From Lysobacterales bacterium (lineage in GTDB: Bacteria > Pseudomonadota > Gammaproteobacteria > Xanthomonadales > SZUA-36): a DNA stretch of 62,498 bases. The notes beneath the pieces were generated by a model. That model searched no databases, was not told where the DNA came from, and was given only the letters and a program-made list of their open reading frames with translations. Of the stretch, positions 1 through 62,498 are shown in pieces (the first letter of the stretch is position 1; every line of letters starts with the position of its first letter). The DNA lies in assembly GCA_013042915.1 (NCBI GenBank), contig JABDPF010000061.1:1-62498 (forward strand), given 5' to 3'. Position numbers and translations under genes: made by a program.

Positions 1-61
1 CCATCGAAGATCGCGCCGCCGATCCTGGCGGCGCCGGGCGGGCAGCATGGAGAACGACACC

Positions 62-1042
62 ATGAACACGAGGACACTCGGAAAAAGCGGCTACGAAGTA
101 TCTGAAATCGGCCTGGGTTGTTGGCAACTGGGCGGAGATTTTGGTCCGCTGGGCGCGGAAGCGGCCGCAGGCATTCTGGCCGAGGCCGTGAGCCAGGGGG
201 TCGATTTCTGGGACACGGCCGACGTGTACGGTGGCGGCATCAGCGAGGAGAGGATCGCTGCCTACCTGAATGAGCGGCCGGCGACGGTCACGGTGGCCAC
301 CAAGGTGGGGCGCGACAGCGGTCTGTTTCCGGACGGCTACAGCAAGGCCAAAGTGCGCGAAAACCTCGAGGGCTCCCTGAGAAGACTGCGCACGGAGACG
401 CTGGACCTGGTACAGCTGCACTGCGTTCCACCGGACGTACTCGAGGCCGGCGACCTGCTGGGCTGGATGGAGGACTTCCAGGCCGAGGGCATTCTGCGCC
501 ATTTCGGCGCCAGCGTGCAGACCCTGGCCGAGGCGCGCGTGGCAGTACGCCATCCCAACCTCGCCTCCCTGCAAATCATTTTCAACCTGTTTCGCCAGGA
601 CGCCATGTCCGAACTGTTCCCGCTTGCCGAGGCCAACGAGGTCGGCATCATTGTCCGGCTGCCGCTGGCCAGCGGCGTACTGGCCGGAAAAATGAATGCC
701 GACACGGCCTTCGCCGAAAGTGACCACCGGCATTACAACCGCAACGGCGAGGCTTTCAGCCAGGGAGAAACCTTCTCCGGGATTCCCTTCGAAACGGCGC
801 TGGCGCTGGTCGAAAGGATCAGGGAAAAGGTACCGCACGGCATGAGCATGGCCCAGATGGCGATGCGCTGGCTGCTGGATCACCCGGCGGTAACGACGGT
901 GATCACCGGCGCCTCCCGGCCCGAACAGGTTCGCGAGAACGCGGCGGTCAGTCAATTGCCCCCGCTAACCCGCGAATTGCACGATTGGCTGGCGTCGTTC
1001 TATCGCTCGGAGGTGCGTTCCCGTATCGTCGTTTCGATTTGA
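62..1042 (+). CDS. Aldo/keto reductase
   Basis: This is an NAD(P)H-dependent oxidoreductase of the aldo/keto reductase superfamily, probably cytosolic, acting on an unknown carbonyl compound. The 326-residue chain has the family N-terminus (RTLGKSG..VSEIGLGCW), the Asp and Tyr of the active site in DTADVYG, a Lys in ATKVG and a His in LVQLHC, which together form the usual D-Y-K-H set. The C-terminal segment VITGASRPEQVRENA is the cofactor-binding end. An ATG 15 bases upstream (47) is in frame; I chose 62 because a GGAG lies about 9 bases before it and family members begin this way. It is the first gene in the window, so its operon context is unknown. The family is clear; the substrate is not. 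Confidence 0.85.
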   Translation: MNTRTLGKSGYEVSEIGLGCWQLGGDFGPLGAEAAAGILAEAVSQGVDFWDTADVYGGGISEERIAAYLNERPATVTVATKVGRDSGLFPDGYSKAKVRENLEGSLRRLRTETLDLVQLHCVPPDVLEAGDLLGWMEDFQAEGILRHFGASVQTLAEARVAVRHPNLASLQIIFNLFRQDAMSELFPLAEANEVGIIVRLPLASGVLAGKMNADTAFAESDHRHYNRNGEAFSQGETFSGIPFETALALVERIREKVPHGMSMAQMAMRWLLDHPAVTTVITGASRPEQVRENAAVSQLPPLTRELHDWLASFYRSEVRSRIVVSI

Positions 1043-1061
1043 CGGGTCTCACCCTCGTTCT

Positions 1062-1097
1062 CTCGAGCACCGCGCCATCGCTGGGTAGCGGCTCGAG
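1062..1097 (+). terminator. Possible weak terminator hairpin
   Basis: CTCGAGC (1062-1068) pairs with GCTCGAG (1091-1097) and is followed by GGTTTC. It lies 20 bases after the aldo/keto reductase stop. The loop is long and the U-tract short, so termination is only suggested. Confidence 0.3.
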
Positions 1098-1162
1098 GGT
1101 TTCATCCCGGCTGCCCAGACACTAAACTCATCCCACTCCACACAGACTCCCAGGATGACTCC

Positions 1163-4100
1163 ATGCGTGCCCTGTCCACCGTGCTATTGCTTTCCCTGCT
1201 CGTTGCTGCCCCGGCAATTGCCGAGGAAGACACCCGCCTGTTACGCTTTCCCGATATCCACGGCGACACCGTCGCCTTCGTCTACGCCGGCGACATATAC
1301 ACCGCGCCCGTTGGGGGGGGTGACGCCCGGCGGCTGACCTCCCACGACGGAATGGAGTTGTTTCCCAAGTTTTCACCCGACGGCAGCCGGATCGCGTTCT
1401 CGGCCGAGTACAACGGCACCCGCCAGGTCTATACCATGTCCACGAACGGCGGCACGCCCAAACAGCTGACCTGGTACAACGACGTCGGCCCGATGCCGCC
1501 ACGGGGCGGCTTCGACTACCGCGTCCTGGACTGGACGCCCGACGGGCAGCACGTCCTGGTACGCGCCAACCGCCTGCCGTGGGGCATCCGCATGGGCCGT
1601 TACCACCTCGTGCCGGCCAACGGTGGCAGCGAAGTGCCCATGGAGATCCCCGAGGGCGGCGGCGGCATGTTCTCACCGGATGGCGAAAAGGTGGTTTACA
1701 CCCCGATCGACCGGGAATTCCGAACCTGGAAGCGTTATCGCGGCGGCCGCGCCCAGGACGTGTGGGTCTATGACCTCGAGTCGAGCAGCTCAGAGCAGCT
1801 GACCGACGATCCCGCCACGGACAACCAGCCCCTCTGGGTGGGCGACGACATCTTTTTCACGTCCGATCGGGATTACACCCTGAACCTTTACCGCTACGTC
1901 GAGGACGGTGATCCCGAGGCGGTGACCCGGCACGATGACTTCGATGTGCTCTGGCCCAGCGCCGGGCCGCAGGCAATCGTCTACGAGAACGGCGGTTACC
2001 TGTTCCGTTTCGACGCCGAAAACGGCGAGACGGCGCGTCTCGACATAACGGTCGGAGGCGACCGGCCCGGGCTGATGCCCCGCTACGTGGACGCCAGTCA
2101 ATTCATCCAATCGGCCGGTATTTCTCCGGATGGCAAGCGCGTGGTGTTCGGCGCCCGCGGCGAGGTGTTCAGTGTACCGGCCCGCAACGGCCGGACCCGG
2201 AACCTGTCCCAATCACCCGACGCCCGCGAAATTCACGTCACCTGGTCGCCCGACGGCCGATCGGTGGCCTGGTTCAGCGACGCCAGCGGAGAGTACGAAC
2301 TGTACGTCGCGCCGCAGGATGGCCAGGGTGAGGCGAAGAAACTGACCGACGGTAATACGACCTGGAATTTCCCGCCGGCGTGGTCTCCCGACAGCGAAAA
2401 ACTGGCCTGGGGCGACAAGCTTCAGCGCCTGCACTATCTCGACGTCTCATCGGGCGAGGTCACCGAGGTCGACAGGACCGACCGCAACGACATCACCGAT
2501 TACAGCTGGTCCGCGGACAGCAGCCATATTGCCTACGTGAAAAACAACACCGCCAACGTCAGCAACATCTGGCTGTATTCGCTTGCCGATGAGTCGAAGA
2601 CACGGCTCACTTCCAGCGACACCGACGACGGCAACCCGGTGTTCGACCCGGCGGGCCGATACCTCTATTTCATCTCCCGGCGTGACTTCAACCTGGCCTT
2701 CAGCGACCGGGACGACAACCGCATCTACACCGATTCGGGGCGGGTGTACGCGGGCTTGCTGCGGTTGGACGCACCCGGTCTGCATGTACCCCAAAGCGAT
2801 GAAGTGGCGATCGGGGACGAAGAGGAGCCGAAAGATGACGAAACGACGGAGCAGGATTTCGCCATTGACCCCGAAGGTTTCGAGCAACGGGTCGCTGCCA
2901 TCGACACGGGGCCGGGCAATTTCCGGGCGCTGTCGGCCAACGACAAGGGCGTGTTCTTCCTGGCCGACGGCGACGAGGGCGCCACGCTGCACTTTTACGA
3001 CCTGGAATCGCGCGAGCTGAACACCGTGCTGGAGGGTATCAGCAACTACGCGCTCTCGGCCGATGGGGAGCAACTGCTGTTTCGAAAGAACGGCCAATTC
3101 GGCATTGCAAAAGCCGAACCGGACCAGGATGCCGGCCAGGGACACCTCGAGCTTTCGGGTTTGCAACTGCGAATCGAACCCGCCATCGAATGGAGGCAAA
3201 TGTACACCGACCAGTGGCGTATCGTGCGGGACTGGTTTTACGAGCCCGGTATGCACGGCAACGACTGGCAGGCGATCCACGACAAGTACCTGCCGCTGGT
3301 CGACCACGTCGCCCACCGCGCTGACCTCGACTACATTTTTGGTGAGATCGCCGGCGAACTGAACGCCGGGCACAACTACGTGAACAGCGGCGACCAGCCC
3401 GTGGTCGAGCGCCTCGACGGCGGCCTGCTGGGCGCGGACATCGAACCCGCTGAAGGTCATTTCCGCATCACGAAAATCTACGGCGGCCATCCCTGGCACG
3501 ACAACCACCGATCGCCTTTGGCCGAGCCGGGCGTGAATGCGTCCGCTGGCGATTACATCCTTGCGGTGGACGATGTATCGACACGGGGTGTCGAGAACTT
3601 CTACAGCCTGCTGGAGAACAAGGGCGGCAAGATCGTCAAGCTAACCCTGGCCTCGTCACCGGCGCTTAAGCATCCGCGTGAAGTACTGGTTAAAACGACC
3701 ACCAATGAAACCGGGTTGCGCTACCTGGACTGGGTGGAAGATCGACGCCAACGCGTCGATAAGCTGTCCGATGGCCGTGTCGGCTACGTGCACCTCCCGA
3801 ACACGGCCTTCGAAGGCATGCGCGAGCTGTACCGGCTGTTTCCGCCGCAGATCGACAAGGACGCCATCCTGATCGACGTGCGCTACAACGGCGGCGGCTT
3901 CATTCCGGACCACATGGTCAGCCTGGTCGGGCGCGAGCCGATCGTGTACTGGAAACGGCGGGGACTGCACCCGACGGCCCAGATCACGCCCAACATCTCC
4001 CACGCCGGCCCCAAGGCCGTGCTGATCAACGGGTACTCGTCGAGCGGCGGTGACGCCTTCCCCTACTATTTCAAGGAAGCCGGCCTCGGCCCGCTGATCG

Positions 4101-4384
4101 GCACGCGGACCTGGGGCGGTTTGATCGGCATCTCGGGGAACCCGATGCTGGCGGACAACGGCGGTATCCTGGTGTCCACCTTCCGCATGCTCGACCCGGA
4201 GGGGAACTGGCAGGTGGAAAACGCCGGTGTGGCGCCGGATATCGAGGTCATCGACCGGCCCGAGTTGATCGCGGCGGGCGAGGACCCCAGCCTGGAAGCC
4301 GGCGTGGAGTATCTCCTGGAGCAATTGGAGGAAAACCCGCCCCGGCAGGTCGAGGCCGAGCCGGCACCGGCGGATTTCCGGTAA
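1163..4384 (+). CDS. Tricorn-like S41 peptidase
   Basis: This is an exported tricorn-type serine protease that probably trims peptides in the periplasm. Residues 1-20 are a signal peptide ending AAPAIAEE. They are followed by beta-propeller repeats of the PD40 type (SPDGSRIAF, TPDGQHVLV, SPDGEKVVY, SPDGKRVVF, SPDGRSVAW), a helical core, a PDZ-like segment (GDYILAVDDVSTRG) and an S41 catalytic part with IDVRYNGGG and the nucleophile region NGYSSSGGDAFPYYF. At 1073 residues it matches the length of archaeal tricorn. It stands alone and is closed by a strong terminator. Other exported peptidases in the window (M28, S46) suggest a protein-scavenging lifestyle. The family is firm; the substrate is unknown. 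Confidence 0.92.
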   Translation: MRALSTVLLLSLLVAAPAIAEEDTRLLRFPDIHGDTVAFVYAGDIYTAPVGGGDARRLTSHDGMELFPKFSPDGSRIAFSAEYNGTRQVYTMSTNGGTPKQLTWYNDVGPMPPRGGFDYRVLDWTPDGQHVLVRANRLPWGIRMGRYHLVPANGGSEVPMEIPEGGGGMFSPDGEKVVYTPIDREFRTWKRYRGGRAQDVWVYDLESSSSEQLTDDPATDNQPLWVGDDIFFTSDRDYTLNLYRYVEDGDPEAVTRHDDFDVLWPSAGPQAIVYENGGYLFRFDAENGETARLDITVGGDRPGLMPRYVDASQFIQSAGISPDGKRVVFGARGEVFSVPARNGRTRNLSQSPDAREIHVTWSPDGRSVAWFSDASGEYELYVAPQDGQGEAKKLTDGNTTWNFPPAWSPDSEKLAWGDKLQRLHYLDVSSGEVTEVDRTDRNDITDYSWSADSSHIAYVKNNTANVSNIWLYSLADESKTRLTSSDTDDGNPVFDPAGRYLYFISRRDFNLAFSDRDDNRIYTDSGRVYAGLLRLDAPGLHVPQSDEVAIGDEEEPKDDETTEQDFAIDPEGFEQRVAAIDTGPGNFRALSANDKGVFFLADGDEGATLHFYDLESRELNTVLEGISNYALSADGEQLLFRKNGQFGIAKAEPDQDAGQGHLELSGLQLRIEPAIEWRQMYTDQWRIVRDWFYEPGMHGNDWQAIHDKYLPLVDHVAHRADLDYIFGEIAGELNAGHNYVNSGDQPVVERLDGGLLGADIEPAEGHFRITKIYGGHPWHDNHRSPLAEPGVNASAGDYILAVDDVSTRGVENFYSLLENKGGKIVKLTLASSPALKHPREVLVKTTTNETGLRYLDWVEDRRQRVDKLSDGRVGYVHLPNTAFEGMRELYRLFPPQIDKDAILIDVRYNGGGFIPDHMVSLVGREPIVYWKRRGLHPTAQITPNISHAGPKAVLINGYSSSGGDAFPYYFKEAGLGPLIGTRTWGGLIGISGNPMLADNGGILVSTFRMLDPEGNWQVENAGVAPDIEVIDRPELIAAGEDPSLEAGVEYLLEQLEENPPRQVEAEPAPADFR

Positions 4385-4390
4385 AAAAAA

Positions 4391-4417
4391 GGGCCACTCC
4401 AGGGTGGCCCTTTTGTT
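4391..4417. terminator. Bidirectional intrinsic terminator
   Basis: GGGCCAC (4391-4397) and GTGGCCC (4404-4410) form a stem with a 6-base loop, followed by TTTTGTT. Eight A residues precede the stem, so the minus strand also has a U-tract. It sits between two convergent genes and can serve both. Confidence 0.9.
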
Positions 4418-4437
4418 CGGTTCAAGGTGTGACCTTG

Positions 4438-5202
4438 TCAGCCTTCGTCGGGCACCGAAACGCTGCCCTGCACGTTGCGGTACTCAATGCCTCCGCTGCC
4501 GTCGCGGTGCACCGTGAAATCGCCGCCCACGTCAATCGCGGTAATGTCTCCTGAAGAATCGCGGTCGACGGTAGCGTCCTTGCCGATGTCGCGAACGTAA
4601 ATCGAGCCGGAACTGTCGCGGGCGATCAGCACCGAGCCTTCGATGCCGCGTACCTCGATGTCACCCGAGCTGTCTCTCTCGACCGTGACATCGCCCCGAA
4701 CGTCCTCGATTTCGATATCGCCCGAGGAATCGTCGACGACCACGTCGCGCTCCACGTCGCGGATTTCGACATCGCCCGAGCTGTCACTGACCTGCAGGGA
4801 TGCCACACCGACGACCTCGGTATCGCCGGAGCTGTCTTTCAACGTGAGGTCGAGGGTGGCCGGAACGTCGATCTCGAGATCCATCGTCGCGTATTCGCCG
4901 CCTGTCAGTGACCAACCGGATGCCGTGGGAAGGTCCACCTTGATCTCGGCCCGGGTACCGCCCCGGGTGACGATACGGGCCTGCTCGAGCCAATCTTCGT
5001 CGGAGACGCAGACCCGGCCGCGGATACGGGCCTCGGATCCCCGGTCTCCGCGAATCGTCAGATCGCCGGCAGCAGCCTGTACTTCCAGCTGTTCGCTTCC
5101 ACTGAGGTCGAGCACCTCGTCAATGACCTTTTCATGGGCGCAATCCCAGGCGTGGGCGGCAGGGGCCAGCAGCAAGGCGGCGATACACACGGTTTTCTTC
5201 AT
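4438..5202 (-). CDS. DUF4097-type exported beta-helix protein
   Basis: This is a 254-residue exported protein of unknown function. A signal peptide (MKKTVCIAALLLAPAAHA) is followed by a domain with a repeat of about 20-21 residues built around DSSGD. Seven copies can be read (DSSGDTEVV, DSSGDVEIR, DSSGDIEIE, DSSGDIEVR, DSSGSIYVR, DSSGDITAI, DGSGGIEYR). This pattern is typical of the DUF4097/putative adhesin right-handed beta-helix family, in which each repeat makes one coil. Only one pair of Cys lies in the mature N-terminal part (WDCAHE, RVCVSDED). It is transcribed alone towards the shared terminator. In other bacteria such genes often accompany ECF sigma or anti-sigma operons; one lies 5 kb away here. 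The role is unknown. Confidence 0.75.
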   Translation of the reverse strand: MKKTVCIAALLLAPAAHAWDCAHEKVIDEVLDLSGSEQLEVQAAAGDLTIRGDRGSEARIRGRVCVSDEDWLEQARIVTRGGTRAEIKVDLPTASGWSLTGGEYATMDLEIDVPATLDLTLKDSSGDTEVVGVASLQVSDSSGDVEIRDVERDVVVDDSSGDIEIEDVRGDVTVERDSSGDIEVRGIEGSVLIARDSSGSIYVRDIGKDATVDRDSSGDITAIDVGGDFTVHRDGSGGIEYRNVQGSVSVPDEG

Positions 5203-5382
5203 GACAACACTCCTCGATAAGCTTGTTCAAAGAAGTTATGCAAAAAAAGCGCCATCACTGGGAAGCGCTCTGTACCGCGGTTTTTCGCACACATCGCCGC
5301 TGAAATGCGCTCGTCAACGTGGCAAAGCGCGCCACGCCGCGGCGAAATCGACCAACCGAAGCGTTGAGGATTGGTGGTGGTC

Positions 5383-6687
5383 TCAGACGACCTTGGAGCG
5401 CCCTCTGCCACGACCGGAACCACGGTTGGGTCCGCGACCGGAGCGTGAGTGAGGGGCCGACGAGCGGTTACGACGGCCCGCACCGTTGTGCGACCTGGGT
5501 CGACCCCCACCTTTTCGGCCTTTCTGGATCGGTTCGGCGGGAATCGTCAAATCCGGTTCGTATCCTTTGAGCACTCGCTGGGGAATTTTCCGACCCAGCA
5601 GTTTTTCAATGTCGCGCAGCAGCGCTTTTTCATCGACGCACACCAGGGACACGGCCTCACCGTCCAAACCGGCCCGACCGGTGCGACCGATTCGATGCAC
5701 GTAATCTTCGGCGATGTTGGGCAGTTCGTAATTCACGACGTGCGGTAGCTGATCGATGTCCAGGCCGCGGGCCGCGATGTCGGTGGCCACCAACACGCGA
5801 ACCTCGCCGCTCTTGAACGCCGCCAAGGCCCGGGTTCGGGCGCCCTGCGATTTGTTTCCATGAATCGCGGTCGCGCTGAGGCCGTCGCGCTGTAGCTGTT
5901 GCGCCAGCCGGTTGGCGCCGTGCTTGGTGCGCGTGAAGACCAGCACTTGGCGCCAGTTGTGCGAACCGATCATGTGGCTCAGCAGTTCACGCTTGCGCGC
6001 TTTGTCGACCGGGTGGATGACCTGGTTGATGCTGCCCGCGGTCTCATTGCAGCGCGCCACCTCGATCGATACCGGGCGGTCCAGCAGGCGGGCGGCAAGT
6101 TGCTTTATCTCGCGCGAGAACGTGGCGGAGAACAGCAGGGTCTGGCGATCGTCCTTTTCCGGCATCATCGCCATGAGTTTGCGGATGTCGTGGATGAAGC
6201 CCATGTCCAGCATGCGATCGGCTTCGTCCAGCACAAGTATCTCGACCCGGGACAGGTCGGCAGAACGCTGGTTGATGAGATCCAGCAGGCGACCCGGCGT
6301 TGCCACCAGTACATCGACGCCGCGCCGCAGTCGGGCTTTTTGGGGGTTGATGTTCACGCCGCCGAACACCACCGCGGACCGCAGCGGTAAATGCCGTCCG
6401 TAAAGCTCGATGCTCTCGCCCACCTGGGCGGCAAGCTCGCGGGTGGGCGTGAGAACCAACGCGCGAACGGGGCGCGGGCCGTTCTGTGCGGACTCGCTCA
6501 AGCGCTGCAGCAGCGGCAGCGTGAATCCAGCCGTCTTACCGGTGCCGGTCTGGGCGCCGGCCATGACATCCCGGCCATCGAGGATCACGGGGATTGCCTG
6601 GCTCTGGACGGGCGTGGGGGTGGTGTAGCCCTGCTCGCTGACCGCGCGCAGGAGTTCGGCCGACAGGCCGAGCGTATCAAATGACAT
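5383..6687 (-). CDS. rhlE: DEAD-box RNA helicase, RhlE-like
   Basis: This is an ATP-dependent RNA helicase of 434 residues that acts in RNA remodelling, ribosome assembly or mRNA decay. All core motifs are visible: a Q motif region ([11 protein letters not shown]), AQTGTGKT (Walker A), [39 protein letters not shown] and [10 protein letters not shown]. The last 60 residues are a basic, Gly/Arg/Ser-rich tail ([16 protein letters not shown] onward), as in RhlE, which helps RNA binding. It is a single gene between non-coding spacers of 180 and 140 bases. The subfamily name is by overall resemblance; it could also be called a generic DEAD/DEAH helicase. Confidence 0.9.
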
Positions 6688-6827
6688 TGGGGTTTTACTC
6701 CGAAAAGACGTCAGGATTGACGTCCGATGGGGCGCATCCTAACAGAAAACGTGCAATTGAGCCAAAGACGGAACCGCGGCTACGCGCTGTTCAGCAATTC
6801 CGCATCGCGCCGCAAAACAGCTCGGTA

Positions 6828-8777
6828 TCAGACGATAACCTCGCGCTGGCGCAGGGACTCGATAACGGCTTCGGCTGCCTCGTCGACCGAGAGCGTTTGG
6901 GTGGGCAGCTCGATAGCGGCATTCAGGGGCGGCTCGTAGCTATCGCTGATGCCGGTGAACTGGCGTATTTCACCGGCTCGCGCCTTCTTGTAAAGGCCCT
7001 TCGGATCACGGGCCTCGCATACCTCGAGCGGTGTATTCACGTAGGCTTCGATGAACCGCTCTTCTCCGATCACCTCGCGAGCGGCCCCGCGGTCACGGCG
7101 ATAAGGCGAAATAAAGGCCGTGATCACGATAATTCCCGCCTCGTTCATCAGGGCCGCCACCTCGGCGATCCTCCGGATGTTCTCCTGCCGGTCTTCCATC
7201 GAAAACCCGAGGTCCCGGTTCAGGCCGTGACGTACATTGTCTCCGTCCAGTATGTAACACAATCGGCCCTGGTCGGTGAGCTGCTTTTCCAGCTGCCGGG
7301 CAATGGTCGACTTGCCCGAGGCGCTCAAGCCTGTCAGCCAGACGGTTACGCCGTTCTGTCCAAGCATCTCCCGACGCTGTTCGGGGCTTACCAGGCTGTC
7401 GCTGCGGACGATGTTGCGGCTGACCCGGGCCGGACCCTTGCTGCGCGAGACCACCCGGTCGATGATCATGCCGGCGCCCACGGTGGCGTTGCTGATGCGG
7501 TCCACGATGACGAACGCGCCCGTCTGCTGGCAGCGGTCGTAGGGGTCGAACGGAATGGGGCGGTGCAGGGTCAGGTGGCAGCGGCCGATCTCGTTCAGCT
7601 GCAGGCTCTCGACCTTCTTTTTTTGTCGTTGCATGGTGTTGACGTCCATGCGGTAGCGAATGCGGGACAGCACGCCGGGCACCATGTTGGCGCCGTGCTT
7701 GATGAGGTAGGAACGGCCTTGCTCGGCGGCTTCCTCATGCGTCCAGACCACCATGGCTTCGAACTCGTTACCCACGTGCGGCAGGTTGCGGACCGGCGCG
7801 AGCATGTCACCCCGGGAGACGTCGATTTCGTCTTCCAGCGTCACCGTCACGGACATCGGCGCGAAGGCCTCTTTCACCTCGCCGTCGGGGCCGTATATCG
7901 CCTTCACGCGTGACTCGTGGCGCGAGGGCACCGTCGCCACCTCGTCGCCCACGTGGATGACCCCGCCGGCCAGCGTGCCGCTGAAACCCCGGAAATCCTG
8001 GTCGGGTCGCAACACGTACTGCACCGGCAGACGCATGTCGATCAGGTTGCGGTCGGTCGAAATATTCAGCGTTTCGATGTGGTGAAGGAAGGTCGGCCCG
8101 TCGTACCAGTTCAGGTTATCGCTTTTTTCCACCACGTTGTCGCCCTGCAGGGCCGACATCGGAATGAAATGGATGTCCGAAAAGCCCAGTCGCGTCACGA
8201 ACGCGTTGAAATCTTTCATGATCTGCTCGTAGGTCTTTTGCGACCAGGCGACCAGGTCCATCTTGTTGACCGCCACCACGACGTGCCGGATGCCCAGCAG
8301 CGAGCAAATGAAGCTGTGGCGCTTGGTCTGCGGGATCACGCCCTTGCGCGCGTCGATCAGGATCACGGCCAGGTTGCAGTTGGATGCGCCGGTGGCCATG
8401 TTGCGCGTGTACTGCTCGTGGCCCGGGCAGTCGGCGATGATGAACTTGCGCTTGTCGGTGGAAAAATAGCGGTATGCCACGTCGATCGTGATGCCCTGCT
8501 CCCGCTCGGCTTTCAGGCCGTCGGTCAGCAGCGCGGGGTCGAAACCGTCGTCGGTAGTACCGAAGATCTTCGAATCCTTGGCCACCTTGTCCAGCTGGTC
8601 CTCGTAGATCATGTGGCAGTCGAACAGCAAGCGCCCGATGAGGGTCGACTTGCCGTCGTCCACCGATCCGCAGGTCAGAAATCTCAGCAGATCCTTGTCT
8701 TCGTGGCGTTTGAGGTATTCGGTGATGTCCGAACGAATCAGACTCTCTTCCTGCACCCGGTAGCCCGCGTCACCCAT
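6828..8777 (-). CDS. cysNC: Sulfate adenylyltransferase large subunit/APS kinase fusion
   Basis: This bifunctional 649-residue protein activates sulfate. The N-terminal half is the CysN GTPase that drives ATP sulfurylase, with GSVDDGKSTLIGRLL (P-loop), DCPGHEQYTRNM (G3) and NKMDLV (G4). The C-terminal third is CysC, APS kinase, with its own P-loop GLSASGKSTI and the DGDNVRHGLNRDLGF motif, making PAPS. Its ATG overlaps the cysD stop by one base (TGATG), so translation is probably coupled. CysN-CysC fusions are a known arrangement in gammaproteobacteria and rhizobia. No PAPS reductase or CysB gene lies in the window, so whether the product feeds assimilation or sulfation cannot be told here. 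Confidence 0.95.
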   Translation of the reverse strand: MGDAGYRVQEESLIRSDITEYLKRHEDKDLLRFLTCGSVDDGKSTLIGRLLFDCHMIYEDQLDKVAKDSKIFGTTDDGFDPALLTDGLKAEREQGITIDVAYRYFSTDKRKFIIADCPGHEQYTRNMATGASNCNLAVILIDARKGVIPQTKRHSFICSLLGIRHVVVAVNKMDLVAWSQKTYEQIMKDFNAFVTRLGFSDIHFIPMSALQGDNVVEKSDNLNWYDGPTFLHHIETLNISTDRNLIDMRLPVQYVLRPDQDFRGFSGTLAGGVIHVGDEVATVPSRHESRVKAIYGPDGEVKEAFAPMSVTVTLEDEIDVSRGDMLAPVRNLPHVGNEFEAMVVWTHEEAAEQGRSYLIKHGANMVPGVLSRIRYRMDVNTMQRQKKKVESLQLNEIGRCHLTLHRPIPFDPYDRCQQTGAFVIVDRISNATVGAGMIIDRVVSRSKGPARVSRNIVRSDSLVSPEQRREMLGQNGVTVWLTGLSASGKSTIARQLEKQLTDQGRLCYILDGDNVRHGLNRDLGFSMEDRQENIRRIAEVAALMNEAGIIVITAFISPYRRDRGAAREVIGEERFIEAYVNTPLEVCEARDPKGLYKKARAGEIRQFTGISDSYEPPLNAAIELPTQTLSVDEAAEAVIESLRQREVIV

Positions 8778-9679
8778 CAGAAGTACCCATCCTTTTTCTT
8801 GTCCTCCATCGAAGAGCCGTCGTCGTCGATAACGCGACCCTGGCGCTCGGAGGTGGTCGTCAAGAGCATCTCCTGCACGATTTCCTCCACTGTTTCGGCA
8901 TTTGATTCGACCGCGCCGGTCAGCGGATAGCAGCCCAGCGTGCGGAACCGGACCTTGCGGAATTCCGGTTTCTCACCGTCCTTCAGCGGCAGTCGGTCGT
9001 CGTCGACCATGATCAGCGTGCCGTCGCGCTCGACCACCGGGCGCTCTTTTGCAAAGTACAGCGGCACGATCGGAATGTCTTCACGCAGCAGGTACAGCCA
9101 GATGTCCAGCTCGGTCCAGTTGGAGAGCGGGAAAACGCGGATCGATTCGCCCTTGTTGATGCGCGCGTTGTAGAGGTTCCACAGCTCGGGCCGCTGGTTC
9201 TTGGGGTCCCACTGGTGGAACTCGTTTCGAAAACTGTAGACACGTTCCTTGGCGCGGCTCTTTTCCTCGTCACGGCGGGCTCCGCCAAAGGCGGCGTCGA
9301 ACCCGTAGTGGTTGAGGGCCTGCTTGAGGCCGTCGGTCTTCATGATCTGGGTGTGTTTTTCCGAACCGTGGCTCATCGGGCTGACCTTGTCTTTGCCATC
9401 GGGGTTGATCCAGACCTTGATGTCCACCTTGTAGTGTTCGGCCATCCGCGACCGGAAGCGGTACATCTCGCGGAATTTCCACTGGGTGTCCACGTGCATC
9501 AACGGGAAAGGAATGCGGGCCGGCGCAAAGGCCTTGTAGGCCAGGTGCAGCATCACCGATGAGTCTTTTCCCACGGAGTAGAGCATCACCGGGTTGTCGA
9601 ACTCGGCCGCGACCTCTCGAATGATATGGATGCTTTCGGCTTCCAGCTGCTTGAGGTGGGAAAGGTTGTAACCGTCCAT
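8777..9679 (-). CDS. cysD: Sulfate adenylyltransferase subunit 2
   Basis: This is the catalytic small subunit of ATP sulfurylase, which makes adenylyl sulfate from ATP and sulfate together with CysN. The 300-residue chain shows the PP-loop motif [13 protein letters not shown], the conserved HVDTQWKF segment and [19 protein letters not shown], all typical of CysD. Its length matches the E. coli protein (302). It is the first gene of a two-gene operon and its stop overlaps the cysNC start by one base. The 120-base leader upstream holds no promoter that I can call with confidence. Confidence 0.95.
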
Positions 9680-9800
9680 GTGGGGAGCCCGGCGTTTAAA
9701 CCGGGGTATTCTAACGGAAAAAGTTAACGGCTTGCGCGGCGTGGCTTATGGCACCCGGGGCCAGGGCCGTCAGGCTGCCCTGGCCCCGAGAGGCGGCCTG

Positions 9801-10313
9801 TCAGATTTCGTCTTCGATGCGTTTCTTGATGATGATCACTTCGCGTTCGTGTTCCTCGTGGAGCTCACCGGGCTCGGTCTCGTCCAGCTCATGAACGATA
9901 TGAACCGTACCGTGGGCTTCCACCGGGCCGTCGGACAGGACTTCGACGTCTTCGGAAATCAATGCAAGCTCCTCGCAGTCCGACTCGTCGTCGTCACAGA
10001 TGATGGTTACCTTGTGCACCTCGTGGTGCTCGTCGTCGGAGGCGTCCATGTCGAGCCGTTCGCCGTCCACGTAGATCTCGATGCCGTCCTCGGTGCGCAG
10101 CATGTCGACGGTCTTGCCGCTGTCGGTAACGATAGTTTCGGCATCGCCCACCGCGAGGTGACTGAGGTCCTTGTCTTCAATAAAAATTTCATCGGTGTGC
10201 AGGCTGATCACGATGGTCTTTTCCACGTGTGAGTCGGTCCCCGCGTCGGCATGCACGGCGCTGAACCCGGCGGCCGTCAGTACAACGCCGATAATTAACG
10301 TCAGGAGCTTCAT
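9801..10313 (-). CDS. Acidic exported protein of unknown function
   Basis: This protein of 170 residues begins with a signal peptide (MKLLTLIIGVVLTAAGFSAVHA) and is otherwise extremely rich in Asp, Glu and His. Short beta-strand-like stretches such as IVISLHTDEIFIEDKDLS alternate with acidic loops, and one close Cys pair sits in CDDDESDC. I chose the ATG at 10313, since it starts a proper signal peptide and has GGAGAGAG upstream; longer in-frame starts exist. It lies downstream of the ECF sigma/putative anti-sigma pair in the same direction, with a 140-base gap. Metal binding or envelope-stress output are guesses; I do not recognise the family. Confidence 0.65.
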   Translation of the reverse strand: MKLLTLIIGVVLTAAGFSAVHADAGTDSHVEKTIVISLHTDEIFIEDKDLSHLAVGDAETIVTDSGKTVDMLRTEDGIEIYVDGERLDMDASDDEHHEVHKVTIICDDDESDCEELALISEDVEVLSDGPVEAHGTVHIVHELDETEPGELHEEHEREVIIIKKRIEDEI

Positions 10314-10454
10314 GAGGTCTCTCTCCATTTTTTCGATGTGAGTCGTTGCGGAATCCAAGGTCATGGACTCCACTCCCGGCAAGTCAGACGCCCGCGCACG
10401 AAAAAACGTCGCAACGGCAGATATATATGAAACCTGACGGCCATGCCCCCCTGA

Positions 10455-10823
10455 TCAGCGGATCAGGCTGGATCCCGTCAGCTTTTTCCAGGCGATCAGC
10501 ACCCCCTTTGTGCTCAGTACCAGCAGGCTGGCGAAGTTGTTCACGGGCAGAAACGCCAGTGCGACCCAACCCTCACCGAGGTCGACCAGGGGATTGGTCA
10601 GTAACTGGGATACGAGCACGGCGAATTCGAGCAATGGCAGCGCCAGGAGTTGCCACGCGACCAGCAGGAACAACAACATGACGACCAGCGCCAGCCCTGC
10701 CCTCGTCATGACGCGCGTGCGGGTCCGAGCGACCACCCTGGCGGTAATGCTCTCGCCCTGCAGTTCGCGGTTGGCCTGGTCGAACAGGCTGTGAAGGTCC
10801 GGTTCACGATATTTCGTCATCAT
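10455..10823 (-). CDS. Putative membrane anti-sigma factor
   Basis: This is a small protein of 122 residues. The N-terminal 40 residues are soluble and charged (YREPDLHSLFDQANRELQGES), and two hydrophobic segments follow, around residues 42-68 and in the C-terminal half. Its start overlaps the sigma-factor stop by four bases (ATGA), a coupling typical of sigma/anti-sigma pairs. I do not see a ZAS zinc motif (HxxxCxxC), so it would not be a classical zinc anti-sigma. The function is inferred mainly from position. Confidence 0.5.
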   Translation of the reverse strand: MMTKYREPDLHSLFDQANRELQGESITARVVARTRTRVMTRAGLALVVMLLFLLVAWQLLALPLLEFAVLVSQLLTNPLVDLGEGWVALAFLPVNNFASLLVLSTKGVLIAWKKLTGSSLIR

Positions 10824-11392
10824 GATGCGTCCAACTCCTTCTGCTCGTCATAGGCGGCGAGCACCTCCTGCAACTGTTTCGCGCCGTTCCGAATATGGGT
10901 TTTGACGGTGCCGAGCGGCAGCCCGGTGGCCGCGGCGATCTCGCGATGGCTCATGCCTTCGCTGTAGGAGAGCACGACGCAGGTTCGCAAGGTCGGCGCC
11001 AAGGTGGCCAGCGCGTGGTCGAGGTCCATGCCCACGCCGGGTGATTCCCTGCTCGGTCGTTCGGTGCCAACGATTTCGCTGGCCCCCTTCAATGCATCGT
11101 TCATGCGCAGGTAGTGCAGCCACACGTTGACGGCGAGCTTCCTGAGCCAGCCGTTGAATGCGCTGATCTTTTTCAATTGGCGCAGGTTCAACCAGACTTT
11201 CAGCAGCACCTGCTGCGCCAGGTCATCGGCCAGGGCGTTGTCGTTGCAGAAACGCCGCATCAGGTTACGCACCCGGGATTGTCGTCGCTTGACGAGTTCC
11301 TCGAACGCCGACCGGTCGCCGGTCCTCGCCAGGCTGACGAGGAACGGCTCCGGGCATTCCGGGTAATAGTCCTGGGCCTTGGAGACGACCAC
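10820..11392 (-). CDS. ECF-type RNA polymerase sigma factor
   Basis: This alternative sigma factor of 190 residues has region 2 (NALADDLAQQVLLKVWLNL, then FNGWLRKLAVNVW) and a helix-turn-helix region 4 (SHREIAAATGLPLGTVKTH), with no sigma 1.1 or sigma 3 domain. It directs polymerase to an unknown, probably envelope-related regulon. The start is GTG, six bases after the stop of a small membrane protein gene; the next gene overlaps its stop by four bases. The block is therefore membrane protein, sigma, putative anti-sigma, and possibly the acidic exported protein. Autoregulation is likely for this class but no -35/-10 pair was assigned. Confidence 0.9.
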   Translation of the reverse strand: MVVSKAQDYYPECPEPFLVSLARTGDRSAFEELVKRRQSRVRNLMRRFCNDNALADDLAQQVLLKVWLNLRQLKKISAFNGWLRKLAVNVWLHYLRMNDALKGASEIVGTERPSRESPGVGMDLDHALATLAPTLRTCVVLSYSEGMSHREIAAATGLPLGTVKTHIRNGAKQLQEVLAAYDEQKELDAS

Positions 11393-11398
11393 GGGTCA

Positions 11399-11824
11399 CT
11401 AGACCTCGGAATAGTCTTTTTCGTCGCCGTCGTACCAGCGTTTCGCCATTCTGGCGGTGCCCAGAAAACCCAATCCCACGCAGGCGACCAGGCCGGCGGC
11501 ACCGAGCAACGGCAGCTTGGCCTCCGGAAACTGCATACCGAGCACGAGGCCCATAATGACCAGCCCGGCCGCAACCGGCAGCAGGATCCAGCCCGTCAGT
11601 TTGAATGCGCGGTCCAGGCGGTCGGCCTTGTCGCCACTATTGGACAACAGGCGGTCCATGACGGCGGGGTCCAGTTCGCGCCCGCTCTCGAACAGGCGGC
11701 GGATGGTCTCCTGCTGGGCTTCTCGTTTACGGATGTCGTACCAGATTCCGGCCACGACGACCGCGGCGATGAACCCCCAGAACGCGAGGGATGCCAACCC
11801 TGCTCCCAGACTGAAACTTTGCAT
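11399..11824 (-). CDS. Small membrane protein, DUF6249-like
   Basis: This 141-residue protein has an N-terminal transmembrane helix (LASLAFWGFIAAVVVAGIWY). It is followed by a charged helix of the type YDIRKREAQQETIRRLFESG, which I recall from the DUF6249 family, then two more membrane helices (GWILLPVAAGLVIMGLVLGM and LPLLGAAGLVACVGLGFLG). It is the first gene of the sigma-factor operon, six bases ahead of the sigma start. Such proteins are found beside ECF sigma genes in other proteobacteria, but no biochemical role is known to me. Confidence 0.6.
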   Translation of the reverse strand: MQSFSLGAGLASLAFWGFIAAVVVAGIWYDIRKREAQQETIRRLFESGRELDPAVMDRLLSNSGDKADRLDRAFKLTGWILLPVAAGLVIMGLVLGMQFPEAKLPLLGAAGLVACVGLGFLGTARMAKRWYDGDEKDYSEV

Positions 11825-11892
11825 GTCTTACTCCTTTCTTGGCGATCTTCACTGTTAACGATCCGGAAAAGCGCCGTTTGGATGTCGTTACC

Positions 11893-13119
11893 TCAAAATT
11901 TTTTGTTCTGCACGCGCGACAGGCCGACGACCAGGACCAGGGCCAGGGACGTCAGCACCGCAAACCCGGACGCAACCGCGTACAGCGTGCCATCGTAAGC
12001 CTGGCCTATTGCGTAGCCCAGCGCGACGGCCAACAGCGTGCTGGCCGTGCCGATCACCGCCGCGGCCGACCCCGCGACGTGGCCAAGCGGCTCCATGGCC
12101 ATGGCGTTGATGTTACCGAACACCACGCCGATAAAGAAAAACCAGGCGAGACCGATGGCCATGAATTGCCACAGCGGCGGTTGGCCACCCGCCAGGCCGG
12201 TCGCCGTGAGCAACAGCCACGACAGCGCGGTGACGAAGGCAAGCGCCCGATGCGCCAGCACGTGCATTCCAAATCGCATCACCAGGTTTCCGTTGATGAT
12301 GGCGGCAACCCCGGCCGAAAAGGCCAGGCCACCGAAAAACAGGGGAAACAGCTTGCCGAGTCCGTATTGCACCTGGAACACGGCCTGGCAGGTATTCAGA
12401 TACCCCATGAACGCGCCGAAAACGCAGCCGGCCACGAGTGTGTAGACCATCGCCGGGCCGTTGCGCATCACTTCCAGGAACCCGTTTACGATACCCGCCA
12501 GGGTGAACGGACGGCGATAAGCCGGCGGCAGCGTCTCGGGCTGGCGCCAATGGAGCCAGCCTGCCACGAACAGGCTGAACGCCACGAAAAAGGCGAAGAT
12601 CGACCGCCAGCTCGTGACCAGCAAGATGAGCTGACCGAGGGCCGGTGCAAGGATCGGCACGAGGATGAAAATGGTCATGACGAAGGACATGACCCGCGCC
12701 ATCGCCGAGCCTTGGAACCGGTCCCGGATCAGCGCCATCGCAACCGACCGCGGGCCGGCGGCGCCGAACCCCTGGAGAAAACGCCCAACGAGCATGGTGG
12801 CAAAGTTGGTGGCAAACATCGAGATCAGCGAGCCGGCGATCAGGATAAGGAACCCGGCGTACATGGTGGGTTTGCGGCCGATCGAATCGGACAGGGGGCC
12901 GTAAAAAGGCAATCCCAGCGCGACGCCGATGAACATCAGCGAAATCACGAGCTGGATGTCGTTGGGGGATGCGGGCTGCAGGTCGCGGGCCATCGCGGGA
13001 AACGCCGGCAGCATCATGTCGATGCTCAGCGCCACCAGCGACATGGTCACCGCCATCAGGACGATGAACTCGCCGAAACCCGAGGACTCGTGGGCATGGG
13101 GCTGCGTGTCGACGTTCAC
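11893..13119 (-). CDS. MFS efflux transporter, Bcr/CflA type
   Basis: This is an inner-membrane proton-driven drug or metabolite exporter with 12 predicted helices in 408 residues. The N-terminal half carries SIDMMLPAFPAMARDL and GPLSDSIGRKPTMYAG, the latter being MFS motif A (GxLSDxxGRKP). GRFLQGFGAAGPRSVAMALI is motif B/C-like and characteristic of DHA1 Bcr/CflA exporters. It is a single gene on the minus strand, 38 bases downstream of recQ. The substrate cannot be predicted. Confidence 0.85.
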   Translation of the reverse strand: MNVDTQPHAHESSGFGEFIVLMAVTMSLVALSIDMMLPAFPAMARDLQPASPNDIQLVISLMFIGVALGLPFYGPLSDSIGRKPTMYAGFLILIAGSLISMFATNFATMLVGRFLQGFGAAGPRSVAMALIRDRFQGSAMARVMSFVMTIFILVPILAPALGQLILLVTSWRSIFAFFVAFSLFVAGWLHWRQPETLPPAYRRPFTLAGIVNGFLEVMRNGPAMVYTLVAGCVFGAFMGYLNTCQAVFQVQYGLGKLFPLFFGGLAFSAGVAAIINGNLVMRFGMHVLAHRALAFVTALSWLLLTATGLAGGQPPLWQFMAIGLAWFFFIGVVFGNINAMAMEPLGHVAGSAAAVIGTASTLLAVALGYAIGQAYDGTLYAVASGFAVLTSLALVLVVGLSRVQNKKF

Positions 13120-13157
13120 CGCTCCCTCCCGGTGGTCTACCCGAAAGAACTACCTTC

Positions 13158-14951
13158 TCAGAAAGAGGCCTCGGCGGCAATGACTTCGAGGAAGGCGTCG
13201 CCATACCGCTCCAGCTTGACTTTGCCGACACCGTTAACCGCCAGGAATTCTTCCGGATCGCGCGGCTTGGCCCGGGACATTTCCACCAGCGCCGAGTCGC
13301 CGAAGACGATGTAGGGGGGCACGCCGGCCTCTTCCGCCAATTCCCGCCTCAGGGTGCGCAGTTTTTCGAACAGTTCCTGGTCCGGTGGACCCAGCTCCAG
13401 TGCGACCGCCGGCTTTTTCCGAGTTTTTTCACGAATCCGTGGCCGGGCCAGCTCCACGTCTTTCTCGCCGCGCAGCACGGCCAGCGCCCTCGGGGTGAGC
13501 TTCAGCACCGAAAAGGCGGCCACGTCTTGCTCGAGGTACCCAAGATGGATCAACTGCCGGGTGATGGACATCCACTCGGCGTGGCTGTGCTCCATGCCGA
13601 TGCCGTAGGTCGTGAGGTTGTCGTGGGCAAAGCGCCGAATGCGCTCGTTGTCGGCGCCGCGCAGCACGTCGACGACGTGCTTCATGCCAAAGGACTGGCG
13701 AACGCGGTAGACGCAGGAAAGCACCTTGCGCGCCGCCTCGGTGCCGTCGAAGGTCTCCGGCGGATCGAGGCAGACATCGCAATTGCCGCAGTCCTCCTCG
13801 AGCCGCTCGCCGAGGTAACCCAGCAGAACCCGCCGCCGGCAGGACTGGCTCTGGGCGAAACCGACCATCGAGTTGAGCTTGTGCATCTCGATGCGTTTCT
13901 GGTCCTCGTTCCGGCCCTGCTCCATCTGGTACCGAGCCATCGCGGCGTCCTGCGCGCCGAACAGCAGCAGGGCCTCGGCAGGCAGCCCGTCCCGGCCCGC
14001 CCGCCCGGTTTCCTGGTAATAGCCCTCCAGGTGGCGCGGAAGGTCGTAATGCACAACGAAGCGCACGTTGGGCTTGTCGATACCCATACCGAAAGCCACG
14101 GTGGCCACGACGATGGCAACATCGTCGCGCACGAACCGTTCCTGGACGTCCCTGCGCGTCGCGGCACCGAGACCCGCGTGGTAAGCCGCGGCGGACAGCC
14201 CCCGGTCCTGCAGATGCCCGGCGATTTCCTCCACCCGCTTGCGCGAGAGCGCGTAGACGATCCCGGACTCGATCTCGCGGCCGGCGAGGAAGCGCAGCAA
14301 CTGGGCGTGGGGCTGATGCTTTTCGAGCACCGTGTAACGGATGTTCGGCCGGTCGAAACTGGTCACGAAACGGCGCGCGCCCTGCAGGCGGAGGACCTCC
14401 ACGATATCTTCGCGGGTCTGCGGGTCGGCGGTCGCCGTCAGCGCGATGAAGGGCGTGCCCGGGAAGTGCTCCCGCAAGCCTCCCAGTGCAACGTACTCTG
14501 GCCGGAAATCGTGCCCCCACTGGGAAACGCAATGCGCTTCGTCGATCGCGATCAGCGCGATCTCCATGCTCTCCAGGCTGTGCAGAAAGCCCGGCTTCAT
14601 CATCCGCTCGGGCGCGACGTACAGCAGGTCGAGTTCACCGGCGTGCAGATGTTCGAGCACGTCCCGCGCCTCACCAGCGTCGAGATTGGAGTTGTACATC
14701 GCGGCCCGCACACCATTGGCTTGCAGCGCATCCACCTGGTCTTTCATCAACGAGATCAAAGGCGAGACGACAATCGTCAAGCCGCTGCGCTGCAGGGCGG
14801 GCAGTTGGTAACACAATGATTTGCCGCCGCCGGTCGGCATCAGGACAAAGGCATCGCCCCCCGACACGACCTGATCGATGATTTCCCGCTGGTGCGGCCG
14901 GAACTCCTTCAGGCCGAAAACCTCTTGCAGCGTGTCGCGAATTTCGCTCAT
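13158..14951 (-). CDS. recQ: ATP-dependent DNA helicase RecQ
   Basis: This 3'-5' DNA helicase of 597 residues acts in recombination and fork repair. It shows MPTGGGKSLCYQLPAL (Walker A), IDEAHCVSQWGHDFRPEY (DEAH box plus aromatic loop) and GRAGRDG (motif VI). A zinc-binding cluster follows (CRRR, CGNCDVC), then a winged helix. The C-terminal HRDC domain begins near ELFEKLRTLRREL and ends IAAEASF. Length and domain order match E. coli RecQ (about 609). A TATAAT (14978-14983, minus strand) lies 26 bases before the start and is a candidate -10. Confidence 0.95.
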   Translation of the reverse strand: MSEIRDTLQEVFGLKEFRPHQREIIDQVVSGGDAFVLMPTGGGKSLCYQLPALQRSGLTIVVSPLISLMKDQVDALQANGVRAAMYNSNLDAGEARDVLEHLHAGELDLLYVAPERMMKPGFLHSLESMEIALIAIDEAHCVSQWGHDFRPEYVALGGLREHFPGTPFIALTATADPQTREDIVEVLRLQGARRFVTSFDRPNIRYTVLEKHQPHAQLLRFLAGREIESGIVYALSRKRVEEIAGHLQDRGLSAAAYHAGLGAATRRDVQERFVRDDVAIVVATVAFGMGIDKPNVRFVVHYDLPRHLEGYYQETGRAGRDGLPAEALLLFGAQDAAMARYQMEQGRNEDQKRIEMHKLNSMVGFAQSQSCRRRVLLGYLGERLEEDCGNCDVCLDPPETFDGTEAARKVLSCVYRVRQSFGMKHVVDVLRGADNERIRRFAHDNLTTYGIGMEHSHAEWMSITRQLIHLGYLEQDVAAFSVLKLTPRALAVLRGEKDVELARPRIREKTRKKPAVALELGPPDQELFEKLRTLRRELAEEAGVPPYIVFGDSALVEMSRAKPRDPEEFLAVNGVGKVKLERYGDAFLEVIAAEASF

Positions 14952-14977
14952 GCCCCTTCCGGAGATTCAAAGCGCCG

Positions 14978-14983
14978 ATTATA
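14978..14983 (-). promoter_or_regulatory. Candidate -10 for recQ
   Basis: The minus strand reads TATAAT, a perfect -10 hexamer, 27 bases upstream of the recQ ATG. No convincing -35 is seen at 16-18 bases spacing, so this is tentative. Confidence 0.35.
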
Positions 14984-15118
14984 GGTCAGGCAGCCGGACG
15001 CCGTGTCGGAATACTCCCCGGGTTTGCGGGGAAAACGGAGGTTAATTACACTCGACACACGTAACCAAAACGACCAACTGGAGCCCGCCGAGGCTCACCG
15101 ACGGAGTACCCCACGATC

Positions 15119-16870
15119 ATGACACGACCCACCAGGGAGCCTCGCTTCCCTTCTTTCGTCTCCGGCGCCACTGCGCTGCCGCTCGCCCTGCTCGCTGCGT
15201 TCCTTCTGGGCGCCTGCGGTAAAGAAGGGCCCGACGCCGAGGAATCGGCCCAGGCGATGCCGGCTGAAACCACCCCGCCGACCGGCGATCCGGTGGACCA
15301 GGCCGCGGAAGCCATTACCGAGTCTGCCTATCGGCGTCATATCGAAACTCTCGCGTCCGATTCATTCGGCGGGCGGGCGCCCGCCTCGCCCGGTGAGGAA
15401 CTGACCGTGGCTTATCTCGTCGATCACTTCAAATCGATCGGCCTGGGACCGGCTGTCGGCGACAGCTACACGCAGGACGTACCCCTGGTCTGGGTTGAGG
15501 CCGTGAACCGGCCCGAATTGCAGGTAAGCGGCGGACACGGCCCGACGATGGTGCTCGAATACGGCCCGGACCAGATCATCTGGACCCGGCGCCAGGCGCC
15601 CCAAGCCGTGCTGGAGAATTCCGAAATGGTGTTCGTCGGCTACGGCATCCATGCGCCGGAGCGCGGTTGGAACGATTACGCTGGAGTGGATGTCACCGGC
15701 AAGACCGTGGTGTTGCTGGTGAACGACCCGGGCTACGCCACCCAGGACCCCGAACTGTTCAACGGCAACGCGATGACCTACTACGGCCGTTGGGACTACA
15801 AGTTCGGCGAGGCGGCGCGGCAGGGCGCAGCCGGCGCAATCATCGTACACGACACGCTGCCGGCAGCCTACGGATGGAACACCGTGGAAAACAGCTGGAC
15901 CGGGCCGCAATTCGATATGGTGCTCGAGGACGCTGGCGAGTCGCTGGCTGCCGTCGAAGGCTGGATTCAACTGGAGCATGCCAAGACCCTTTTCGAGCGG
16001 GCCGGCCTGGACCTCGAGGAGATGCACGCCGCGGCGCAGAAACCGGGCTTCGAACCCGTTGCACTGGGCCTCAGGGCATCGGCCCGAATCGAAAACGAAA
16101 CCGAGCAGGTGCTGTCCCGCAACGTCGCCGCGATTGTGCGCGGCAGCGAAGCACCCGAGGAAGTCTTTATCTACATGGCGCACTGGGACCACCTGGGAAC
16201 GGATCCGACGCTCGAGGGCGACCAGATCTACAACGGCGCCCTGGACAACGCCAGCGGCACCGCTGCCCTGATGGAAATTGCCAGAGCCTACGCCGCCCTG
16301 CCCCAGGCGCCCCGCCGCAGCGTGCTGTTCCTGGCCCTCACCGCCGAGGAACAGGGCCTGCTGGGCTCCACGTACTACGCTGCCAACCCGCTGTTTCCGT
16401 TAGAAAACACCGTCGGCGGCTTGAACATGGACGGGATGAACAACTTCGGCGCCACCCGCGACATCACCGTGGTCGGGCTGGGCATGAGTGACCTCGATGA
16501 CTACCTCAAGGCCGCCGCGGCGGCACAGGAACGCGTGCTGGAGGGCGACCGCGAGTCCGAGAAAGGGTTTTACTATCGTTCGGACCACTTCGAACTGGCC
16601 AAGGAAGGCGTGCCGATGCTGTACCCCGGCGGCGGTTACGACGACCGTGAAAAGGGCGTCGCCTACGGCATGGAGAAATCACTGGAGTACAACCAGGACC
16701 ACTACCACCGCGTCAGCGACGAGTACGACCTGAGCTGGGTCGTCGACGGCGCGATGGAGGACATGGAGGTCTTTTTCCGCACCGGCCTCGACGTCGCCAA
16801 CAGCGACGCCTGGCCGAACTGGAAAGAGGGCACCGAGTTCAAGGCCACGCGCGACGCGCAGCGGCCCTGA
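15119..16870 (+). CDS. M28 family zinc aminopeptidase lipoprotein
   Basis: This is an exported metallopeptidase of 583 residues, probably removing N-terminal residues from peptides outside the cytoplasm. The N-terminus is a lipoprotein signal with lipobox LGAC (Cys at residue 32). After an N-terminal segment comes a PA-type insertion, then the catalytic domain with the di-zinc ligands of the M28 family: AHWDHLG (His), DNASGTAALMEIARA (Asp), TAEEQGLLGS (Glu pair), LNMDGMN (Asp) and YRSDHFELAKEGVPML (His). It is divergent from recQ with a 167-base spacer that holds an unassigned small hairpin (15015-15032). It fits with the tricorn-like and S46 peptidases elsewhere in the window. Confidence 0.9.
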   Translation: MTRPTREPRFPSFVSGATALPLALLAAFLLGACGKEGPDAEESAQAMPAETTPPTGDPVDQAAEAITESAYRRHIETLASDSFGGRAPASPGEELTVAYLVDHFKSIGLGPAVGDSYTQDVPLVWVEAVNRPELQVSGGHGPTMVLEYGPDQIIWTRRQAPQAVLENSEMVFVGYGIHAPERGWNDYAGVDVTGKTVVLLVNDPGYATQDPELFNGNAMTYYGRWDYKFGEAARQGAAGAIIVHDTLPAAYGWNTVENSWTGPQFDMVLEDAGESLAAVEGWIQLEHAKTLFERAGLDLEEMHAAAQKPGFEPVALGLRASARIENETEQVLSRNVAAIVRGSEAPEEVFIYMAHWDHLGTDPTLEGDQIYNGALDNASGTAALMEIARAYAALPQAPRRSVLFLALTAEEQGLLGSTYYAANPLFPLENTVGGLNMDGMNNFGATRDITVVGLGMSDLDDYLKAAAAAQERVLEGDRESEKGFYYRSDHFELAKEGVPMLYPGGGYDDREKGVAYGMEKSLEYNQDHYHRVSDEYDLSWVVDGAMEDMEVFFRTGLDVANSDAWPNWKEGTEFKATRDAQRP

Positions 16871-16889
16871 TCAGCCGCTGCGGGATCGC

Positions 16890-18506
16890 TTAAAGCAACA
16901 TCTTCTTTGCCAGTAGCCAACCCGGCAGACCGCCGATCTGCACTGCGGTCAGCAGGCCGGCCACCATGGCGCCGGTCACCCCGCAGCTGACGATGTCCTG
17001 GCCGGTCAGGTAAAGCCCGGGGATATCGGTTTTCGGTTTGAGCCAGTCTTGTTCGAAGCGCTCGGGGTCATGGTCGAGGCCGTAGATTTCTCCCCGTGGA
17101 TAGCGGCAGAACCAGTCGGTCGAGAGCGGTGTGGACAATTCGTGATAGTCGACCTGGCCTTCCAGCTGCGGCAGCTTGTCAAACAGCGCCTTCAACAATT
17201 GGTCGGACAGGCGCTCTTTCAACGCCTCGTAGTCGTCGCCGCGCTTGCCCCAGGTCGTGCCCGACCAGGCCTCGAACCATTCGCAGGGACCCGGCGCCAC
17301 GATTTCGATCGTCGCGCGGCCGGGGTAACGCTCCTCAAAGCTCGGGTCCTTGGCAGAAGGAAAAGAAATGTAGATCAGCGGCAGCGGCGCGCCGGGGCCC
17401 TCGTCGAGAGCGGCCAGGTCCCGCTCGTAGTGCTCGCTCGGGTAAATCCAGAAATTCGTCTTGGGCAGGCCGAGTTCCTCGGCCGTGTGCCGTAGCCCGA
17501 TGTAGAGGCAGATACTGGCCATGGAGGGACGAACGTGGGTCAACCGCTCCCGGTAATGCCGGCCGGCGGAATCCTCCTTGGCCAACAGCCTCTCAAAGGT
17601 GTTGAACACACCCGCGTTCGAAATCACGACCGGGGCGTGAATCTCGTGACCATCCGCCATTCGCACGCCTTCGGCCCCATCCTTTCCTACCAGGATTTCC
17701 TCGACAGAGGCATAAGTGAACACTTCACCTCCGGCACGCTGGATGCCCGGAATGATGGTTTCGGCCATGCGGGACGCCCCGCCCACGGGATAGTAACCCC
17801 CATGCATGTAGTGCTGGGCGATCATCGCGTGGATCAGGAAGCTCGATCGCGCCGGCGGCAGGCCGTTGTCGCCCCACTGGCCGGTCAATACCGCGATCAA
17901 TTTCTGGTTGTCGGTGAGCTCCTCGAGCACCTCGCGCGTGGTGGCATTGACCCAGCCGGGGATTTTCCGGCCCTTCCACTTCGCGAGGAGACCGGCCGCG
18001 GGCGCCGGCAGCACTTTTCCCAGCACATTCAGCCGAACCGCCCCACGTGCAACCCGGAGCCGCTCCAGGTAGCGGTCGATCGCTGATTCTTCGGCCGGAA
18101 ACGCCGCCACCAGGGCATCACGGTAGGCACGCTTGCCGGCGACCAGGTCGTAGGATTCTTCGCCCAGAAAAATGCGATCGAAATGGGCGTCCATGGGCGC
18201 CCATTCGAGCTCGCCGTCCGTGACGTAATCGAACAGCCGTCGGCCAAGCGTTTTGTCGCTGCCCATGTCACCGATGTAATGCACGCCGACGTCCCACTCG
18301 TAACCGTTGCGGTCGTAGCTGTGGGTAAATCCGCCGGCCGTATAGTGCTGCTCCAGCACGCAGACCTTGCGGCCCATGCGCGCGAGGCAGGCGGCCGCGG
18401 TCAGGCCACCGATTCCGGAGCCGATGATGAGTATGTCGTAGGGCGAGTCGAGGCGGTTGGCGCGGTAGCGCCGGCCGATTCGGATGGTGCTGGGTTTTTT
18501 GCTCAT
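16890..18506 (-). CDS. FAD-dependent desaturase/saturase, CrtI/RetSat-like
   Basis: This 538-residue flavoprotein belongs to the phytoene desaturase/retinol saturase superfamily. The N-terminal dinucleotide fold IIGSGIGGLTAAACLARMG and LEQHYTAGGFTHSYDRNGY bind FAD. The C-terminal LYLTGQDIVSCGVTGAMVAG is the conserved second FAD segment and resembles retinol-saturase-like proteins more than true carotenoid desaturases. No carotenoid synthesis genes are nearby, so a lipid or polyprenoid substrate is possible. It stands convergent to the M28 gene with 19 bases between stops. The substrate is unknown. Confidence 0.8.
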   Translation of the reverse strand: MSKKPSTIRIGRRYRANRLDSPYDILIIGSGIGGLTAAACLARMGRKVCVLEQHYTAGGFTHSYDRNGYEWDVGVHYIGDMGSDKTLGRRLFDYVTDGELEWAPMDAHFDRIFLGEESYDLVAGKRAYRDALVAAFPAEESAIDRYLERLRVARGAVRLNVLGKVLPAPAAGLLAKWKGRKIPGWVNATTREVLEELTDNQKLIAVLTGQWGDNGLPPARSSFLIHAMIAQHYMHGGYYPVGGASRMAETIIPGIQRAGGEVFTYASVEEILVGKDGAEGVRMADGHEIHAPVVISNAGVFNTFERLLAKEDSAGRHYRERLTHVRPSMASICLYIGLRHTAEELGLPKTNFWIYPSEHYERDLAALDEGPGAPLPLIYISFPSAKDPSFEERYPGRATIEIVAPGPCEWFEAWSGTTWGKRGDDYEALKERLSDQLLKALFDKLPQLEGQVDYHELSTPLSTDWFCRYPRGEIYGLDHDPERFEQDWLKPKTDIPGLYLTGQDIVSCGVTGAMVAGLLTAVQIGGLPGWLLAKKMLL

Positions 18507-18589
18507 GGGGCAAGCCTACACCGGCAATGGATTGGCTCGCCAGCGACCGTCATCAGCCGGGCGACGCAAGGCGCGCCACCGAGCGAAGG

Positions 18590-21142
18590 TCACTCGCAGG
18601 ACAGGTTGGGCCGGCCCGTCTTGAGAAACCGCACTTCGCCGAAGCTGACCTCGGCCTTGCCGGTCGATTCGATGCGGAAGGCCTCGTTCACGCCAACCAG
18701 CGATTCGGCGTTATCCGCGAAGCAGGACACCGGCACCGACAGCTGCTGCCAGCCCTGCCCCACCCAGGCGGCGGATTGCACCGAGAGGTCGATCAGTGCA
18801 CCCCCGACACCCAGCCTCAAAGCACCCTCCGCGGGCTGTTCCTGCAGAAACATGAAGGACAAGATGCCCTCCTCCAGGTACTCACCGAGGTCAAGACCCG
18901 GCCCGGTAATCTGGACGGCGGCCGGCTTCGAACCGCTGAATCGAACGTTCAACGAGTCCTCCTGCATGGCGCGGTCGGCCGTGCGAACCGTGATCGCGCC
19001 GCTGGCGTGCGCCGCCAGGGACCCGGAGAGCATCATCGACGGCGATCCTTCCGGCGTGATGAAGACCGCCCAGGGCGGCAGAAGCCGACCGGAGTACAAG
19101 TCGATGCTGTCCCGGTTCATCGGCTGGATGCCGCTGACCTGCGCGTCGATGTTGGCCGGGCCGGTTTCTCCCGAAGCATAGGTCAGGCCGTAACCCAGCT
19201 CGAACAAAGGCTCGTAGGGTTCGTGGTGCGGGTTCAGGCGGAATTGCAAGGGCGTGCCCGGCCAGCTGAAAGACAAACGACCCCTGAAATCGTGGCGTGC
19301 CTCACCATTTTCGTCGCCCACCAGGACATCAGCCACGCCGCTACCCTCGCTGCCCGGCAGCCAGGCCACGACGAACGCGTTCGAGGCATTGATCTCGCGC
19401 GAGATCCACAAGGGACGGCCGGTCAGAAACACGCTGACCACCGGAATACCGGCCTCGCCGAGTTGCTCCAGCAGCGGTAGGGAACGCTTGTTACCCGGCT
19501 CGAATTCCAGCGTGGGCAGGTCGCCCTGGTACTCGGCGTACGGATTCTCGCCGTACACGACGATCGCCACGTCGGGCTGTTGTGTCCACTTTCCCTCGAC
19601 CGAAAATTCCACCGTTCCGCCAATCGCGCCGACGGCCTCGCGCAGACCGTCGAGGATGGAGGTTCCATGGGAAAAATCGCTGTTGACGTTACCGGTGCCC
19701 TGCCAGCTGATGGTCCAACCGCCGCTCTGCTTGCCGATGTCGTCGGCGCCCTCACCGGCGACAAGGACATGCCGCCCCGGCCCGATGGGCAACAGCTTAT
19801 TCTCGTTCTTGATCAGAACCAGGCTCTCGCGCACGGCCTGGCGGGCAACGGCCCGGTGGTCCGGATGTCCGAATGCATCGCGCAGGCCCGCAGCACGCTC
19901 TGAGGGCCGCCCGCGATCGAACAGTCCGGCGCGCACTTTGACGCGCAGAACGCGGCTGACCGCGTCGTCCAGTCGCGCCATCGGAATGTCGCCGGAATTG
20001 ACCTGCTCCAGCGTATTTTCGTAGAGGGCCTTCCAGTCGTCCACCACCATGAAGAGGTCGAGGCCGGCGTTGATGGCAGCCGGGCACGAGGCGTTGGTGC
20101 AGCCGGGAATCTGCCCATGACCATTCCAGTCGCCGATCACCAGGCCATCGAAGCCCATCCGCTTCTTCAACACGTCGGTGAGCAGATAGCGGTTACCGTG
20201 CATTTTGGCCCCGTTCCAGCTGGAAAAACTGGCCATCACGCTTTGCACACCCGCTTCCAGGCTCCCGAGGTAACCCGGCACGTGGACGTCGCGCAACTCC
20301 TCCTCGGAAACCTGGGCGTCGCCCTGGTCGTCGCCGCTTTCGGTTGCTCCATCACCCAGGAAGTGCTTGGCGGTCGCCACGACCCGTTGCGGCCCGAGGA
20401 AGTCCGGTTCGCCCGGCCGGCCCTGGAGTCCCAGGACAATTTCCCGTGCGTACGCGCGGACCTCGTCAGGGTCCTCGCTGTAACTCTCGTAGGTACGGCC
20501 CCAGCGGTCATCCTGCGCAACCGCCACGGACGGCGCGAATGTCCAGTCGATTCCGGTGGCACGCACCTCGCGCGCCGTGGACTCACCGATGTCCCGCATC
20601 AATTCCGGATGATGCATCGCACCGAGCCCGATGTTGTGGGGAAAAACCGTCGCGCCGCGAACATTGGCATGCCCGTGCACCGCATCGGTACCCCAGATCA
20701 CCGGGATGGGCTGACGCCCGTCGCCGGCATCCATCGAAGCTTCGTAATAAGCATCGGCAAGTGCCAGCCAGTCGTCCAGCGAGGCGTATTTGTCCTGGTT
20801 GGGGAAGGAGCCGCCACCATTCAGGATGGAGCCCAGGTGGTAGGCTCTGACGTCGTCAGGCGTTGCATGACGGATCTCGGCCTGAATGACCTGGCCGACT
20901 TTTTCTTCGACGCTCATCATTGCCAGCAAACTGGCAACCAATTCCTCGTCGTTTTCAAGTCGCGGCAGGGGATGTCTGACTTCGGGCCAGGCCTCCATTC
21001 CCAGGTATCGGGTTACCGCTTCGCGCTCCTGTACCGGCGCGTCCCGGGCCGGCTTGGCGGATGGCGGCTCTGGGTCGCTGCAGGCCGCGAGGCCGGTCAG
21101 AAGCAGGGTCAACAGTACGGTCCGTGCCGGTTGAGGCCTCAT
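18590..21142 (-). CDS. GH3 beta-glucosidase/exo-beta-glucanase lipoprotein
   Basis: This is a glycoside hydrolase family 3 enzyme of 850 residues that likely releases glucose from beta-glucan oligosaccharides at the cell surface or periplasm. It has a lipobox (LAAC, Cys at 21). The GH3 barrel contains ATAKHFLGDGATE and the nucleophile region DGLVIGDWNGHGQ (Asp), and the second alpha/beta domain runs to GLTYASGET. About 190 further residues form a beta-rich, carbohydrate-binding-like tail, the layout of marine ExoP-type exo-1,3/1,4-glucanases. It is the last gene of a three-gene operon, 28 bases after the GH16 stop. Confidence 0.9.
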   Translation of the reverse strand: MRPQPARTVLLTLLLTGLAACSDPEPPSAKPARDAPVQEREAVTRYLGMEAWPEVRHPLPRLENDEELVASLLAMMSVEEKVGQVIQAEIRHATPDDVRAYHLGSILNGGGSFPNQDKYASLDDWLALADAYYEASMDAGDGRQPIPVIWGTDAVHGHANVRGATVFPHNIGLGAMHHPELMRDIGESTAREVRATGIDWTFAPSVAVAQDDRWGRTYESYSEDPDEVRAYAREIVLGLQGRPGEPDFLGPQRVVATAKHFLGDGATESGDDQGDAQVSEEELRDVHVPGYLGSLEAGVQSVMASFSSWNGAKMHGNRYLLTDVLKKRMGFDGLVIGDWNGHGQIPGCTNASCPAAINAGLDLFMVVDDWKALYENTLEQVNSGDIPMARLDDAVSRVLRVKVRAGLFDRGRPSERAAGLRDAFGHPDHRAVARQAVRESLVLIKNENKLLPIGPGRHVLVAGEGADDIGKQSGGWTISWQGTGNVNSDFSHGTSILDGLREAVGAIGGTVEFSVEGKWTQQPDVAIVVYGENPYAEYQGDLPTLEFEPGNKRSLPLLEQLGEAGIPVVSVFLTGRPLWISREINASNAFVVAWLPGSEGSGVADVLVGDENGEARHDFRGRLSFSWPGTPLQFRLNPHHEPYEPLFELGYGLTYASGETGPANIDAQVSGIQPMNRDSIDLYSGRLLPPWAVFITPEGSPSMMLSGSLAAHASGAITVRTADRAMQEDSLNVRFSGSKPAAVQITGPGLDLGEYLEEGILSFMFLQEQPAEGALRLGVGGALIDLSVQSAAWVGQGWQQLSVPVSCFADNAESLVGVNEAFRIESTGKAEVSFGEVRFLKTGRPNLSCE

Positions 21143-21170
21143 ACGTTCCTCCCGGCGGATGACGATGCCC

Positions 21171-22439
21171 CTACCGCGCCGCGCCCTGGCCCGGCGGGAG
21201 TGGGATCGCGAATAACTTGATCAGCGGTAACGATTCGATCGCGCTGTGTCCCCAGGTGGTCTGGGAAAATTCAGACGGGTCGTAGCTGAAAACGGCATTG
21301 TTCGCATCTGAAAAATCCAGTCGGGCCGTTCCCGCGTTCTCACGCACGACCATCTCCGGATTGAACATGCCGTACTGCATTCCGTAGGGGGAGATCACGT
21401 CCAGATCGACCCCGTTTTCAGTTTGCGTACCCTGACCGATCAGGAAAATCGGTTTGCCGTCGAGGTCGTAGGTGTACCAGTACACAAGCGCCACCGGCGT
21501 GCCCTGTACCTCGCCAAACTCCATCGAGAAGCCATGGCCGCTTTGGTCCGGGTTGTACCAGGAGCCGGAATATTCCTGCCCCACGACGGCGTTGTTCTCG
21601 ACCGACGTTCCGCTGAGCTCCGTGAACCCGTTGTCGTAGATCCGAATGTAATCGATCAGCATTTCCGCCGGCATGTCGGCGGAAATCTGGGCGGAATTCA
21701 GCAGCCCCGTGTACGTTCCGCCAACCGCCATGTTCAAAATCATGAAGTGTGGCTGGTGAAATTCAGTGCAACTGGTGCAAACAGCAGGATCGATATCGAA
21801 CGCCCAGACTTGCTCGCCGTCGAGGTAGGTCGTCACGCTCGTCGGCGTCCATTCCATGCGGTACAGGTGGAAGTCGTCGTTGAGATCAGTGGCGGCGTCG
21901 ATGTGCTGGCCGAAGTTTGCGTAGTTGCCGTTATTGTCCCAGTGCGCCGTGGAGCCCACCCGGCGGTTGATGACGCCGTTCGAGATGGCCTGGGCGTTGC
22001 CCATTTCCATGATGTCGAGCTCGCCGCAATAGGGCCATCCAACCCGGCTGAAATTGTCTCCCAGGGTCCAGAATGCGGGCCACAGCCCGTCGGCCAAGTC
22101 GGGAATCTTGATGCGGGCCTCGATGGTGCCGTACTTGACTGTGAGCTTGTCCTCGGTGCGAACGCGGGCCGACGTGAAGCTGAACCCCTCCTGGCTCCTG
22201 ATCGCGGTGATCACGAGATTTCCGTCTTCGATGCGCACGTTTTCGGGGTTGTCCGTGTAATTCTGCAGTTCGCGGTTACCCCAGCCGTTGGCGCCCAGGT
22301 CGTAGGACCAGACGCTTTCGTCGAGGGCCGTGCCGCTGTCGAACTCTTCGCTCCAGATCAGTTGACCAAACGCGGGGTTGGCAGCTACCAGCCATATCGC
22401 GGCGAGAAGAAAGGATCCAGTAGGTAATCTGTTTTTCAT
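21171..22439 (-). CDS. GH16 endo-beta-1,3-glucanase with shared C-terminal module
   Basis: This is a secreted endo-beta-glucanase (laminarinase type) of 422 residues. After a signal peptide ending ANPAFGQ comes the GH16 jelly-roll with the catalytic signature GELDIMEMGN (nucleophile and acid/base Glu in ExDxxE) and TLGDNFSRVGWPYC. The last 135 residues (SWYNPDQSGHGF, YWYTYD..GKPIF, ESLPLIKLF) form a separate domain that is repeated almost line by line in the upstream gene product. It is the middle gene of the operon, 61 bases after the preceding stop. The product would cut laminarin-like chains for the downstream GH3 enzyme. Confidence 0.92.
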   Translation of the reverse strand: MKNRLPTGSFLLAAIWLVAANPAFGQLIWSEEFDSGTALDESVWSYDLGANGWGNRELQNYTDNPENVRIEDGNLVITAIRSQEGFSFTSARVRTEDKLTVKYGTIEARIKIPDLADGLWPAFWTLGDNFSRVGWPYCGELDIMEMGNAQAISNGVINRRVGSTAHWDNNGNYANFGQHIDAATDLNDDFHLYRMEWTPTSVTTYLDGEQVWAFDIDPAVCTSCTEFHQPHFMILNMAVGGTYTGLLNSAQISADMPAEMLIDYIRIYDNGFTELSGTSVENNAVVGQEYSGSWYNPDQSGHGFSMEFGEVQGTPVALVYWYTYDLDGKPIFLIGQGTQTENGVDLDVISPYGMQYGMFNPEMVVRENAGTARLDFSDANNAVFSYDPSEFSQTTWGHSAIESLPLIKLFAIPLPPGQGAAR

Positions 22440-22500
22440 AACGCTTAAACCTTTGTCGGTTCGTACGGCCCTGTGGCCGGACGGATAATGGGCCTGGCCT

Positions 22501-23679
22501 CTACTGCTGTGTCCGGAAAATCGTGTCGGCGGGTACGCCGAACAGCTTGATCAATGGCAGGGATTCGATGGCATCGAGGTGCCCCCACTCGTCAACCGAA
22601 AAGTCGGACGGCGTGTAGCTGAAAACAGCGTTGTCACTATCGCTGAATTCAAACACCGCCGTGCCACCGTCCTCGCGGGTCACGCTGGCGGGATTGAACT
22701 CTCCGAATTTCATGCCCACCGGCGACTGGAACGCCACCTCGAGACGATCACCGACGGGCACCCCCTGGCCGATCATGAAAATCGGGTTACCCGCGCTGTC
22801 GTAGGTATACCAGTAAACGACCGAGTACGGCGTGCCGTCGACAAAGTAGCCGAATTCAATCGAAAAACCGTGGCCCGACTGATCCGGGTTATACCAGGAA
22901 CCCGAATGGGCTGGACCAATCCCGGCCGGTGCCAACATCACGTTGTCGTAAAGGGCGGCGGACTGGGTCCAGGACTGGCCGAGGTTTTCGACCACGTCGT
23001 TGAAGAAACCGAACTGGAGGAGTTCACCCACGTACTCCTGCGGCACCTCGAAGTTGATCGCCCGTGAAACCGTCGAGGCATCTTGGGGAGTGGTGGCGGC
23101 GGGCGGATTCGTGTCGAGGGTTTCAAATTTCAGCGTCGCGAAGCTGTTGTCACTCGATCGCAGCACTTTGATGAAGGCCCCCGTCCGCTCACCGTTTGCT
23201 GGTGCGCCTTCACGATCCTGCGCGACGTCGAAAGAAAAGGACAGGGTGCCGGCCTGAAAAAGGACCTTTTCCTGGAAAATCAACACCCGTTCACAGGTCG
23301 TGGCCGGGTTGTACTGGTTGGCGTAGACGCGAAGCATGTTGTCCAGGTTGACCGGGTTACCGGCGTCGTCTGCCCAGGCGGGCACTTCCAGGCCGGCGCG
23401 ATAATAGGAGTCATCCTGTCCCGCGGTTTGAAAGTTCCGATTGTCGGCCTCGTAGTCACTTGGGTCGCCGTCGTCGTAAGGACCGAAGCCCGTGGGATTG
23501 CCCAGGCACTGATCGTCTGGGAAGGTCTGGTCGTACCAGGTCCACAGGTTGCCAATCGTGGCCTGGTCGGCGACCCGGTCTTCGAAATCGTCGAAAAACA
23601 GCGGTTGGGCGACCGCAGCGCTGCTGAACCAGACGCTAAAAAGTGCTGCGAGGTTAGAAACTAAGGTGGTGCTCTTCAT
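22501..23679 (-). CDS. Secreted lectin-like protein sharing the GH16 C-terminal module
   Basis: This 392-residue secreted protein is the first gene of the beta-glucan operon. The signal peptide ends SSAAVAQ; I chose the ATG at 23679 because it starts that peptide and has GGGAAAC upstream. Residues 22-260 look like a beta-sandwich (PLFFDDFEDRV, LEVPAWADDAG, LSFSFDVAQDREG), as in carbohydrate-binding modules. No catalytic motif is visible. The last 125 residues repeat the GH16 module (SGSWYNPDQSGHGFSIEFG, YWYTYDSAGNPIFMIGQG). A glycan-binding role for beta-glucan capture is inferred from the domain sharing and position. Confidence 0.65.
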   Translation of the reverse strand: MKSTTLVSNLAALFSVWFSSAAVAQPLFFDDFEDRVADQATIGNLWTWYDQTFPDDQCLGNPTGFGPYDDGDPSDYEADNRNFQTAGQDDSYYRAGLEVPAWADDAGNPVNLDNMLRVYANQYNPATTCERVLIFQEKVLFQAGTLSFSFDVAQDREGAPANGERTGAFIKVLRSSDNSFATLKFETLDTNPPAATTPQDASTVSRAINFEVPQEYVGELLQFGFFNDVVENLGQSWTQSAALYDNVMLAPAGIGPAHSGSWYNPDQSGHGFSIEFGYFVDGTPYSVVYWYTYDSAGNPIFMIGQGVPVGDRLEVAFQSPVGMKFGEFNPASVTREDGGTAVFEFSDSDNAVFSYTPSDFSVDEWGHLDAIESLPLIKLFGVPADTIFRTQQ

Positions 23680-23719
23680 GGTTGTTTCCCTGGCTCGATC
23701 GTGAGCCAAATCCGTTGAC

Positions 23720-23731
23720 GTAAGCGCTTAC
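23720..23731. promoter_or_regulatory. LacI-family operator of the beta-glucan operon
   Basis: GTAAGCGCTTAC is a perfect 12-base palindrome with the central CG step typical of LacI/GalR-family operators. It lies 41 bases before the first gene of the GH operon and overlaps the predicted transcription start, where a repressor would block initiation. No lacI-type gene is in the window, so the regulator must be elsewhere. Confidence 0.75.
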
Positions 23732-23737
23732 ATTTTT

Positions 23738-23767
23738 ACCATATATTAAATTCGATATAGATGACAA
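23738..23767 (-). promoter_or_regulatory. Predicted sigma-70 promoter of the beta-glucan operon
   Basis: On the minus strand TTGTCA (23762-23767) and TATGGT (23738-23743) are separated by 18 bases. The predicted start, near 23731, falls on the palindromic operator. The surrounding 40 bases are AT-rich in an otherwise GC-rich region. Confidence 0.6.
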
Positions 23768-23779
23768 CAGCGGCAGGAA

Positions 23780-25498
23780 TCAGTTCACGGAAAACGTTTT
23801 TACCAACAGCAGAATGGTGAACAACAACAATACGGCGCCCAACGCCGCAATCACCAGCCGGTCCCGGTTCTTGAACTGGTAGCGCAATGTCTCCCACTCG
23901 GTCATCCGATTGGCATCGATCAGTAAGGGCGCCAGCCACTTTTGCAGTTCTTCGGGTGCGTACAGGGCGTGCCGGGTACCCGACCTCAAGGGAAAGGTTT
24001 TGCCGTCGAAGAACACGGCCCGGTCGTTCCAGGCCAGGCGGGATGGGTCGACGTTGGTGCGCCGTCCATTTTCGAATTCCAGCAGTATATTTCGCCCGTC
24101 CGTGCCCAGCCGCCGTCTGAAAGCTGCCGCCGCAAAGTGGATCATCGGGATGAACGAAGCGGTGGCCAGGCAAACCAGCAGCAGCAACAGTCCCAGGCGA
24201 TCGGTGGTCGAGAGTCCATCCTCCTCGAACCGCAGGGGCTGGCCGCAGGACCACGCATACAGTAGGTAAGCGCATAGGCAGAGCAAGCCGAAGAGCAGGT
24301 AATACAACCGCTCGAATCCGTGGGTCAACCAGCGGGATTTGGGATTTTGCTTCAGCCAATGGACGCCCTTCAAGGGGCGGTCAAACGGCGCTGCCCCTTG
24401 CACGTCGAGCGCGGGCGCGGCGCTTGACCAACGCTTATCCGGTGGCGTCATGCGGATCGCAGCCGTGATCAGTGCGAGCGCCCCGATGATCACCACCACG
24501 AGCGATAACGTACCAAGCCGCTCTAGGGAGTCCCGGCGCGCCGAATGCGCCAACAGGCGCTCGCTAAAAGCCGCGTCGCCAAACTCGCTCACCGCCCCGC
24601 TCCGGGTATCGATCCGATACACCCTGAAGCGATCCATGTCCGTCACCACGGCGTTCCGGCCGATGACCGCGAGGTCGGTCGGATAGGCATCGTCGGGCAT
24701 CGTAATCACATCGACGGCGCCTTCGTCCCGATCGTAGACCACGACATCCGCCCGGGCTTCGGAAAAAGAAGACGCCTGGACTACCCAGAACCGCTCGTCG
24801 GCACCCCACTCCAGCATCATGGGGTAATGGCGCTGGGCAATGGTCAAGGAATTGTGCGCGCTGTGCTCGCGGCCCGTCACGTATCCGCCGTTCGGCAACT
24901 GCAGCAGTTCAACGAGGCGCCGGTGATCGGTATCCGCCACCCAGGGAACGCCCTGCGAATCCAGGGCGATTCCATTCGGACCGGCCAGTGTGCGGGTTGG
25001 CACCGCCGGCTCCAAGTCACCGGTCTCGGAATCCAGGGTCCAGAGTTGATCACCCGCGGCATCGGTCAGCAACCATCCATCGCCAGCAGCGAGGGGATGA
25101 ATTTTGAACTGGCGATCGATGCGGGCGAATTGCCCGGGGGCCAGCCGCTCGCAGGAAAGGTTGCTCATGTCGCACAGACGAACAGCCGCCGGGCGCTGCC
25201 CGGCGATCAGAAGCCGACCGTCGTCGAGGACTCGCATATCAATGGGATCGTCGCTGAATCCAACGTCCGCCAGAGACGTTGCGCCCAACCACTTGCCGTC
25301 CCCGGACAGGGCATGAATTTCTCCCGCCGTATACAGGAAGACACGGCCCTGCCCGGCCGCCACGTGCGTCGGACCGGAAATGCGGTAGGCCTGTTCGCTG
25401 GACCAGATCCTGACCGCCAGGCCGGCTAACACCCATGCCAGCAGGATGACAGTCAGGACCACGGCGACCGTTTTTGAGTGAGTATCACGCTGGGCCAT
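23780..25498 (-). CDS. Membrane protein with periplasmic propeller-like domain
   Basis: This 572-residue protein has one N-terminal membrane helix (VAVVLTVILLAWVLAGLAVRIW). A large exported domain with NHL/propeller-like repeats follows (GPNGIALDSQGVPWVADTDHRR, MRVLDDGRLLIAG). Next come a helix near SLVVVIIGALALITAAI, two more helices (LLFGLLCLCAYLLYAW; LLLLLVCLATASFIPMIHF) and a C-terminal helix. The ATG at 25498 was chosen for its GGTGACC just upstream; an in-frame start at 25564 would add 22 residues. It faces the same way as the GH operon, but the operon's own promoter begins 13 bases after this stop. I do not recognise a function. Confidence 0.6.
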   Translation of the reverse strand: MAQRDTHSKTVAVVLTVILLAWVLAGLAVRIWSSEQAYRISGPTHVAAGQGRVFLYTAGEIHALSGDGKWLGATSLADVGFSDDPIDMRVLDDGRLLIAGQRPAAVRLCDMSNLSCERLAPGQFARIDRQFKIHPLAAGDGWLLTDAAGDQLWTLDSETGDLEPAVPTRTLAGPNGIALDSQGVPWVADTDHRRLVELLQLPNGGYVTGREHSAHNSLTIAQRHYPMMLEWGADERFWVVQASSFSEARADVVVYDRDEGAVDVITMPDDAYPTDLAVIGRNAVVTDMDRFRVYRIDTRSGAVSEFGDAAFSERLLAHSARRDSLERLGTLSLVVVIIGALALITAAIRMTPPDKRWSSAAPALDVQGAAPFDRPLKGVHWLKQNPKSRWLTHGFERLYYLLFGLLCLCAYLLYAWSCGQPLRFEEDGLSTTDRLGLLLLLVCLATASFIPMIHFAAAAFRRRLGTDGRNILLEFENGRRTNVDPSRLAWNDRAVFFDGKTFPLRSGTRHALYAPEELQKWLAPLLIDANRMTEWETLRYQFKNRDRLVIAALGAVLLLFTILLLVKTFSVN

Positions 25499-25649
25499 AT
25501 GGTCACCGAGTATAGTCGACCCCCCTCTGCTAGACTCTTGAAACATTTTTGGCGGCCAGGGCATTCACGATTCAGTCAAGCCAGGATTTCATCGGCCGGT
25601 GATCGTCAGAGGGCGGCATGAGCACGGCACGGTCTTCAGAGTGAGGAGC

Positions 25650-26468
25650 ATGATGAGCAAGACACATCGAGATTCAGCAGGCGAGCAACCCAAACTGGAC
25701 AAGAAATTTTACGAGAAGGAGCTGGAACGCCTGCAGGCCGAACTGGTAAGGCTGCAGTACTGGGTCAAGGAAAAAGGCCTGAAGGTCATTATCGTTTTCG
25801 AGGGACGCGACACCGCGGGCAAGGGCGGAGTCATCAAGCGCATCACCGAGCGCGTCAGCCCGCGCGTATTTCGAGTCGTCGCCCTTCCGAAGCCCACGGA
25901 TCGCGAAAAAACCCAGATGTACACGCAGCGCTATATTCGGCACTTTCCCGCCGCGGGCGAGGTGGTGATCTTCGATCGCAGCTGGTACAACCGGGCCGGC
26001 GTCGAACGGGTGATGGGGTTCTGTACCGCCGAGGAATACATCAAGTTCATCCAGTACGTGCCCACCTTCGAGTCAACGATCGTCAATTCCGGCGTCATTC
26101 TGATCAAGTACTGGCTGGACATCCGCATGGAAACCCAGGAAAAGCGATTTCGTGACCGTATCGAAGACCCCCGCAAGGTCTGGAAACTCAGTCCGATCGA
26201 CATCGCCTCATTCAACAAGTGGTACGACTACTCGCGAGCCCGCGACGATATGCTGCTGGCCAGCGATACGTCCCACGCGCCGTGGCATGTCGTGCCGGCC
26301 GATGACAAGCGGCGCGCCCGTCTCAACTGCATCGCTCACCTGCTTGGCCGGATTCCTTACGAAGACGTCACGGGCGAGCCGGTTCGCCTGGGAGAACGCG
26401 AGATCAACGGCGAATACGACGACCGGATCAATTTCGATAAGCACCAGGTGGTCCCGCAAAAATACTAA
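25650..26468 (+). CDS. ppk2: Polyphosphate kinase 2 family protein
   Basis: This is a single-domain PPK2 enzyme of about 272 residues that transfers phosphate between polyphosphate and nucleoside diphosphates. Walker A is FEGRDTAGKGG and Walker B is FDRSWYNRAGVERVMGF, followed by the lid region around RMETQEKRFRDRIEDPRKVWKLS and DTSHAPWHVVPADDK. These features match class I PPK2 proteins such as those of Pseudomonas. GTGAGGAG just ahead supports the ATG at 25650 (or 25653). It is divergent from the membrane propeller gene and stands alone. Whether it prefers ADP or GDP cannot be told. Confidence 0.92.
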   Translation: MMSKTHRDSAGEQPKLDKKFYEKELERLQAELVRLQYWVKEKGLKVIIVFEGRDTAGKGGVIKRITERVSPRVFRVVALPKPTDREKTQMYTQRYIRHFPAAGEVVIFDRSWYNRAGVERVMGFCTAEEYIKFIQYVPTFESTIVNSGVILIKYWLDIRMETQEKRFRDRIEDPRKVWKLSPIDIASFNKWYDYSRARDDMLLASDTSHAPWHVVPADDKRRARLNCIAHLLGRIPYEDVTGEPVRLGEREINGEYDDRINFDKHQVVPQKY

Positions 26469-26539
26469 ATTGCGTTGGAGCGTGACTCCTGATATTTCTA
26501 CGTTATCTATACAAACCTGTTTTTATCTTTGAATAATGC

Positions 26540-26568
26540 TTGACAAAAAGAATCCATACTTATACATT
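26540..26568 (+). promoter_or_regulatory. Sigma-70 promoter of the glutathione peroxidase gene
   Basis: TTGACA (26540-26545) is followed after 17 bases by TACATT (26563-26568), a near-consensus housekeeping promoter within an AT-rich spacer. The predicted leader is about 26 bases. Confidence 0.7.
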
Positions 26569-26600
26569 TCATCTACGTTTAGATAATTGGAATCGTCTTA

Positions 26601-27140
26601 ATGCGTTTACTCACTTTGACTGCAGTCATGGCTATCGCCAACCCGGTCCTGGCGTGCACAGAGTCTTTGCTCGACCACGACTTTCGCCGGCTGGCGTCTG
26701 ACGAGAGCATAAATCTCTGCGACGCCTATGAAGGAAAAGTCGTGTTGGTGGTCAATACGGCGTCCAAGTGCGGCAACACGCCTCAGTATGATGGCCTCGA
26801 AAAACTTTTTTCGACCTACGGCAACGATGGGTTCGTAGTGCTGGGCTTTCCTTCCAATGACTTTCTAGGCCAAGAGCCCGGCTCGGAGGAAGACATCGCG
26901 GAATTCTGCCGCCTTACGTACGGCGTGGAATTTCCCATGTTCGAGAAGACCACAGTCCGGGAGGGGAATGCGCACCCCTTCTACAACGGCTTGGCCGCCA
27001 AAGCCGGAACCTATCCGACCTGGAACTTTCACAAATACCTGATCGGGCGAGACGGGCAGATGATTTCAGAATTCAGCCCACGCACGCAGCCTGACGACGA
27101 CCAATTGGTTAGCGCCATCGAAAGTGCGTTGGCGCCATAA
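26601..27140 (+). CDS. Glutathione peroxidase, exported
   Basis: This is a thiol peroxidase of the GPx family, 179 residues, reducing hydroperoxides. It has a Sec signal peptide (MRLLTLTAVMAIANPVLA), so it probably works in the periplasm, unlike cytosolic BtuE. The active site Cys is in NTASKCGNTPQYDGL (Cys, not selenocysteine), with the conserved Gln region GFPSNDFLGQEPGSEEDI and the Trp-Asn pair in YPTWNFHKYL. The gene is visibly less GC-rich than its neighbours and has a strong promoter. It is followed by a spacer full of palindromes. A recently acquired gene is possible but not shown. Confidence 0.9.
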   Translation: MRLLTLTAVMAIANPVLACTESLLDHDFRRLASDESINLCDAYEGKVVLVVNTASKCGNTPQYDGLEKLFSTYGNDGFVVLGFPSNDFLGQEPGSEEDIAEFCRLTYGVEFPMFEKTTVREGNAHPFYNGLAAKAGTYPTWNFHKYLIGRDGQMISEFSPRTQPDDDQLVSAIESALAP

Positions 27141-27151
27141 GACTCCTCGAA

Positions 27152-27170
27152 ACGTACTCACTGAGTACGT
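27152..27170. repeat. Perfect 19-base palindrome
   Basis: ACGTACTCA-C-TGAGTACGT has 9-base arms around one central base, 12 bases after the glutathione peroxidase stop. No U-tract follows. It could be a protein-binding site or part of a palindromic repeat unit. Confidence 0.6.
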
Positions 27171-27178
27171 GACCCCCA

Positions 27179-27218
27179 GGCCTGTACCCCGCGCCCTCCC
27201 AAACGAGGGGTACAGGCC
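27179..27218. repeat. 12-bp-stem hairpin
   Basis: GGCCTGTACCCC (27179-27190) pairs perfectly with GGGGTACAGGCC (27207-27218) across a 16-base loop. It is the strongest of three consecutive inverted repeats in this 176-base spacer. The third is CGAACTGC (27229-27236) with GCAGTTCG (27261-27268). It may act as a factor-independent-like attenuator without U-tract. Confidence 0.65.
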
Positions 27219-27316
27219 ACCCTATTCTCGAACTGCGTGTGTGAACCTTCCCATTTTCGAGCAGTTCGTAAGTGGCAACGTCGTACGGCGACTGCTGCCT
27301 GGATGGATCATTCGCA

Positions 27317-28099
27317 ATGCAATCTGAAGACGCTAGACTATCGAAGCCGGCCCGCCCCGTCCGCCTGGTCGTCGGCGCCAACCGAGGCATCGGTCTGGCA
27401 CTGACAGCTGCACAACTGGCCGATGCGGAGGTTGAAATGCTGGTTGCAACTCACCGCGGATCCGCCGACTTGTCCGCCCTGCGTGCACTTGACCAGCGCT
27501 GGCCCGGCAAGCTTGAGATGTTTGAGCTGGATGTGTGTCGATCGGCTGACCATTTGCGACTCGTCGACTTTCTCGCAGATTTGACTAATGGCGTCGACCT
27601 CGCCATCCACGCGGCCGGCATCCTGCACGACGGAGATCTTCAGCCGGAAAAAGCGCTGGCTAGTTGCGATGCCGATCACCTGATGCGCCTGTTTCAGATC
27701 AACAGCATTGGTCCACTGATGACGGCCAAAGCCTTGATGCCGTCTCAACCTCGCAAGAAACCGTTCGTCTTCGCCGCGCTCTCGGCCATGGTCGGCAGCA
27801 TCGGGGACAATCGCCTCGGCGGATGGTACGGGTACCGCGCCTCGAAAGCCGCGCTCAACCAATTCCTGCGGACCCTGTCCAACGAGTGCCGCTTCAGCCA
27901 TCCCAACGCGGCCGTCGTGGCCTTGCATCCCGGCACCACGGATACCGGACTTTCGCGACCTTTCCAACAACGAATCGAAAGCGATAAGCTCTACGACGTG
28001 GAGCAGACGGCCGACCGACTGCTGAACGTCCTTGGTGGACTCAGCAGCGCGGACAGTGGGCAGTTCTATAATTGGAATGGATCAAACATCCCCTGGTGA
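27317..28099 (+). CDS. Short-chain dehydrogenase/reductase
   Basis: This is an SDR-family oxidoreductase of 260 residues. The cofactor loop VVGANRGIGLALTAAQL is the TGxxxGxG motif with GA in place of TG. The catalytic Tyr-Lys pair is in YGYRASKAALNQF, preceded by the Ser region ALSAMVGSIGD. VALHPGTTDTGLSRPF is the usual substrate-loop entry, as in CsgA/C-factor-like SDRs. I chose the ATG at 27317 because the longer start (27272) extends into the hairpin-rich spacer and adds no conserved residues. It is followed eight bases later by the lipocalin gene, so the two are probably co-transcribed. Confidence 0.85.
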   Translation: MQSEDARLSKPARPVRLVVGANRGIGLALTAAQLADAEVEMLVATHRGSADLSALRALDQRWPGKLEMFELDVCRSADHLRLVDFLADLTNGVDLAIHAAGILHDGDLQPEKALASCDADHLMRLFQINSIGPLMTAKALMPSQPRKKPFVFAALSAMVGSIGDNRLGGWYGYRASKAALNQFLRTLSNECRFSHPNAAVVALHPGTTDTGLSRPFQQRIESDKLYDVEQTADRLLNVLGGLSSADSGQFYNWNGSNIPW

Positions 28100-28107
28100 G
28101 CATAACA

Positions 28108-28650
28108 ATGAAAAAAACATTCACGGTGCCCCGTTTCCTGACGACCGCGCTGGCGCCCTTTCTTCTGATAGGCTGCGTTTCCGCACCCGAGGGCGTGGAG
28201 CCCGTGCAGAACTTCGAACTCGACCGTTATCTCGGCACCTGGCACGAGATCGCCCGGCTGGACCACTCTTTTGAAAGAGACCTGCAGCGCGTCACCGCAA
28301 CCTACAGCATGCTCGATGGCGGCAAGGGTGTGCGCGTCGTCAACCGCGGATTCGATACCTCTAAAGGCAAATGGGACGCGGCCGAAGGAAAGGCGTATTT
28401 CGTGGACGGCGAGGACGTCGGCCATCTGAAGGTCTCGTTCTTCGGGCCATTCTATGGCGCTTACGTCGTTTTCGAACTGGACCAGGAAGGTTATGAGTAT
28501 GCCTTCGTTTCAGGCCCAAACACCTCCTATCTCTGGCTGCTGGCGCGCAATCCCGAAATCAGCGAAGACCTGAAAAGCCGGTTCACCGCCCGGGCGAGTG
28601 CCCTGGGCTTCGAAACCGGCGAGCTGATCTGGGTGGACCACGCGCCCTGA
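28108..28650 (+). CDS. blc: Outer-membrane lipocalin
   Basis: This is a bacterial lipocalin lipoprotein of 180 residues. The signal peptide ends in the lipobox LIGC (Cys at 24). The lipocalin first conserved region follows as RYLGTWHEIARLDHSFERDL (GxW motif), then KGVRVVNRGFD and the third region ending SYLWLLARNPEIS. Blc proteins sit in the outer membrane, bind lysophospholipids or fatty acids, and help membrane repair. The ATG at 28108 was chosen because it starts the lipoprotein signal and is preceded by GGTGAG. It lies directly after the SDR gene. Confidence 0.9.
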   Translation: MKKTFTVPRFLTTALAPFLLIGCVSAPEGVEPVQNFELDRYLGTWHEIARLDHSFERDLQRVTATYSMLDGGKGVRVVNRGFDTSKGKWDAAEGKAYFVDGEDVGHLKVSFFGPFYGAYVVFELDQEGYEYAFVSGPNTSYLWLLARNPEISEDLKSRFTARASALGFETGELIWVDHAP

Positions 28651-28676
28651 ATCGAGCGTTCGACTGACCTGCCCGC

Positions 28677-29546
28677 TCAGGTGGCCCGGCTGCTGCCGCT
28701 ACCGACGATGGCGCGGACGTAATCGGCGAGTCGCGCCACCGACTCGGTTTCCTTTCGATCCTTGTGCAGCAGGTGGATTCCCACCGGGCCCAATCGCGGG
28801 AAGCGTGAGGAGGCGGGCAGAATCCTCAGGGAATCCGGCACGGTTTTCTGAGCCAGGACGGTCACGCCGAGCCCCTCCTCGATCGCGGTCTGGATGCCCG
28901 AAATATCGGTGTTGGTGTAGGAAATCCTCCAGGAGCGACCACAATCCTTCAAAGCTTTGATTGCCCTGGCCCGGTACAGGCAGGGCGTGGGTGCGACGAT
29001 CAGCGGCAGGGTGCGCTGGCGGTGGGTGTCGTGCTGGGGACTGGTCGCCCAGACCAGTTCATCCGTGCCGATCCATGACGGTGCATCCGGTTCGGGCGTG
29101 TCCCGCAAAGCGAGAATCAGGTCGTACGGATTAGGCTGCTCGGCCACCAGGTTGACGCTCAGGTCGCAATGGATTTCAAGCGTGACCGCCGGGTAAGAAT
29201 GCGAAAAACGCCCCAGCACCTTTGGCAGCAGGATGGTGGCAAATTCACTGGGAATACCAAAACGGATACGGCCCGACAGCGTGGGGGCAGACAGTTCCGC
29301 CAGCGCCTCGTCGTTGAGCGCCAGGATTTGCCGAGCGTATTCCCGTAACCGCTCCCCCGAAGGCGTCAGGTCGAGCCTGGCGCCCCCGCGGATCATCAAT
29401 TGGGTGCCCATCAGTTCCTCCATTTTCTTGATCTGGAGACTGATGGCCGGTTGGGTTCGGCCCAGAATCTGGCCGGCCTGGGTGAAACCCTTGACCTCCG
29501 AGACCGTTACGAACGCTCGAAGGCAGTCCATCGGAAGGTTGCGCAT
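28677..29546 (-). CDS. LysR-family transcriptional regulator
   Basis: This DNA-binding regulator of 289 residues has the LysR N-terminal winged HTH (LRAFVTVSEVKGFTQAGQIL, then GRTQPAISLQIKKMEELMG). The substrate-binding domain runs from about residue 90 to the end (SGRIRFGIPSEFATILLPKVL). It is transcribed divergently from the aminotransferase/transketolase/GcvT-SHMT operon across a 209-base spacer. The half nearest this gene (29550-29600) is strongly AT-rich. By the usual LysR layout it probably controls that operon and itself, with an amino acid or one-carbon metabolite as effector (inference). Confidence 0.9.
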   Translation of the reverse strand: MRNLPMDCLRAFVTVSEVKGFTQAGQILGRTQPAISLQIKKMEELMGTQLMIRGGARLDLTPSGERLREYARQILALNDEALAELSAPTLSGRIRFGIPSEFATILLPKVLGRFSHSYPAVTLEIHCDLSVNLVAEQPNPYDLILALRDTPEPDAPSWIGTDELVWATSPQHDTHRQRTLPLIVAPTPCLYRARAIKALKDCGRSWRISYTNTDISGIQTAIEEGLGVTVLAQKTVPDSLRILPASSRFPRLGPVGIHLLHKDRKETESVARLADYVRAIVGSGSSRAT

Positions 29547-29694
29547 GGTTCTCTCATAAATATTTCTTATCTATTCATATTAATAATAAATTTAACAAAT
29601 GCCCAGCGATTTCTTAGCATGGGGTTACCGCCCACCGCACAGAACAGCGGAACGCCCGGCAGAGGCGTGGAGAGTGCTTCGAAAAGAATCGGCC

Positions 29695-29723
29695 GCCCGG
29701 CCACGGTAACGCCGTGGGCGGGC
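29695..29723 (+). other. Stable hairpin in the leader of the aminotransferase operon
   Basis: GCCCG-G-CCACGG (29695-29706) pairs with CCGTGG-G-CGGGC (29712-29723) with one mismatch and the 5-base loop TAACG. It ends 32 bases before the aminotransferase ATG and could influence transcript stability or initiation. No U-tract follows. Confidence 0.45.
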
Positions 29724-29755
29724 GCATTGATGGAGAACTGCAGCAGGGGCACACC

Positions 29756-31054
29756 ATGAAATTGATCTCAGAGCGCACCGCGCGCATCAACACCGAAAAT
29801 GCCTTCAAGGTCGGACCGTACATCGCCGCGCTGGAGGAGGCCGGCAACACCGTCATAAAGTGCAACCTCGGCGAACCGGATTTCCCGCTGGCCGCCCACA
29901 TCCGCGATGAGGTCAAGCGGCAGCTCGACCTCGACAACGTTCACTACACCAATCCCCAGGGCGTTCCGTCCCTGCGCAAGGCCGTGGCCAAATACATCGG
30001 CGAAGCCCGCGGGCTGGACTATTCACCCGAGCAGGTCGTGGTGTTCCCCGGCGGCAAGCCGCCAATCGGCATGTGCCAGCAGACCTACACCAATCCGGGC
30101 GATGAAATCATCTACCCGAGCCCGGGGTTCCCGATCTACGAATCCTTCATCCGCTACGTGGGCGCCGTTCCGGTGCCTTTGCACCTGCGCGAAGAAATCG
30201 GCTTCAGCTTTACCGGCGCCGACCTGGAAAAACTGATTACGCCGAAGACCAAGCTGATTTACATGAACTTTCCGTCCAACCCGACCGGCGGCGTGGCGTC
30301 GCGGCAACAGCTTGAAGAGATTGCCGACGTCATCCTGCGCACCTGCGACGAAAACGTTCGCATTTACTCGGACGAGATTTACGAGAACATCCTGTTCGAC
30401 GGCGCAGAGCATTATTCGATCGCCTCTATCCCGGGCATGAAGGACAAGACCCTGATCGCGACCGGCGCGTCAAAATCCTACTCCTGGACCGGCGGTCGGA
30501 TCGGCTGGGTGGTCTTCCCGACGATCGAGGAGGCCAAGCTGTTCACGAACCTCAACATCAACTACTTTTCCTGCATCCCGCCCTACAACCAGGAGGGTGC
30601 CACGCTGGCCATCGAGGCGCCCGAAAGCAAGCACAGCATCGCCGAGATGAACGCGGCCTTCGAGCGCCGCCGCGACTTCGTCGTCGATGCGCTCAACGCG
30701 ATGCCGGGCGTGACCTGCCAGAAGCCAAGCGGCGCGTTTTACGTGTTCCCGAATATCGCGGGCGTGGTCGAAAACCTGGGCATTGCCGAGGCCTACGCGG
30801 GACTGCCGGATGATGTGAAACGCACAACCAGCCCCTCCACGCTGTTCCAGATGTTCCTGCTGTGGGAATACTGCGTGGCCACCATGGACCGCAAGTCGTT
30901 CGGCCAGATCGGCGCGGAGAACATGCACTTTCTGCGCCTGTCCATCGCCACCGGCATGGACGACCTGAAGATCGGCATGGAGCGGATGGCCGGGGCGGTC
31001 AACGACAAGGCAGGGTTCGACCGGTTCATCGAGGCCGGCGAGCACTTCTCATGA
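29756..31054 (+). CDS. PLP-dependent class I/II aminotransferase
   Basis: This is a fold-type I aminotransferase of 432 residues. It shows CNLGEPDFPLAAHI (substrate loop), FPSNPTGG, YSDEIYENI (PLP Asp) and GASKSYSWTGGRIGW with the Schiff-base Lys. The C-terminal LRLSIATG contains the carboxylate-binding Arg. These are features of the AspB-like subgroup, which covers aspartate, alanine and glutamate-pyruvate enzymes. I chose the ATG at 29756, preceded by AGGGG, over the longer start at 29714. It opens a tight operon: its stop is 17 bases before the transketolase-like ATG. The amino donor is unknown; glyoxylate, pyruvate or hydroxypyruvate would suit the neighbours. Confidence 0.88.
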   Translation: MKLISERTARINTENAFKVGPYIAALEEAGNTVIKCNLGEPDFPLAAHIRDEVKRQLDLDNVHYTNPQGVPSLRKAVAKYIGEARGLDYSPEQVVVFPGGKPPIGMCQQTYTNPGDEIIYPSPGFPIYESFIRYVGAVPVPLHLREEIGFSFTGADLEKLITPKTKLIYMNFPSNPTGGVASRQQLEEIADVILRTCDENVRIYSDEIYENILFDGAEHYSIASIPGMKDKTLIATGASKSYSWTGGRIGWVVFPTIEEAKLFTNLNINYFSCIPPYNQEGATLAIEAPESKHSIAEMNAAFERRRDFVVDALNAMPGVTCQKPSGAFYVFPNIAGVVENLGIAEAYAGLPDDVKRTTSPSTLFQMFLLWEYCVATMDRKSFGQIGAENMHFLRLSIATGMDDLKIGMERMAGAVNDKAGFDRFIEAGEHFS

Positions 31055-31071
31055 ATTCCAAGGAGCACACC

Positions 31072-33420
31072 ATGTCATACGAACTCAACCTGAAAGAGCG
31101 CGGCATCGAATTCGTTTCGCTGAAACCCGAGGACTGCCCCACGCTGCCGTCGGACCAGCAGGACAGCCTGGAATTCTTCGACCTGTGCTACCGCACGCTG
31201 TGTGCCGTCATGTTCAACCACGCCTCGAGCGGCCATCCGGGCGGCAGCGTTTCTTCCGGCCGCATCGTGCAGTCGCTGGTGTTCAACCGGATGGACTACG
31301 ACATCGGCAACCCGATGGACCGTAGCGCTGACGTCATTTCCTACGCGGCCGGCCACAAGGCCCTGGGCCTGTATGCCTGGTCCGCGCTGCGCAACGAAGT
31401 CGTGCGGCTGGTCGCCCCTGACCAGTTGCCCGAAGACGTGCGCCAACAGATGCGCCTTGAGGACATCCTCGGCTTCCGCAAGAACCCCATCACCTCCACC
31501 CCGCTGTTCCGCGAATTTGGCGCCAAGCCGCTCGACGGCCATCCGACACCGGAAACCCCCTTCGTGTGGCTGTCCACCGGCCCCAGCGGCGTGGGTGTCG
31601 CGACCTCGGTCGGGCTCGCGATGACGCTAAAGGACATGCATCGCGAGAGTGCTCCGGCCGTGCATATCATTGAGGGCGAAGGCGGCATGACGCCGGGCCG
31701 CGTGGCAGAGGCGCTGGCTTCTGCAGCCACCTCCGGGCTGGATAATCTCTATTTCCACGTCGACTGGAACCAGGCTTCGATTGACTCCAATGCCGTGACC
31801 CGCGACGGCGGCACACCCGGCGAATACGTGCAGTGGGACCCCTGCGAATTCCTGCTGATGCAGGGTTTCAACGTGATCTACGTGGAGAACGGCTTCGATT
31901 TTGCACAGGTCCGCGAAGCCCAGAAACGCGCCGAGGCCATCAACAACGGCCGGCCGACCGGCATCGTCTATCGCACGGTGAAAGGCTGGAAATACGGCAT
32001 CGAGGGCTGCAAGTCGCACGGCGCCGGCCACGGCTTCTACAGCCCGGAGTACCTGGAGTCGCTGCGGCCCTTCGAGGAGAAAACCGGCATTACCTTCCCC
32101 CGTTTCGAAGGCGAGAAAGACCCGGTCCAGGTCGAACAGGCCTTCTACGAATCCCTGCTGGCTATCCGCAGCGCGTTCGAGCACAACATGGCGCTGACTC
32201 GCCAGCTGGCCGATTGGGTGCTGAACGCCCGCCAGCGCCTGCTGGATGCGCCGCGCGCGCTGCGCGAGGATGCGCCGGTGCTCGCCAAGCTGTACGAAGA
32301 CGGCGCCATTTCGCCGCTGGAACGCCCGGAAGGATTGGTTTACGAGGCCGGCTCCAAGCAAACCCTGCGCGGCGCTCTGAGCCAGGTGATGCACCACGTC
32401 AACGTGCTGACCGGCGGCGCCGTGCTGGCGGCCGCAGCCGACCTGTACGGCTCGACCAACGTGGCCGGCATCACCAAGGGCATGGGCAGCGGTTTCTGGC
32501 ACCCGCTGAGCAATCCCGAGTCCCGCCTGTTCTCGGCCGGCGGCATCGCCGAGGACGCGATGGGCGGCATTTCCTCGGGCATCGCCACCATGGGCCACCA
32601 GATCGCGGTCGGCTCATCGTACGGAGCCTTCATCGCTCCGCTGAACGTGATCTGCGCCAAGACCCACGGCATCGGCATGCAGACCCTGCGCCATCGCGCT
32701 CCGGACGAGCCCAACAAGACGTTCATGATCGTCTGTGGCCACGCCGGCGTGAAAACCGGTGAGGACGGCCCGACCCACGCCGAGCCGCAGGCCCTGCAGG
32801 TTTTCCAGGAGAACTTCCCCGGTGACGTGATGATCACGCTGACCCCCTGGGACCCGAACGATCTGTGGCCGCTGACCGTCGAGGCGCTGCTGCAGCGCCC
32901 GGCCGTGGTCGCCCCATTCGTGACCCGTCCCTCGGAAGTCATCGTCGACCGCGAGGCGCTGGGCCTGGCCCCGGCCGAGGCCTCCGTGAAGGGCGTTTAC
33001 AAACTGCTCGAAGCCAACGGTACGCCCGACGCCACCCTGGTCTACCAGGGCTCCGACGTGGCCTACGCCTTCGTCAGCGGCGTGCTGCCGCGGCTGAAAG
33101 AAACCGGCATGAACCTCGATGTGTACTATGTTTCCAGCGTGGAGCTGTTCGACCGGCTGGACGAAGCCGAGCGCGAAGCGATTTTCCCGGCCGCCAAGGC
33201 GGCTGAGGCCATGATGTTCTCGGGCTTCACGGTGGGCACCACGTACCGATGGGTCACCTCGGAGCGCGGACGCCAGTTCACCCACTACCCGTGGAAGCAC
33301 GGCCAGTTCCTGGGTTCCGGCCCGGGCGATGTCTGCCTCGAACAGGCCGGCATGCACGGCGAAGCGCAGTGGGGCATCATCCAGAAGTTCGTTTCCGGCG
33401 GCCTGCGCGCTGCCAGCTAG
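31072..33420 (+). CDS. Transketolase-like TPP enzyme
   Basis: This is a thiamine-diphosphate enzyme of 782 residues in the transketolase/homodimeric E1 superfamily. The N-terminal domain has SSGHPGGSVSSG, LSTGPSGVGVATSVGLAM and a metal/TPP segment GEGG...DWNQASID in place of the usual GDG...N. The central domain has FSAGGIAEDAMGGISSGIA with the likely catalytic Glu and EDGPTHAEPQAL. It lacks the length of AceE (about 887) and is longer than ordinary transketolase (about 660). I chose the ATG at 31072 because AAGGAG lies at ideal distance; an ATG at 31051 overlaps the upstream stop. Its donor and acceptor are unknown; its neighbours suggest ketol or acyl chemistry on C2-C3 units. Confidence 0.8.
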   Translation: MSYELNLKERGIEFVSLKPEDCPTLPSDQQDSLEFFDLCYRTLCAVMFNHASSGHPGGSVSSGRIVQSLVFNRMDYDIGNPMDRSADVISYAAGHKALGLYAWSALRNEVVRLVAPDQLPEDVRQQMRLEDILGFRKNPITSTPLFREFGAKPLDGHPTPETPFVWLSTGPSGVGVATSVGLAMTLKDMHRESAPAVHIIEGEGGMTPGRVAEALASAATSGLDNLYFHVDWNQASIDSNAVTRDGGTPGEYVQWDPCEFLLMQGFNVIYVENGFDFAQVREAQKRAEAINNGRPTGIVYRTVKGWKYGIEGCKSHGAGHGFYSPEYLESLRPFEEKTGITFPRFEGEKDPVQVEQAFYESLLAIRSAFEHNMALTRQLADWVLNARQRLLDAPRALREDAPVLAKLYEDGAISPLERPEGLVYEAGSKQTLRGALSQVMHHVNVLTGGAVLAAAADLYGSTNVAGITKGMGSGFWHPLSNPESRLFSAGGIAEDAMGGISSGIATMGHQIAVGSSYGAFIAPLNVICAKTHGIGMQTLRHRAPDEPNKTFMIVCGHAGVKTGEDGPTHAEPQALQVFQENFPGDVMITLTPWDPNDLWPLTVEALLQRPAVVAPFVTRPSEVIVDREALGLAPAEASVKGVYKLLEANGTPDATLVYQGSDVAYAFVSGVLPRLKETGMNLDVYYVSSVELFDRLDEAEREAIFPAAKAAEAMMFSGFTVGTTYRWVTSERGRQFTHYPWKHGQFLGSGPGDVCLEQAGMHGEAQWGIIQKFVSGGLRAAS

Positions 33421-33461
33421 ACAGGGCCTGGCCCCGGCTTGGTCCTTGAGGAAAAGTCACG

Positions 33462-36104
33462 ATGAGTGAAACGCTGCGAACCGTTTTCTACGATAGCCAT
33501 GTCGAGGCAGGTGCCCGTATCGTCGAGTTCGGCGGCTGGGACATGCCGCTGCAGTTCGTGGGCATCCTGCAAGAGCACCTGGTCACCCGCAAGGGCGCCG
33601 GCCTGTTCGACGTGTCCCACATGGGGCGCTTCTTCGTTCGAGGCAAGGGCGCGCTGCCCTTCATGCAGCATGCGCTGAGCAACAACGCGGCCAGCCTGGA
33701 CGCCGGCATCGGCCAGTATACGATGATCCCCAACGAGACCGGCGGCGTGCTGGACGATGCCTACCTGTATCGATTCGTCGAGGACGAATTCCTGCTGGTC
33801 GTGAACGCGGCCAACCGCGAGAAGGACTGGGCTCATCTCGAAGCGGTCCGGGCCGGTTTTCCCGACTGCGAGATGGTCGATCGAACCCTCGAGGTCGCGA
33901 TGCTGAGCCTGCAGGGCCCGCTGGCCCGCGAGGTAATGGAAGGCGTAACCGACAGCCCGTTGCCCGATCCGATGCGCAACGAGCTGGGCATCGTCGATAT
34001 CGACGGCGCCCGCGTGCTCCTGGCCAGAACGGGTTACACGGGCGAGCCGATCTGTTTCGAGCTGTTCATCGAGCGCGGCGACGCGGTGCGGGTCTACCGC
34101 CTTCTGCTGGAAAACGGCGCCACCCCGGTGGGCCTGGGCGCGCGCGATTCCCTGCGCCTGGAGGCCGGCCTGCCGCTGTACGGCCACGAACTGGGACACG
34201 ACCCCGAGGGCCAGGAGATTCCGGCCTTTGCGTCCGACCTGAGCCGCTTCGCGGTCAGCTTCTCGCCGCTCAAGGGCGATTTCATCGGCCGCAAACCGCT
34301 GCTGGAGCAGTTCCGGGCACTCAAGCGCATCACCGACCTCAAGTTCACCGAGATCGACGCACTGCCCCGCCGCATCCGGCTGCTGGAAATTGCCGGACGC
34401 GGCATCGCCCGCCCCGGCGACAAGGTATTCCGGGACGGCCAGCACGTCGGCTTCATCACCAGCGGCACGATGGTGCCGTACTGGAGCACCGAGGGCGAAG
34501 GCGTCGAGTCCCGCTTCGGCGACGACAGCGTCAAGCGCGCGATCGCGATGGCGCTGCTCGACAGCGAGTTGCTGGACGAAGACGAGGTGACCGTGGAAAT
34601 CCGCGGCCGGGAGACGCCCGCGCTGATCGTGCCCTACCTGCTGCGCGGCGAGGCGCCGCCTTTCGCGCGCTCGATCTCGCACCTCAAGCCCGAAGAAGAA
34701 CCCGCGCCGTTAAGTGACCGCAGCTACCCCGAACGCGCCGCCGACCTGCTCGACAGTGCGATCGCCAACACCCGCTGGCGACAGCACGAGTGCATCAACC
34801 TGATCCCGTCCGAAATGACAATGTCGGCGGCCACCCGGATGCTGTCCATCATGGACCCGGTCGGACGCTATGCCGAGCACAAGCAGGTCAAGGCGCTGAA
34901 CGAGGCCGAGGTGTTCTACTACCAGGGCACCGAGTTCATCTGGGAAGTCGAGGAACTGCTCAAAAAGGAATTCATGGCCTTCCTGGGCTGTGGTTCCGTG
35001 GAAGCGCGTCTGGTGTCGGGCCAGATGGCCAACGCCACCGTGTTCAGCGCGATGGTCGATTATCTCAACCGCGCCGACCGCAAGAGCGAGCAGCGCCGCA
35101 TGCGGATGGTGATGAACAACCACATCATCAAGGGCGGTCACCTGTCCTCGCAGCCGATGGGCGCGCTCAAAGACTACGTCGCCCGCGACCCGCGCACCGA
35201 GAAAGCGGCGGCGGTGAATTTTCCCGTGCACGCCCACGACAAGTACCGCATCGACACCGAGGCCACGCGCGAGTTGCTGGCCGAGCACAAGCCGGAACTG
35301 GTGATCCTGGGCAAGAGCATGGTGCTCTACCCCGAACCCGTGGCGGAACTGCGTCGATTTATCGACGAGATGGGCCTGGACACATTCCTGATGTACGACA
35401 TGGCCCACGTACTGGGCCTGGTCGGACCGCACTTCCAGCAACCGTTCGAAGAAGGCGCGGACATCGTGACCGGCTCCACCCACAAGACCTTCTTCGGAAC
35501 CCAGCGCGGCGTGATCGGCTCGCGCTTCACCGAGCACGACGTGCTGTACCCCTACTGGGAGGCCGTCGAGCGCCGCGCCTTCCCGGGCGCCGTGTCCAAC
35601 CACCACCTCGGCACGCTGCTGGGCCTGCTGATGGCGGCCTACGAGATGAACACCTTCAAGGCCGACTACCAGCCGGCCGTGATTGCCAACGCCAAGGCCT
35701 TCGCCAAAGCGCTGAAAGACTGCGGTCTGAAGGTGTCCGGTGACCCCGAGGTCGGCTACACCCAGACCCACCAGGTGCTGTTGGACGTGGGCTGGACCCG
35801 TGGCCCCGAAATCGCCCGCCGCCTGGAAGAGAACAACATCATCGTCAACTACCAGGCCGCGCCGGAAGAAGAAGGTTTCACCGCGTCGGGCTCACTGCGC
35901 ATGGGAGTCTCGGAAATGACCCGTTTCGGTATGGGCCCCGGGGACTTCGGCGAACTGGCGGAACTGATCCGCGACGTGGTGCTCGACGCCGCCACCGTCA
36001 AGCCGCGGGTGGCCGAATTCCGCAAGCGCTTCGGTGAGATGCGGTACTGTTTCACGGAGCGTGAACTGGAAGAGCGAACTGGGCTTCTGCACGAACTGAT
36101 CTGA
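33462..36104 (+). CDS. GcvT-SHMT fusion protein
   Basis: This 880-residue protein joins two folate enzymes. Residues 1 to about 405 are a T-protein/GcvT domain (EFGGWDMPLQF, GLFDVSHMGRF, GGVLDDAYLYR with the catalytic Asp near 98, RTGYTGE, GLGARDSLRLEAGLPLYG). Residues from about 425 are a divergent serine hydroxymethyltransferase (INLIPSEMTMS, YAEH, FYYQGTEFI, YDMAHVLGLV, TGSTHKTFFGTQRG with the PLP Lys near 675, and SLRMGVSEMTRFGMG). Both active sites look intact. The genes for the P, H and L glycine-cleavage proteins are not adjacent. A methylene-THF made by the first half could be used directly by the second to make serine (inference). It is the last gene of a three-gene operon, 41 bases after the TPP enzyme. 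Confidence 0.88.
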   Translation: MSETLRTVFYDSHVEAGARIVEFGGWDMPLQFVGILQEHLVTRKGAGLFDVSHMGRFFVRGKGALPFMQHALSNNAASLDAGIGQYTMIPNETGGVLDDAYLYRFVEDEFLLVVNAANREKDWAHLEAVRAGFPDCEMVDRTLEVAMLSLQGPLAREVMEGVTDSPLPDPMRNELGIVDIDGARVLLARTGYTGEPICFELFIERGDAVRVYRLLLENGATPVGLGARDSLRLEAGLPLYGHELGHDPEGQEIPAFASDLSRFAVSFSPLKGDFIGRKPLLEQFRALKRITDLKFTEIDALPRRIRLLEIAGRGIARPGDKVFRDGQHVGFITSGTMVPYWSTEGEGVESRFGDDSVKRAIAMALLDSELLDEDEVTVEIRGRETPALIVPYLLRGEAPPFARSISHLKPEEEPAPLSDRSYPERAADLLDSAIANTRWRQHECINLIPSEMTMSAATRMLSIMDPVGRYAEHKQVKALNEAEVFYYQGTEFIWEVEELLKKEFMAFLGCGSVEARLVSGQMANATVFSAMVDYLNRADRKSEQRRMRMVMNNHIIKGGHLSSQPMGALKDYVARDPRTEKAAAVNFPVHAHDKYRIDTEATRELLAEHKPELVILGKSMVLYPEPVAELRRFIDEMGLDTFLMYDMAHVLGLVGPHFQQPFEEGADIVTGSTHKTFFGTQRGVIGSRFTEHDVLYPYWEAVERRAFPGAVSNHHLGTLLGLLMAAYEMNTFKADYQPAVIANAKAFAKALKDCGLKVSGDPEVGYTQTHQVLLDVGWTRGPEIARRLEENNIIVNYQAAPEEEGFTASGSLRMGVSEMTRFGMGPGDFGELAELIRDVVLDAATVKPRVAEFRKRFGEMRYCFTERELEERTGLLHELI

Positions 36105-36151
36105 TCGGGCCGGGCAAAGGCCGAAAGGAAGAAGGAGCCCCGCCTCCTCGA

Positions 36152-36637
36152 TCAATCGATCTGTTTTCGCCACAGTACGACCCAGGGTTCGAACTCCACA
36201 TTGGAGAACAGGGCCTTGGAAGCTGCATTTCGCTCATCGATTCGGACGGTGATTTCCGGCACACCCCGTGCACGCAGCCATCGCTCGGCAGATTGCAGCA
36301 GAAGGCTGGCCACGCCGCGCCGGCGGTAAGAGTCGAGAACTGCGATTGCGTGCAGAAACCCGTGCTTGGTGTTCAGGTAAATCGGGGGATGATGAGCCAA
36401 GTTCACGATGACGAAGCCGACGAGAGCGGTTCCGTCCAATGCCACGTACATATTCCAATCCGGATCATCAAAGCTCGGATCGATGTAGTCGATCCACATG
36501 TCTGCTGCGTCCTCCCGGCGGGCATATCCGGGGTCAAGCTCCAGGTGACAATCCATGAACTCATTCCAGACCACCACCAGCGAACGCGAGTCGGCACGTT
36601 CGCCCTCTCGAATAGTGATTCCGCCGTTCTCTTCCAT
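36152..36637 (-). CDS. GNAT N-acetyltransferase
   Basis: This is an acetyl-CoA-dependent transferase of the GNAT superfamily, 161 residues. Motif A is seen as LHAIAVLDSYRRRGVASLLLQ (the R/Q-x-x-G-x-A/G pyrophosphate loop) and motif B as NAASKALFSNVEFEP. It begins 30 bases downstream of a second, unrelated GNAT gene on the same strand, so the two may be co-transcribed. The acceptor is unknown. Confidence 0.8.
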   Translation of the reverse strand: MEENGGITIREGERADSRSLVVVWNEFMDCHLELDPGYARREDAADMWIDYIDPSFDDPDWNMYVALDGTALVGFVIVNLAHHPPIYLNTKHGFLHAIAVLDSYRRRGVASLLLQSAERWLRARGVPEITVRIDERNAASKALFSNVEFEPWVVLWRKQID

Positions 36638-36667
36638 CGATCATTCCACCATGGGTGACTCTACTCG

Positions 36668-37183
36668 CTACCTCGACTGTCCGTAAACCAGGACCTCTTC
36701 GTCAGTCACCGCCGGCAAGCCCTCGGCAACGTAGCGTAACGTCGATCCAATCTTCTCGGCGACCCCGATGCTGGCGCGGTTACCCGGCAGGATGCAGTGG
36801 ATGACTTCGCTCCATCCCAGTGTGTCAAAGGCGTATCGAAGCGAGGCCCGGGCGGCCTCCGTGGCGTATCCCTGCCGCAGGTGCCGGGGCGATATTGTCC
36901 AACCGACCTCGGGTGCGGGCCAGCCTTCCGGGTACCATGGGCCGACCCGGCCAATCCACTCGCCGCTGTCCTTTTTTTCCAGCGAAAAAAATCCGAATCC
37001 GCGAATGCGCCAGTGCCCGATTGCCACGGCCATGCTTCGCCAGGCCTGGGCCCGGCTCATCGGTGGTGTGCCCAGGTAGCGAACAGTCTGCTCGTCAGCC
37101 ATGGCCTCTGCCCAGGCCTCGAAGTCCCGTTCGGGGTCGATCTCGCGAAGGACCAGACGTTCCGTCTCGATCTTCATTGGCAT
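36668..37183 (-). CDS. GNAT acetyltransferase, RimJ/RimL-like
   Basis: This acetyltransferase of 171 residues opens with the RimJ/RimL-type start (IETERLVLREIDPERDFEAW). It then has GRVGPWYPEGWPAPEVGWTI, a CoA loop (SPRHLRQGYATEAARASLRYAF) and the closing NRASIGVAEKIGSTLRY. These proteins acetylate N-termini of ribosomal proteins or other small substrates; the exact target cannot be read. It is divergent from the exported epimerase-like gene and upstream of another GNAT. Confidence 0.82.
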   Translation of the reverse strand: MPMKIETERLVLREIDPERDFEAWAEAMADEQTVRYLGTPPMSRAQAWRSMAVAIGHWRIRGFGFFSLEKKDSGEWIGRVGPWYPEGWPAPEVGWTISPRHLRQGYATEAARASLRYAFDTLGWSEVIHCILPGNRASIGVAEKIGSTLRYVAEGLPAVTDEEVLVYGQSR

Positions 37184-37247
37184 TGCACCGATTTTGAACT
37201 AAGGTTTTTCCGAACCATCTTAACGCAGTGCCGAAGGAGGATTTTTC

Positions 37248-38360
37248 GTGGATCGCCGTCGTTTCGTTACAACCCTGGCTGCCGGACTCGGCATGGCGGC
37301 CTTTCCCACCCTCACGTCCGCCCGCAAGACCGCTCGCCCGCTGACACTGCTGATTCTCGGAGGCACCGGCTTCCTCGGCCCGCACACGGTCGAGTACGCC
37401 CTTTCGCGCGGCCACGAAATCACCCTGTTCAATCGCGGCAAGACCAACCTGGGCCTGTTTCCGGAACTGGAAACCATCATCGGCGACCGCGACCCCGACA
37501 TGAACCGCGGCTTGGAGGGCCTGATGGGCCGCCAATGGGACGCGGTGATCGACAACTCGGGCTACGTGCCGCGCATGGTCAGCGCCTCGGCGCGGTTACT
37601 GGCCGGCAACGTCCGGCAGTACCTGTTTGTCTCCACGATTTGCCAATACGACAACTGGATGGAAGGCGAGCCCCTCGGTACCGAAGGTCGGCCGCGCGCG
37701 GTACTCGCAGACCCGGCCACCGAGGACGTCTCGCAACACTACTGCGCCCTGAAGGCCTACTGCGAGCGGGCCGTGGACGATGCCGTCGGGCCGCGCGCCA
37801 CCCACGTGCGCCCCGGCCTGATCGTCGGCCCGCTGGACCGCAGCGACCGCTACACCTACTGGCCCGTGCGGATGGCGCGCGGCGGAGAAGTTCTGGCGCC
37901 GGGACACCCGCAGGACCGGACCCAGTACATCGACGTGCGCGACCTGGCGCAGTTCCTGGTGCACTGCGCCGAGCGCGGTCTGACCGGGCCCTATAACGCG
38001 GTGAGCATGCCGCGGCCCTGGGGTGAATTCCTGGAAACCACGCGTGACGCCGTCAATCCGGAAGCGAAGCTGACCTGGGTGCCGGCGGACTTCCTGGCCG
38101 AACACGATGTGCAGGCTTGGCGCGACGTCCATCTGTGGGCCGACCGCGACAGCCCCGCGGCGGGTTCTCTGAGCTGGTCTTCGCAAAAAGCGATGAAAGC
38201 CGGCCTCACGATCCGCCCCGCCGCCGAAACGGCGCGCGACACGCTGGCCTGGTTCGAAACGCTATCCCCGGACCGACAGTCCGAGCTGCGCGCCGGCATG
38301 GGCGCGGACAAAGAGTCTGCGGTTCTGACCGCCTGGCACCGACAAACCGGAGAACCCTGA
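37248..38360 (+). CDS. Tat-exported NAD-dependent epimerase/dehydratase-like protein
   Basis: This 370-residue protein of the extended SDR (NAD-dependent epimerase) family has the Rossmann motif LLILGGTGFLGPHTVEYAL. It is preceded by a twin-arginine signal (MDRRRFVTTLAAGLGMAAF). The start is GTG, fixed by a strong AAGGAGG (37234-37240) and the need for that signal. The usual YxxxK is not clear; HYCALKAYCERAV is the nearest candidate (Y...K). Export of a cofactor-binding enzyme fits Tat, which moves folded proteins. The GST gene follows one base after its stop. The substrate is unknown. Confidence 0.75.
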   Translation: MDRRRFVTTLAAGLGMAAFPTLTSARKTARPLTLLILGGTGFLGPHTVEYALSRGHEITLFNRGKTNLGLFPELETIIGDRDPDMNRGLEGLMGRQWDAVIDNSGYVPRMVSASARLLAGNVRQYLFVSTICQYDNWMEGEPLGTEGRPRAVLADPATEDVSQHYCALKAYCERAVDDAVGPRATHVRPGLIVGPLDRSDRYTYWPVRMARGGEVLAPGHPQDRTQYIDVRDLAQFLVHCAERGLTGPYNAVSMPRPWGEFLETTRDAVNPEAKLTWVPADFLAEHDVQAWRDVHLWADRDSPAAGSLSWSSQKAMKAGLTIRPAAETARDTLAWFETLSPDRQSELRAGMGADKESAVLTAWHRQTGEP

Positions 38361-38361
38361 G

Positions 38362-39045
38362 ATGTTCACGCTTTACATCGGCAACAAGAACTACTCGTCC
38401 TGGTCGCTGCGCCCCTGGGTGCTGATGAAAACCCTGTCGATTCCGTTCGAGGAGCGGCTGGTTCCGTTCGAGCCGGCATCGAGTTGGGACAAGTTCCGCG
38501 ATTTCTCCGCGAGCGGGCTCGTGCCTTGCCTGCATGACGGCGATACCGTTGTCTGGGACTCCCTGGCGATCATCGAATACCTGGCCGAATCGCACGGCAG
38601 CGTCTGGCCGATGGACCGTGCGACCCGCGCCTGGGCGCGCTGCGTCGTCAGCGAGATGCATTCCGGCTTCGCCGCGCTGCGCGGTGAATGCCCGATGAAC
38701 TGCGGCCTTCGGGTGCACCTGCACACCCTCAGCGAGCGCCTGCAAAAAGACCTCCGGCGAATCGACGAAATCTGGACCGAAGGCCTGGTGAATCACGGCG
38801 GCCCTTACCTGGCCGGCCCGGCCTTCGGCGCCGCCGATGCGTTCTACGCGCCGGTCGCATTCCGGGCCCGGACCTTCGACCTGCCGCTGAGCCAGCGCAG
38901 CCTGGATTATGCCGGGCGCATCCGCCAGCTTCCCGCCATGCGCGAATGGTACGAAACCGCGCTGCGGGAACCGTGGCGAGAGCGGCACCACGAGGAGGAA
39001 ATCGCCGCGGCCGGCACGATACTGGAAGACCACCGGGTGGATTGA
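38362..39045 (+). CDS. Glutathione S-transferase
   Basis: This is a GST-family protein of 227 residues. The thioredoxin-like N-terminal domain begins LYIGNKNYSSWSLRPWVLM, with the Ser/Tyr region that activates glutathione, and DTVVWDSLAIIEYLAE is the gamma-glutamyl-binding site. An all-helical C-terminal domain follows (LAGPAFGAADAFYAPVAFR). It starts immediately after the epimerase-like stop and is followed eight bases later by the ybaK gene, so the three form one transcription unit. Detoxification or dehalogenase-type chemistry is possible; the substrate is not known. Confidence 0.88.
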   Translation: MFTLYIGNKNYSSWSLRPWVLMKTLSIPFEERLVPFEPASSWDKFRDFSASGLVPCLHDGDTVVWDSLAIIEYLAESHGSVWPMDRATRAWARCVVSEMHSGFAALRGECPMNCGLRVHLHTLSERLQKDLRRIDEIWTEGLVNHGGPYLAGPAFGAADAFYAPVAFRARTFDLPLSQRSLDYAGRIRQLPAMREWYETALREPWRERHHEEEIAAAGTILEDHRVD

Positions 39046-39053
39046 GCAAAGCC

Positions 39054-39527
39054 ATGACCCCCGCCATCGCCCTGCTTCGGCAACGCCGGATACCGCACCG
39101 TGTTCACGAATACGGGCACGATGCCTCGGCAGAGTCCTATGGCCTTGAAGCGGCGGAGAAGCTGGGGGTTGCGCCGGAGCAGGTGTTCAAAACCCTGGTG
39201 GTAAAACTGGACTCAGGGCGATTGGCGGTGGGCATCGTGCCGGTCAGTTCGATGCTCAACCTGAAACGCATGGCCAGGGCCTGCCGGGCCAAGAAGGCCG
39301 CGATGGCCACGCCCACCGAGGTCGAGCGCGCGACCGGTTACGTGCTGGGCGGGGTGAGCCCGCTGGGGCAGCGCAAACCCCTGGCCACCGTGCTCGATAC
39401 CACGGCCACCGGCTTCGATAGCGTATTTGTCAGCGCGGGGCGCCGCGGGATGGACGTCGAAGTGTCGCCCGATGATCTGCAGTCCCTGTTGCAGGCCACC
39501 CTGGCTGAAATCCGCCAGGCCGGCTGA
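39054..39527 (+). CDS. ybaK: Cys-tRNA(Pro)/aminoacyl-tRNA deacylase YbaK
   Basis: This trans-editing hydrolase of 157 residues clears mischarged tRNAs, typically Cys-tRNA(Pro). It matches YbaK/EbsC in length (159 in E. coli) and in motifs: VFKTLVVKLD with the catalytic Lys region, ACRAKKAAMATPTEVERATGYVLGGVSPLGQRK and VFVSAGRRGMDVEV. I chose the ATG at 39054, which follows the GST stop; a longer in-frame start lies inside the GST gene and is not credible. It ends the epimerase-GST-ybaK unit and is convergent with ubiT. Confidence 0.9.
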   Translation: MTPAIALLRQRRIPHRVHEYGHDASAESYGLEAAEKLGVAPEQVFKTLVVKLDSGRLAVGIVPVSSMLNLKRMARACRAKKAAMATPTEVERATGYVLGGVSPLGQRKPLATVLDTTATGFDSVFVSAGRRGMDVEVSPDDLQSLLQATLAEIRQAG

Positions 39528-39535
39528 ACGGCCGT

Positions 39536-40039
39536 TCAATGCGCGCCGCCGGACGATGGCGCGAGACGCTCGATCACCTGGCCCAGGCCTCTGAGCACGT
39601 GTCGAAGCGGCGGCGGCAGGTCGTCCCAGTCCATGCCGTCCATGGTGTTTTTCACGGCCAGGCCCAGCTCGGTATCGCCCTCGATGCGGATGCGGCGCTG
39701 GAAAAACAGGGTGTCCGGGTCGGCGCGGCGCGTCGCCAGCAACGTGAAATCCCATAGATCGCCGCTGATACAAACGTCTTCGGGCCGTTCGCGTTCCAGG
39801 GCAACGAAGCCCGTCTCGGTGGCGGCTATCAGCCAATCGACGCCCGCGTCGTTGATCCGGATACGGATGCAATGGCCTTCGAGAAATTCCAGCTCACCCT
39901 CCTGCAGCGGCTCGCGAAAGGCCTGGTTGAGCGCTCGTTGCAACAGCGGTTTCTGGGCGCCGTAGGGAATGACCCTGGCCGGCAGGCCGATCGCCCTGCG
40001 GGCCGTGTCGCGCACGAATTCGGGAACGGGAAGCATCAT
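39536..40039 (-). CDS. ubiT: Oxygen-independent ubiquinone accessory factor UbiT
   Basis: This is a 167-residue SCP2-domain lipid-binding protein. UbiT/YhbT proteins are needed to make ubiquinone without oxygen and probably present the lipid intermediate. The sequence shows a short N-terminal region (VPEFVRDTARRAIGLPARVIPY) and an SCP2-like core (GHCIRIRINDAGVDWLIAA, DTLFFQRRIRIEGDTELGLAVK, then NTMDGMDWDD). The start at 40039 is preceded by GGAGAG. It is transcribed divergently from ubiU, the same arrangement as yhbT/yhbU in E. coli, and shares the FNR-box spacer. Assignment rests on sequence plus that context. Confidence 0.85.
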   Translation of the reverse strand: MMLPVPEFVRDTARRAIGLPARVIPYGAQKPLLQRALNQAFREPLQEGELEFLEGHCIRIRINDAGVDWLIAATETGFVALERERPEDVCISGDLWDFTLLATRRADPDTLFFQRRIRIEGDTELGLAVKNTMDGMDWDDLPPPLRHVLRGLGQVIERLAPSSGGAH

Positions 40040-40088
40040 GTTCTCTCCGATTGAGGCCACCAGTATAGGCAGGCTAACGGCCCGGCTT

Positions 40089-40102
40089 TTGATTCCGGTC
40101 AA
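40089..40102. promoter_or_regulatory. FNR/Anr box in the ubiT-ubiU spacer
   Basis: TTGATTCCGGTCAA matches the FNR consensus TTGATNNNNATCAA at 9 of 10 defined bases. Its centre (40095.5) lies 41.5 bases before a start predicted near 40137, the class II activator position. The predicted ubiU -10 is TAGAAT (40124-40129). The -35 position has no good hexamer, as expected of an activator-dependent promoter. E. coli ubiUV is known to be FNR-activated. Confidence 0.75.
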
Positions 40103-40123
40103 TATGGCATCCGATTCGATCCC

Positions 40124-40129
40124 TAGAAT
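40124..40129 (+). promoter_or_regulatory. Predicted -10 of ubiU
   Basis: TAGAAT lies 29 bases before the ubiU ATG. With the FNR box it predicts a start near 40137 and a leader of about 22 bases. Confidence 0.55.
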
Positions 40130-40158
40130 GGGGTGTTCGTGTCCACCCGGATAACGCT

Positions 40159-41157
40159 ATGGAATTGGTCTGCCCGGCCGGTAACCTGCCGTCACTGAAG
40201 GCCGCCGTCGATAACGGCGCAGACTCGGTGTACGTGGGTTTCAAGGACGACACCAATGCGCGGCACTTCGCCGGCCTCAATTTCACCGAGCGCACGTTTA
40301 AAAAGGCCGTGGACTACGCGCAATCGCGCGGCCGGAAACTGTTCGTGGCCGTCAATACCTATCCGCGCCCGTCCGCGTTTCCACGCTGGAAAGCCGCGGT
40401 GGACCAGGCCGCCGACCTGGGGGTGGATGCGCTGATCCTGGCCGACATGGGCGTGATGGACTATGCCGCCGAGCGCTGGCCCGATCTGCGACTGCACCTT
40501 TCCGTGCAGGGTTCCGTGACCACCGCCGCGGGGATTCGCCTGTACCACGAGCATTTCGGCATTCGCCGCGTGGTGCTGCCGCGCGTGCTTTCGGTAAAAC
40601 AGGTCGCACGCGTGATCGAGGACTCGCCGGTGCCGGTCGAGACCTTCGGCTTCGGCAGCCTGTGCGTGATGGTGGAGGGTCGCTGCCTGCTGTCCAGCTA
40701 TGCCACCGGCCGCTCGCCCAACACCTACGGTGCCTGTTCCCCCGCATCGCACGTGCGCTGGGAGGAAACGCCCGACGGCGGCACCGACACCCGACTGGGC
40801 GGCGTGCTGATCGATCATTTCGGCAAGGATGAAAAAGCCGGCTACCCGACCCTGTGCAAGGGCCGCTTCGAAGTGGGCGAGCACACCTACTACGCACTCG
40901 AGGAACCCACCAGCCTGAATACGCTGGCCATCCTGCCCGAGCTGCAGTCGATCGGCGTCAGCGCGATCAAGGTGGAGGGCCGCCAGCGCAGCCCGGCCTA
41001 TGTCGCCCAGGTCACGGCGGTCATGCGCTCTGCCATTGACGCCTGCCTGCGCGACCCCGAAAACTACTCGCCGCAGGACGCGTGGATGCGTTCGCTGGGC
41101 AGCGTTTCGGAGGGTGCCCAGACCACCCTTGGCGCTTATCACCGGCCCTGGCAATAG
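40159..41157 (+). CDS. ubiU: Oxygen-independent ubiquinone hydroxylase subunit UbiU
   Basis: This U32-family protein of 332 residues forms, with UbiV, the iron-sulfur complex that hydroxylates the ubiquinone ring without oxygen. The four cluster ligands are at C169 (FGSLC), C176 (EGRC), C193 (YGAC) and C233 (TLCKGRF). This is essentially the spacing reported for E. coli UbiU (169, 176, 193, 232). The N-terminus MELVCPAGNLPSLKAAVDNGADSVY is typical. The next gene, ubiV, starts nine bases after its stop. The cofactor and prephenate dependence are family knowledge, not visible here. Confidence 0.95.
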   Translation: MELVCPAGNLPSLKAAVDNGADSVYVGFKDDTNARHFAGLNFTERTFKKAVDYAQSRGRKLFVAVNTYPRPSAFPRWKAAVDQAADLGVDALILADMGVMDYAAERWPDLRLHLSVQGSVTTAAGIRLYHEHFGIRRVVLPRVLSVKQVARVIEDSPVPVETFGFGSLCVMVEGRCLLSSYATGRSPNTYGACSPASHVRWEETPDGGTDTRLGGVLIDHFGKDEKAGYPTLCKGRFEVGEHTYYALEEPTSLNTLAILPELQSIGVSAIKVEGRQRSPAYVAQVTAVMRSAIDACLRDPENYSPQDAWMRSLGSVSEGAQTTLGAYHRPWQ

Positions 41158-41166
41158 GTGCAGGCG

Positions 41167-42066
41167 ATGAAACTTTCCCTCGGCCCCATCACCTACTTCT
41201 GGGAACGTGACGCGGTGTTCGATTTTTACCGCGCGGCCACCGCGAGCCCGGCCGAGATCGTTTACCTGGGCGAGGTCGTGTGTTCGAAACGTCGGCTGCT
41301 GAAACCGGAAGACTGGCTGACCATCGGGCGCGAATTGCAGCAAGCCGGCAAGGATGTCGTGCTGTCCACTTTGACCCTCGTCGAGGCCGCCTCGGAATCG
41401 TCGGCCGCCCGCCACGTCTGCGAGAATACCGATTTCATGGTCGAGGCCAACGATGCCTCGGCCATCCAATATCTCAGCTCCGCCGGCATGCCGTTCGTTA
41501 CGGGGCCAAGCGTCAATATCTACAATCACAGGACTCTCTCTCTCCTAAGCCGATTGGGATTGAAACGTTGGGTTCTGCCGGTGGAGCTGGGACTCGAAGC
41601 CCTCGCCGAATTGCAGGAACGGCGCCCGTCGGGCGTCGAGACCGAGGTGTTCGCGTTCGGGCGCCTGCCACTGGCCTGGTCGGCGCGATGCTACACGGCC
41701 CGCTCCGAGAACCTGCCCAAGGACGACTGCCGATTCAGGTGCCTGGATTACCCGGACGGGCGACTGCTGTCGACCCGCGAGGGGAAAGACTTCCTGGTGC
41801 TCAACGGCACCCAGACCCAATCTGCGCGGACCCACCAGGCCCTGGGCGATTTGGCGCGGCTCCGGCAGCTGGGCGTGGACGTGCTGCGCATCAGCCCGCA
41901 ATCGACGGGCACGATGGACGTGCTCGAACTGTTCGATGCGGTCCGCCGCGGGGAGGCGGTGAACGACCTGAACGAACGGCTGGCAGCGCTCGCGCCGGCC
42001 GGGGTCTGCAACGGATACCTGCATCAGCAGGCAGGCATGGACAATGAGCATCCGAACGCTGCTTGA
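41167..42066 (+). CDS. ubiV: Oxygen-independent ubiquinone hydroxylase subunit UbiV
   Basis: This second U32-family partner has 299 residues. It begins MKLSLGPITYFWERDAVFDFY and has cluster ligands C39 (LGEVVC), C175 (WSARC), C188 and C192 (DDCRFRC). The spacing C-x12-C-x3-C for the last three equals that of E. coli UbiV (180, 193, 197). I chose the ATG at 41167 over an in-frame GTG at 41158 because the numbering and family start then agree. Its last 23 bases overlap ubiD, so expression is coupled. Confidence 0.95.
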   Translation: MKLSLGPITYFWERDAVFDFYRAATASPAEIVYLGEVVCSKRRLLKPEDWLTIGRELQQAGKDVVLSTLTLVEAASESSAARHVCENTDFMVEANDASAIQYLSSAGMPFVTGPSVNIYNHRTLSLLSRLGLKRWVLPVELGLEALAELQERRPSGVETEVFAFGRLPLAWSARCYTARSENLPKDDCRFRCLDYPDGRLLSTREGKDFLVLNGTQTQSARTHQALGDLARLRQLGVDVLRISPQSTGTMDVLELFDAVRRGEAVNDLNERLAALAPAGVCNGYLHQQAGMDNEHPNAA

Positions 42067-43570
42067 CCATCATCAGCGCCAGGTCAACCGCCAGGCCTGG
42101 AGCCACCTGGGTGACTTCCTGGGCGCCCTGCGCGCCAATGGGCGCCTGAAGTCGGTTACCGAGCCGGTTTCGCCGGCGCTGGAAATAACGGCCTTCTCGC
42201 GCCATAGTCTGCTGCAGGGTGGGCCGGCGCTTCAATTCGACCGGGTCCAGGGCAACGAGATGCCCGTGGTGGGCAACCTATTCGGCCACGAGACGCGGGT
42301 GCTGCAAGCGCTGGAACTGGAACGCCGCGAAGACCTTCGGGCCTTTGGCGGTCAACTTGCCTTCCTCAACAACCCCAAACTGCCGGACAGCGTCGGCAAG
42401 GCGTTCGACAGCCTGCCGCGCTTTGCCCGCCTGGCCCACGCGGCCCCGGTGGTCAAGGACGCGGCCCCCTGGCAAGCAAATGCAGCGGAAGGCCCGGACG
42501 TCGACCTGGAGAGCCTGCCGATCACCACGTGCTGGCCCGACGACGCCGGCCCCCTGATCACCTGGGGGCTGGTCATCACCCGCGGCCCGACCAAGGCGCG
42601 GGTCAACCTGGCCATCTATCGCCTGCAGCTGATCGGTCGCAACCGGCTGATCATGCGCTGGCTCGCGCACCGCGGAGGCGCACAGGATTTCCGGGAATTT
42701 CAGCAGAACCACCCGGGCAAGCCCTTTCCCGTAACCGTCGTCATCGGCGCGGACCCCGCCACGCTGCTGGCCGCCGTGACGCCCATTCCCGATACCCTGT
42801 CCGAATACGCTTTTGCCGGGTTGCTGCGCGGCCGGCGCAGCCGGGTGGTGACGTCGACACTGACCGGGTTGCCAGTACCACACGGCGCCGAGATCGTGCT
42901 CGAGGGGCAGGTGCTGCCCGGCGAGACCGCGCTCGAAGGGCCCTTTGCCGACCACACCGGCTACTACAACGCGCAGGCGGAGTTTCCCGTCTTCGAAGTG
43001 CAACGCGTCAGCATGCGGGACAACGCCCACTACCTGACCACCTACATGGGCAAACCCGGCGAAGACGAACCCTCGGTCATGGCAGGTGCGCTGAACGAGA
43101 TGTTCATTCCGCTGTTGCAGGAGCAGTTCCCGGAAATCGTGGACTTCTACCTGCCGCCCGAGGCCTGCTCGTACCGGGTGGCCGTGGTGAGCATTCGCAA
43201 GCAGTATCCCGGCCATGCCCGCCGCATCATGTTCGGCATCTGGTCGTGGCTGCGGCAGTTCACCTACACGAAAACCGTGATCGTCGTCGACGACGACATC
43301 GACGCGCGCGACTGGAAAGACGTCATGTGGGCCATCTCAACGCGGGCCGATCCCGTACGCGACACCCTGTTGGTGGACAACACCCCGATCGACTACCTCG
43401 ACTTTGCCAGCCCCGATCCGGGCCTGGGCGGCAAAATGGGCATCGACGCAACCCACAAGCTGCCGCCGGAAACAAACCGGAAATGGGGCCGGCCCGCCAC
43501 GCCGGATCCCCGTGTGCAGGAACGCATCGAGGCCATCGCGCAAAAATTGGGGCTGTTCGGCGAGGCCTGA
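42044..43570 (+). CDS. ubiD: 4-hydroxy-3-polyprenylbenzoate decarboxylase UbiD
   Basis: This is a prenylated-FMN-dependent decarboxylase of 508 residues that removes the ring carboxylate early in ubiquinone synthesis. Length and motifs agree with UbiD (E. coli 497): LITWGLVITRGP, the catalytic acidic stretch LEGPFADHTGYY, and the C-terminus ETNRKWGRPA. The start at 42044 lies inside the end of ubiV. Having ubiD within the ubiUV operon puts two steps of the anaerobic branch under the same promoter. The partner flavin prenyltransferase UbiX is not in the window. Confidence 0.93.
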   Translation: MSIRTLLDHHQRQVNRQAWSHLGDFLGALRANGRLKSVTEPVSPALEITAFSRHSLLQGGPALQFDRVQGNEMPVVGNLFGHETRVLQALELERREDLRAFGGQLAFLNNPKLPDSVGKAFDSLPRFARLAHAAPVVKDAAPWQANAAEGPDVDLESLPITTCWPDDAGPLITWGLVITRGPTKARVNLAIYRLQLIGRNRLIMRWLAHRGGAQDFREFQQNHPGKPFPVTVVIGADPATLLAAVTPIPDTLSEYAFAGLLRGRRSRVVTSTLTGLPVPHGAEIVLEGQVLPGETALEGPFADHTGYYNAQAEFPVFEVQRVSMRDNAHYLTTYMGKPGEDEPSVMAGALNEMFIPLLQEQFPEIVDFYLPPEACSYRVAVVSIRKQYPGHARRIMFGIWSWLRQFTYTKTVIVVDDDIDARDWKDVMWAISTRADPVRDTLLVDNTPIDYLDFASPDPGLGGKMGIDATHKLPPETNRKWGRPATPDPRVQERIEAIAQKLGLFGEA

Positions 43571-43620
43571 TACGAAGTATCCCCGTCCCGGAGTACAAAG
43601 ATTCCGGCGCGGGCACCTTT

Positions 43621-43634
43621 CTGATTCAAGTCAT
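43621..43634. promoter_or_regulatory. Weak FNR-like site before the rquA-like gene
   Basis: CTGATTCAAGTCAT matches the FNR consensus at 7 of 10 defined bases. It sits about 41 bases before a start predicted from TAGAGT (43657-43662). It is weak and could be chance. Confidence 0.3.
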
Positions 43635-43682
43635 TGTTCGCCTCGTGGCAGGTCGATAGAGTGCGCTGAGTCGAGAAATTGC

Positions 43683-43698
43683 GGTGGATCAATCCACC
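43683..43698. repeat. Inverted repeat just before the rquA-like start
   Basis: GGTGGAT-CA-ATCCACC forms a 7-bp stem ending three bases before the ribosome-binding AGGAAC (43701-43706). It may be an operator or a translational hairpin. Confidence 0.45.
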
Positions 43699-43711
43699 CG
43701 AGGAACGCGTA

Positions 43712-44467
43712 ATGGAAGACTTCACCTCGTCCAATGCCTTGACGGCAACCGCCGACGAAATCGCTTTTGGTGACGAGACGGGCGTCGAGCCCGTGGTGGC
43801 GACCGAGCCCAAGATTCCAGATTATCTGCAGGACACCTACTACTGGGCCTATATCAGCCCCCGCAACGTGCCTTTGCTGGACCGGGAAATCGTGGTTCGC
43901 ACGATCCTGTGGCAGCAACACAAGCGGCTGCAGCGCCTGGCCTTCGCCGAGATCGAACCCGGCCAGCGCGTGATGCAACCGGCGTCCGTCTACGGCAGTT
44001 TCGGCCCCAACCTGGCGAAACACGTCGGGCCTGAAGGGCACGTCGACATTATCGACGTGGCGAAAATCCAGGTGAACAGCACCATGCGCAAACTCGCGCC
44101 CTATCCCTGGGCCCACGCGCGCCACGCCAACTGCCTCGACTGGGCCCGCGGCCCTTACGACGTCATCGTCTGTTATTTCCTGCTGCACGAGGTTCCCGAC
44201 GCCGTCAAGCACGAGGTGGTCGACCACTTGCTCGGCCAGGTCGAAGTGGGCGGCAAAGTCGTATTCGTCGATTATGCCAAGCCAAAATGGTGGCACCCGC
44301 TCAAACTGATCACCAGCATCGTTTTCGATACGCTGGAGCCGTTCGCCAAGGGTCTGTGGCGAAACGAGGTACGTGATTTCGCCAGGGAGGCCCACCGCTT
44401 CGGCTGGCGCCGCGAGACCATCTTTGGCGAGCTGTTCCAGAAAGTCGTCGCCACGCGCGAGCGCTGA
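43712..44467 (+). CDS. rquA: Rhodoquinone biosynthesis protein RquA-like
   Basis: This 251-residue class I methyltransferase-fold protein strongly resembles RquA, which converts ubiquinone to rhodoquinone by replacing a methoxy group with an amino group. Recognised family stretches are IPDYLQDTYYWAYISPRN, VVRTILWQQHKRL, CYFLLHEVPD, VFVDYAKPKWWHPLK, FDTLEPFAKGLW and ELFQKVVATRE. The normal SAM loop (E/DxGxGxG) is replaced by QPASVYGSFG, a known peculiarity of RquA. The ATG at 43712 has AGGAAC upstream; a longer in-frame start would swallow the inverted repeat. It follows ubiD by 141 bases on the same strand. An ordinary methyltransferase is the alternative, but the motif-I change argues against it. 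Confidence 0.88.
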   Translation: MEDFTSSNALTATADEIAFGDETGVEPVVATEPKIPDYLQDTYYWAYISPRNVPLLDREIVVRTILWQQHKRLQRLAFAEIEPGQRVMQPASVYGSFGPNLAKHVGPEGHVDIIDVAKIQVNSTMRKLAPYPWAHARHANCLDWARGPYDVIVCYFLLHEVPDAVKHEVVDHLLGQVEVGGKVVFVDYAKPKWWHPLKLITSIVFDTLEPFAKGLWRNEVRDFAREAHRFGWRRETIFGELFQKVVATRER

Positions 44468-44491
44468 AATCATTCTCACGACATGGTAGTT

Positions 44492-44513
44492 TCCGGGTTC
44501 GACCGAACCCGGA
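44492..44513 (+). other. Hairpin covering the ribosome-binding site of the hydrolase gene
   Basis: TCCGGGTTCG (44492-44501) pairs perfectly with CGAACCCGGA (44504-44513) around a 2-base gap, so the real loop would open one or two pairs. The 3' arm includes the first three bases of the GGAG (44511-44514) before the ATG at 44522. It could block translation or be a dyad operator. Confidence 0.55.
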
Positions 44514-44521
44514 GCGACACC

Positions 44522-45427
44522 ATGCACGATCTAGAACAGCCTTCGAAGGGCGCACCCCGCCCGATTCCACAGGAAGCGTTTGACTGGTACGACGAGTACG
44601 CCCACGGCCTGATCGATCGGCGCACCTTCATGTCGCGCCTGTCCGGGCTCGCGGCTGCCGGCTTCGCGCTGAGCACCCTGACCGCGGCGCTGATGCCCAA
44701 TTACGCCGAGGCCGAGCAGGTCTCTTTCAACGATCCTGACATCAATGCCCGCTACCAGACCTTTCCATCACCCAAGGGCCATGGCGAAGGCCGTGGATAC
44801 TGGGCCGCGCCGGCCGGGCTGGAAGGCCCCGCCTCCACCGTGTTGGTGGTTCATGAAAACCGCGGGCTCAATCCCTACGTCAAGGACGTTGCGCGGCGCC
44901 TGGCCAAGGCCGGTTTCATCGCCTTCGCGCCGGATGCACTGCACCCGCTGGGCGGCTATCCGGGTAACGACGACGAGGGGCGGTCGATGCAACGCAGCAT
45001 GGACCGGGCAAAAATCGAGGAGGATTTCATTGCCGCGGCAAGCTATCTCGATGGCCATCCCGCAGGCAACGGAAAGCTCGGCGCGGTCGGTTTCTGTTTC
45101 GGGGGATACATCGTGAACCTGCTGGCCGCCGTGATGCCGGATCAACTCGATGCCGGCGTTCCGTTCTACGGCACCCCTGCAGCCGAGGAATTACGCGGCG
45201 CCGTCAAAGGGCCTTTGATGCTGCAATTCGGCGGCCTGGACAAGCGTGTCAACGACACCTGGCCGGACTACAAGGCGGTGCTGGACGCCAACGGCGCCGA
45301 CTACGTTGCGCACTTCTATGAGGGGGTCAATCACGGGTTCCACAACGACTCGACCGGGCGTTACGCGCCCGAAGAGGCGGAACTGGCCTGGTCCCGGACC
45401 GTCGAGTTTTTCAGGGAACACCTGTAG
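44522..45427 (+). CDS. Dienelactone hydrolase family protein
   Basis: This alpha/beta hydrolase of 301 residues has the dienelactone-hydrolase triad: Cys in GFCFGGY, Asp in GGLDKRVND and His in GVNHGFHND. VVHENRGLNPYVKDVARRLA is the usual oxyanion-side signature. An unusual 40-residue N-terminal extension precedes a twin-arginine-like stretch (DRRTFMSRLSGLAAAGF) and hydrophobic core, so it is probably Tat-exported or membrane-anchored. It follows the rquA-like gene by 54 bases, with a hairpin over its ribosome-binding site. Whether it acts on quinone or aromatic metabolites is open. Confidence 0.85.
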   Translation: MHDLEQPSKGAPRPIPQEAFDWYDEYAHGLIDRRTFMSRLSGLAAAGFALSTLTAALMPNYAEAEQVSFNDPDINARYQTFPSPKGHGEGRGYWAAPAGLEGPASTVLVVHENRGLNPYVKDVARRLAKAGFIAFAPDALHPLGGYPGNDDEGRSMQRSMDRAKIEEDFIAAASYLDGHPAGNGKLGAVGFCFGGYIVNLLAAVMPDQLDAGVPFYGTPAAEELRGAVKGPLMLQFGGLDKRVNDTWPDYKAVLDANGADYVAHFYEGVNHGFHNDSTGRYAPEEAELAWSRTVEFFREHL

Positions 45428-45452
45428 GTCGCGCCGTCCGGTCGCAGCGCGG

Positions 45453-47543
45453 TCAGGGCAGTTCGCACAGGCCGTAGCCTTTGCAGAACTCGATGAACCG
45501 CAGTTCGAAATAGCCTTTTGCAAGGGCGTGATCGACGAACTCGCGCGCCACGGCATCTTCCCCTCGGGTCACCGCCAGGCGGGCAGCCAAGTTGGCCACG
45601 GAACAACTTTGGACGTTTTCGGGGCCGGGCAGGAAATTGTCCGGAAACAACTCCAGCACGCCATTCGGGTAATCGCCGAACTGCTCCCAGTAGTCGAAGG
45701 AGGCCCAGGCCAGGGCATCCAGGGTCTCGTGCACGTCTGGGTTGTTCCGCGCCAGCGCAAGCAGCCGATCGAAGGAATCGCGAACGGTCCTTTCGGCTTC
45801 CTCGTCCTCACCCCTGGCGAGCATCAGTTCCGCCCGCTGAAGCTGAAACAGGGTGGGCTCGAGCTGCCAGTAAATGGACGTGGCGTTCGAATGGTCTTCC
45901 AGCTCTGAAATACGCGCCGCCATCGATTCGATGATGGACCCGGCGGGCTCCGTCTCGCCCATGGCCAAATACATACCGGCGAGGCGCGAGTTGCGATAGT
46001 GCATTTCCCACTCGATTTCCTCGTTTTCAGGCTCCGCTTCGTGCAACGCGCTAAAAAGGTCAACGGACTCCCGGAAACTGACGACTGCCTCGTCGCCGAG
46101 GCCGATCTGCCCCTGCACACCGGCCAGGCCGCTCAGCGCCATGGCAAGCTTACTCTTCGCATGGGCACTGTCGGGCGCGGCGGCAAGCAGCTCCCTGCGC
46201 AGGTCGATGATTTGCTGCCTCAGTTCCAGCGCGTCGCCCAAAGAGCATTCCATCAGGCGCGTGTCCGCCATCCAGGCCAGCATGGTGGGCAACGATTCCT
46301 GATACTCGGGATTGTCCGGCTCCAGCACGAGCGCCATCTGGTTGTACTGCACGGCCGCCTGCATGAGCTGCAGCGACTTGGCCACGTCCGGTACCGGAAA
46401 TTGGTGCTCGAGCGCACCGAGGTTCATCAGCGTATAGGACAGTTCCATGACGTACCGCGGATTGTTCGGCTCCCGGTTCAGCAAACGCCGTGTCAGCGCC
46501 CCGTAACGAATCCAATGGGGTTGTGCTTTTTCCGGATTACCCGCTTCGGCATGGATCATACCCACGTAGAATTCCGCCTGTCCTAATTCGAACAATACCT
46601 CCCCGGTGTTGCCTTCGCGCCGGTGCAGCTCGATCAGCGCGGCGTGCGAGTCGCGAAACTGTTGCAGAGCCTTGGTCCGCTCGCCCTCCCAGGCCAGGTC
46701 CAGTCCCGAGCGACGCCAGTCCATTGCGCGGTCCATCAGGATGTCGCGGGACATGCCGGCAAACGCAAGCATTTCGTATCGCGGGCCGTAGCCGGGCTCC
46801 TCGACGACCAGGCTCTCGATGCCCGTTACGGGATCGAGGCGTTGCAGGTCGCCGAGCATGTAACTGAGGAGCTCTTCCGTGTTCGCGTGCTGCAGCTGGG
46901 CGGCAGCGCGGGTAGTGGCCTGCATGTACAGCAGCCAGCCGATCATCAGGATCATGACGGTGCTGGCGGCCCCCCAGGCGAGTCGTCGTTTGAAACGACG
47001 ATGTGCGTCGCGTCGACGCAGTTCATCGAGCCGCACACCCAGCAATCCGGCAATCAGCTTGAGCAGCGCGAGGTGCTTGCCGTCTGCGTAGCGCCGCACA
47101 TCGGCGGCGAGCGGTTCCCGCGGGGTTCCCTCATCCGACGCCAGCAGGGCGCCGGGGAAGCACCCGTCATCAGAGGCGGACTCGTGCGGGTCACCGTCCA
47201 CGACCAGCGCCAACACGCGCTGGTCGCCTCCTTGTTCACGGAAGCACCTGATCTCTTCGTTGACCCAGCGCGACTTGGCGGCGGCCGGAGAACAGATCAC
47301 GATCAGGAATTCGGACCGGGCCAGTTCATCCTGGATGCGACTGCTCAGGTCCGATGCGGAGGAAAGGTCTTCGCGATCGCGAAAAACGGGGCGCAACCGG
47401 GCCGGAACGGGGCCGAACGCGCCCTCCTTACCCACCAACCGCTTGGGTACTCGATATCGCTCGAGCGCCCGTTGAAGCCAGCGCGCCCAGGACTCGTCCT
47501 GGTGGCTGTAGCTGATAAACGCCTTGTAGTGTGGGTTGTTCAC
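45453..47543 (-). CDS. TIR-domain membrane protein with repeat region
   Basis: This 696-residue protein has an N-terminal TIR domain (about 1-140). The signs are KAFISYSHQDESWARWLQRAL (box 1), FRDREDLSSASDLSSRI, FLIVICSPAAAKSRWVNEEI (a W..EE region with the likely catalytic Glu) and RVLALVVDGDP. A membrane helix follows near 195-215 (WGAASTVMILMIGWLLYMQ). The C-terminal 450 residues are helical, TPR-like repeats (LFELGQAEFYVGMIHAEAGN, ALEHQFPVPDVAKSLQLMQA). TIR domains can degrade NAD or act as scaffolds; with TPRs they occur in stress signalling and some defence systems. It is a lone gene here, so the role is open. Confidence 0.85.
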   Translation of the reverse strand: MNNPHYKAFISYSHQDESWARWLQRALERYRVPKRLVGKEGAFGPVPARLRPVFRDREDLSSASDLSSRIQDELARSEFLIVICSPAAAKSRWVNEEIRCFREQGGDQRVLALVVDGDPHESASDDGCFPGALLASDEGTPREPLAADVRRYADGKHLALLKLIAGLLGVRLDELRRRDAHRRFKRRLAWGAASTVMILMIGWLLYMQATTRAAAQLQHANTEELLSYMLGDLQRLDPVTGIESLVVEEPGYGPRYEMLAFAGMSRDILMDRAMDWRRSGLDLAWEGERTKALQQFRDSHAALIELHRREGNTGEVLFELGQAEFYVGMIHAEAGNPEKAQPHWIRYGALTRRLLNREPNNPRYVMELSYTLMNLGALEHQFPVPDVAKSLQLMQAAVQYNQMALVLEPDNPEYQESLPTMLAWMADTRLMECSLGDALELRQQIIDLRRELLAAAPDSAHAKSKLAMALSGLAGVQGQIGLGDEAVVSFRESVDLFSALHEAEPENEEIEWEMHYRNSRLAGMYLAMGETEPAGSIIESMAARISELEDHSNATSIYWQLEPTLFQLQRAELMLARGEDEEAERTVRDSFDRLLALARNNPDVHETLDALAWASFDYWEQFGDYPNGVLELFPDNFLPGPENVQSCSVANLAARLAVTRGEDAVAREFVDHALAKGYFELRFIEFCKGYGLCELP

Positions 47544-47613
47544 CGCGCCAGTCTACACGCTGGGCCGTCCCCGAGGAGGGCCTTCGCACTGGTGATTCGG
47601 TGCACTGTGCGGA

Positions 47614-48195
47614 TTAACCCTTGGTTCGGCCGCCGTTACCCCAGACAGGGTCCGTGGGTACGGATTTGCCGTCCGAACAGCGGGTCAGCGTCACGCGGTA
47701 GTAGACCAGTTGAAATCCTTCCTGGCCATTGGCGTTGTAGACCGGAAGAAAGGTTTGGCCGTCGTTTTTGCCGACCGCAAACAGTTCGCCATTCGCCAGG
47801 TTGACCCCGGGGAAAGCCTCCGCCAGCCAGGCCGGCTGCGCCGAACCGAAGTTGCTGCCTTTCTCGTCAGCCGGATCGCCTTCGCTGGCCAATTCCAGCT
47901 TGGTGATCACCCACTCGGCCGTACCCGCGCAGTTGGCATTCAGGTCTTCTTTCTTGACGGAAAACAGGGTGACACCCGACTCGCCTGGCGCGTAGCCAAC
48001 GTAACCATCTTTTTTACCGGATTTCCGGAAGCCCTGGGCCTTGCTGAGGACCTTGACCCACTCTTTGTTCGGCTGGACCTTGGCCTCGAGCGAAACACCA
48101 AAATTCTTGCTCTTGCCGGTCACCAATATCGGTTGATGCACGCAGCCTGCCACCATGATCACAACGATTAGCGCAATCGCAATTCGACTCTTCAT
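47614..48195 (-). CDS. Small lipoprotein of unknown function
   Basis: This 193-residue protein has a signal peptide with lipobox VAGC (Cys at 18). The body contains KSKNFGVSLEAKVQPNKEW, two further Cys (NANCAG, LTRCSDG) and no domain that I recognise. It is 70 bases upstream of the TIR gene on the same strand, so co-transcription is possible. The start at 48195 was chosen because it begins the signal peptide. Confidence 0.6.
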   Translation of the reverse strand: MKSRIAIALIVVIMVAGCVHQPILVTGKSKNFGVSLEAKVQPNKEWVKVLSKAQGFRKSGKKDGYVGYAPGESGVTLFSVKKEDLNANCAGTAEWVITKLELASEGDPADEKGSNFGSAQPAWLAEAFPGVNLANGELFAVGKNDGQTFLPVYNANGQEGFQLVYYRVTLTRCSDGKSVPTDPVWGNGGRTKG

Positions 48196-48337
48196 TTGAA
48201 CACCCTCGTCGCCTCGTAAACTTCCATACACCATTAAAAAATGCTTTTTATTTCTTGTTCTTATCTTCTATCAGCATAGACCAAGACGTCGGTATCTGCT
48301 TCCGAAGCGAATGAGCGCCCTGCCGCCCCATCGGGGT

Positions 48338-49912
48338 TCAAACCGGTTTGCGGGTCAGGCGGCCGTTCAGCCTGCGGTGGATTCCCAGTGGGTTGGCATC
48401 CCGCAGCGCCACCGGAAGCAGCTCCTGCGGTGCATCCTGGTAGGCGATGAAACGCGCGAAGCGTAAGATCGCGTCGGTGCCGACACTGGTCGAGGCGGCA
48501 TCGGACGCGGCCGGAAACGGTCCGCCGTGCTGTTGGGACGGGCAAACCTCGACCCCGGTGGGATAGCCGTTGAAAATGATCCTGCCGACCCGGTCTTCCA
48601 GTGCCGGCAGCAAACGGTCGGATAAACCGGGGTCGTCGTCCGCGTGGATCGCGCCGGTCAGGTTGCCGTCCAGGCTGGTGGCGATGTGCAGCATCTGCTC
48701 CTGGTCGCGACAGGCCACCAGCAGGGTCACCGGCCCAAAGACTTCCTCGGCCAGGCGCCGTTCTGCCAGGAACGCGTCGCCGGATACGCGGAACACGGCG
48801 TTGGGCGGAGACATGCCGTTCGCGTCGAAATCGGTCTCGTTGAGCCACTCCACTCCGTCGGTATTTGTCAGGCGGTCCAGGCCTTGGATCAGCGCATCGC
48901 GGATCCCGGGGTTGAGCAGGTAGCCGCGCGGCGCGGCGTCCATGGCGCGTCTCATGTGACCCTCGAAAACTTCGTCCGCCACCATGATCGCCAGGCCGGG
49001 AGAGGTGCAGAACTGACCGGTCCCCATGCAGACCGACCCGCTCAGGCCCGTTGCAATGGCTTCACCGGTTCGGGCCAGGGTCTCAGGGCCCAGGAACACC
49101 GGGTTGACGGATCCCATCTCTGCGAAAACCGGGATCGGCCGGGGTCGCGCCGCGGCGATATCCATCAATGCCCGGCCTCCCGCCAGCGAGCCGGTAAAAC
49201 CGATCGCCTGCAGCCCGGGGTGTCGGGCCAGTTCCACGCCCGCCTCGTGACCCGCGCTTTGAAGCAAGGAAAAGCACCCTGCCGGGAAGCCGGTACTCAC
49301 GATCGCGCGATCGAAAGCCTGCGCGACGAGCTCGGAAGTCGCGGGGTGCGAGGGATGGCCCTTCACGATGACCGGGTTGCCCGCTGCCAATGCAGACGCG
49401 GTGTCGCCGCCCGCCACGCTGAACGCCAACGGAAAATTCGAGGCCCCGAACACGGCGACCGGGCCGACAGGCCGCAGCATGCGCCGCAGATCCGACTTGG
49501 GAAGGGGTTGGCGATCGGGCATCGCCGTGTCGATACTGGCCTGAACCCACTCGCCCTGCGCTGCGATGTCAGCGAAGGCGCGCAGCTGCCCGGTGGTGCG
49601 GCCGCGTTCGCCCGCCAGGCGAACCGGACCGAGGGCGGTCTCCCGGTCGCACACCTCGATCAGCGTGTCACCCAGTGCCTCGATTTCGTCAGCGACGGCT
49701 TTCAGGAAGGCCGCAATGGTCCTGCCATCCAGCGTGCGCATGTGCGTGTAAGCCCGTTCCGCCGCGGTCAGGGCTCGATCGACCTCCATCTTCTCGCAAC
49801 TGCGAAACCCTTGGCCGGGCGCTTCGTCTCGTGGGTCGAGTGAATAAAACGCCGCACCGCCCGGTGTAACCCACTCACCGGCTATGTACGAGTGTCCGCT
49901 GATCGTCGTCAT
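48338..49912 (-). CDS. NADP-dependent aldehyde dehydrogenase, KGSA-type
   Basis: This is an aldehyde dehydrogenase of 524 residues in the group annotated as alpha-ketoglutaric semialdehyde dehydrogenase. That group oxidises the last intermediate of hydroxyproline, pentose or glucarate breakdown. The catalytic Cys is in MGTGQFCTSPGLAI, the general-base Glu in FAEMGSVNPVFL, and GFTGSLAGGRAL is the cofactor loop. The ATG at 49912 has GGAGGAG eight bases before it. It lies just after the P5C dehydrogenase terminator on the same strand. Together they suggest proline/hydroxyproline catabolism, but other aldehydes are possible. Confidence 0.8.
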   Translation of the reverse strand: MTTISGHSYIAGEWVTPGGAAFYSLDPRDEAPGQGFRSCEKMEVDRALTAAERAYTHMRTLDGRTIAAFLKAVADEIEALGDTLIEVCDRETALGPVRLAGERGRTTGQLRAFADIAAQGEWVQASIDTAMPDRQPLPKSDLRRMLRPVGPVAVFGASNFPLAFSVAGGDTASALAAGNPVIVKGHPSHPATSELVAQAFDRAIVSTGFPAGCFSLLQSAGHEAGVELARHPGLQAIGFTGSLAGGRALMDIAAARPRPIPVFAEMGSVNPVFLGPETLARTGEAIATGLSGSVCMGTGQFCTSPGLAIMVADEVFEGHMRRAMDAAPRGYLLNPGIRDALIQGLDRLTNTDGVEWLNETDFDANGMSPPNAVFRVSGDAFLAERRLAEEVFGPVTLLVACRDQEQMLHIATSLDGNLTGAIHADDDPGLSDRLLPALEDRVGRIIFNGYPTGVEVCPSQQHGGPFPAASDAASTSVGTDAILRFARFIAYQDAPQELLPVALRDANPLGIHRRLNGRLTRKPV

Positions 49913-49952
49913 GGTGTGTACTCCTCCATGTCTGGTCATAAGGCATTGTAGA

Positions 49953-49980
49953 AAAAGAGCGGGTCAGTGCCCGCTCTTTT
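49953..49980 (-). terminator. Intrinsic terminator between the two aldehyde dehydrogenase genes
   Basis: CCCGCTC pairs with GAGCGGG around a 6-base loop, flanked by A and T runs (AAAAGAGCGGG, loop TCAGTG, CCCGCTCTTTT). On the minus strand it follows the P5C dehydrogenase stop by 17 bases and ends in a U-tract. Confidence 0.9.
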
Positions 49981-49997
49981 ATCAGGGTCGAATCAGC

Positions 49998-51638
49998 TCA
50001 CTCTTCATCCATGAAGGGGTACGCAAACTCGGTCGGCGGCACGAACGTCTCCTTGATGGTGCGGGTAGACACCCAACGCATCAGGTTCGCGGCAGAACCG
50101 GCCTTGTCGTTGGTGCCGGACGCGCGTCCTCCGCCGAACGGCTGCTGGCCAACGACGGCGCCGGTGGGCTTGTCGTTGATGTAGAAATTGCCGGCGGCGT
50201 GCTCAAGGCGGGCCGTCGCGATACTGGCCGCGGTGCGGTCGCGGGAGAAAATGGCGCCGGTCAGTGCATACATCGACGATCGGTCGCAGAGATCCAGGGC
50301 CTTCTCGAATTCGTCATCTTCATAGACGTAAACGGTCAGCACCGGGCCGAAAATCTCTTCGACCATGGTTTTGAAGTGCGGGTCGTCGGCCAGGATGACG
50401 GTGGGCTCGATGAAAAATCCTTTCCCGTCATCGCAGCCGCCGCCGATGATGACCTCCGCCCCCGCGTTCTCTTGCGTGTAGTCGATATAGCCCTTGATCG
50501 AATCGAACGCGGCGCGATCGATAACCGCTCCGCAGAAGTTCCGGAAATCGTTGGGCGGGCCTATCTTGATCTTCGCGATTTCGGTCTCCAGGCCTTTGCG
50601 AACTTCCGGCCACAAGGAACGGGGAATGAAGGCGCGGCTGGCGGCGGAGCATTTTTGGCCCTGGTACTCAAAGGACCCGCGCACCAGCGCGGTGACCAGC
50701 GCGGGCACGTCGGCACTTTGATGCGCAAAAACGAAGTCTTTGCCGCCCGTCTCGCCGACGATGCGCGGGTACGAGCGGTAACGCTCGATATTTCCACCGA
50801 TGGTTTTCCACATCTGCTGGAACACGCGGGTGGACCCCGTGAAGTGGATGCCGGCGAGGTGCGGGCTGGCCAGGGCGGTATCGCCCACATCGGCGCCGGA
50901 CCCCGGAACGAAGTTGATCACGCCCGCGGGCAGCCCCGCTTCTTCGAGTATTTGCATGAACAGCCAGGGCGTATAGACCAGCGAGGAGGCCGGCTTCCAG
51001 ACCACGGTGTTGCCCATTATGGCGGGTGCGGTCGGCAGGTTGCCGGCGATCGCCGTGAAGTTGAAGGGCGTGACCGCGAACACGAACCCCTCGAGCGGGC
51101 GATGCTGTGTGAAATTCCAGACGCCCGGCGAGGATTCGGGCTGCTTCTCGTAGATTTCCTGTGCGTACGCGACATTGAAACGCAGGAAATCGATCAGCTC
51201 GCAGGCAGCGTCAATCTCCGCCTGAAAAGCGGTCTTGCCTCCATTCAGCATGGCGCCGGCGTTCATGTGGGCGCGGTACTTGACCGCGAGCAGTTCAGCG
51301 GCTTTCAAAAATATCGCCGCACGCTCCTCCCAGCGGAAGGACTGCCAATGGGGCTGGGCGGCCACCGCGGCGTCGATCGCGCGTTGTACCTCCCCGGGCC
51401 CGGCCTTGTGATAGCGGGCCAGCACGTGCTGGTGGTCGTGGGGCATGATGCACTGGCCCATGCGGCCGGTCTCGACGCGCTCACCGCCGATCACCAGCGG
51501 AATCTCTAATTCCCTGGAGGACAATTCGTCGAGCGCCGCTTTGAGGGTTGCCTTCTCGGGACTGCCCGGTGCGTAATCGAGTATCGGTTCGTTCAGGGGG
51601 TACGGGGTATTGATGACCGCGTTGTTCATCAGGTTCAT
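49998..51638 (-). CDS. pruA: L-glutamate gamma-semialdehyde (P5C) dehydrogenase
   Basis: This is the ALDH4-type enzyme that oxidises glutamate semialdehyde to glutamate, the last step of proline breakdown. The 546-residue chain starts INTPYPLNEPILDYAPGSPE, typical of the stand-alone P5C dehydrogenase rather than PutA. It contains AVTPFNFTAIAGNLPTAPA, the catalytic Cys in EYQGQKCSAASR, VGETGGKDFVFAH with the Glu, and the C-terminal INDKPTGAVVGQQPFGG. The proline dehydrogenase partner is not in the window. Its own terminator follows. Confidence 0.93.
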   Translation of the reverse strand: MNLMNNAVINTPYPLNEPILDYAPGSPEKATLKAALDELSSRELEIPLVIGGERVETGRMGQCIMPHDHQHVLARYHKAGPGEVQRAIDAAVAAQPHWQSFRWEERAAIFLKAAELLAVKYRAHMNAGAMLNGGKTAFQAEIDAACELIDFLRFNVAYAQEIYEKQPESSPGVWNFTQHRPLEGFVFAVTPFNFTAIAGNLPTAPAIMGNTVVWKPASSLVYTPWLFMQILEEAGLPAGVINFVPGSGADVGDTALASPHLAGIHFTGSTRVFQQMWKTIGGNIERYRSYPRIVGETGGKDFVFAHQSADVPALVTALVRGSFEYQGQKCSAASRAFIPRSLWPEVRKGLETEIAKIKIGPPNDFRNFCGAVIDRAAFDSIKGYIDYTQENAGAEVIIGGGCDDGKGFFIEPTVILADDPHFKTMVEEIFGPVLTVYVYEDDEFEKALDLCDRSSMYALTGAIFSRDRTAASIATARLEHAAGNFYINDKPTGAVVGQQPFGGGRASGTNDKAGSAANLMRWVSTRTIKETFVPPTEFAYPFMDEE

Positions 51639-51837
51639 GGGGGATTTGCCTCGCGTTCGTTGACTTATCGATTATCCCATTTCCCGCCCCCCGATTCCGC
51701 ACCGGAACGGTTGAATCGCCCAAGGAAAGACCACTTGCCTGATGATGATCAATTGGCACGACCAGGGCTAAGGGCGATTTTTAAAAAAGCGGCGTTGCGC
51801 TGGTTGGAGTGCCCGCCCCGACCACCACCAGCACGGA

Positions 51838-52521
51838 TCAACGGCCGTTGGCTTTGCGCTTGAGCCGTCCCAACCAGGCGCCGCTGGCAGCCAGAACCAG
51901 GATCAGCGCGGCGGCCACGTCGTTGAACCATACTGCCCAGGACCCGAGAAACCGTGCCGCGTGCAGATCGAGCAAAAAGCGCTCCCAGGTCACGGCTGTA
52001 ACGACGGCCACCCGGCCCTGCCAGTTCTCGTCATCTAACGCAGCGACCTCCGAGTCGGTCAGCAGGCGGAATTCGAGCAAGTCAGGACCGGTGCGAACGA
52101 TCGCGTCGCCACCGCGTAGATACAGTGCCCCGTTGCGCTCCAGCCCGGCTTCGAGGGTTGGCAAGCCCGTTTGCGCTACCGGAAATTTCTCCAGCAGCAG
52201 ACCATTCGCGTCCAGCAGGAACAAACTGTACTCAGAGAGCAACAGCATGCCCGAGTCGATCGGCAAGGCGCTAAAAATGTCGGCGCAGCCGTCACCCGTG
52301 GCAGGAGCCGACTCGCAAAACGGCGCACCTTCCGGTTCAATGCCGTAAAGCGTCCGCTGCAGCCCGGCCGCCAGCGGTTTCCGATCCAGGCCCCATCCGG
52401 AGGCGTGATTGATCAGCAGACCACTGATGGCCAACAGCACCAGCCAGGCCACGACGAACGTCGCCAGGCGACGATGCCAGCGGGCCAGCGTTCGCATGAG
52501 TCGAGCCTGGTCAGCCGTCAC
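51838..52521 (-). CDS. PepSY-type membrane protein
   Basis: This 227-residue protein has two membrane helices: LATFVVAWLVLLAISGLLI near the N-terminus and WFNDVAAALILVLAASGAW near the C-terminus. Between them lies an exported domain with two Cys (FCES, GCAD). LARWHRRLATF followed by LLDLHAARFLGSW resembles PepSY-associated membrane proteins, where the His residues may bind heme. The GTG start overlaps the preceding FMN-binding gene by 11 bases; an ATG at 52497 is an alternative. It is the last gene of the Fur/FNR-box operon and could pass electrons across the inner membrane to the flavin protein (inference). Confidence 0.7.
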   Translation of the reverse strand: MTADQARLMRTLARWHRRLATFVVAWLVLLAISGLLINHASGWGLDRKPLAAGLQRTLYGIEPEGAPFCESAPATGDGCADIFSALPIDSGMLLLSEYSLFLLDANGLLLEKFPVAQTGLPTLEAGLERNGALYLRGGDAIVRTGPDLLEFRLLTDSEVAALDDENWQGRVAVVTAVTWERFLLDLHAARFLGSWAVWFNDVAAALILVLAASGAWLGRLKRKANGR

Positions 52522-53047
52522 GGTCGCGTTCCCGCGCCATCCGATCCAGCAGCAGGGCCAGGCTGACCTGCCGGTTCAGCGCGCCCACTGACATGGTGGC
52601 TCCGGTGATACCGTCGATATGCCGGTCCAGGCGGTTTTCCGAGTCCAGGCCGGCCGCCTCGTACTGGCGCACGAACGCGTCGCGGTGGACCTCGCCCCCG
52701 CGGCTCTCACGGTATACCAGCACGCTGACGCGTTCGACGCGGCCCCGGTTCACCACGATTCCCGTAGTGATGGGCTCGGTTTTACCTATTTCGTCCAGGA
52801 TCCAGGCCGTCTTGCCGTCCGCAGCGCAGTAGCGCACGCGGGCGCCCGGGAAGGGCCGGTCGAGCAGTTGCTGGATCTCTGCTTTTGCCGGAGCTTTCAG
52901 CCAAAGGGCTTTTTTCTGGCAAGCGGGCAGGTGCATGTCGAGAAACGCCGGGGGGGAGAGATGAACGGTCTCGCGCGCGAAAGCGGCCTGGCTGGCGAGG
53001 AGGAGCAGCCAGGCCGCGATCGCGCATCGATAGAGCACCTTTTCCAT
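52511..53047 (-). CDS. Exported FMN-binding protein
   Basis: This FMN-binding domain protein of 178 residues has a Sec signal (AAWLLLLASQAAFA). The covalent flavin attachment motif HIDGITGATMSVGAL provides the acceptor Thr. ApbE normally attaches FMN to the Thr of this motif, but apbE is not in the window. VLVYRESRGGEVHRDAFVRQY is the conserved strand before it. Its stop overlaps the PepSY protein start and its own ATG abuts the porin stop, so the three are tightly coupled. It probably acts as a periplasmic one- or two-electron carrier; the final acceptor is unknown. Confidence 0.85.
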   Translation of the reverse strand: MEKVLYRCAIAAWLLLLASQAAFARETVHLSPPAFLDMHLPACQKKALWLKAPAKAEIQQLLDRPFPGARVRYCAADGKTAWILDEIGKTEPITTGIVVNRGRVERVSVLVYRESRGGEVHRDAFVRQYEAAGLDSENRLDRHIDGITGATMSVGALNRQVSLALLLDRMARERDRDG

Positions 53048-54285
53048 CAGAACTGGTAGCCGACGCCGAGGTTCCAGCCGTCGTACTCGCTCTTGCCGGC
53101 CGGAGCGTCCTGGTCCTGGTAGTCAAGCTTGAACACCACGTTGGGATGCAGCCAGTAGTTCACACCAACATCCCACTGGGTGTACTCGCTGTCGGTGGCG
53201 TTGCCTGCCCTGTTGTCCCATTGGTTGTAGCGGGCAAATACGCCCCAGCTGCTGTTGAAACGCCAGCTCGGTTCGACGTACCAGCCCGCCTGGCGATCGG
53301 CGCCGATAGCCTGGGGTCCGGCGCCGTCCAGGGACCAGTCGGCGTAAAGCGCGCGCAGGCCGAAGTGCTTGCGCTGAAATGCTGCGTGGGCGCTGTACAG
53401 CCAGGCGCCACCCGCCGTCGGATCGGTCTCCTGGGTGATGTCTTGCTGGTACTGCACGCTGGCCGACAGCTCCAGGCCCGGAATCCCCAGCCAGCGCAGG
53501 CGCCCGGTGTAGGCCTGCGAGTCGAAACGGGCCTTGGCCGTTTTCTGCCGGCCGGCGCGAATGGCGTAACCGTCCTCCGCGGTGGTAAAGAGCCCGGAGT
53601 GCACGCCGAAGTCGTAGCGGAACGCGTCGGCAAAGCGGCCGGTCAGGGCGGCGCCACCCTCCCACCAGGTGGTCGGGATGATGTTCTTTTCCACCGGGTT
53701 TCGCTCGGTCCCGTAGAAGGTCGGCGGCTCGTGGGTCTCGTTCAGGATGCCCACCGGAACAAGGAATACGCCGGCTTTGAAACTATGGTTTTGCGCCCAA
53801 TCGTACTCGACGTAGGCCTGCTCGAGTTCCACTTCGCCCGGTTTGCCGTCTCCGGCCAGGGCGTGCTCGATTTCCAGTTCGCTGTTGAAGCGCAAGCGGT
53901 CGGTGAAATCGTGCTGATAGAACAGAACGAAGCGGTGCAGGTCCAGCTCGTTCTTGGACTCGCCGTTGAGCTGGTTGTCCAGCATGTTGACATGCAGTTC
54001 GCCGTACCCACCCAGCTTGACCGGGGAGACCGCCGGGGCGGGTTGGCTGTCCATGGTGTCGGCGAGGATTTCGGCCTTTTCGTTGGCCTCCTCGCTCGAC
54101 TGGGTGTTGGACTCAACCCGCTCGCTCAGCATCTGCAGGCTGGCGCGGGTGGCGTCCAGTTGTTGCTGCAGCAACTCGATCTGTTGCTGCTGGGCCTCGA
54201 TCAGGGCGCGAACCTCTTCAGATTGGGCTTCGGCAAATGCCGGGTATCCGGCGACGAGCATGGCCGTCATCAGAAAGCGCTTCAT
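53047..54285 (-). CDS. Outer-membrane porin, OprO/OprP-like
   Basis: This is an outer-membrane beta-barrel of 412 residues. A signal peptide (MKRFLMTAMLVAGYPAFA) is followed by a coiled coil (LIEAQQQQIELLQQQLDA) that would trimerise or span the periplasm. A barrel then begins at KLGGYGELHVNM and ends with the aromatic terminus GVGYQF. It looks like the phosphate-selective porin O/P family, though specificity is not implied. It is the first gene of the operon with the FMN-binding and PepSY genes and has Fur and FNR-type boxes in front. Confidence 0.85.
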   Translation of the reverse strand: MKRFLMTAMLVAGYPAFAEAQSEEVRALIEAQQQQIELLQQQLDATRASLQMLSERVESNTQSSEEANEKAEILADTMDSQPAPAVSPVKLGGYGELHVNMLDNQLNGESKNELDLHRFVLFYQHDFTDRLRFNSELEIEHALAGDGKPGEVELEQAYVEYDWAQNHSFKAGVFLVPVGILNETHEPPTFYGTERNPVEKNIIPTTWWEGGAALTGRFADAFRYDFGVHSGLFTTAEDGYAIRAGRQKTAKARFDSQAYTGRLRWLGIPGLELSASVQYQQDITQETDPTAGGAWLYSAHAAFQRKHFGLRALYADWSLDGAGPQAIGADRQAGWYVEPSWRFNSSWGVFARYNQWDNRAGNATDSEYTQWDVGVNYWLHPNVVFKLDYQDQDAPAGKSEYDGWNLGVGYQF

Positions 54286-54330
54286 TATTGTTTTACTCCA
54301 CGAAATGTTGACTGGATGGACGAAATTTTA

Positions 54331-54347
54331 ATGAGAATGATTCTCAT
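54331..54347. promoter_or_regulatory. Fur box
   Basis: ATGAGAATGATTCTCAT is a perfect 8-1-8 palindrome. It fits the Fur 7-1-7 core TGATAATNATTATCA at 12 of 14 defined bases. It covers the predicted -10 and start of the porin operon, where Fur-Fe would repress. Confidence 0.85.
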
Positions 54348-54348
54348 A

Positions 54349-54369
54349 CGCAAATAATTATCATTTGCG
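54349..54369. promoter_or_regulatory. Second, weaker Fur-like inverted repeat
   Basis: CGCAAAT and ATTTGCG flank AATTATC. The centre AATAATTATCATT resembles a second Fur site next to the first, as in tandem Fur operators. Confidence 0.5.
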
Positions 54370-54370
54370 T

Positions 54371-54384
54371 TTGATCTAAGTCAA
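54371..54384. promoter_or_regulatory. FNR/Anr-type box near the porin operon
   Basis: TTGATCTAAGTCAA matches the FNR consensus at 9 of 10 defined bases, with the same A-to-G variant as the ubiU box. It is 41.5 bases from a start at 54336 for the porin operon, with TATGAG (54343-54348, minus strand) as the -10. It could also act on the divergent transporter gene. Confidence 0.7.
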
Positions 54385-54507
54385 TTTCGTTGAAGATCCC
54401 GGCGATCGGATAACCGCCGCGAGCACTGCGATTTACACGAGGGCAGGAAATTCTTTAGGATGCCGGACGAGTAAACGTCGAATGGCCGAGTCGGGGGAAG
54501 TACAGCA

Positions 54508-55881
54508 ATGAATAATCAAACGAAGGTCCGCTGGTCTTCGCAACTCACTTTCATGATGGCCGCCGTCGGCTCCGCGGTCGGCCTGGCGAATATCTACCGC
54601 TTTCCCTACACGGCCGGTGTCAGCGGCGGCGGCGCCTTCGTTCTGATCTACCTGGGCGCCGTGTTACTGCTGGCTTTGCCGCTGGTGATCGCGGAACTCA
54701 TGGTGGGGCGGCGCGGCAAGGCCGCCCCGCCGCAGGCCCTGCGCAACGTGGCGGCGGAGTCCGGCCTGTCATCGCGCTGGGGCTGGATGGGCGTGGTCCT
54801 CGGGGGTATCGGCGGCATGCTGGCGCTTTCCTTTTACTCGGTGGTGGGGGGCTGGACGATGGCGTTCACGGTCGAAATGGCCACCGGCGCGGCGAGCGGC
54901 TCGGTCGAACAGGCCAAGAACCTGTTCGGGCAATTGAACGCGAACCCATGGGGCGTCCTGACCTGGTTCACCATCTTCATCGGCGCCACCATCGTGATTT
55001 CGGCCCGGGGCATCCGCGGAGGTGTCGAACGGGCCGTCAAGCTGATGATGCCGGCCCTGCTGGTCATCCTTGTGTTGATGGTGGGTTATGCCATGAGCGT
55101 GGGCGAGTTCCAGCGCGCGGTAGACTTCCTGTTCACGCCGGATTTCAGCAAGGTCGACGCGAGCGTCTTCCTGGCGGCTGCCGGCCAGGCGTTCTTTTCG
55201 GTCAGCGTGGGGCTGACGGCACTGGTGGCATACGGCTCCTACATTCGACGCGATACGGCTATCCCGCAGTCGGCCCTGGTAATCGTGGGTGTCGACACCG
55301 TGGTGGCGCTTCTCGCCGGACTGGCCATTTTTCCGATCATCTTCGCCTTCGGCGTGGAGCCCGACGCCGGGCCCGGCCTGGTGTTCATCACGCTGCCCAT
55401 CGTGTTTGCCGGCATGCCCGGCGGCGGCTTCTTCGGAGCGCTGTTTTTCCTGCTTCTGCTGTTTGCCGCCCTGACCTCGTCGATCGGCATGCTCGAGGCC
55501 CCGGTCTCCTGGCTGGCCGAACGCACCCGCCTGGGTCGGACCGGCGCCGCGCTGGCGGCCGGCGGTGTGAGCTGGAGTCTCGGCATCCTGGCCGCGCTGT
55601 CCTTCAACGTGCTGGGTGACGTTCACCCGCTGGGCGGCGTTCCCCTCTTTGCGGGCAAAACGTTTTTCGACCTGTTTGACTTCATGGTCGTCAACCTGAT
55701 GATGCCGCTGGGCGGTATCCTGATCGCGATCTTCGTCGGTTGGCGAATCAAGGGCCGCTTCAGCCGCGCAGAACTGTATGGAGACCGGTCGACACCCTGG
55801 TTCGGGGCCTGGCGGTTTCTGCTCCGCTGGTTCGCACCGGTCGTGCTGACAGGCATCTTTCTCGACATGCTGATTCAATAG
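54508..55881 (+). CDS. Sodium-dependent transporter, NSS/SNF family
   Basis: This is an amino-acid/Na+ symporter of the LeuT/MhsT family, 457 residues with about 11 helices. The TM1 signature AAVGSAVGLANIYRFPYTAG and the following GGGAFVLIYL are clear (AVGLGNxWRFPY in other members). The unwound TM6 region is also recognisable (AAAGQAFFSVSVGLTALVAYGSY). It is preceded by GGGGAAG. It diverges from the porin operon across a 222-base spacer with Fur and FNR-type boxes. The peptidase gene follows 89 bases later on the same strand. Substrate: probably an amino acid such as tryptophan or tyrosine (unknown). Confidence 0.9.
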   Translation: MNNQTKVRWSSQLTFMMAAVGSAVGLANIYRFPYTAGVSGGGAFVLIYLGAVLLLALPLVIAELMVGRRGKAAPPQALRNVAAESGLSSRWGWMGVVLGGIGGMLALSFYSVVGGWTMAFTVEMATGAASGSVEQAKNLFGQLNANPWGVLTWFTIFIGATIVISARGIRGGVERAVKLMMPALLVILVLMVGYAMSVGEFQRAVDFLFTPDFSKVDASVFLAAAGQAFFSVSVGLTALVAYGSYIRRDTAIPQSALVIVGVDTVVALLAGLAIFPIIFAFGVEPDAGPGLVFITLPIVFAGMPGGGFFGALFFLLLLFAALTSSIGMLEAPVSWLAERTRLGRTGAALAAGGVSWSLGILAALSFNVLGDVHPLGGVPLFAGKTFFDLFDFMVVNLMMPLGGILIAIFVGWRIKGRFSRAELYGDRSTPWFGAWRFLLRWFAPVVLTGIFLDMLIQ

Positions 55882-55970
55882 GTCGCCACGACTGCGAAAA
55901 ACTTTTCACAGGGGTGCATTTGCCGTATTTCTCCGTATACTTCGGTGTCCTCGTCATTCCAGGAAATTCC

Positions 55971-58058
55971 ATGACCCGCAAAACCCGATCTTTTTATCGC
56001 ACCTCCGCCCTTGCCGGCTGGTTGATCGCCGCAATCCTGTCCGCACCGGCCATCGCCGATGAGGGCATGTGGACCGTGCATGATTTTCCGTCCGATGGCG
56101 TGTATGAACGCTACAGCGTCGAGGTCGGCGAAGACTGGTTGAACCGCGTTCAGAAATCGACGGTCCGGCTGGACGGCGGCTGCACCGGCTCGTTCGCCTC
56201 GGCCGATGGACTGGTGCTGACCAATAACCACTGCGTCTGGGGCTGCGTGCGGAACCTCTCCAGCGACGAGGAGAACCTCTCCGAAACCGGCTTCCTGGCC
56301 GCTGAACGGGGCGAGGAGCGGCAGTGTCCCGGCGCCAGAATCTCGGTTCTGCACGATTACGAGAACGTCACCGAAAAGGTCCACGCGGTTGCCATGGGTA
56401 AATCGGAGGCGGTGGCCAACCAGGATCGCAAGGCCCTGCTCTCCAGGCTGGAAAAGGAGTGCGAGAACGAGGGCGAACTCAGCTGCGAGTCGGTCAGCCT
56501 TTACCACGGTGGCGAGTATTACCTCTACAAGTACCGCCGTTACGACGACGTGCGCCTGGTGTTCGCACCTGAACTGCCGATCGCGGCCTTTGGCGGAGAC
56601 CCGGATAATTTCAATTTCCCGCGTTGGAATCTCGACATGTCCTTTTTGCGCGTATACGAGGACGGCAAACCCGCGCAAACCCCCGAATTCCTGCCCTGGC
56701 GCCAGGGTGGCGCACAGGAAAACGAAGCCGTGTTCGTATCCGGACACCCAGGCAACACAGACCGCCTGCTGACCGTGGCTGAACTCGAAGAGCGCCGCAA
56801 CCACTACTTGCCTGATCGGCTGATCTTCTATTCCGAGTTTCGCGGAAGGATGATCGAATGGGCCCGCAGCGGCGACGAGGCGGCGCGCCAGGTGCAACAG
56901 CGCATCCTGGGCTATGAAAACGGCATCAAGGTGTGGCGCAATCAGCTCAAAAGCCTAGCCGATGCCGATCAGATGGCGCGCAAGACCCAGGCCGAGACCG
57001 ACTTGAGGGAGGCCGTGATGGCCGACCCCGAACTGGCCGAAGCCTACGGCGGCGCCTGGGATACAGTGGAGCGCGCCTTGGGGGCCTGGTCCGTGATCTC
57101 CGACGAGTACCGTTTCATCGAGAGCCGGCGCGGCTTCATGGGCTCGCTGTTCGGTTGGGGGCGGACGCTGGTGCGCGGCACCGGTGAGCGAGAAAAACCC
57201 AACGACGAGCGCCTGCGCGCCTACCGCGACACGGCCTTGCCGCGGGTCGAGCAACGCCTGCTCTCCGCAACCCCGGTGAATTCCGGTTTCGAGACGCTGG
57301 GCCTCGCCTTCTCCCTTGACAAGTTACGTGAAACCCTCGGGCCCGACCACGAAGTCGTCAGGAACGTCCTCGCCAAAGAAAGTCCGCGCGCGCTCGCCGA
57401 GCGCCTGGTGACAAACAGCCGCCTGTCCGACCCTGCGTATCGAAAGGAGCTGTGGGAGGGCGGCGTGAAGGCCGTGGCGGCCTCCGATGATCCGGTGATC
57501 GTTCTGATCAGAAACATAGAGCAAAAGGCACGCGCCTTGAGAAAACGCTACGAAGACGAGGTCGAGGCGCCACTCGCCCAGGCCTCTGAGCAAATAGCGA
57601 AGGCCCGCTTCGCCATCCTCGGCAAGAAGGTCTACCCGGACGCCACGTTTACGTTGCGCGTGACCTATGGCGCCGTCGAGGGCTGGGTTGAGAAAGGCGA
57701 GCCCGTTTATCCCTTCACCACGCTCGAGAGAACGTATGGGCGCGCGACCGGCGAAGACCCGTTCCGACTGCCCGACAGCTGGCTGGACGCGCGTGAGCGT
57801 CTCGACCTGGATACCCGGTACAACTTCGTTTCGACCACCGACATCATTGGCGGCAATTCGGGCAGCCCGGTGATCAATGGCGCGGGCGAACTGGTGGGCC
57901 TCGCCTTTGACGGCAATATCCATTCAATCGCGGGCGGGTACTGGTTCGACGAGCGGGTGAACCGCACGGTGTCGGTCCACGTGGATGCGATGCTCGAAGC
58001 GCTCGAGGTCATCTACGGCGCCGACACGCTGCTAGGGGAACTCAACATCCAGCGATAA
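55971..58058 (+). CDS. S46 dipeptidyl-peptidase, DPP7-like
   Basis: This exported serine peptidase of 695 residues releases dipeptides from the N-terminus. The signal peptide ends LSAPAIADE. The chymotrypsin-like catalytic residues are in LTNNHCVWG (His), FPRWNLDMSF (Asp) and GGNSGSPVING (Ser). The residue that decides P1 choice is Gly in LAFDGNIHS. In the family this position is Gly in DPP7 (bulky hydrophobic P1) and Arg in DPP11 (acidic P1), so DPP7-like specificity is expected. I chose the ATG at 55971, with AGGA just ahead. It lies between an amino-acid transporter and other transport genes, consistent with peptide feeding. Confidence 0.93.
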   Translation: MTRKTRSFYRTSALAGWLIAAILSAPAIADEGMWTVHDFPSDGVYERYSVEVGEDWLNRVQKSTVRLDGGCTGSFASADGLVLTNNHCVWGCVRNLSSDEENLSETGFLAAERGEERQCPGARISVLHDYENVTEKVHAVAMGKSEAVANQDRKALLSRLEKECENEGELSCESVSLYHGGEYYLYKYRRYDDVRLVFAPELPIAAFGGDPDNFNFPRWNLDMSFLRVYEDGKPAQTPEFLPWRQGGAQENEAVFVSGHPGNTDRLLTVAELEERRNHYLPDRLIFYSEFRGRMIEWARSGDEAARQVQQRILGYENGIKVWRNQLKSLADADQMARKTQAETDLREAVMADPELAEAYGGAWDTVERALGAWSVISDEYRFIESRRGFMGSLFGWGRTLVRGTGEREKPNDERLRAYRDTALPRVEQRLLSATPVNSGFETLGLAFSLDKLRETLGPDHEVVRNVLAKESPRALAERLVTNSRLSDPAYRKELWEGGVKAVAASDDPVIVLIRNIEQKARALRKRYEDEVEAPLAQASEQIAKARFAILGKKVYPDATFTLRVTYGAVEGWVEKGEPVYPFTTLERTYGRATGEDPFRLPDSWLDARERLDLDTRYNFVSTTDIIGGNSGSPVINGAGELVGLAFDGNIHSIAGGYWFDERVNRTVSVHVDAMLEALEVIYGADTLLGELNIQR

Positions 58059-58063
58059 GCGGA

Positions 58064-58087
58064 GCGGCGTCCCGCGGGGGACGCCGC
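58064..58087. terminator. Hairpin between convergent genes
   Basis: GCGGCGTCCC (58064-58073) and GGGACGCCGC (58078-58087) form a 10-bp stem with loop GCGG. It lies between the S46 stop and the YbhB-like stop. There is no U-tract, so it may block transcription less efficiently. Confidence 0.6.
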
Positions 58088-58102
58088 CAGACTGGCGATG
58101 CC

Positions 58103-58732
58103 TCATACCAGCACGTCCGGGTTCAGTGAATACAGGCCCGTCAAGGTTGCCTGGCGCAGAACGTGGGGCGCCATGGCTTCGCGCACCTCATCGCCCACGA
58201 ACGTACCCTCCACCGGGCAGCGTTCCACGTCCAGGGCGTACAGTGTGAACACGTAATGATGGACCAGGCTGTCGTTCCACGGCGGGCAGGGCCCGTCGTA
58301 TCCGAAATACTGGCCCGCCATGTCGTCATCGCCTGCGAACCACTCGGTGTAATTGTTGAGACCGTGGCGCATGCCGCCATCGGCGTCGGGGCCGGCCTTG
58401 CCGCCCGGGGTCACGCCGTCGGAGTGCGCGCCCTCCGCCAGCCCGCCGTGCGTGGCCGGTATGTCGACCAGCACCCAGTGGTAGAAATCGCAGCGAGGCA
58501 GGTCGGCGGGCACCACGCGGCCTTCCTGGTTGACGTCGTCCGGCTTCGTGGGCACGTCCGGATCATGGCAGATGAGCACCAGGGAACGGGTGCCGGCGGG
58601 CAGATCCGACCAGGCGAGGGCCGGGTTACGATTGGGCGCCAGGGCCACGTGGTTTTCCGGATCGGCCACGCAGAACGCGTTGTTGCCGGGAATAACTTGG
58701 CCGTCTTCGAAATTCGAACTGCTGAGTTTCAT
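58103..58732 (-). CDS. YbhB/YbcL family phosphatidylethanolamine-binding-like protein
   Basis: This 209-residue protein belongs to the PEBP/Raf-kinase-inhibitor-like family found in bacteria as YbhB and YbcL. It has LICHDPDVPTKPDDV (the D-P-D-x-P pocket), CDFYHWVLVDIPA, GYDGPCPPWNDSLVHHYVFTLYALD and a typical length. The pocket binds an anionic group; the cellular role is unknown. The ATG at 58732 has AGGAG upstream. It diverges from the MEMO gene. Confidence 0.9.
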   Translation of the reverse strand: MKLSSSNFEDGQVIPGNNAFCVADPENHVALAPNRNPALAWSDLPAGTRSLVLICHDPDVPTKPDDVNQEGRVVPADLPRCDFYHWVLVDIPATHGGLAEGAHSDGVTPGGKAGPDADGGMRHGLNNYTEWFAGDDDMAGQYFGYDGPCPPWNDSLVHHYVFTLYALDVERCPVEGTFVGDEVREAMAPHVLRQATLTGLYSLNPDVLV

Positions 58733-58861
58733 TCCGTTTCTCCTTTGCCAGTCTTCAATTATCCAAAAGCCGGGGTAGTTTGTCGAAAGTGACCGCCGGT
58801 CGGCGGAAATTCTCGGCAAATTTTCAGCGAAAAGCCCGGGATAGGCGTACAATTGAACATT

Positions 58862-59686
58862 ATGAAACGAATCAGAAAGCCCGCGGTGGCCGGTTCGTTT
58901 TATCCGGCCGACCCTGCCGAATTGCGCTCTGCACTCGCAAGGCTTCTGGACCCCTTTACACTCGAATCCCGCCAGACCGCCGGCGCTCCCCCGCGCGCAC
59001 TGGTCGTGCCGCATGCCGGCCTCGATTTCTCGGGCTCGGTAGCCGCGTCCGCCTATGCTCGGCTGCTGCCGTTCACCCAACGCTACCGGCGCGTGGTACT
59101 GCTCGGCCCGGCCCATGGACAGTCATTCGAGGGTATTGCACTTCCCGGCGTCGAGGCTTTTGCAACCCCGCTGGGAAGCGTCGTAGTGGATGCCGAGGCC
59201 ATCGATTCCCTCGCTCAACCCTGGGTCTTCGTTGATGAAGACGCGCACCGCTTCGAGCACAGCATCGAGGTGCAACTGCCCTTCTTGCAGACGGCGCTCT
59301 CGCGATTTCAAATCGTGCCCCTGTTGGTGGGAAAAACCCGTGCGGACACCGTGGCCCGGGTCATCGAGGACCTGTGCGACGCCGAGGCAACCCTGCTGGT
59401 GGTCAGCACCGACCTGACTCACGACTCCCGGTGCCGGGATGCCAGGATCCACGACTACCGGACGCGATCCGCCATCGAGTCACTGGACCCGGAACAGATC
59501 GGCGCGTCAGACGCGTGCGGCGCCGCGGCCCTCAGGGGTTTGCTCAAAGCCGCTGCCCACTGCGGCCTGGAGGCAGAGACCCTGGACATGCGCAATTCCC
59601 ACGAGACCATCGGCTCGCGCAACCACGTCGTGGGTTACGGGGCATGGGTATTCCGGGGCCGCGAGTTGAGCCAGGCTGCCGTTTGA
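58862..59686 (+). CDS. MEMO family protein (AmmeMemoRadiSam protein B)
   Basis: This 274-residue protein of the MEMO1 family opens with RKPAVAGSFYPADPAEL, then VPHAGLDFSGSVAASAY (His) and LGPAHGQSFEGIALPG (His). A Cys follows in SDACGAAALRGLLKAA, completing the metal-site set used by other members. In other genomes it is found with AMMECR1 and a radical-SAM gene; neither is present here. A TACAAT (58848-58853) ends 8 bases before the ATG, so the transcript may be leaderless. The biochemical role is uncertain. Confidence 0.85.
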   Translation: MKRIRKPAVAGSFYPADPAELRSALARLLDPFTLESRQTAGAPPRALVVPHAGLDFSGSVAASAYARLLPFTQRYRRVVLLGPAHGQSFEGIALPGVEAFATPLGSVVVDAEAIDSLAQPWVFVDEDAHRFEHSIEVQLPFLQTALSRFQIVPLLVGKTRADTVARVIEDLCDAEATLLVVSTDLTHDSRCRDARIHDYRTRSAIESLDPEQIGASDACGAAALRGLLKAAAHCGLEAETLDMRNSHETIGSRNHVVGYGAWVFRGRELSQAAV

Positions 59687-59696
59687 GGCGTTTGGC

Positions 59697-61241
59697 TCAG
59701 CCTCCCGCTCTTGAAACCGGGGAAACCCAGCGGTTGTAAATGACCAGTGACACCGCCGTGGTGCCGGCCAGTGCCGCGAAGAGTATCCACATCCAGTCAG
59801 GCCGGTTGATGCCCTGCGGGCCGAAGTGCTGGTACGCGAGACCGGACAGAAGGCCTCCAAACAGGTTGCCCAGCGCGACACACCAATAGAAATAACCCAT
59901 GTACATGCCGACTTTATCGGGCGGCGCGATACGGCCGGCGTATTCCTTCGAGCGCGGGCTGGCCATCATCTCGCCCACCGAGAAAACCAGAATGGCGGAG
60001 ACGACAATCCAGCCACTCATGCCCAGCAGGTAGAGACCGAAACTGGCGATCGTGACGGTCACGCCCGCAATGATGCTGACCAAAGGCGTGGTGCGGCGCA
60101 TCAGCCAGGAGATAAACACCTGGAAGCAAATAATGCCGAAGGCGTTCAGGTTGATCAGGTGCTCGGGCTTGACCTGGCCGTTCTGCAACACGGCCCTTGA
60201 CCAGTTGCTGGTGTCAAACCCGAGCGACTGCGCGATTCCGGTTACCCACGCCGCCACGGGCGAGAACGTCGTTATCAGGTCGCTGGTGTCCACGTAATCG
60301 CGGATGTACTCGGGAAGCGTCATGAAAATCTGGTTGAAGGAAATCCAGAACCCGGCCATCAGCAGGAGAAACAGCAGGTAGCGGCCTTCGCCGATGCGCA
60401 TCGGCTGCAAAAACCACGGCCCGCTCCCGCGGCGCCCCGAAGCGCGAAACAGAGCGTCAAGGACCAGGTTTCCGCCGATCCAGAACAGGGCCACCCAGCC
60501 GACCAGCGAAAATTCCCACCATTTCGAGCCCATGACCAGGATCACGAGCACGCCGCTTACCAGCAGGAAGAACCGCAGGTTGCCCACCACTTCGACCATC
60601 CCGCGAAACACCTCGCGCAACGAGCGCTGACCTTCGGCCTCCGTGTCGCGGGGCGGCTCCTTGTAGATCAGCAGGCACACCACGGCCATCAGCACGATCC
60701 AGGTCGCCGAGGCATAAAACACCAGGTCCCAGTTCCAGCCGCGCACAATACCGGCGACGATCGGCCCCAGAAAACCACCGACGTTGACCATCATGTAGAA
60801 AATGCCGAAGCCGATCGATCCGTTTTCCTCGTTGGTCGACTTGGCCACCGTCGAGATCACGACCGGCTTGAACATGCCATGACCCACCGCTACCAGGAAA
60901 TAGGTGCCCAGGAAGGGCCAGAAACCGGTCGGCAACGACAACAACAGGTAGGCAGGCGCCATCACGGCGGCGGAAGACAGGAACATTTTGCGATACCCGT
61001 AGCGGTCAGCCAGCGCGCCGAACACCGCCGGGAACAGATACAGGAAGAAAGTTGCCAGGCCCTGGATCACGCCGCGGTCGGCTGAGGAGAACCCGAGGCC
61101 ACCTTCGTCGACCGGTCCGGTCAGGTAGAGCGCGGATACGGCATAAAAACCGTACCAGCCCATCCGCTCGAAAATCTCCATCGTGTTCGCCGCCCAGAAG
61201 GAGCGGGGAAACTGGCGCAGGCCGCCCTGGTTAGCCGTCAT
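59697..61241 (-). CDS. POT/PTR2-like MFS peptide transporter
   Basis: This is an inner-membrane proton-coupled transporter of 514 residues with about 12-14 helices. The first helix contains MEIFERMGWYGFYAVSALYL, the ExxER-x(2)-YG-like signature of oligopeptide transporters. FGALADRYGYRKMFL is MFS motif A. It is convergent to the MEMO gene (10-base gap). It would suit uptake of dipeptides made by the S46 enzyme (inference). Substrate not proven. Confidence 0.8.
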   Translation of the reverse strand: MTANQGGLRQFPRSFWAANTMEIFERMGWYGFYAVSALYLTGPVDEGGLGFSSADRGVIQGLATFFLYLFPAVFGALADRYGYRKMFLSSAAVMAPAYLLLSLPTGFWPFLGTYFLVAVGHGMFKPVVISTVAKSTNEENGSIGFGIFYMMVNVGGFLGPIVAGIVRGWNWDLVFYASATWIVLMAVVCLLIYKEPPRDTEAEGQRSLREVFRGMVEVVGNLRFFLLVSGVLVILVMGSKWWEFSLVGWVALFWIGGNLVLDALFRASGRRGSGPWFLQPMRIGEGRYLLFLLLMAGFWISFNQIFMTLPEYIRDYVDTSDLITTFSPVAAWVTGIAQSLGFDTSNWSRAVLQNGQVKPEHLINLNAFGIICFQVFISWLMRRTTPLVSIIAGVTVTIASFGLYLLGMSGWIVVSAILVFSVGEMMASPRSKEYAGRIAPPDKVGMYMGYFYWCVALGNLFGGLLSGLAYQHFGPQGINRPDWMWILFAALAGTTAVSLVIYNRWVSPVSRAGG

Positions 61242-61842
61242 CTTTTCATTCCTTCACGATGCGAGTGGAGTGGGTGCACGCTACTGGACGCGCGCAGCCG
61301 AATCAAGTCTGCATCTGGGAGCGCGTATATAGGCCCGCTGCAGCTTCGATGGTGCCCAGCCGCGCGGGGCGCCGGTTCGGTTCCGCTCTCTGCTCTAAGC
61401 CCCTTCGGGGTTCCCTCGCGTCCGGACCGCATGGACGGAACCGCACCGGACGGACATCCTGTCCGCTCGGCGCTCGATTGGCCATCTCCTTAAAATATCC
61501 AGGCCGATGCACACAGCATACCTCTCCAGGGATGTCGGACTGTCGGCAACAGCCGACAAGCGCCCATGGACGGCTAGAGCGTTCCCTGGAGAGGGATCAC
61601 TGTGTGCATCGGCCGGGTTTTAAACGATCAACGACCCCAAGGAATGACTGGAGGCCGTTGCGCGTGAAGCCGCCTTCCGCCACAAGCGCAGGCAATGGAG
61701 GGAGTGCGGTTTCGCCGCAGCCGAAGAAGCGCTCCCGGAATGCCGTAAAGCGCGTGGGAGCAGGGAAGCGAGACTCTTTCATTTGACAGGCCGGGCCTTC
61801 TGGCCGATGCTCCACGCACCTACAAACAAACCGGCAAATCCG
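61242..61842. other. 600-bp gene-free stretch with GC-rich palindromes
   Basis: I see no convincing gene here. A 175-codon frame exists on the plus strand but runs straight through the large palindrome and has no ribosome-binding site or family match. It holds several hairpins: CGGACA-TCC-TGTCCG (61451-61465), CCCCTTCGGGG (61400-61410) and a nested repeat at 61502-61614. A possible -35 (TTGACA, 61783-61788) has no good -10. It separates two divergent transporter genes. Confidence 0.7.
61502..61614. repeat. Long nested inverted repeat (113 bp)
   Basis: The outer arms GGCCGATGCACACAG (61502-61516) and CTGTGTGCATCGGCC (61600-61614) are perfect 15-bp complements. The inner arms CCTCTCCAGGGA (61521-61532) and TCCCTGGAGAGG (61583-61594) are a perfect 12-bp pair. 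The loop contains TGTCGGC-AACA-GCCGACA (61541-61558). The whole can fold as a branched cruciform or RNA. A short T-run (GGGTTTT) follows. It could be a palindromic mobile element, a structured RNA or a large terminator. Confidence 0.75.
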
Positions 61843-62498
61843 ATGCCCGACCCGCAAAAACCCGCAAGCCCCCTGCAGCAGATCATCAGCCCCTTCGTCG
61901 ACGCCGTCCGCGCGCCCAGGCCGCTGTGGGGCAACAACCTGCAGTACCTGATCGAGGGCTTTCTCTACTTCGGCATCATCAACTACCTCGTTATATATTG
62001 CGTCGAGAACATCGGCACCAACGAAATGCAGGCCGGCTGGGTGGTCACCGTGCTGGCCGGCGGCATCACCTTCACCCAGTTCCTGATGGGCGGGCTGGTC
62101 GACCGTTGGGGCACCCGGCGTGGATTGCTGATTGCGCTGGGCGCGCTCGTGATCGGGCGGGCATTGCTGGCGGCCGCGGGAACCCTGGGCCTGCCCAACG
62201 AGGGGGACTTTTCCCCCGCCTTCATGACGCTGATGCTGGGTATCGGGATGATTCTGCTCGGTTACGGTCTCTACGAGCCGGCTTCCTACTCGATTGTTCG
62301 GCAGGTGACCACGCCAAAAACGTCGGCCATGGGTTTCGCGATGCTTTACGCGCTGATGAACCTGGGCGGCTGGCTGCCGTCTTTCCTGGCGCCGGCGCGG
62401 CGTGCGATCGGCATCGGCGGGCTGTTCTGGGTCTTCACCGGCCTGACCGCCGTGGCCCTGGTGCTGGTGGCGGTGATTCTGGACAAGAAGACCATGGC
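61843..62498 (+). CDS. MFS/POT-like transporter, truncated by window end
   Basis: This reading frame is open to the window edge, giving 218 codons so far. It begins MPDPQKPASPLQQIISPF and shows membrane segments typical of MFS/POT transporters (LYFGIINYLVIYCVENIG, FTQFLMGGLVDRWGTRRG as motif A, IGMILLGYGLYEPASYSIV and FAMLYALMNLGGW). It resembles the adjacent POT-like transporter in layout and is divergent from it. No clear ribosome-binding site precedes the ATG at 61843. The product and its 3' end lie outside the window. Confidence 0.75.
   Translation, partial: MPDPQKPASPLQQIISPFVDAVRAPRPLWGNNLQYLIEGFLYFGIINYLVIYCVENIGTNEMQAGWVVTVLAGGITFTQFLMGGLVDRWGTRRGLLIALGALVIGRALLAAAGTLGLPNEGDFSPAFMTLMLGIGMILLGYGLYEPASYSIVRQVTTPKTSAMGFAMLYALMNLGGWLPSFLAPARRAIGIGGLFWVFTGLTAVALVLVAVILDKKTM

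Follow-up and report, generated by a model that had tools for sequence, protein, structure and literature searches.

The window analysed here, a stretch of 62,498 nt, carries a three-gene operon for an aminotransferase (AT), a transketolase-like enzyme (TK) and a protein that joins a glycine cleavage T-protein (GcvT) to a serine hydroxymethyltransferase (SHMT). We propose, with a probability of roughly 0.55, that this operon is a route for assimilating glycine carbon, in which glycine is converted to serine, serine to hydroxypyruvate, and hydroxypyruvate to sugar phosphates. Gene order, folds, catalytic residues, co-inheritance, gcv neighbours and riboswitches are read from sequence, a structure model and comparison of genomes. 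From these we infer every substrate, the direction of the reactions, the transfer of folate between the two halves of the fusion and the TK acceptor.

Organization of the locus

Open reading frames and Pfam domains confirm the gene positions, the three-gene operon and the divergent LysR gene given in a first-pass annotation of this DNA (Table 1). The LysR gene is followed by the AT, TK and fusion genes, in that order. Because the three-gene set recurs in related and distant genomes, it is not a chance arrangement. Chance open reading frames were dropped; long antisense frames, such as 33417-34682 (-), lie across a conserved gene encoded on the other strand.

Table 1. Features of the operon and its upstream region
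Feature	Coordinates	Strand	Basis
LysR-type regulator, divergent from operon	28677..29546	-	PF00126 + PF03466
Divergent promoter region	29547..29755	.	sequence; between LysR and AT
Class I/II AT, 432 aa, proposed serine:2-oxo-acid aminotransferase	29756..31054	+	PF00155
Transketolase-like ThDP enzyme of 782 aa, putative ketol transferase with hydroxypyruvate as proposed donor	31072..33420	+	PF00456, PF02779
GcvT-SHMT fusion, 880 aa	33462..36104	+	PF01571 residues 9-247, PF08669 303-339, PF00464 431-836
T-protein half, residues 1 to about 407	33462..34682	+	NF001567, TIGR00528, match to 1yx2
SHMT half, residues about 422-867, PLP lysine = residue 675	34725..36062	+	PF00464, match to 4bhd

TK could also start at an ATG (31051) that overlaps the AT stop codon, but a ribosome-site-like AGGAG precedes the start at 31072. 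The region between the LysR and AT genes has one promoter-like match, compared with an average of 1.0 in shuffled sequence, and no glycine aptamer was found in it; riboswitch control in the window was therefore discarded. LysR genes 66-68% identical to that of the window are divergent to AT-TK in three genomes (G280, G785 and G787) and were not seen beside AT-TK in G782 and G784. The LysR protein is probably the regulator of the window operon.

The GcvT-SHMT fusion

The fusion is best read as a T-protein and an SHMT in one chain, with a predicted conversion of glycine to serine. Structure prediction, proposed as a check in the first-pass annotation, yields two halves that match these folds. 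In the AlphaFold model (pLDDT 83.5), residues 3-398 align with T-protein 1yx2 (Z 46.4, rmsd 1.8, 356 aligned) and residues 422-867 with M. jannaschii SHMT 4bhd (Z 43.3, rmsd 2.2, 392 aligned, 33% identity). The SHMT half is also near threonine transaldolase 7k34 (Z 40.7).

Both active sites had been described as intact, and an alignment of 25 fusion family members with E. coli GcvT and GlyA bears this out. The catalytic Asp of GcvT (E. coli D97, window D98) is Asp in 25/25 members, and the SHMT equivalents of Y55, E57, Y65, H126, D200, H203, H228, K229 and R363 are likewise kept in 25/25. Substitutions in the SHMT half are T226 to Ser and, in all 25 members, R235 to Gln and N347 to Gln.

The T half scores above curated GcvT cut-offs (NF001567, 308.7 against 300; TIGR00528, 252.8 against 235.85), and a Pfam scan of the fusion found no FAD domain joined to it. 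The SHMT half passes the PF00464 cut-off (E 7.1e-36) and falls below that of NCBIfam PRK00011 (242.3 bits against 335). Its description as divergent is upheld: it is 28% identical to E. coli GlyA, and also 28% identical to the GlyA of its own genome, and its best sequence scores are to M. jannaschii SHMT chains (169 bits), followed by threonine transaldolase (99.6) and the next SHMT chain (89.5). Judged by sequence, the SHMT half is outside the canonical GlyA subfamily.

The transketolase-like enzyme and the aminotransferase

TK is about 22% identical to TktA and about 120 residues longer. It matches the Pfam models TK_N (62.1 bits, cut-off 22) and Transket_pyr (41.6, cut-off 27), with a C-terminal PF22613 score just below threshold (26.1 bits, cut-off 27), and falls well under the curated transketolase cut-off (TIGR00232, 108.1 bits against 682.25). 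Equivalents of TktA H26, H66, R91, H100, S385, E411, H461, D469, H473 and R520 are kept in 15/15 TKs. The Mg-ligand Asp155 of TktA is Glu in all 15, and none aligns an Arg with R358, which we take to be the residue that binds the acceptor phosphate. Arg433, invariant in six TK sequences, sits seven residues beyond the R358 position. Transketolase residues S385, D469, R520 and R91 are discussed in passages of PMC5073344, and the same passages do not mention R358.

TK forms a long branch of its own in a small tree that includes two ordinary transketolases. These comparisons place it in a sister subfamily rather than among TktA-type enzymes, as a deep and rare branch. Of 321 genomes sampled from the class, the window genome alone has it, and the TK of a Nitrospiraceae genome, G372, is the sole one in a 395-genome sample of that phylum. 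No close TK was found on plasmids: all 49 records are <60% identical, and the ten listed are 22-28% identical. A structure model of TK, built from 6 sequences, has a pLDDT of 49. Assignment as a pyruvate dehydrogenase E1 was rejected (AceE scores 29.6 bits over 185 residues, TktA 83.6).

The AT exceeds the PF00155 cut-off (169.3 bits against 19.7, E 1.8e-49), and its best PDB sequence matches are aspartate and aromatic aminotransferases. Its clade includes the ATs of G372 and of G300. The latter is nested among ATs of TK-fusion-AT loci and adjoins a gene nearest to glyoxylate/hydroxypyruvate reductases (closest to glyoxylate reductase, 379 bits, under the cut-off of 455). The pairing with TK, the SHMT half and this G300 neighbour together suggest that the AT acts on serine. 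With glyoxylate reductase as the best match of the G300 gene, glyoxylate/glycine may instead be the couple that the AT uses, which counts against the proposed route.

Distribution of the three genes

The fusion search covered 41 relatives, supplemented by a reading of the TK loci, and TK was searched in 39 family genomes. Fusion genes are present in 7/41 relatives, and all seven of these genomes also carry TK and AT, so the three genes are co-inherited. TK is found in 14/39 family genomes. The AT is adjacent to it or one gene away in 12 of the 14, lies on a separate contig in another (G287), and was not found in G294, a genome that is 77% complete. AT-TK occurs with no adjoining fusion in G280, G782 and G787. 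By gene order, AT and TK form a unit that also exists without the fusion.

A search for the three-gene neighbourhood, as suggested at first pass, recovers the set in the family, in one Nitrospiraceae genome and on one Actinomycetota contig. G372, the Nitrospiraceae genome, has fusion, TK and AT, all at three separate loci. The Actinomycetota contig has the order AT-fusion-TK. These are the only two of 22 genomes searched outside the family that contain TK, and both have the fusion; TK is absent from the other 20, and from 16/18 of the outside genomes where the SHMT half is seen. Among 274 sampled genomes of the class just one other, G055, carries the fusion, with neither AT nor TK near it. Rare co-occurrence had been named as grounds for doubting a joint function; this doubt is not borne out within the family, but outside it retains force, with TK in 2/22 genomes searched.

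Such a distribution could mean that the operon is a set of convenient paralogues under common regulation with no pathway, the fusion being a second T-protein and SHMT for glycine cleavage, TK a second pentose-phosphate enzyme and the AT a general one. The TK-free distant genomes and the AT-TK pairs without fusion favour this. We consider this reading unlikely: a TK so rare in its class and in the G372 phylum is nevertheless found in fusion-bearing genomes of Nitrospiraceae and Actinomycetota, and two distinct AT lineages adjoin the fusion.

Genomic context of related loci

Glycine cleavage genes are frequent neighbours of the fusion outside the family. gcvH is nearby in 7/20 such loci (L017-L022 and L179), six of which also have lpd; the hosts are Vescimonas fastidiosa, a Nitrospiraceae genome, and members of Oscillospiraceae and Deltaproteobacteria. 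The order in V. fastidiosa is fusion-gcvH-gcvPA-gcvPB-lpdA. At the Nitrospiraceae locus L022, gcvH, gcvPA, gcvPB, LipS1, LipS2 and LplA lie ahead of the fusion. At L019, gcvPA-gcvH-Lrp is divergent from lpd-fusion-SerK-like-SerB-like. In two Desulfobacterales loci (L009 and L010), the fusion neighbours recur and look unrelated; those of L010 are TPR, LysM, MFS, DUF4124, GDSL lipase, DnaJ and NUDIX genes.

Glycine riboswitches control gcv genes. They are found upstream in 5/21 fusion loci searched (L020, L021, L022, L029 and L179); several of the 21 have short upstream stretches, and the search covered loci other than L006, L008, L012, L013, L026, L027, L028 and L114. The riboswitch at L029, the Actinomycetota locus, scores 62.1 bits and stands before AT-fusion-TK. 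A role in natural-product biosynthesis was discarded, as no such genes were found among the neighbours scanned and the glycine riboswitches point to glycine catabolism.

AT-TK pairs have neighbours of another kind. In G782 they are near a corrinoid methyl-transfer cluster (MttB family, MtgC-like, methyl-THF methyltransferase and RACo-type genes), and in G785 LysR-AT-TK adjoins a methyl-THF methyltransferase. The L029 riboswitch, these methyl-transfer genes and the reductase-like gene of G300 support a reading in which glycine or C1 units are converted to serine and AT and TK handle the resulting keto acid.

GlcD-like glycolate oxidase genes lie upstream of TK in Nitrospiraceae, and L019 has one, 62% identical, downstream of its fusion. 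At the Nitrospiraceae locus L152, TK shares a strand with genes that are GlcD-like, GlcF/LdhH-like, DUF1537 (D-threonate-kinase-like, 342 bits, cut-off 450), PdxA-like and xylose-isomerase-like (TIM barrel); 12002-13453 is presumably GlcE. This gene set raises the prospect of glycolate/glyoxylate salvage, in which the AT would make glycine from glyoxylate and glyoxylate would receive a C2 unit from TK, forming 3-oxo-tetronate (2,4-dihydroxy-3-oxobutanoate) for phosphorylation and decarboxylation to triose phosphate. The G300 neighbour fits such a scheme, and the S385, H461 and R520 equivalents of TK make up an anion pocket in which a carboxylate could fit. However, between TK and the L152 kinase and PdxA genes lie three genes as well as 268- and 396-base gaps, and the kinase, PdxA and TIM-barrel genes have no match in 37 other fusion, TK or AT stretches or in the window. 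The scheme supposes its chemistry with glyoxylate as acceptor and leaves the SHMT half without a special role, and we regard it as improbable.

The first-pass annotation had noted that no P, H or L gene is adjacent, and indeed gcvH, gcvPA, gcvPB and lpd (queries from L019) have no match anywhere in the window. Its suggestion that the route is self-contained is not supported: gcvH lies near fusions outside the family, and the window genome encodes GcvT and GcvH on contig C62, GcvP on C105 and GlyA on C19. An H-protein encoded elsewhere is one part of the finding it had set against its proposal, the other being halves that work only as ordinary GcvT and GlyA. What stands of that proposal is a C1/glycine-to-serine route in which AT and the TPP enzyme handle keto acids, together with joint inheritance of the genes. 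An arrangement in which the T half draws C1 units straight from methylated amines or amino acids, bypasses H-protein and feeds the SHMT half is very improbable: T-protein folds do occur in dimethylglycine- and sarcosine-oxidising enzymes (5l46, 1pj6 and 2gag among the structure matches), and the G782 cluster and the missing P/H/L genes are compatible with it, but the T half exceeds curated GcvT cut-offs, lacks the FAD domain of those enzymes, and has homologues near gcvH. Two extra GcvT-like genes of the window genome adjoin dimethylargininase-like and CrtO-like genes, with no obvious link.

A proposed route from glycine to sugar phosphates

In the glycine assimilation route that we prefer, the T half would take the aminomethyl group from H-protein, which like P is encoded elsewhere in the genome, to form methylene-THF. 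With this unit, or with one released when methylated amines are demethylated, the SHMT half would convert a second glycine to serine, which the AT would turn into hydroxypyruvate. TK would then use hydroxypyruvate as a decarboxylating ketol donor, placing a C2 unit (with release of CO2) onto an aldose phosphate and thereby supplying the pentose phosphate pool. Because its donor is decarboxylated, this step would be nearly one-way. LysR would control the window operon, and the glycine riboswitch would take its place at the Actinomycetota locus.

The AT-TK pair suggests a shared 2-oxo acid, most naturally hydroxypyruvate, which makes serine to hydroxypyruvate to C2 on aldose the likeliest sequence. 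Passages of PMC7403953 and PMC5573996 present hydroxypyruvate as a well-known 2-oxo-acid ketol donor of transketolases, and PMC5573996 notes that the reaction with hydroxypyruvate has been termed irreversible and is initially under kinetic control.

In favour of the route are the gcv neighbours, glycine riboswitches, co-inheritance, the AT-TK unit, the G300 neighbour and the GlcD-like genes. Against it, the window genome also holds ordinary GcvT, GlyA and TK genes, which would suffice for the plain reactions. Further points against it are fusions outside the family that mostly lack TK, AT-TK pairs without fusion, and NCBIfam SHMT and TK scores under cut-offs. Passing hydroxypyruvate to transketolase also costs one carbon as CO2 compared with a glycerate route.

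At slightly under even odds, the operon would be a naturally occurring pathway from glycine and C1 units to sugar, with hydroxypyruvate made from serine as the dedicated physiological source of ketol units for a new TK subfamily; glycerate would be bypassed and folate carbon passed within the fusion chain. Titles and abstract openings of the literature matches listed contain no natural AT-TK hydroxypyruvate pathway, and titles and abstract openings likewise yielded no description of a GcvT-SHMT fusion. The fusions in the parts seen of PMC6451014 are DHFR-TS and HPPK-DHPS, and the main text of PMC12827605, which deals with the Desulfobacterota version of the reductive glycine pathway, does not contain 'fusion', 'fused' or 'GcvT'.

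Comparison with known systems

Hydroxypyruvate is the classic laboratory donor of transketolase, and the proposed route would give it a dedicated natural use. TK resembles the TktA family as a ThDP enzyme with N-terminal and pyrimidine domains and conserved catalytic equivalents, but differs in its length, low identity, Asp-to-Glu Mg ligand, absent Arg358 and separate branch. The serine cycle and the photorespiratory route also proceed from glycine and methylene-THF through serine to hydroxypyruvate, and the reductase-like gene beside the G300 AT recalls them. Here, in contrast, a transketolase would take the place of reductase and glycerate kinase in using hydroxypyruvate. If so, cells that grow on C1 compounds, glycine, glycolate or betaine could reach the pentose phosphate pool without glycerate kinase.

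Dimethylglycine- and sarcosine-oxidising enzymes also fuse a T-protein fold to a second enzyme, so a folate unit could pass within one chain. Their partner is a flavoenzyme that supplies the unit, whereas the PLP enzyme here would consume it. The fused T-protein/SHMT would offer a ready-made part for engineering the assimilation of glycine or C1 units, and a system in which folate channelling could be examined.

Another close counterpart is the GcvT and GlyA pair that makes serine from glycine in photorespiration and the reductive glycine pathway. The same two reactions are expected, the catalytic residues are intact, and in other phyla the fusion keeps company with gcvH, gcvPA, gcvPB, lpd and glycine riboswitches. 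Unlike that pair, the two enzymes form one chain with an SHMT half nearer to archaeal SHMT (33%, against 28% for GlyA), and the window operon lacks P, H and L and adds AT and TK. In the human gut bacterium V. fastidiosa, the fusion is annotated only as gcvT.

Operon architecture and the fusion protein

The window corresponds to contig C96 in a draft Lysobacterales genome of 2.69 Mb (96% complete). The first-pass annotation described a LysR-type regulator gene divergent from genes for an aminotransferase (AT), a transketolase-like thiamine diphosphate (ThDP) enzyme (TK) and a GcvT-SHMT fusion, and this layout is confirmed at the positions listed below. The AT and TK genes are closely spaced: an ATG overlaps the AT stop codon, and the ATG at 31072 has the better upstream ribosome site.

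Genes of the AT-TK-fusion operon and the divergent LysR-type gene in the window
Feature	Position	Strand	Domains
LysR-type regulator gene	28677-29546	-	
AT gene	29756-31054	+	
TK-like gene	31072-33420	+	
GcvT-SHMT fusion gene	33462-36104		PF01571, PF08669, PF00464

Both halves of the fusion keep their expected active site features. The T-protein catalytic Asp is present in all 25 members when aligned with E. coli GcvT. Relative to E. coli GlyA, the equivalents of Y55, E57, Y65, H126, D200, H203, H228, K229 and R363 are invariant in the SHMT half (25/25), and Gln replaces R235 and N347 in every member. An AlphaFold model built from a 21-sequence alignment (pLDDT 83.5, pTM 0.72) has a T-protein fold at residues 3-398 (match to 1yx2, Z 46.4) and an SHMT fold at residues 422-867 (match to 4bhd, the M. 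jannaschii SHMT, Z 43.3). The T half exceeds the curated GcvT cut-offs. The SHMT half misses the PRK00011 cut-off and is 28% identical to GlyA and, in the structure alignment, 33% identical to the archaeal enzyme. A threonine transaldolase is structurally close as well (Z 40.7), which makes the SHMT activity of this half a prediction. The fusion is very probably a working T-protein joined to an SHMT.

The residues for ThDP catalysis are retained in TK, and its substrate pocket is largely conserved. In all 15 sequences compared, the Mg-ligand Asp is replaced by Glu and position 358 lacks Arg. The H261 position aligns with Ala or Gly, and an SHG motif lies two residues earlier. The component proteins belong to known families. 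No description of the GcvT-SHMT chain, the TK subfamily or the three-gene set was found in the literature searched, a body of work that takes in few subscription journals.

Distribution and co-inheritance

When each species was represented by a single genome, the scan confirmed 216 relatives, and the 80 best loci were retained. Full-length fusions (48-78% identical) are present in 20 of these best 80 loci (L006-L024 and L026), with hosts among Lysobacterales, Chromatiales, Desulfobacterales, other Deltaproteobacteria, Nitrospiraceae, Oscillospiraceae, Sedimentisphaerales and others. Contig ends interrupt the fusion in L025, L027, L028 and L039, and the SHMT half is reached only in L025. Loci L032-L085 match the T half only. 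Within the window's class, the fusion occurs in the window genome and G055 alone among 274 sampled genomes. An Actinomycetota copy (L029 6127-8552) is split into two frames near the end of the T half, reflecting either an assembly error or a broken gene.

Among 41 relatives, the fusion is found in seven, TK in nine and AT in nine, and each of the seven fusion genomes carries all three genes. Outside the family, TK is present in 2 of 22 genomes reached via other loci (51-52% identical by blastp); the SHMT half of the fusion is seen in 18 of these 22. TK is confined to the window genome among 321 genomes of its class.

Six of the eight known family fusion loci have the order TK-fusion with AT convergent behind; contig ends interrupt this order in G287, and the window has AT-TK-fusion. 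TK occurs in 14 of 39 family genomes, eight of which also carry the fusion. AT-TK is not followed by the fusion in G280, G782 and G787. The contig stops just after or inside TK in G784 and G785, and behind TK in G294, where AT was not found. A LysR gene 66-68% identical to that of the window is divergent from AT-TK in G280, G785 and G787; no such gene was seen at AT-TK in G782 or G784.

In the Actinomycetota genome G376, AT, fusion and TK form a single locus (L029), in this order, under a glycine riboswitch. The Nitrospiraceae genome G372, the sole TK carrier in a 395-genome sample of its phylum, has fusion, TK and AT (59%) at three separate places. In the AT tree, window-type ATs form one well-supported clade that takes in those of G372 and G300, and the ATs adjoining the fusion in L029 and L025 form a second, distant clade; deeper joins are unsure owing to long branches. 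In G300, the window-type AT lies 170 bases behind a 2-hydroxyacid dehydrogenase gene that falls short of the cut-off of each of its nearest models (glyoxylate reductase, phosphoglycerate dehydrogenase and GhrB).

Association with glycine cleavage genes and riboswitches

Some fusions in other lineages adjoin glycine cleavage genes. Behind the fusion of Vescimonas fastidiosa come gcvH, gcvPA, gcvPB, lpdA and a 5-formyl-THF cyclo-ligase gene. In the Nitrospiraceae locus L022, gcvH, gcvPA, gcvPB and genes for LipS1, LipS2 and LplA lie upstream. In the deltaproteobacterial locus L019, gcvPA, gcvH and an Lrp-type regulator are divergent from lpd-fusion-SerK-like-SerB-like, behind which lie GlcD-like and GlcE-like genes. 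Queries from L019 detect gcvH at 7 of the 20 fusion loci that lie outside the family (L017-L022 and L179), six of which also have lpd; none of these genes has a match in the window or at any fusion locus of the family. Glycine riboswitches precede the fusion at 5 of 21 loci searched (L020, L021, L022, L029 and L179). The gcv neighbours and riboswitches therefore argue that the fusion cooperates with the glycine cleavage system, at least elsewhere. The window's own genome encodes GcvT and GcvH on contig C62, GcvP on C105 and GlyA on C19.

The Vescimonas fusion, from a gut bacterium (L179 7001-9646, NZ_AP023416.1), is annotated merely as gcvT, and immediately upstream are genes for a cobalamin-dependent protein, a homocysteine S-methyltransferase family member and a DUF2284 protein. 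The genes behind the fusion in Deltaproteobacteria (L019 8119-14877, L018 5149-6550) match SerK weakly (75.6 bits, cut-off 380) and SerB at 116.6 bits (cut-off 144), which suggests a second serine exit through phosphoserine.

A candidate route from glycine to sugar

That AT and TK travel as a pair suggests a common 2-oxo acid. Hydroxypyruvate is the prime candidate, being the known 2-oxo-acid substrate of transketolases and derivable from serine, the expected fusion product. Glycolate, glycine or methylated amines would yield glycine and methylene-THF, which would be combined into serine; serine would be converted to hydroxypyruvate, from which a C2 unit would be placed on an aldose. We give this whole chain a probability of about 0.55. 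Against it, ordinary GcvT, GlyA and TK genes are also present in the same genome, the fusion mostly occurs without TK, AT-TK can occur without the fusion, and one CO2 would be lost per serine.

AT and TK could instead serve a glyoxylate or C4-acid pathway, as the DUF1537 kinase and PdxA-like genes of G372 might indicate; neither has a counterpart in the window or among 37 further stretches, and we regard this alternative as improbable. The G372 stretch (L152 6937-17375) carries D-threonate-kinase-like, PdxA-like, GlcD-like, GlcF/LdhH-like, TK-like and xylose-isomerase-like TIM barrel genes on one strand.

Routes feeding the proposed serine-to-hydroxypyruvate pathway would vary by genome, judging from the neighbours of TK and the fusion. 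GlcD-like and related genes precede TK in G372 and come after the fusion in L019. In G785, a methyl-THF methyltransferase gene adjoins LysR-AT-TK. A methylated-amine-type cluster is present within the window's family, in G782 (L190 8828-14000), where genes for an MttB family protein, an MtgC-like corrinoid protein, a DUF1638 protein, a methyl-THF methyltransferase and a RACo-type activator are divergent from AT-TK. Elsewhere in the window's own genome (contig C22, L124 3943-8307), a protein with a GcvT-like domain, a relative of TMAO demethylase, is encoded beside CrtO/CrtI-like genes.
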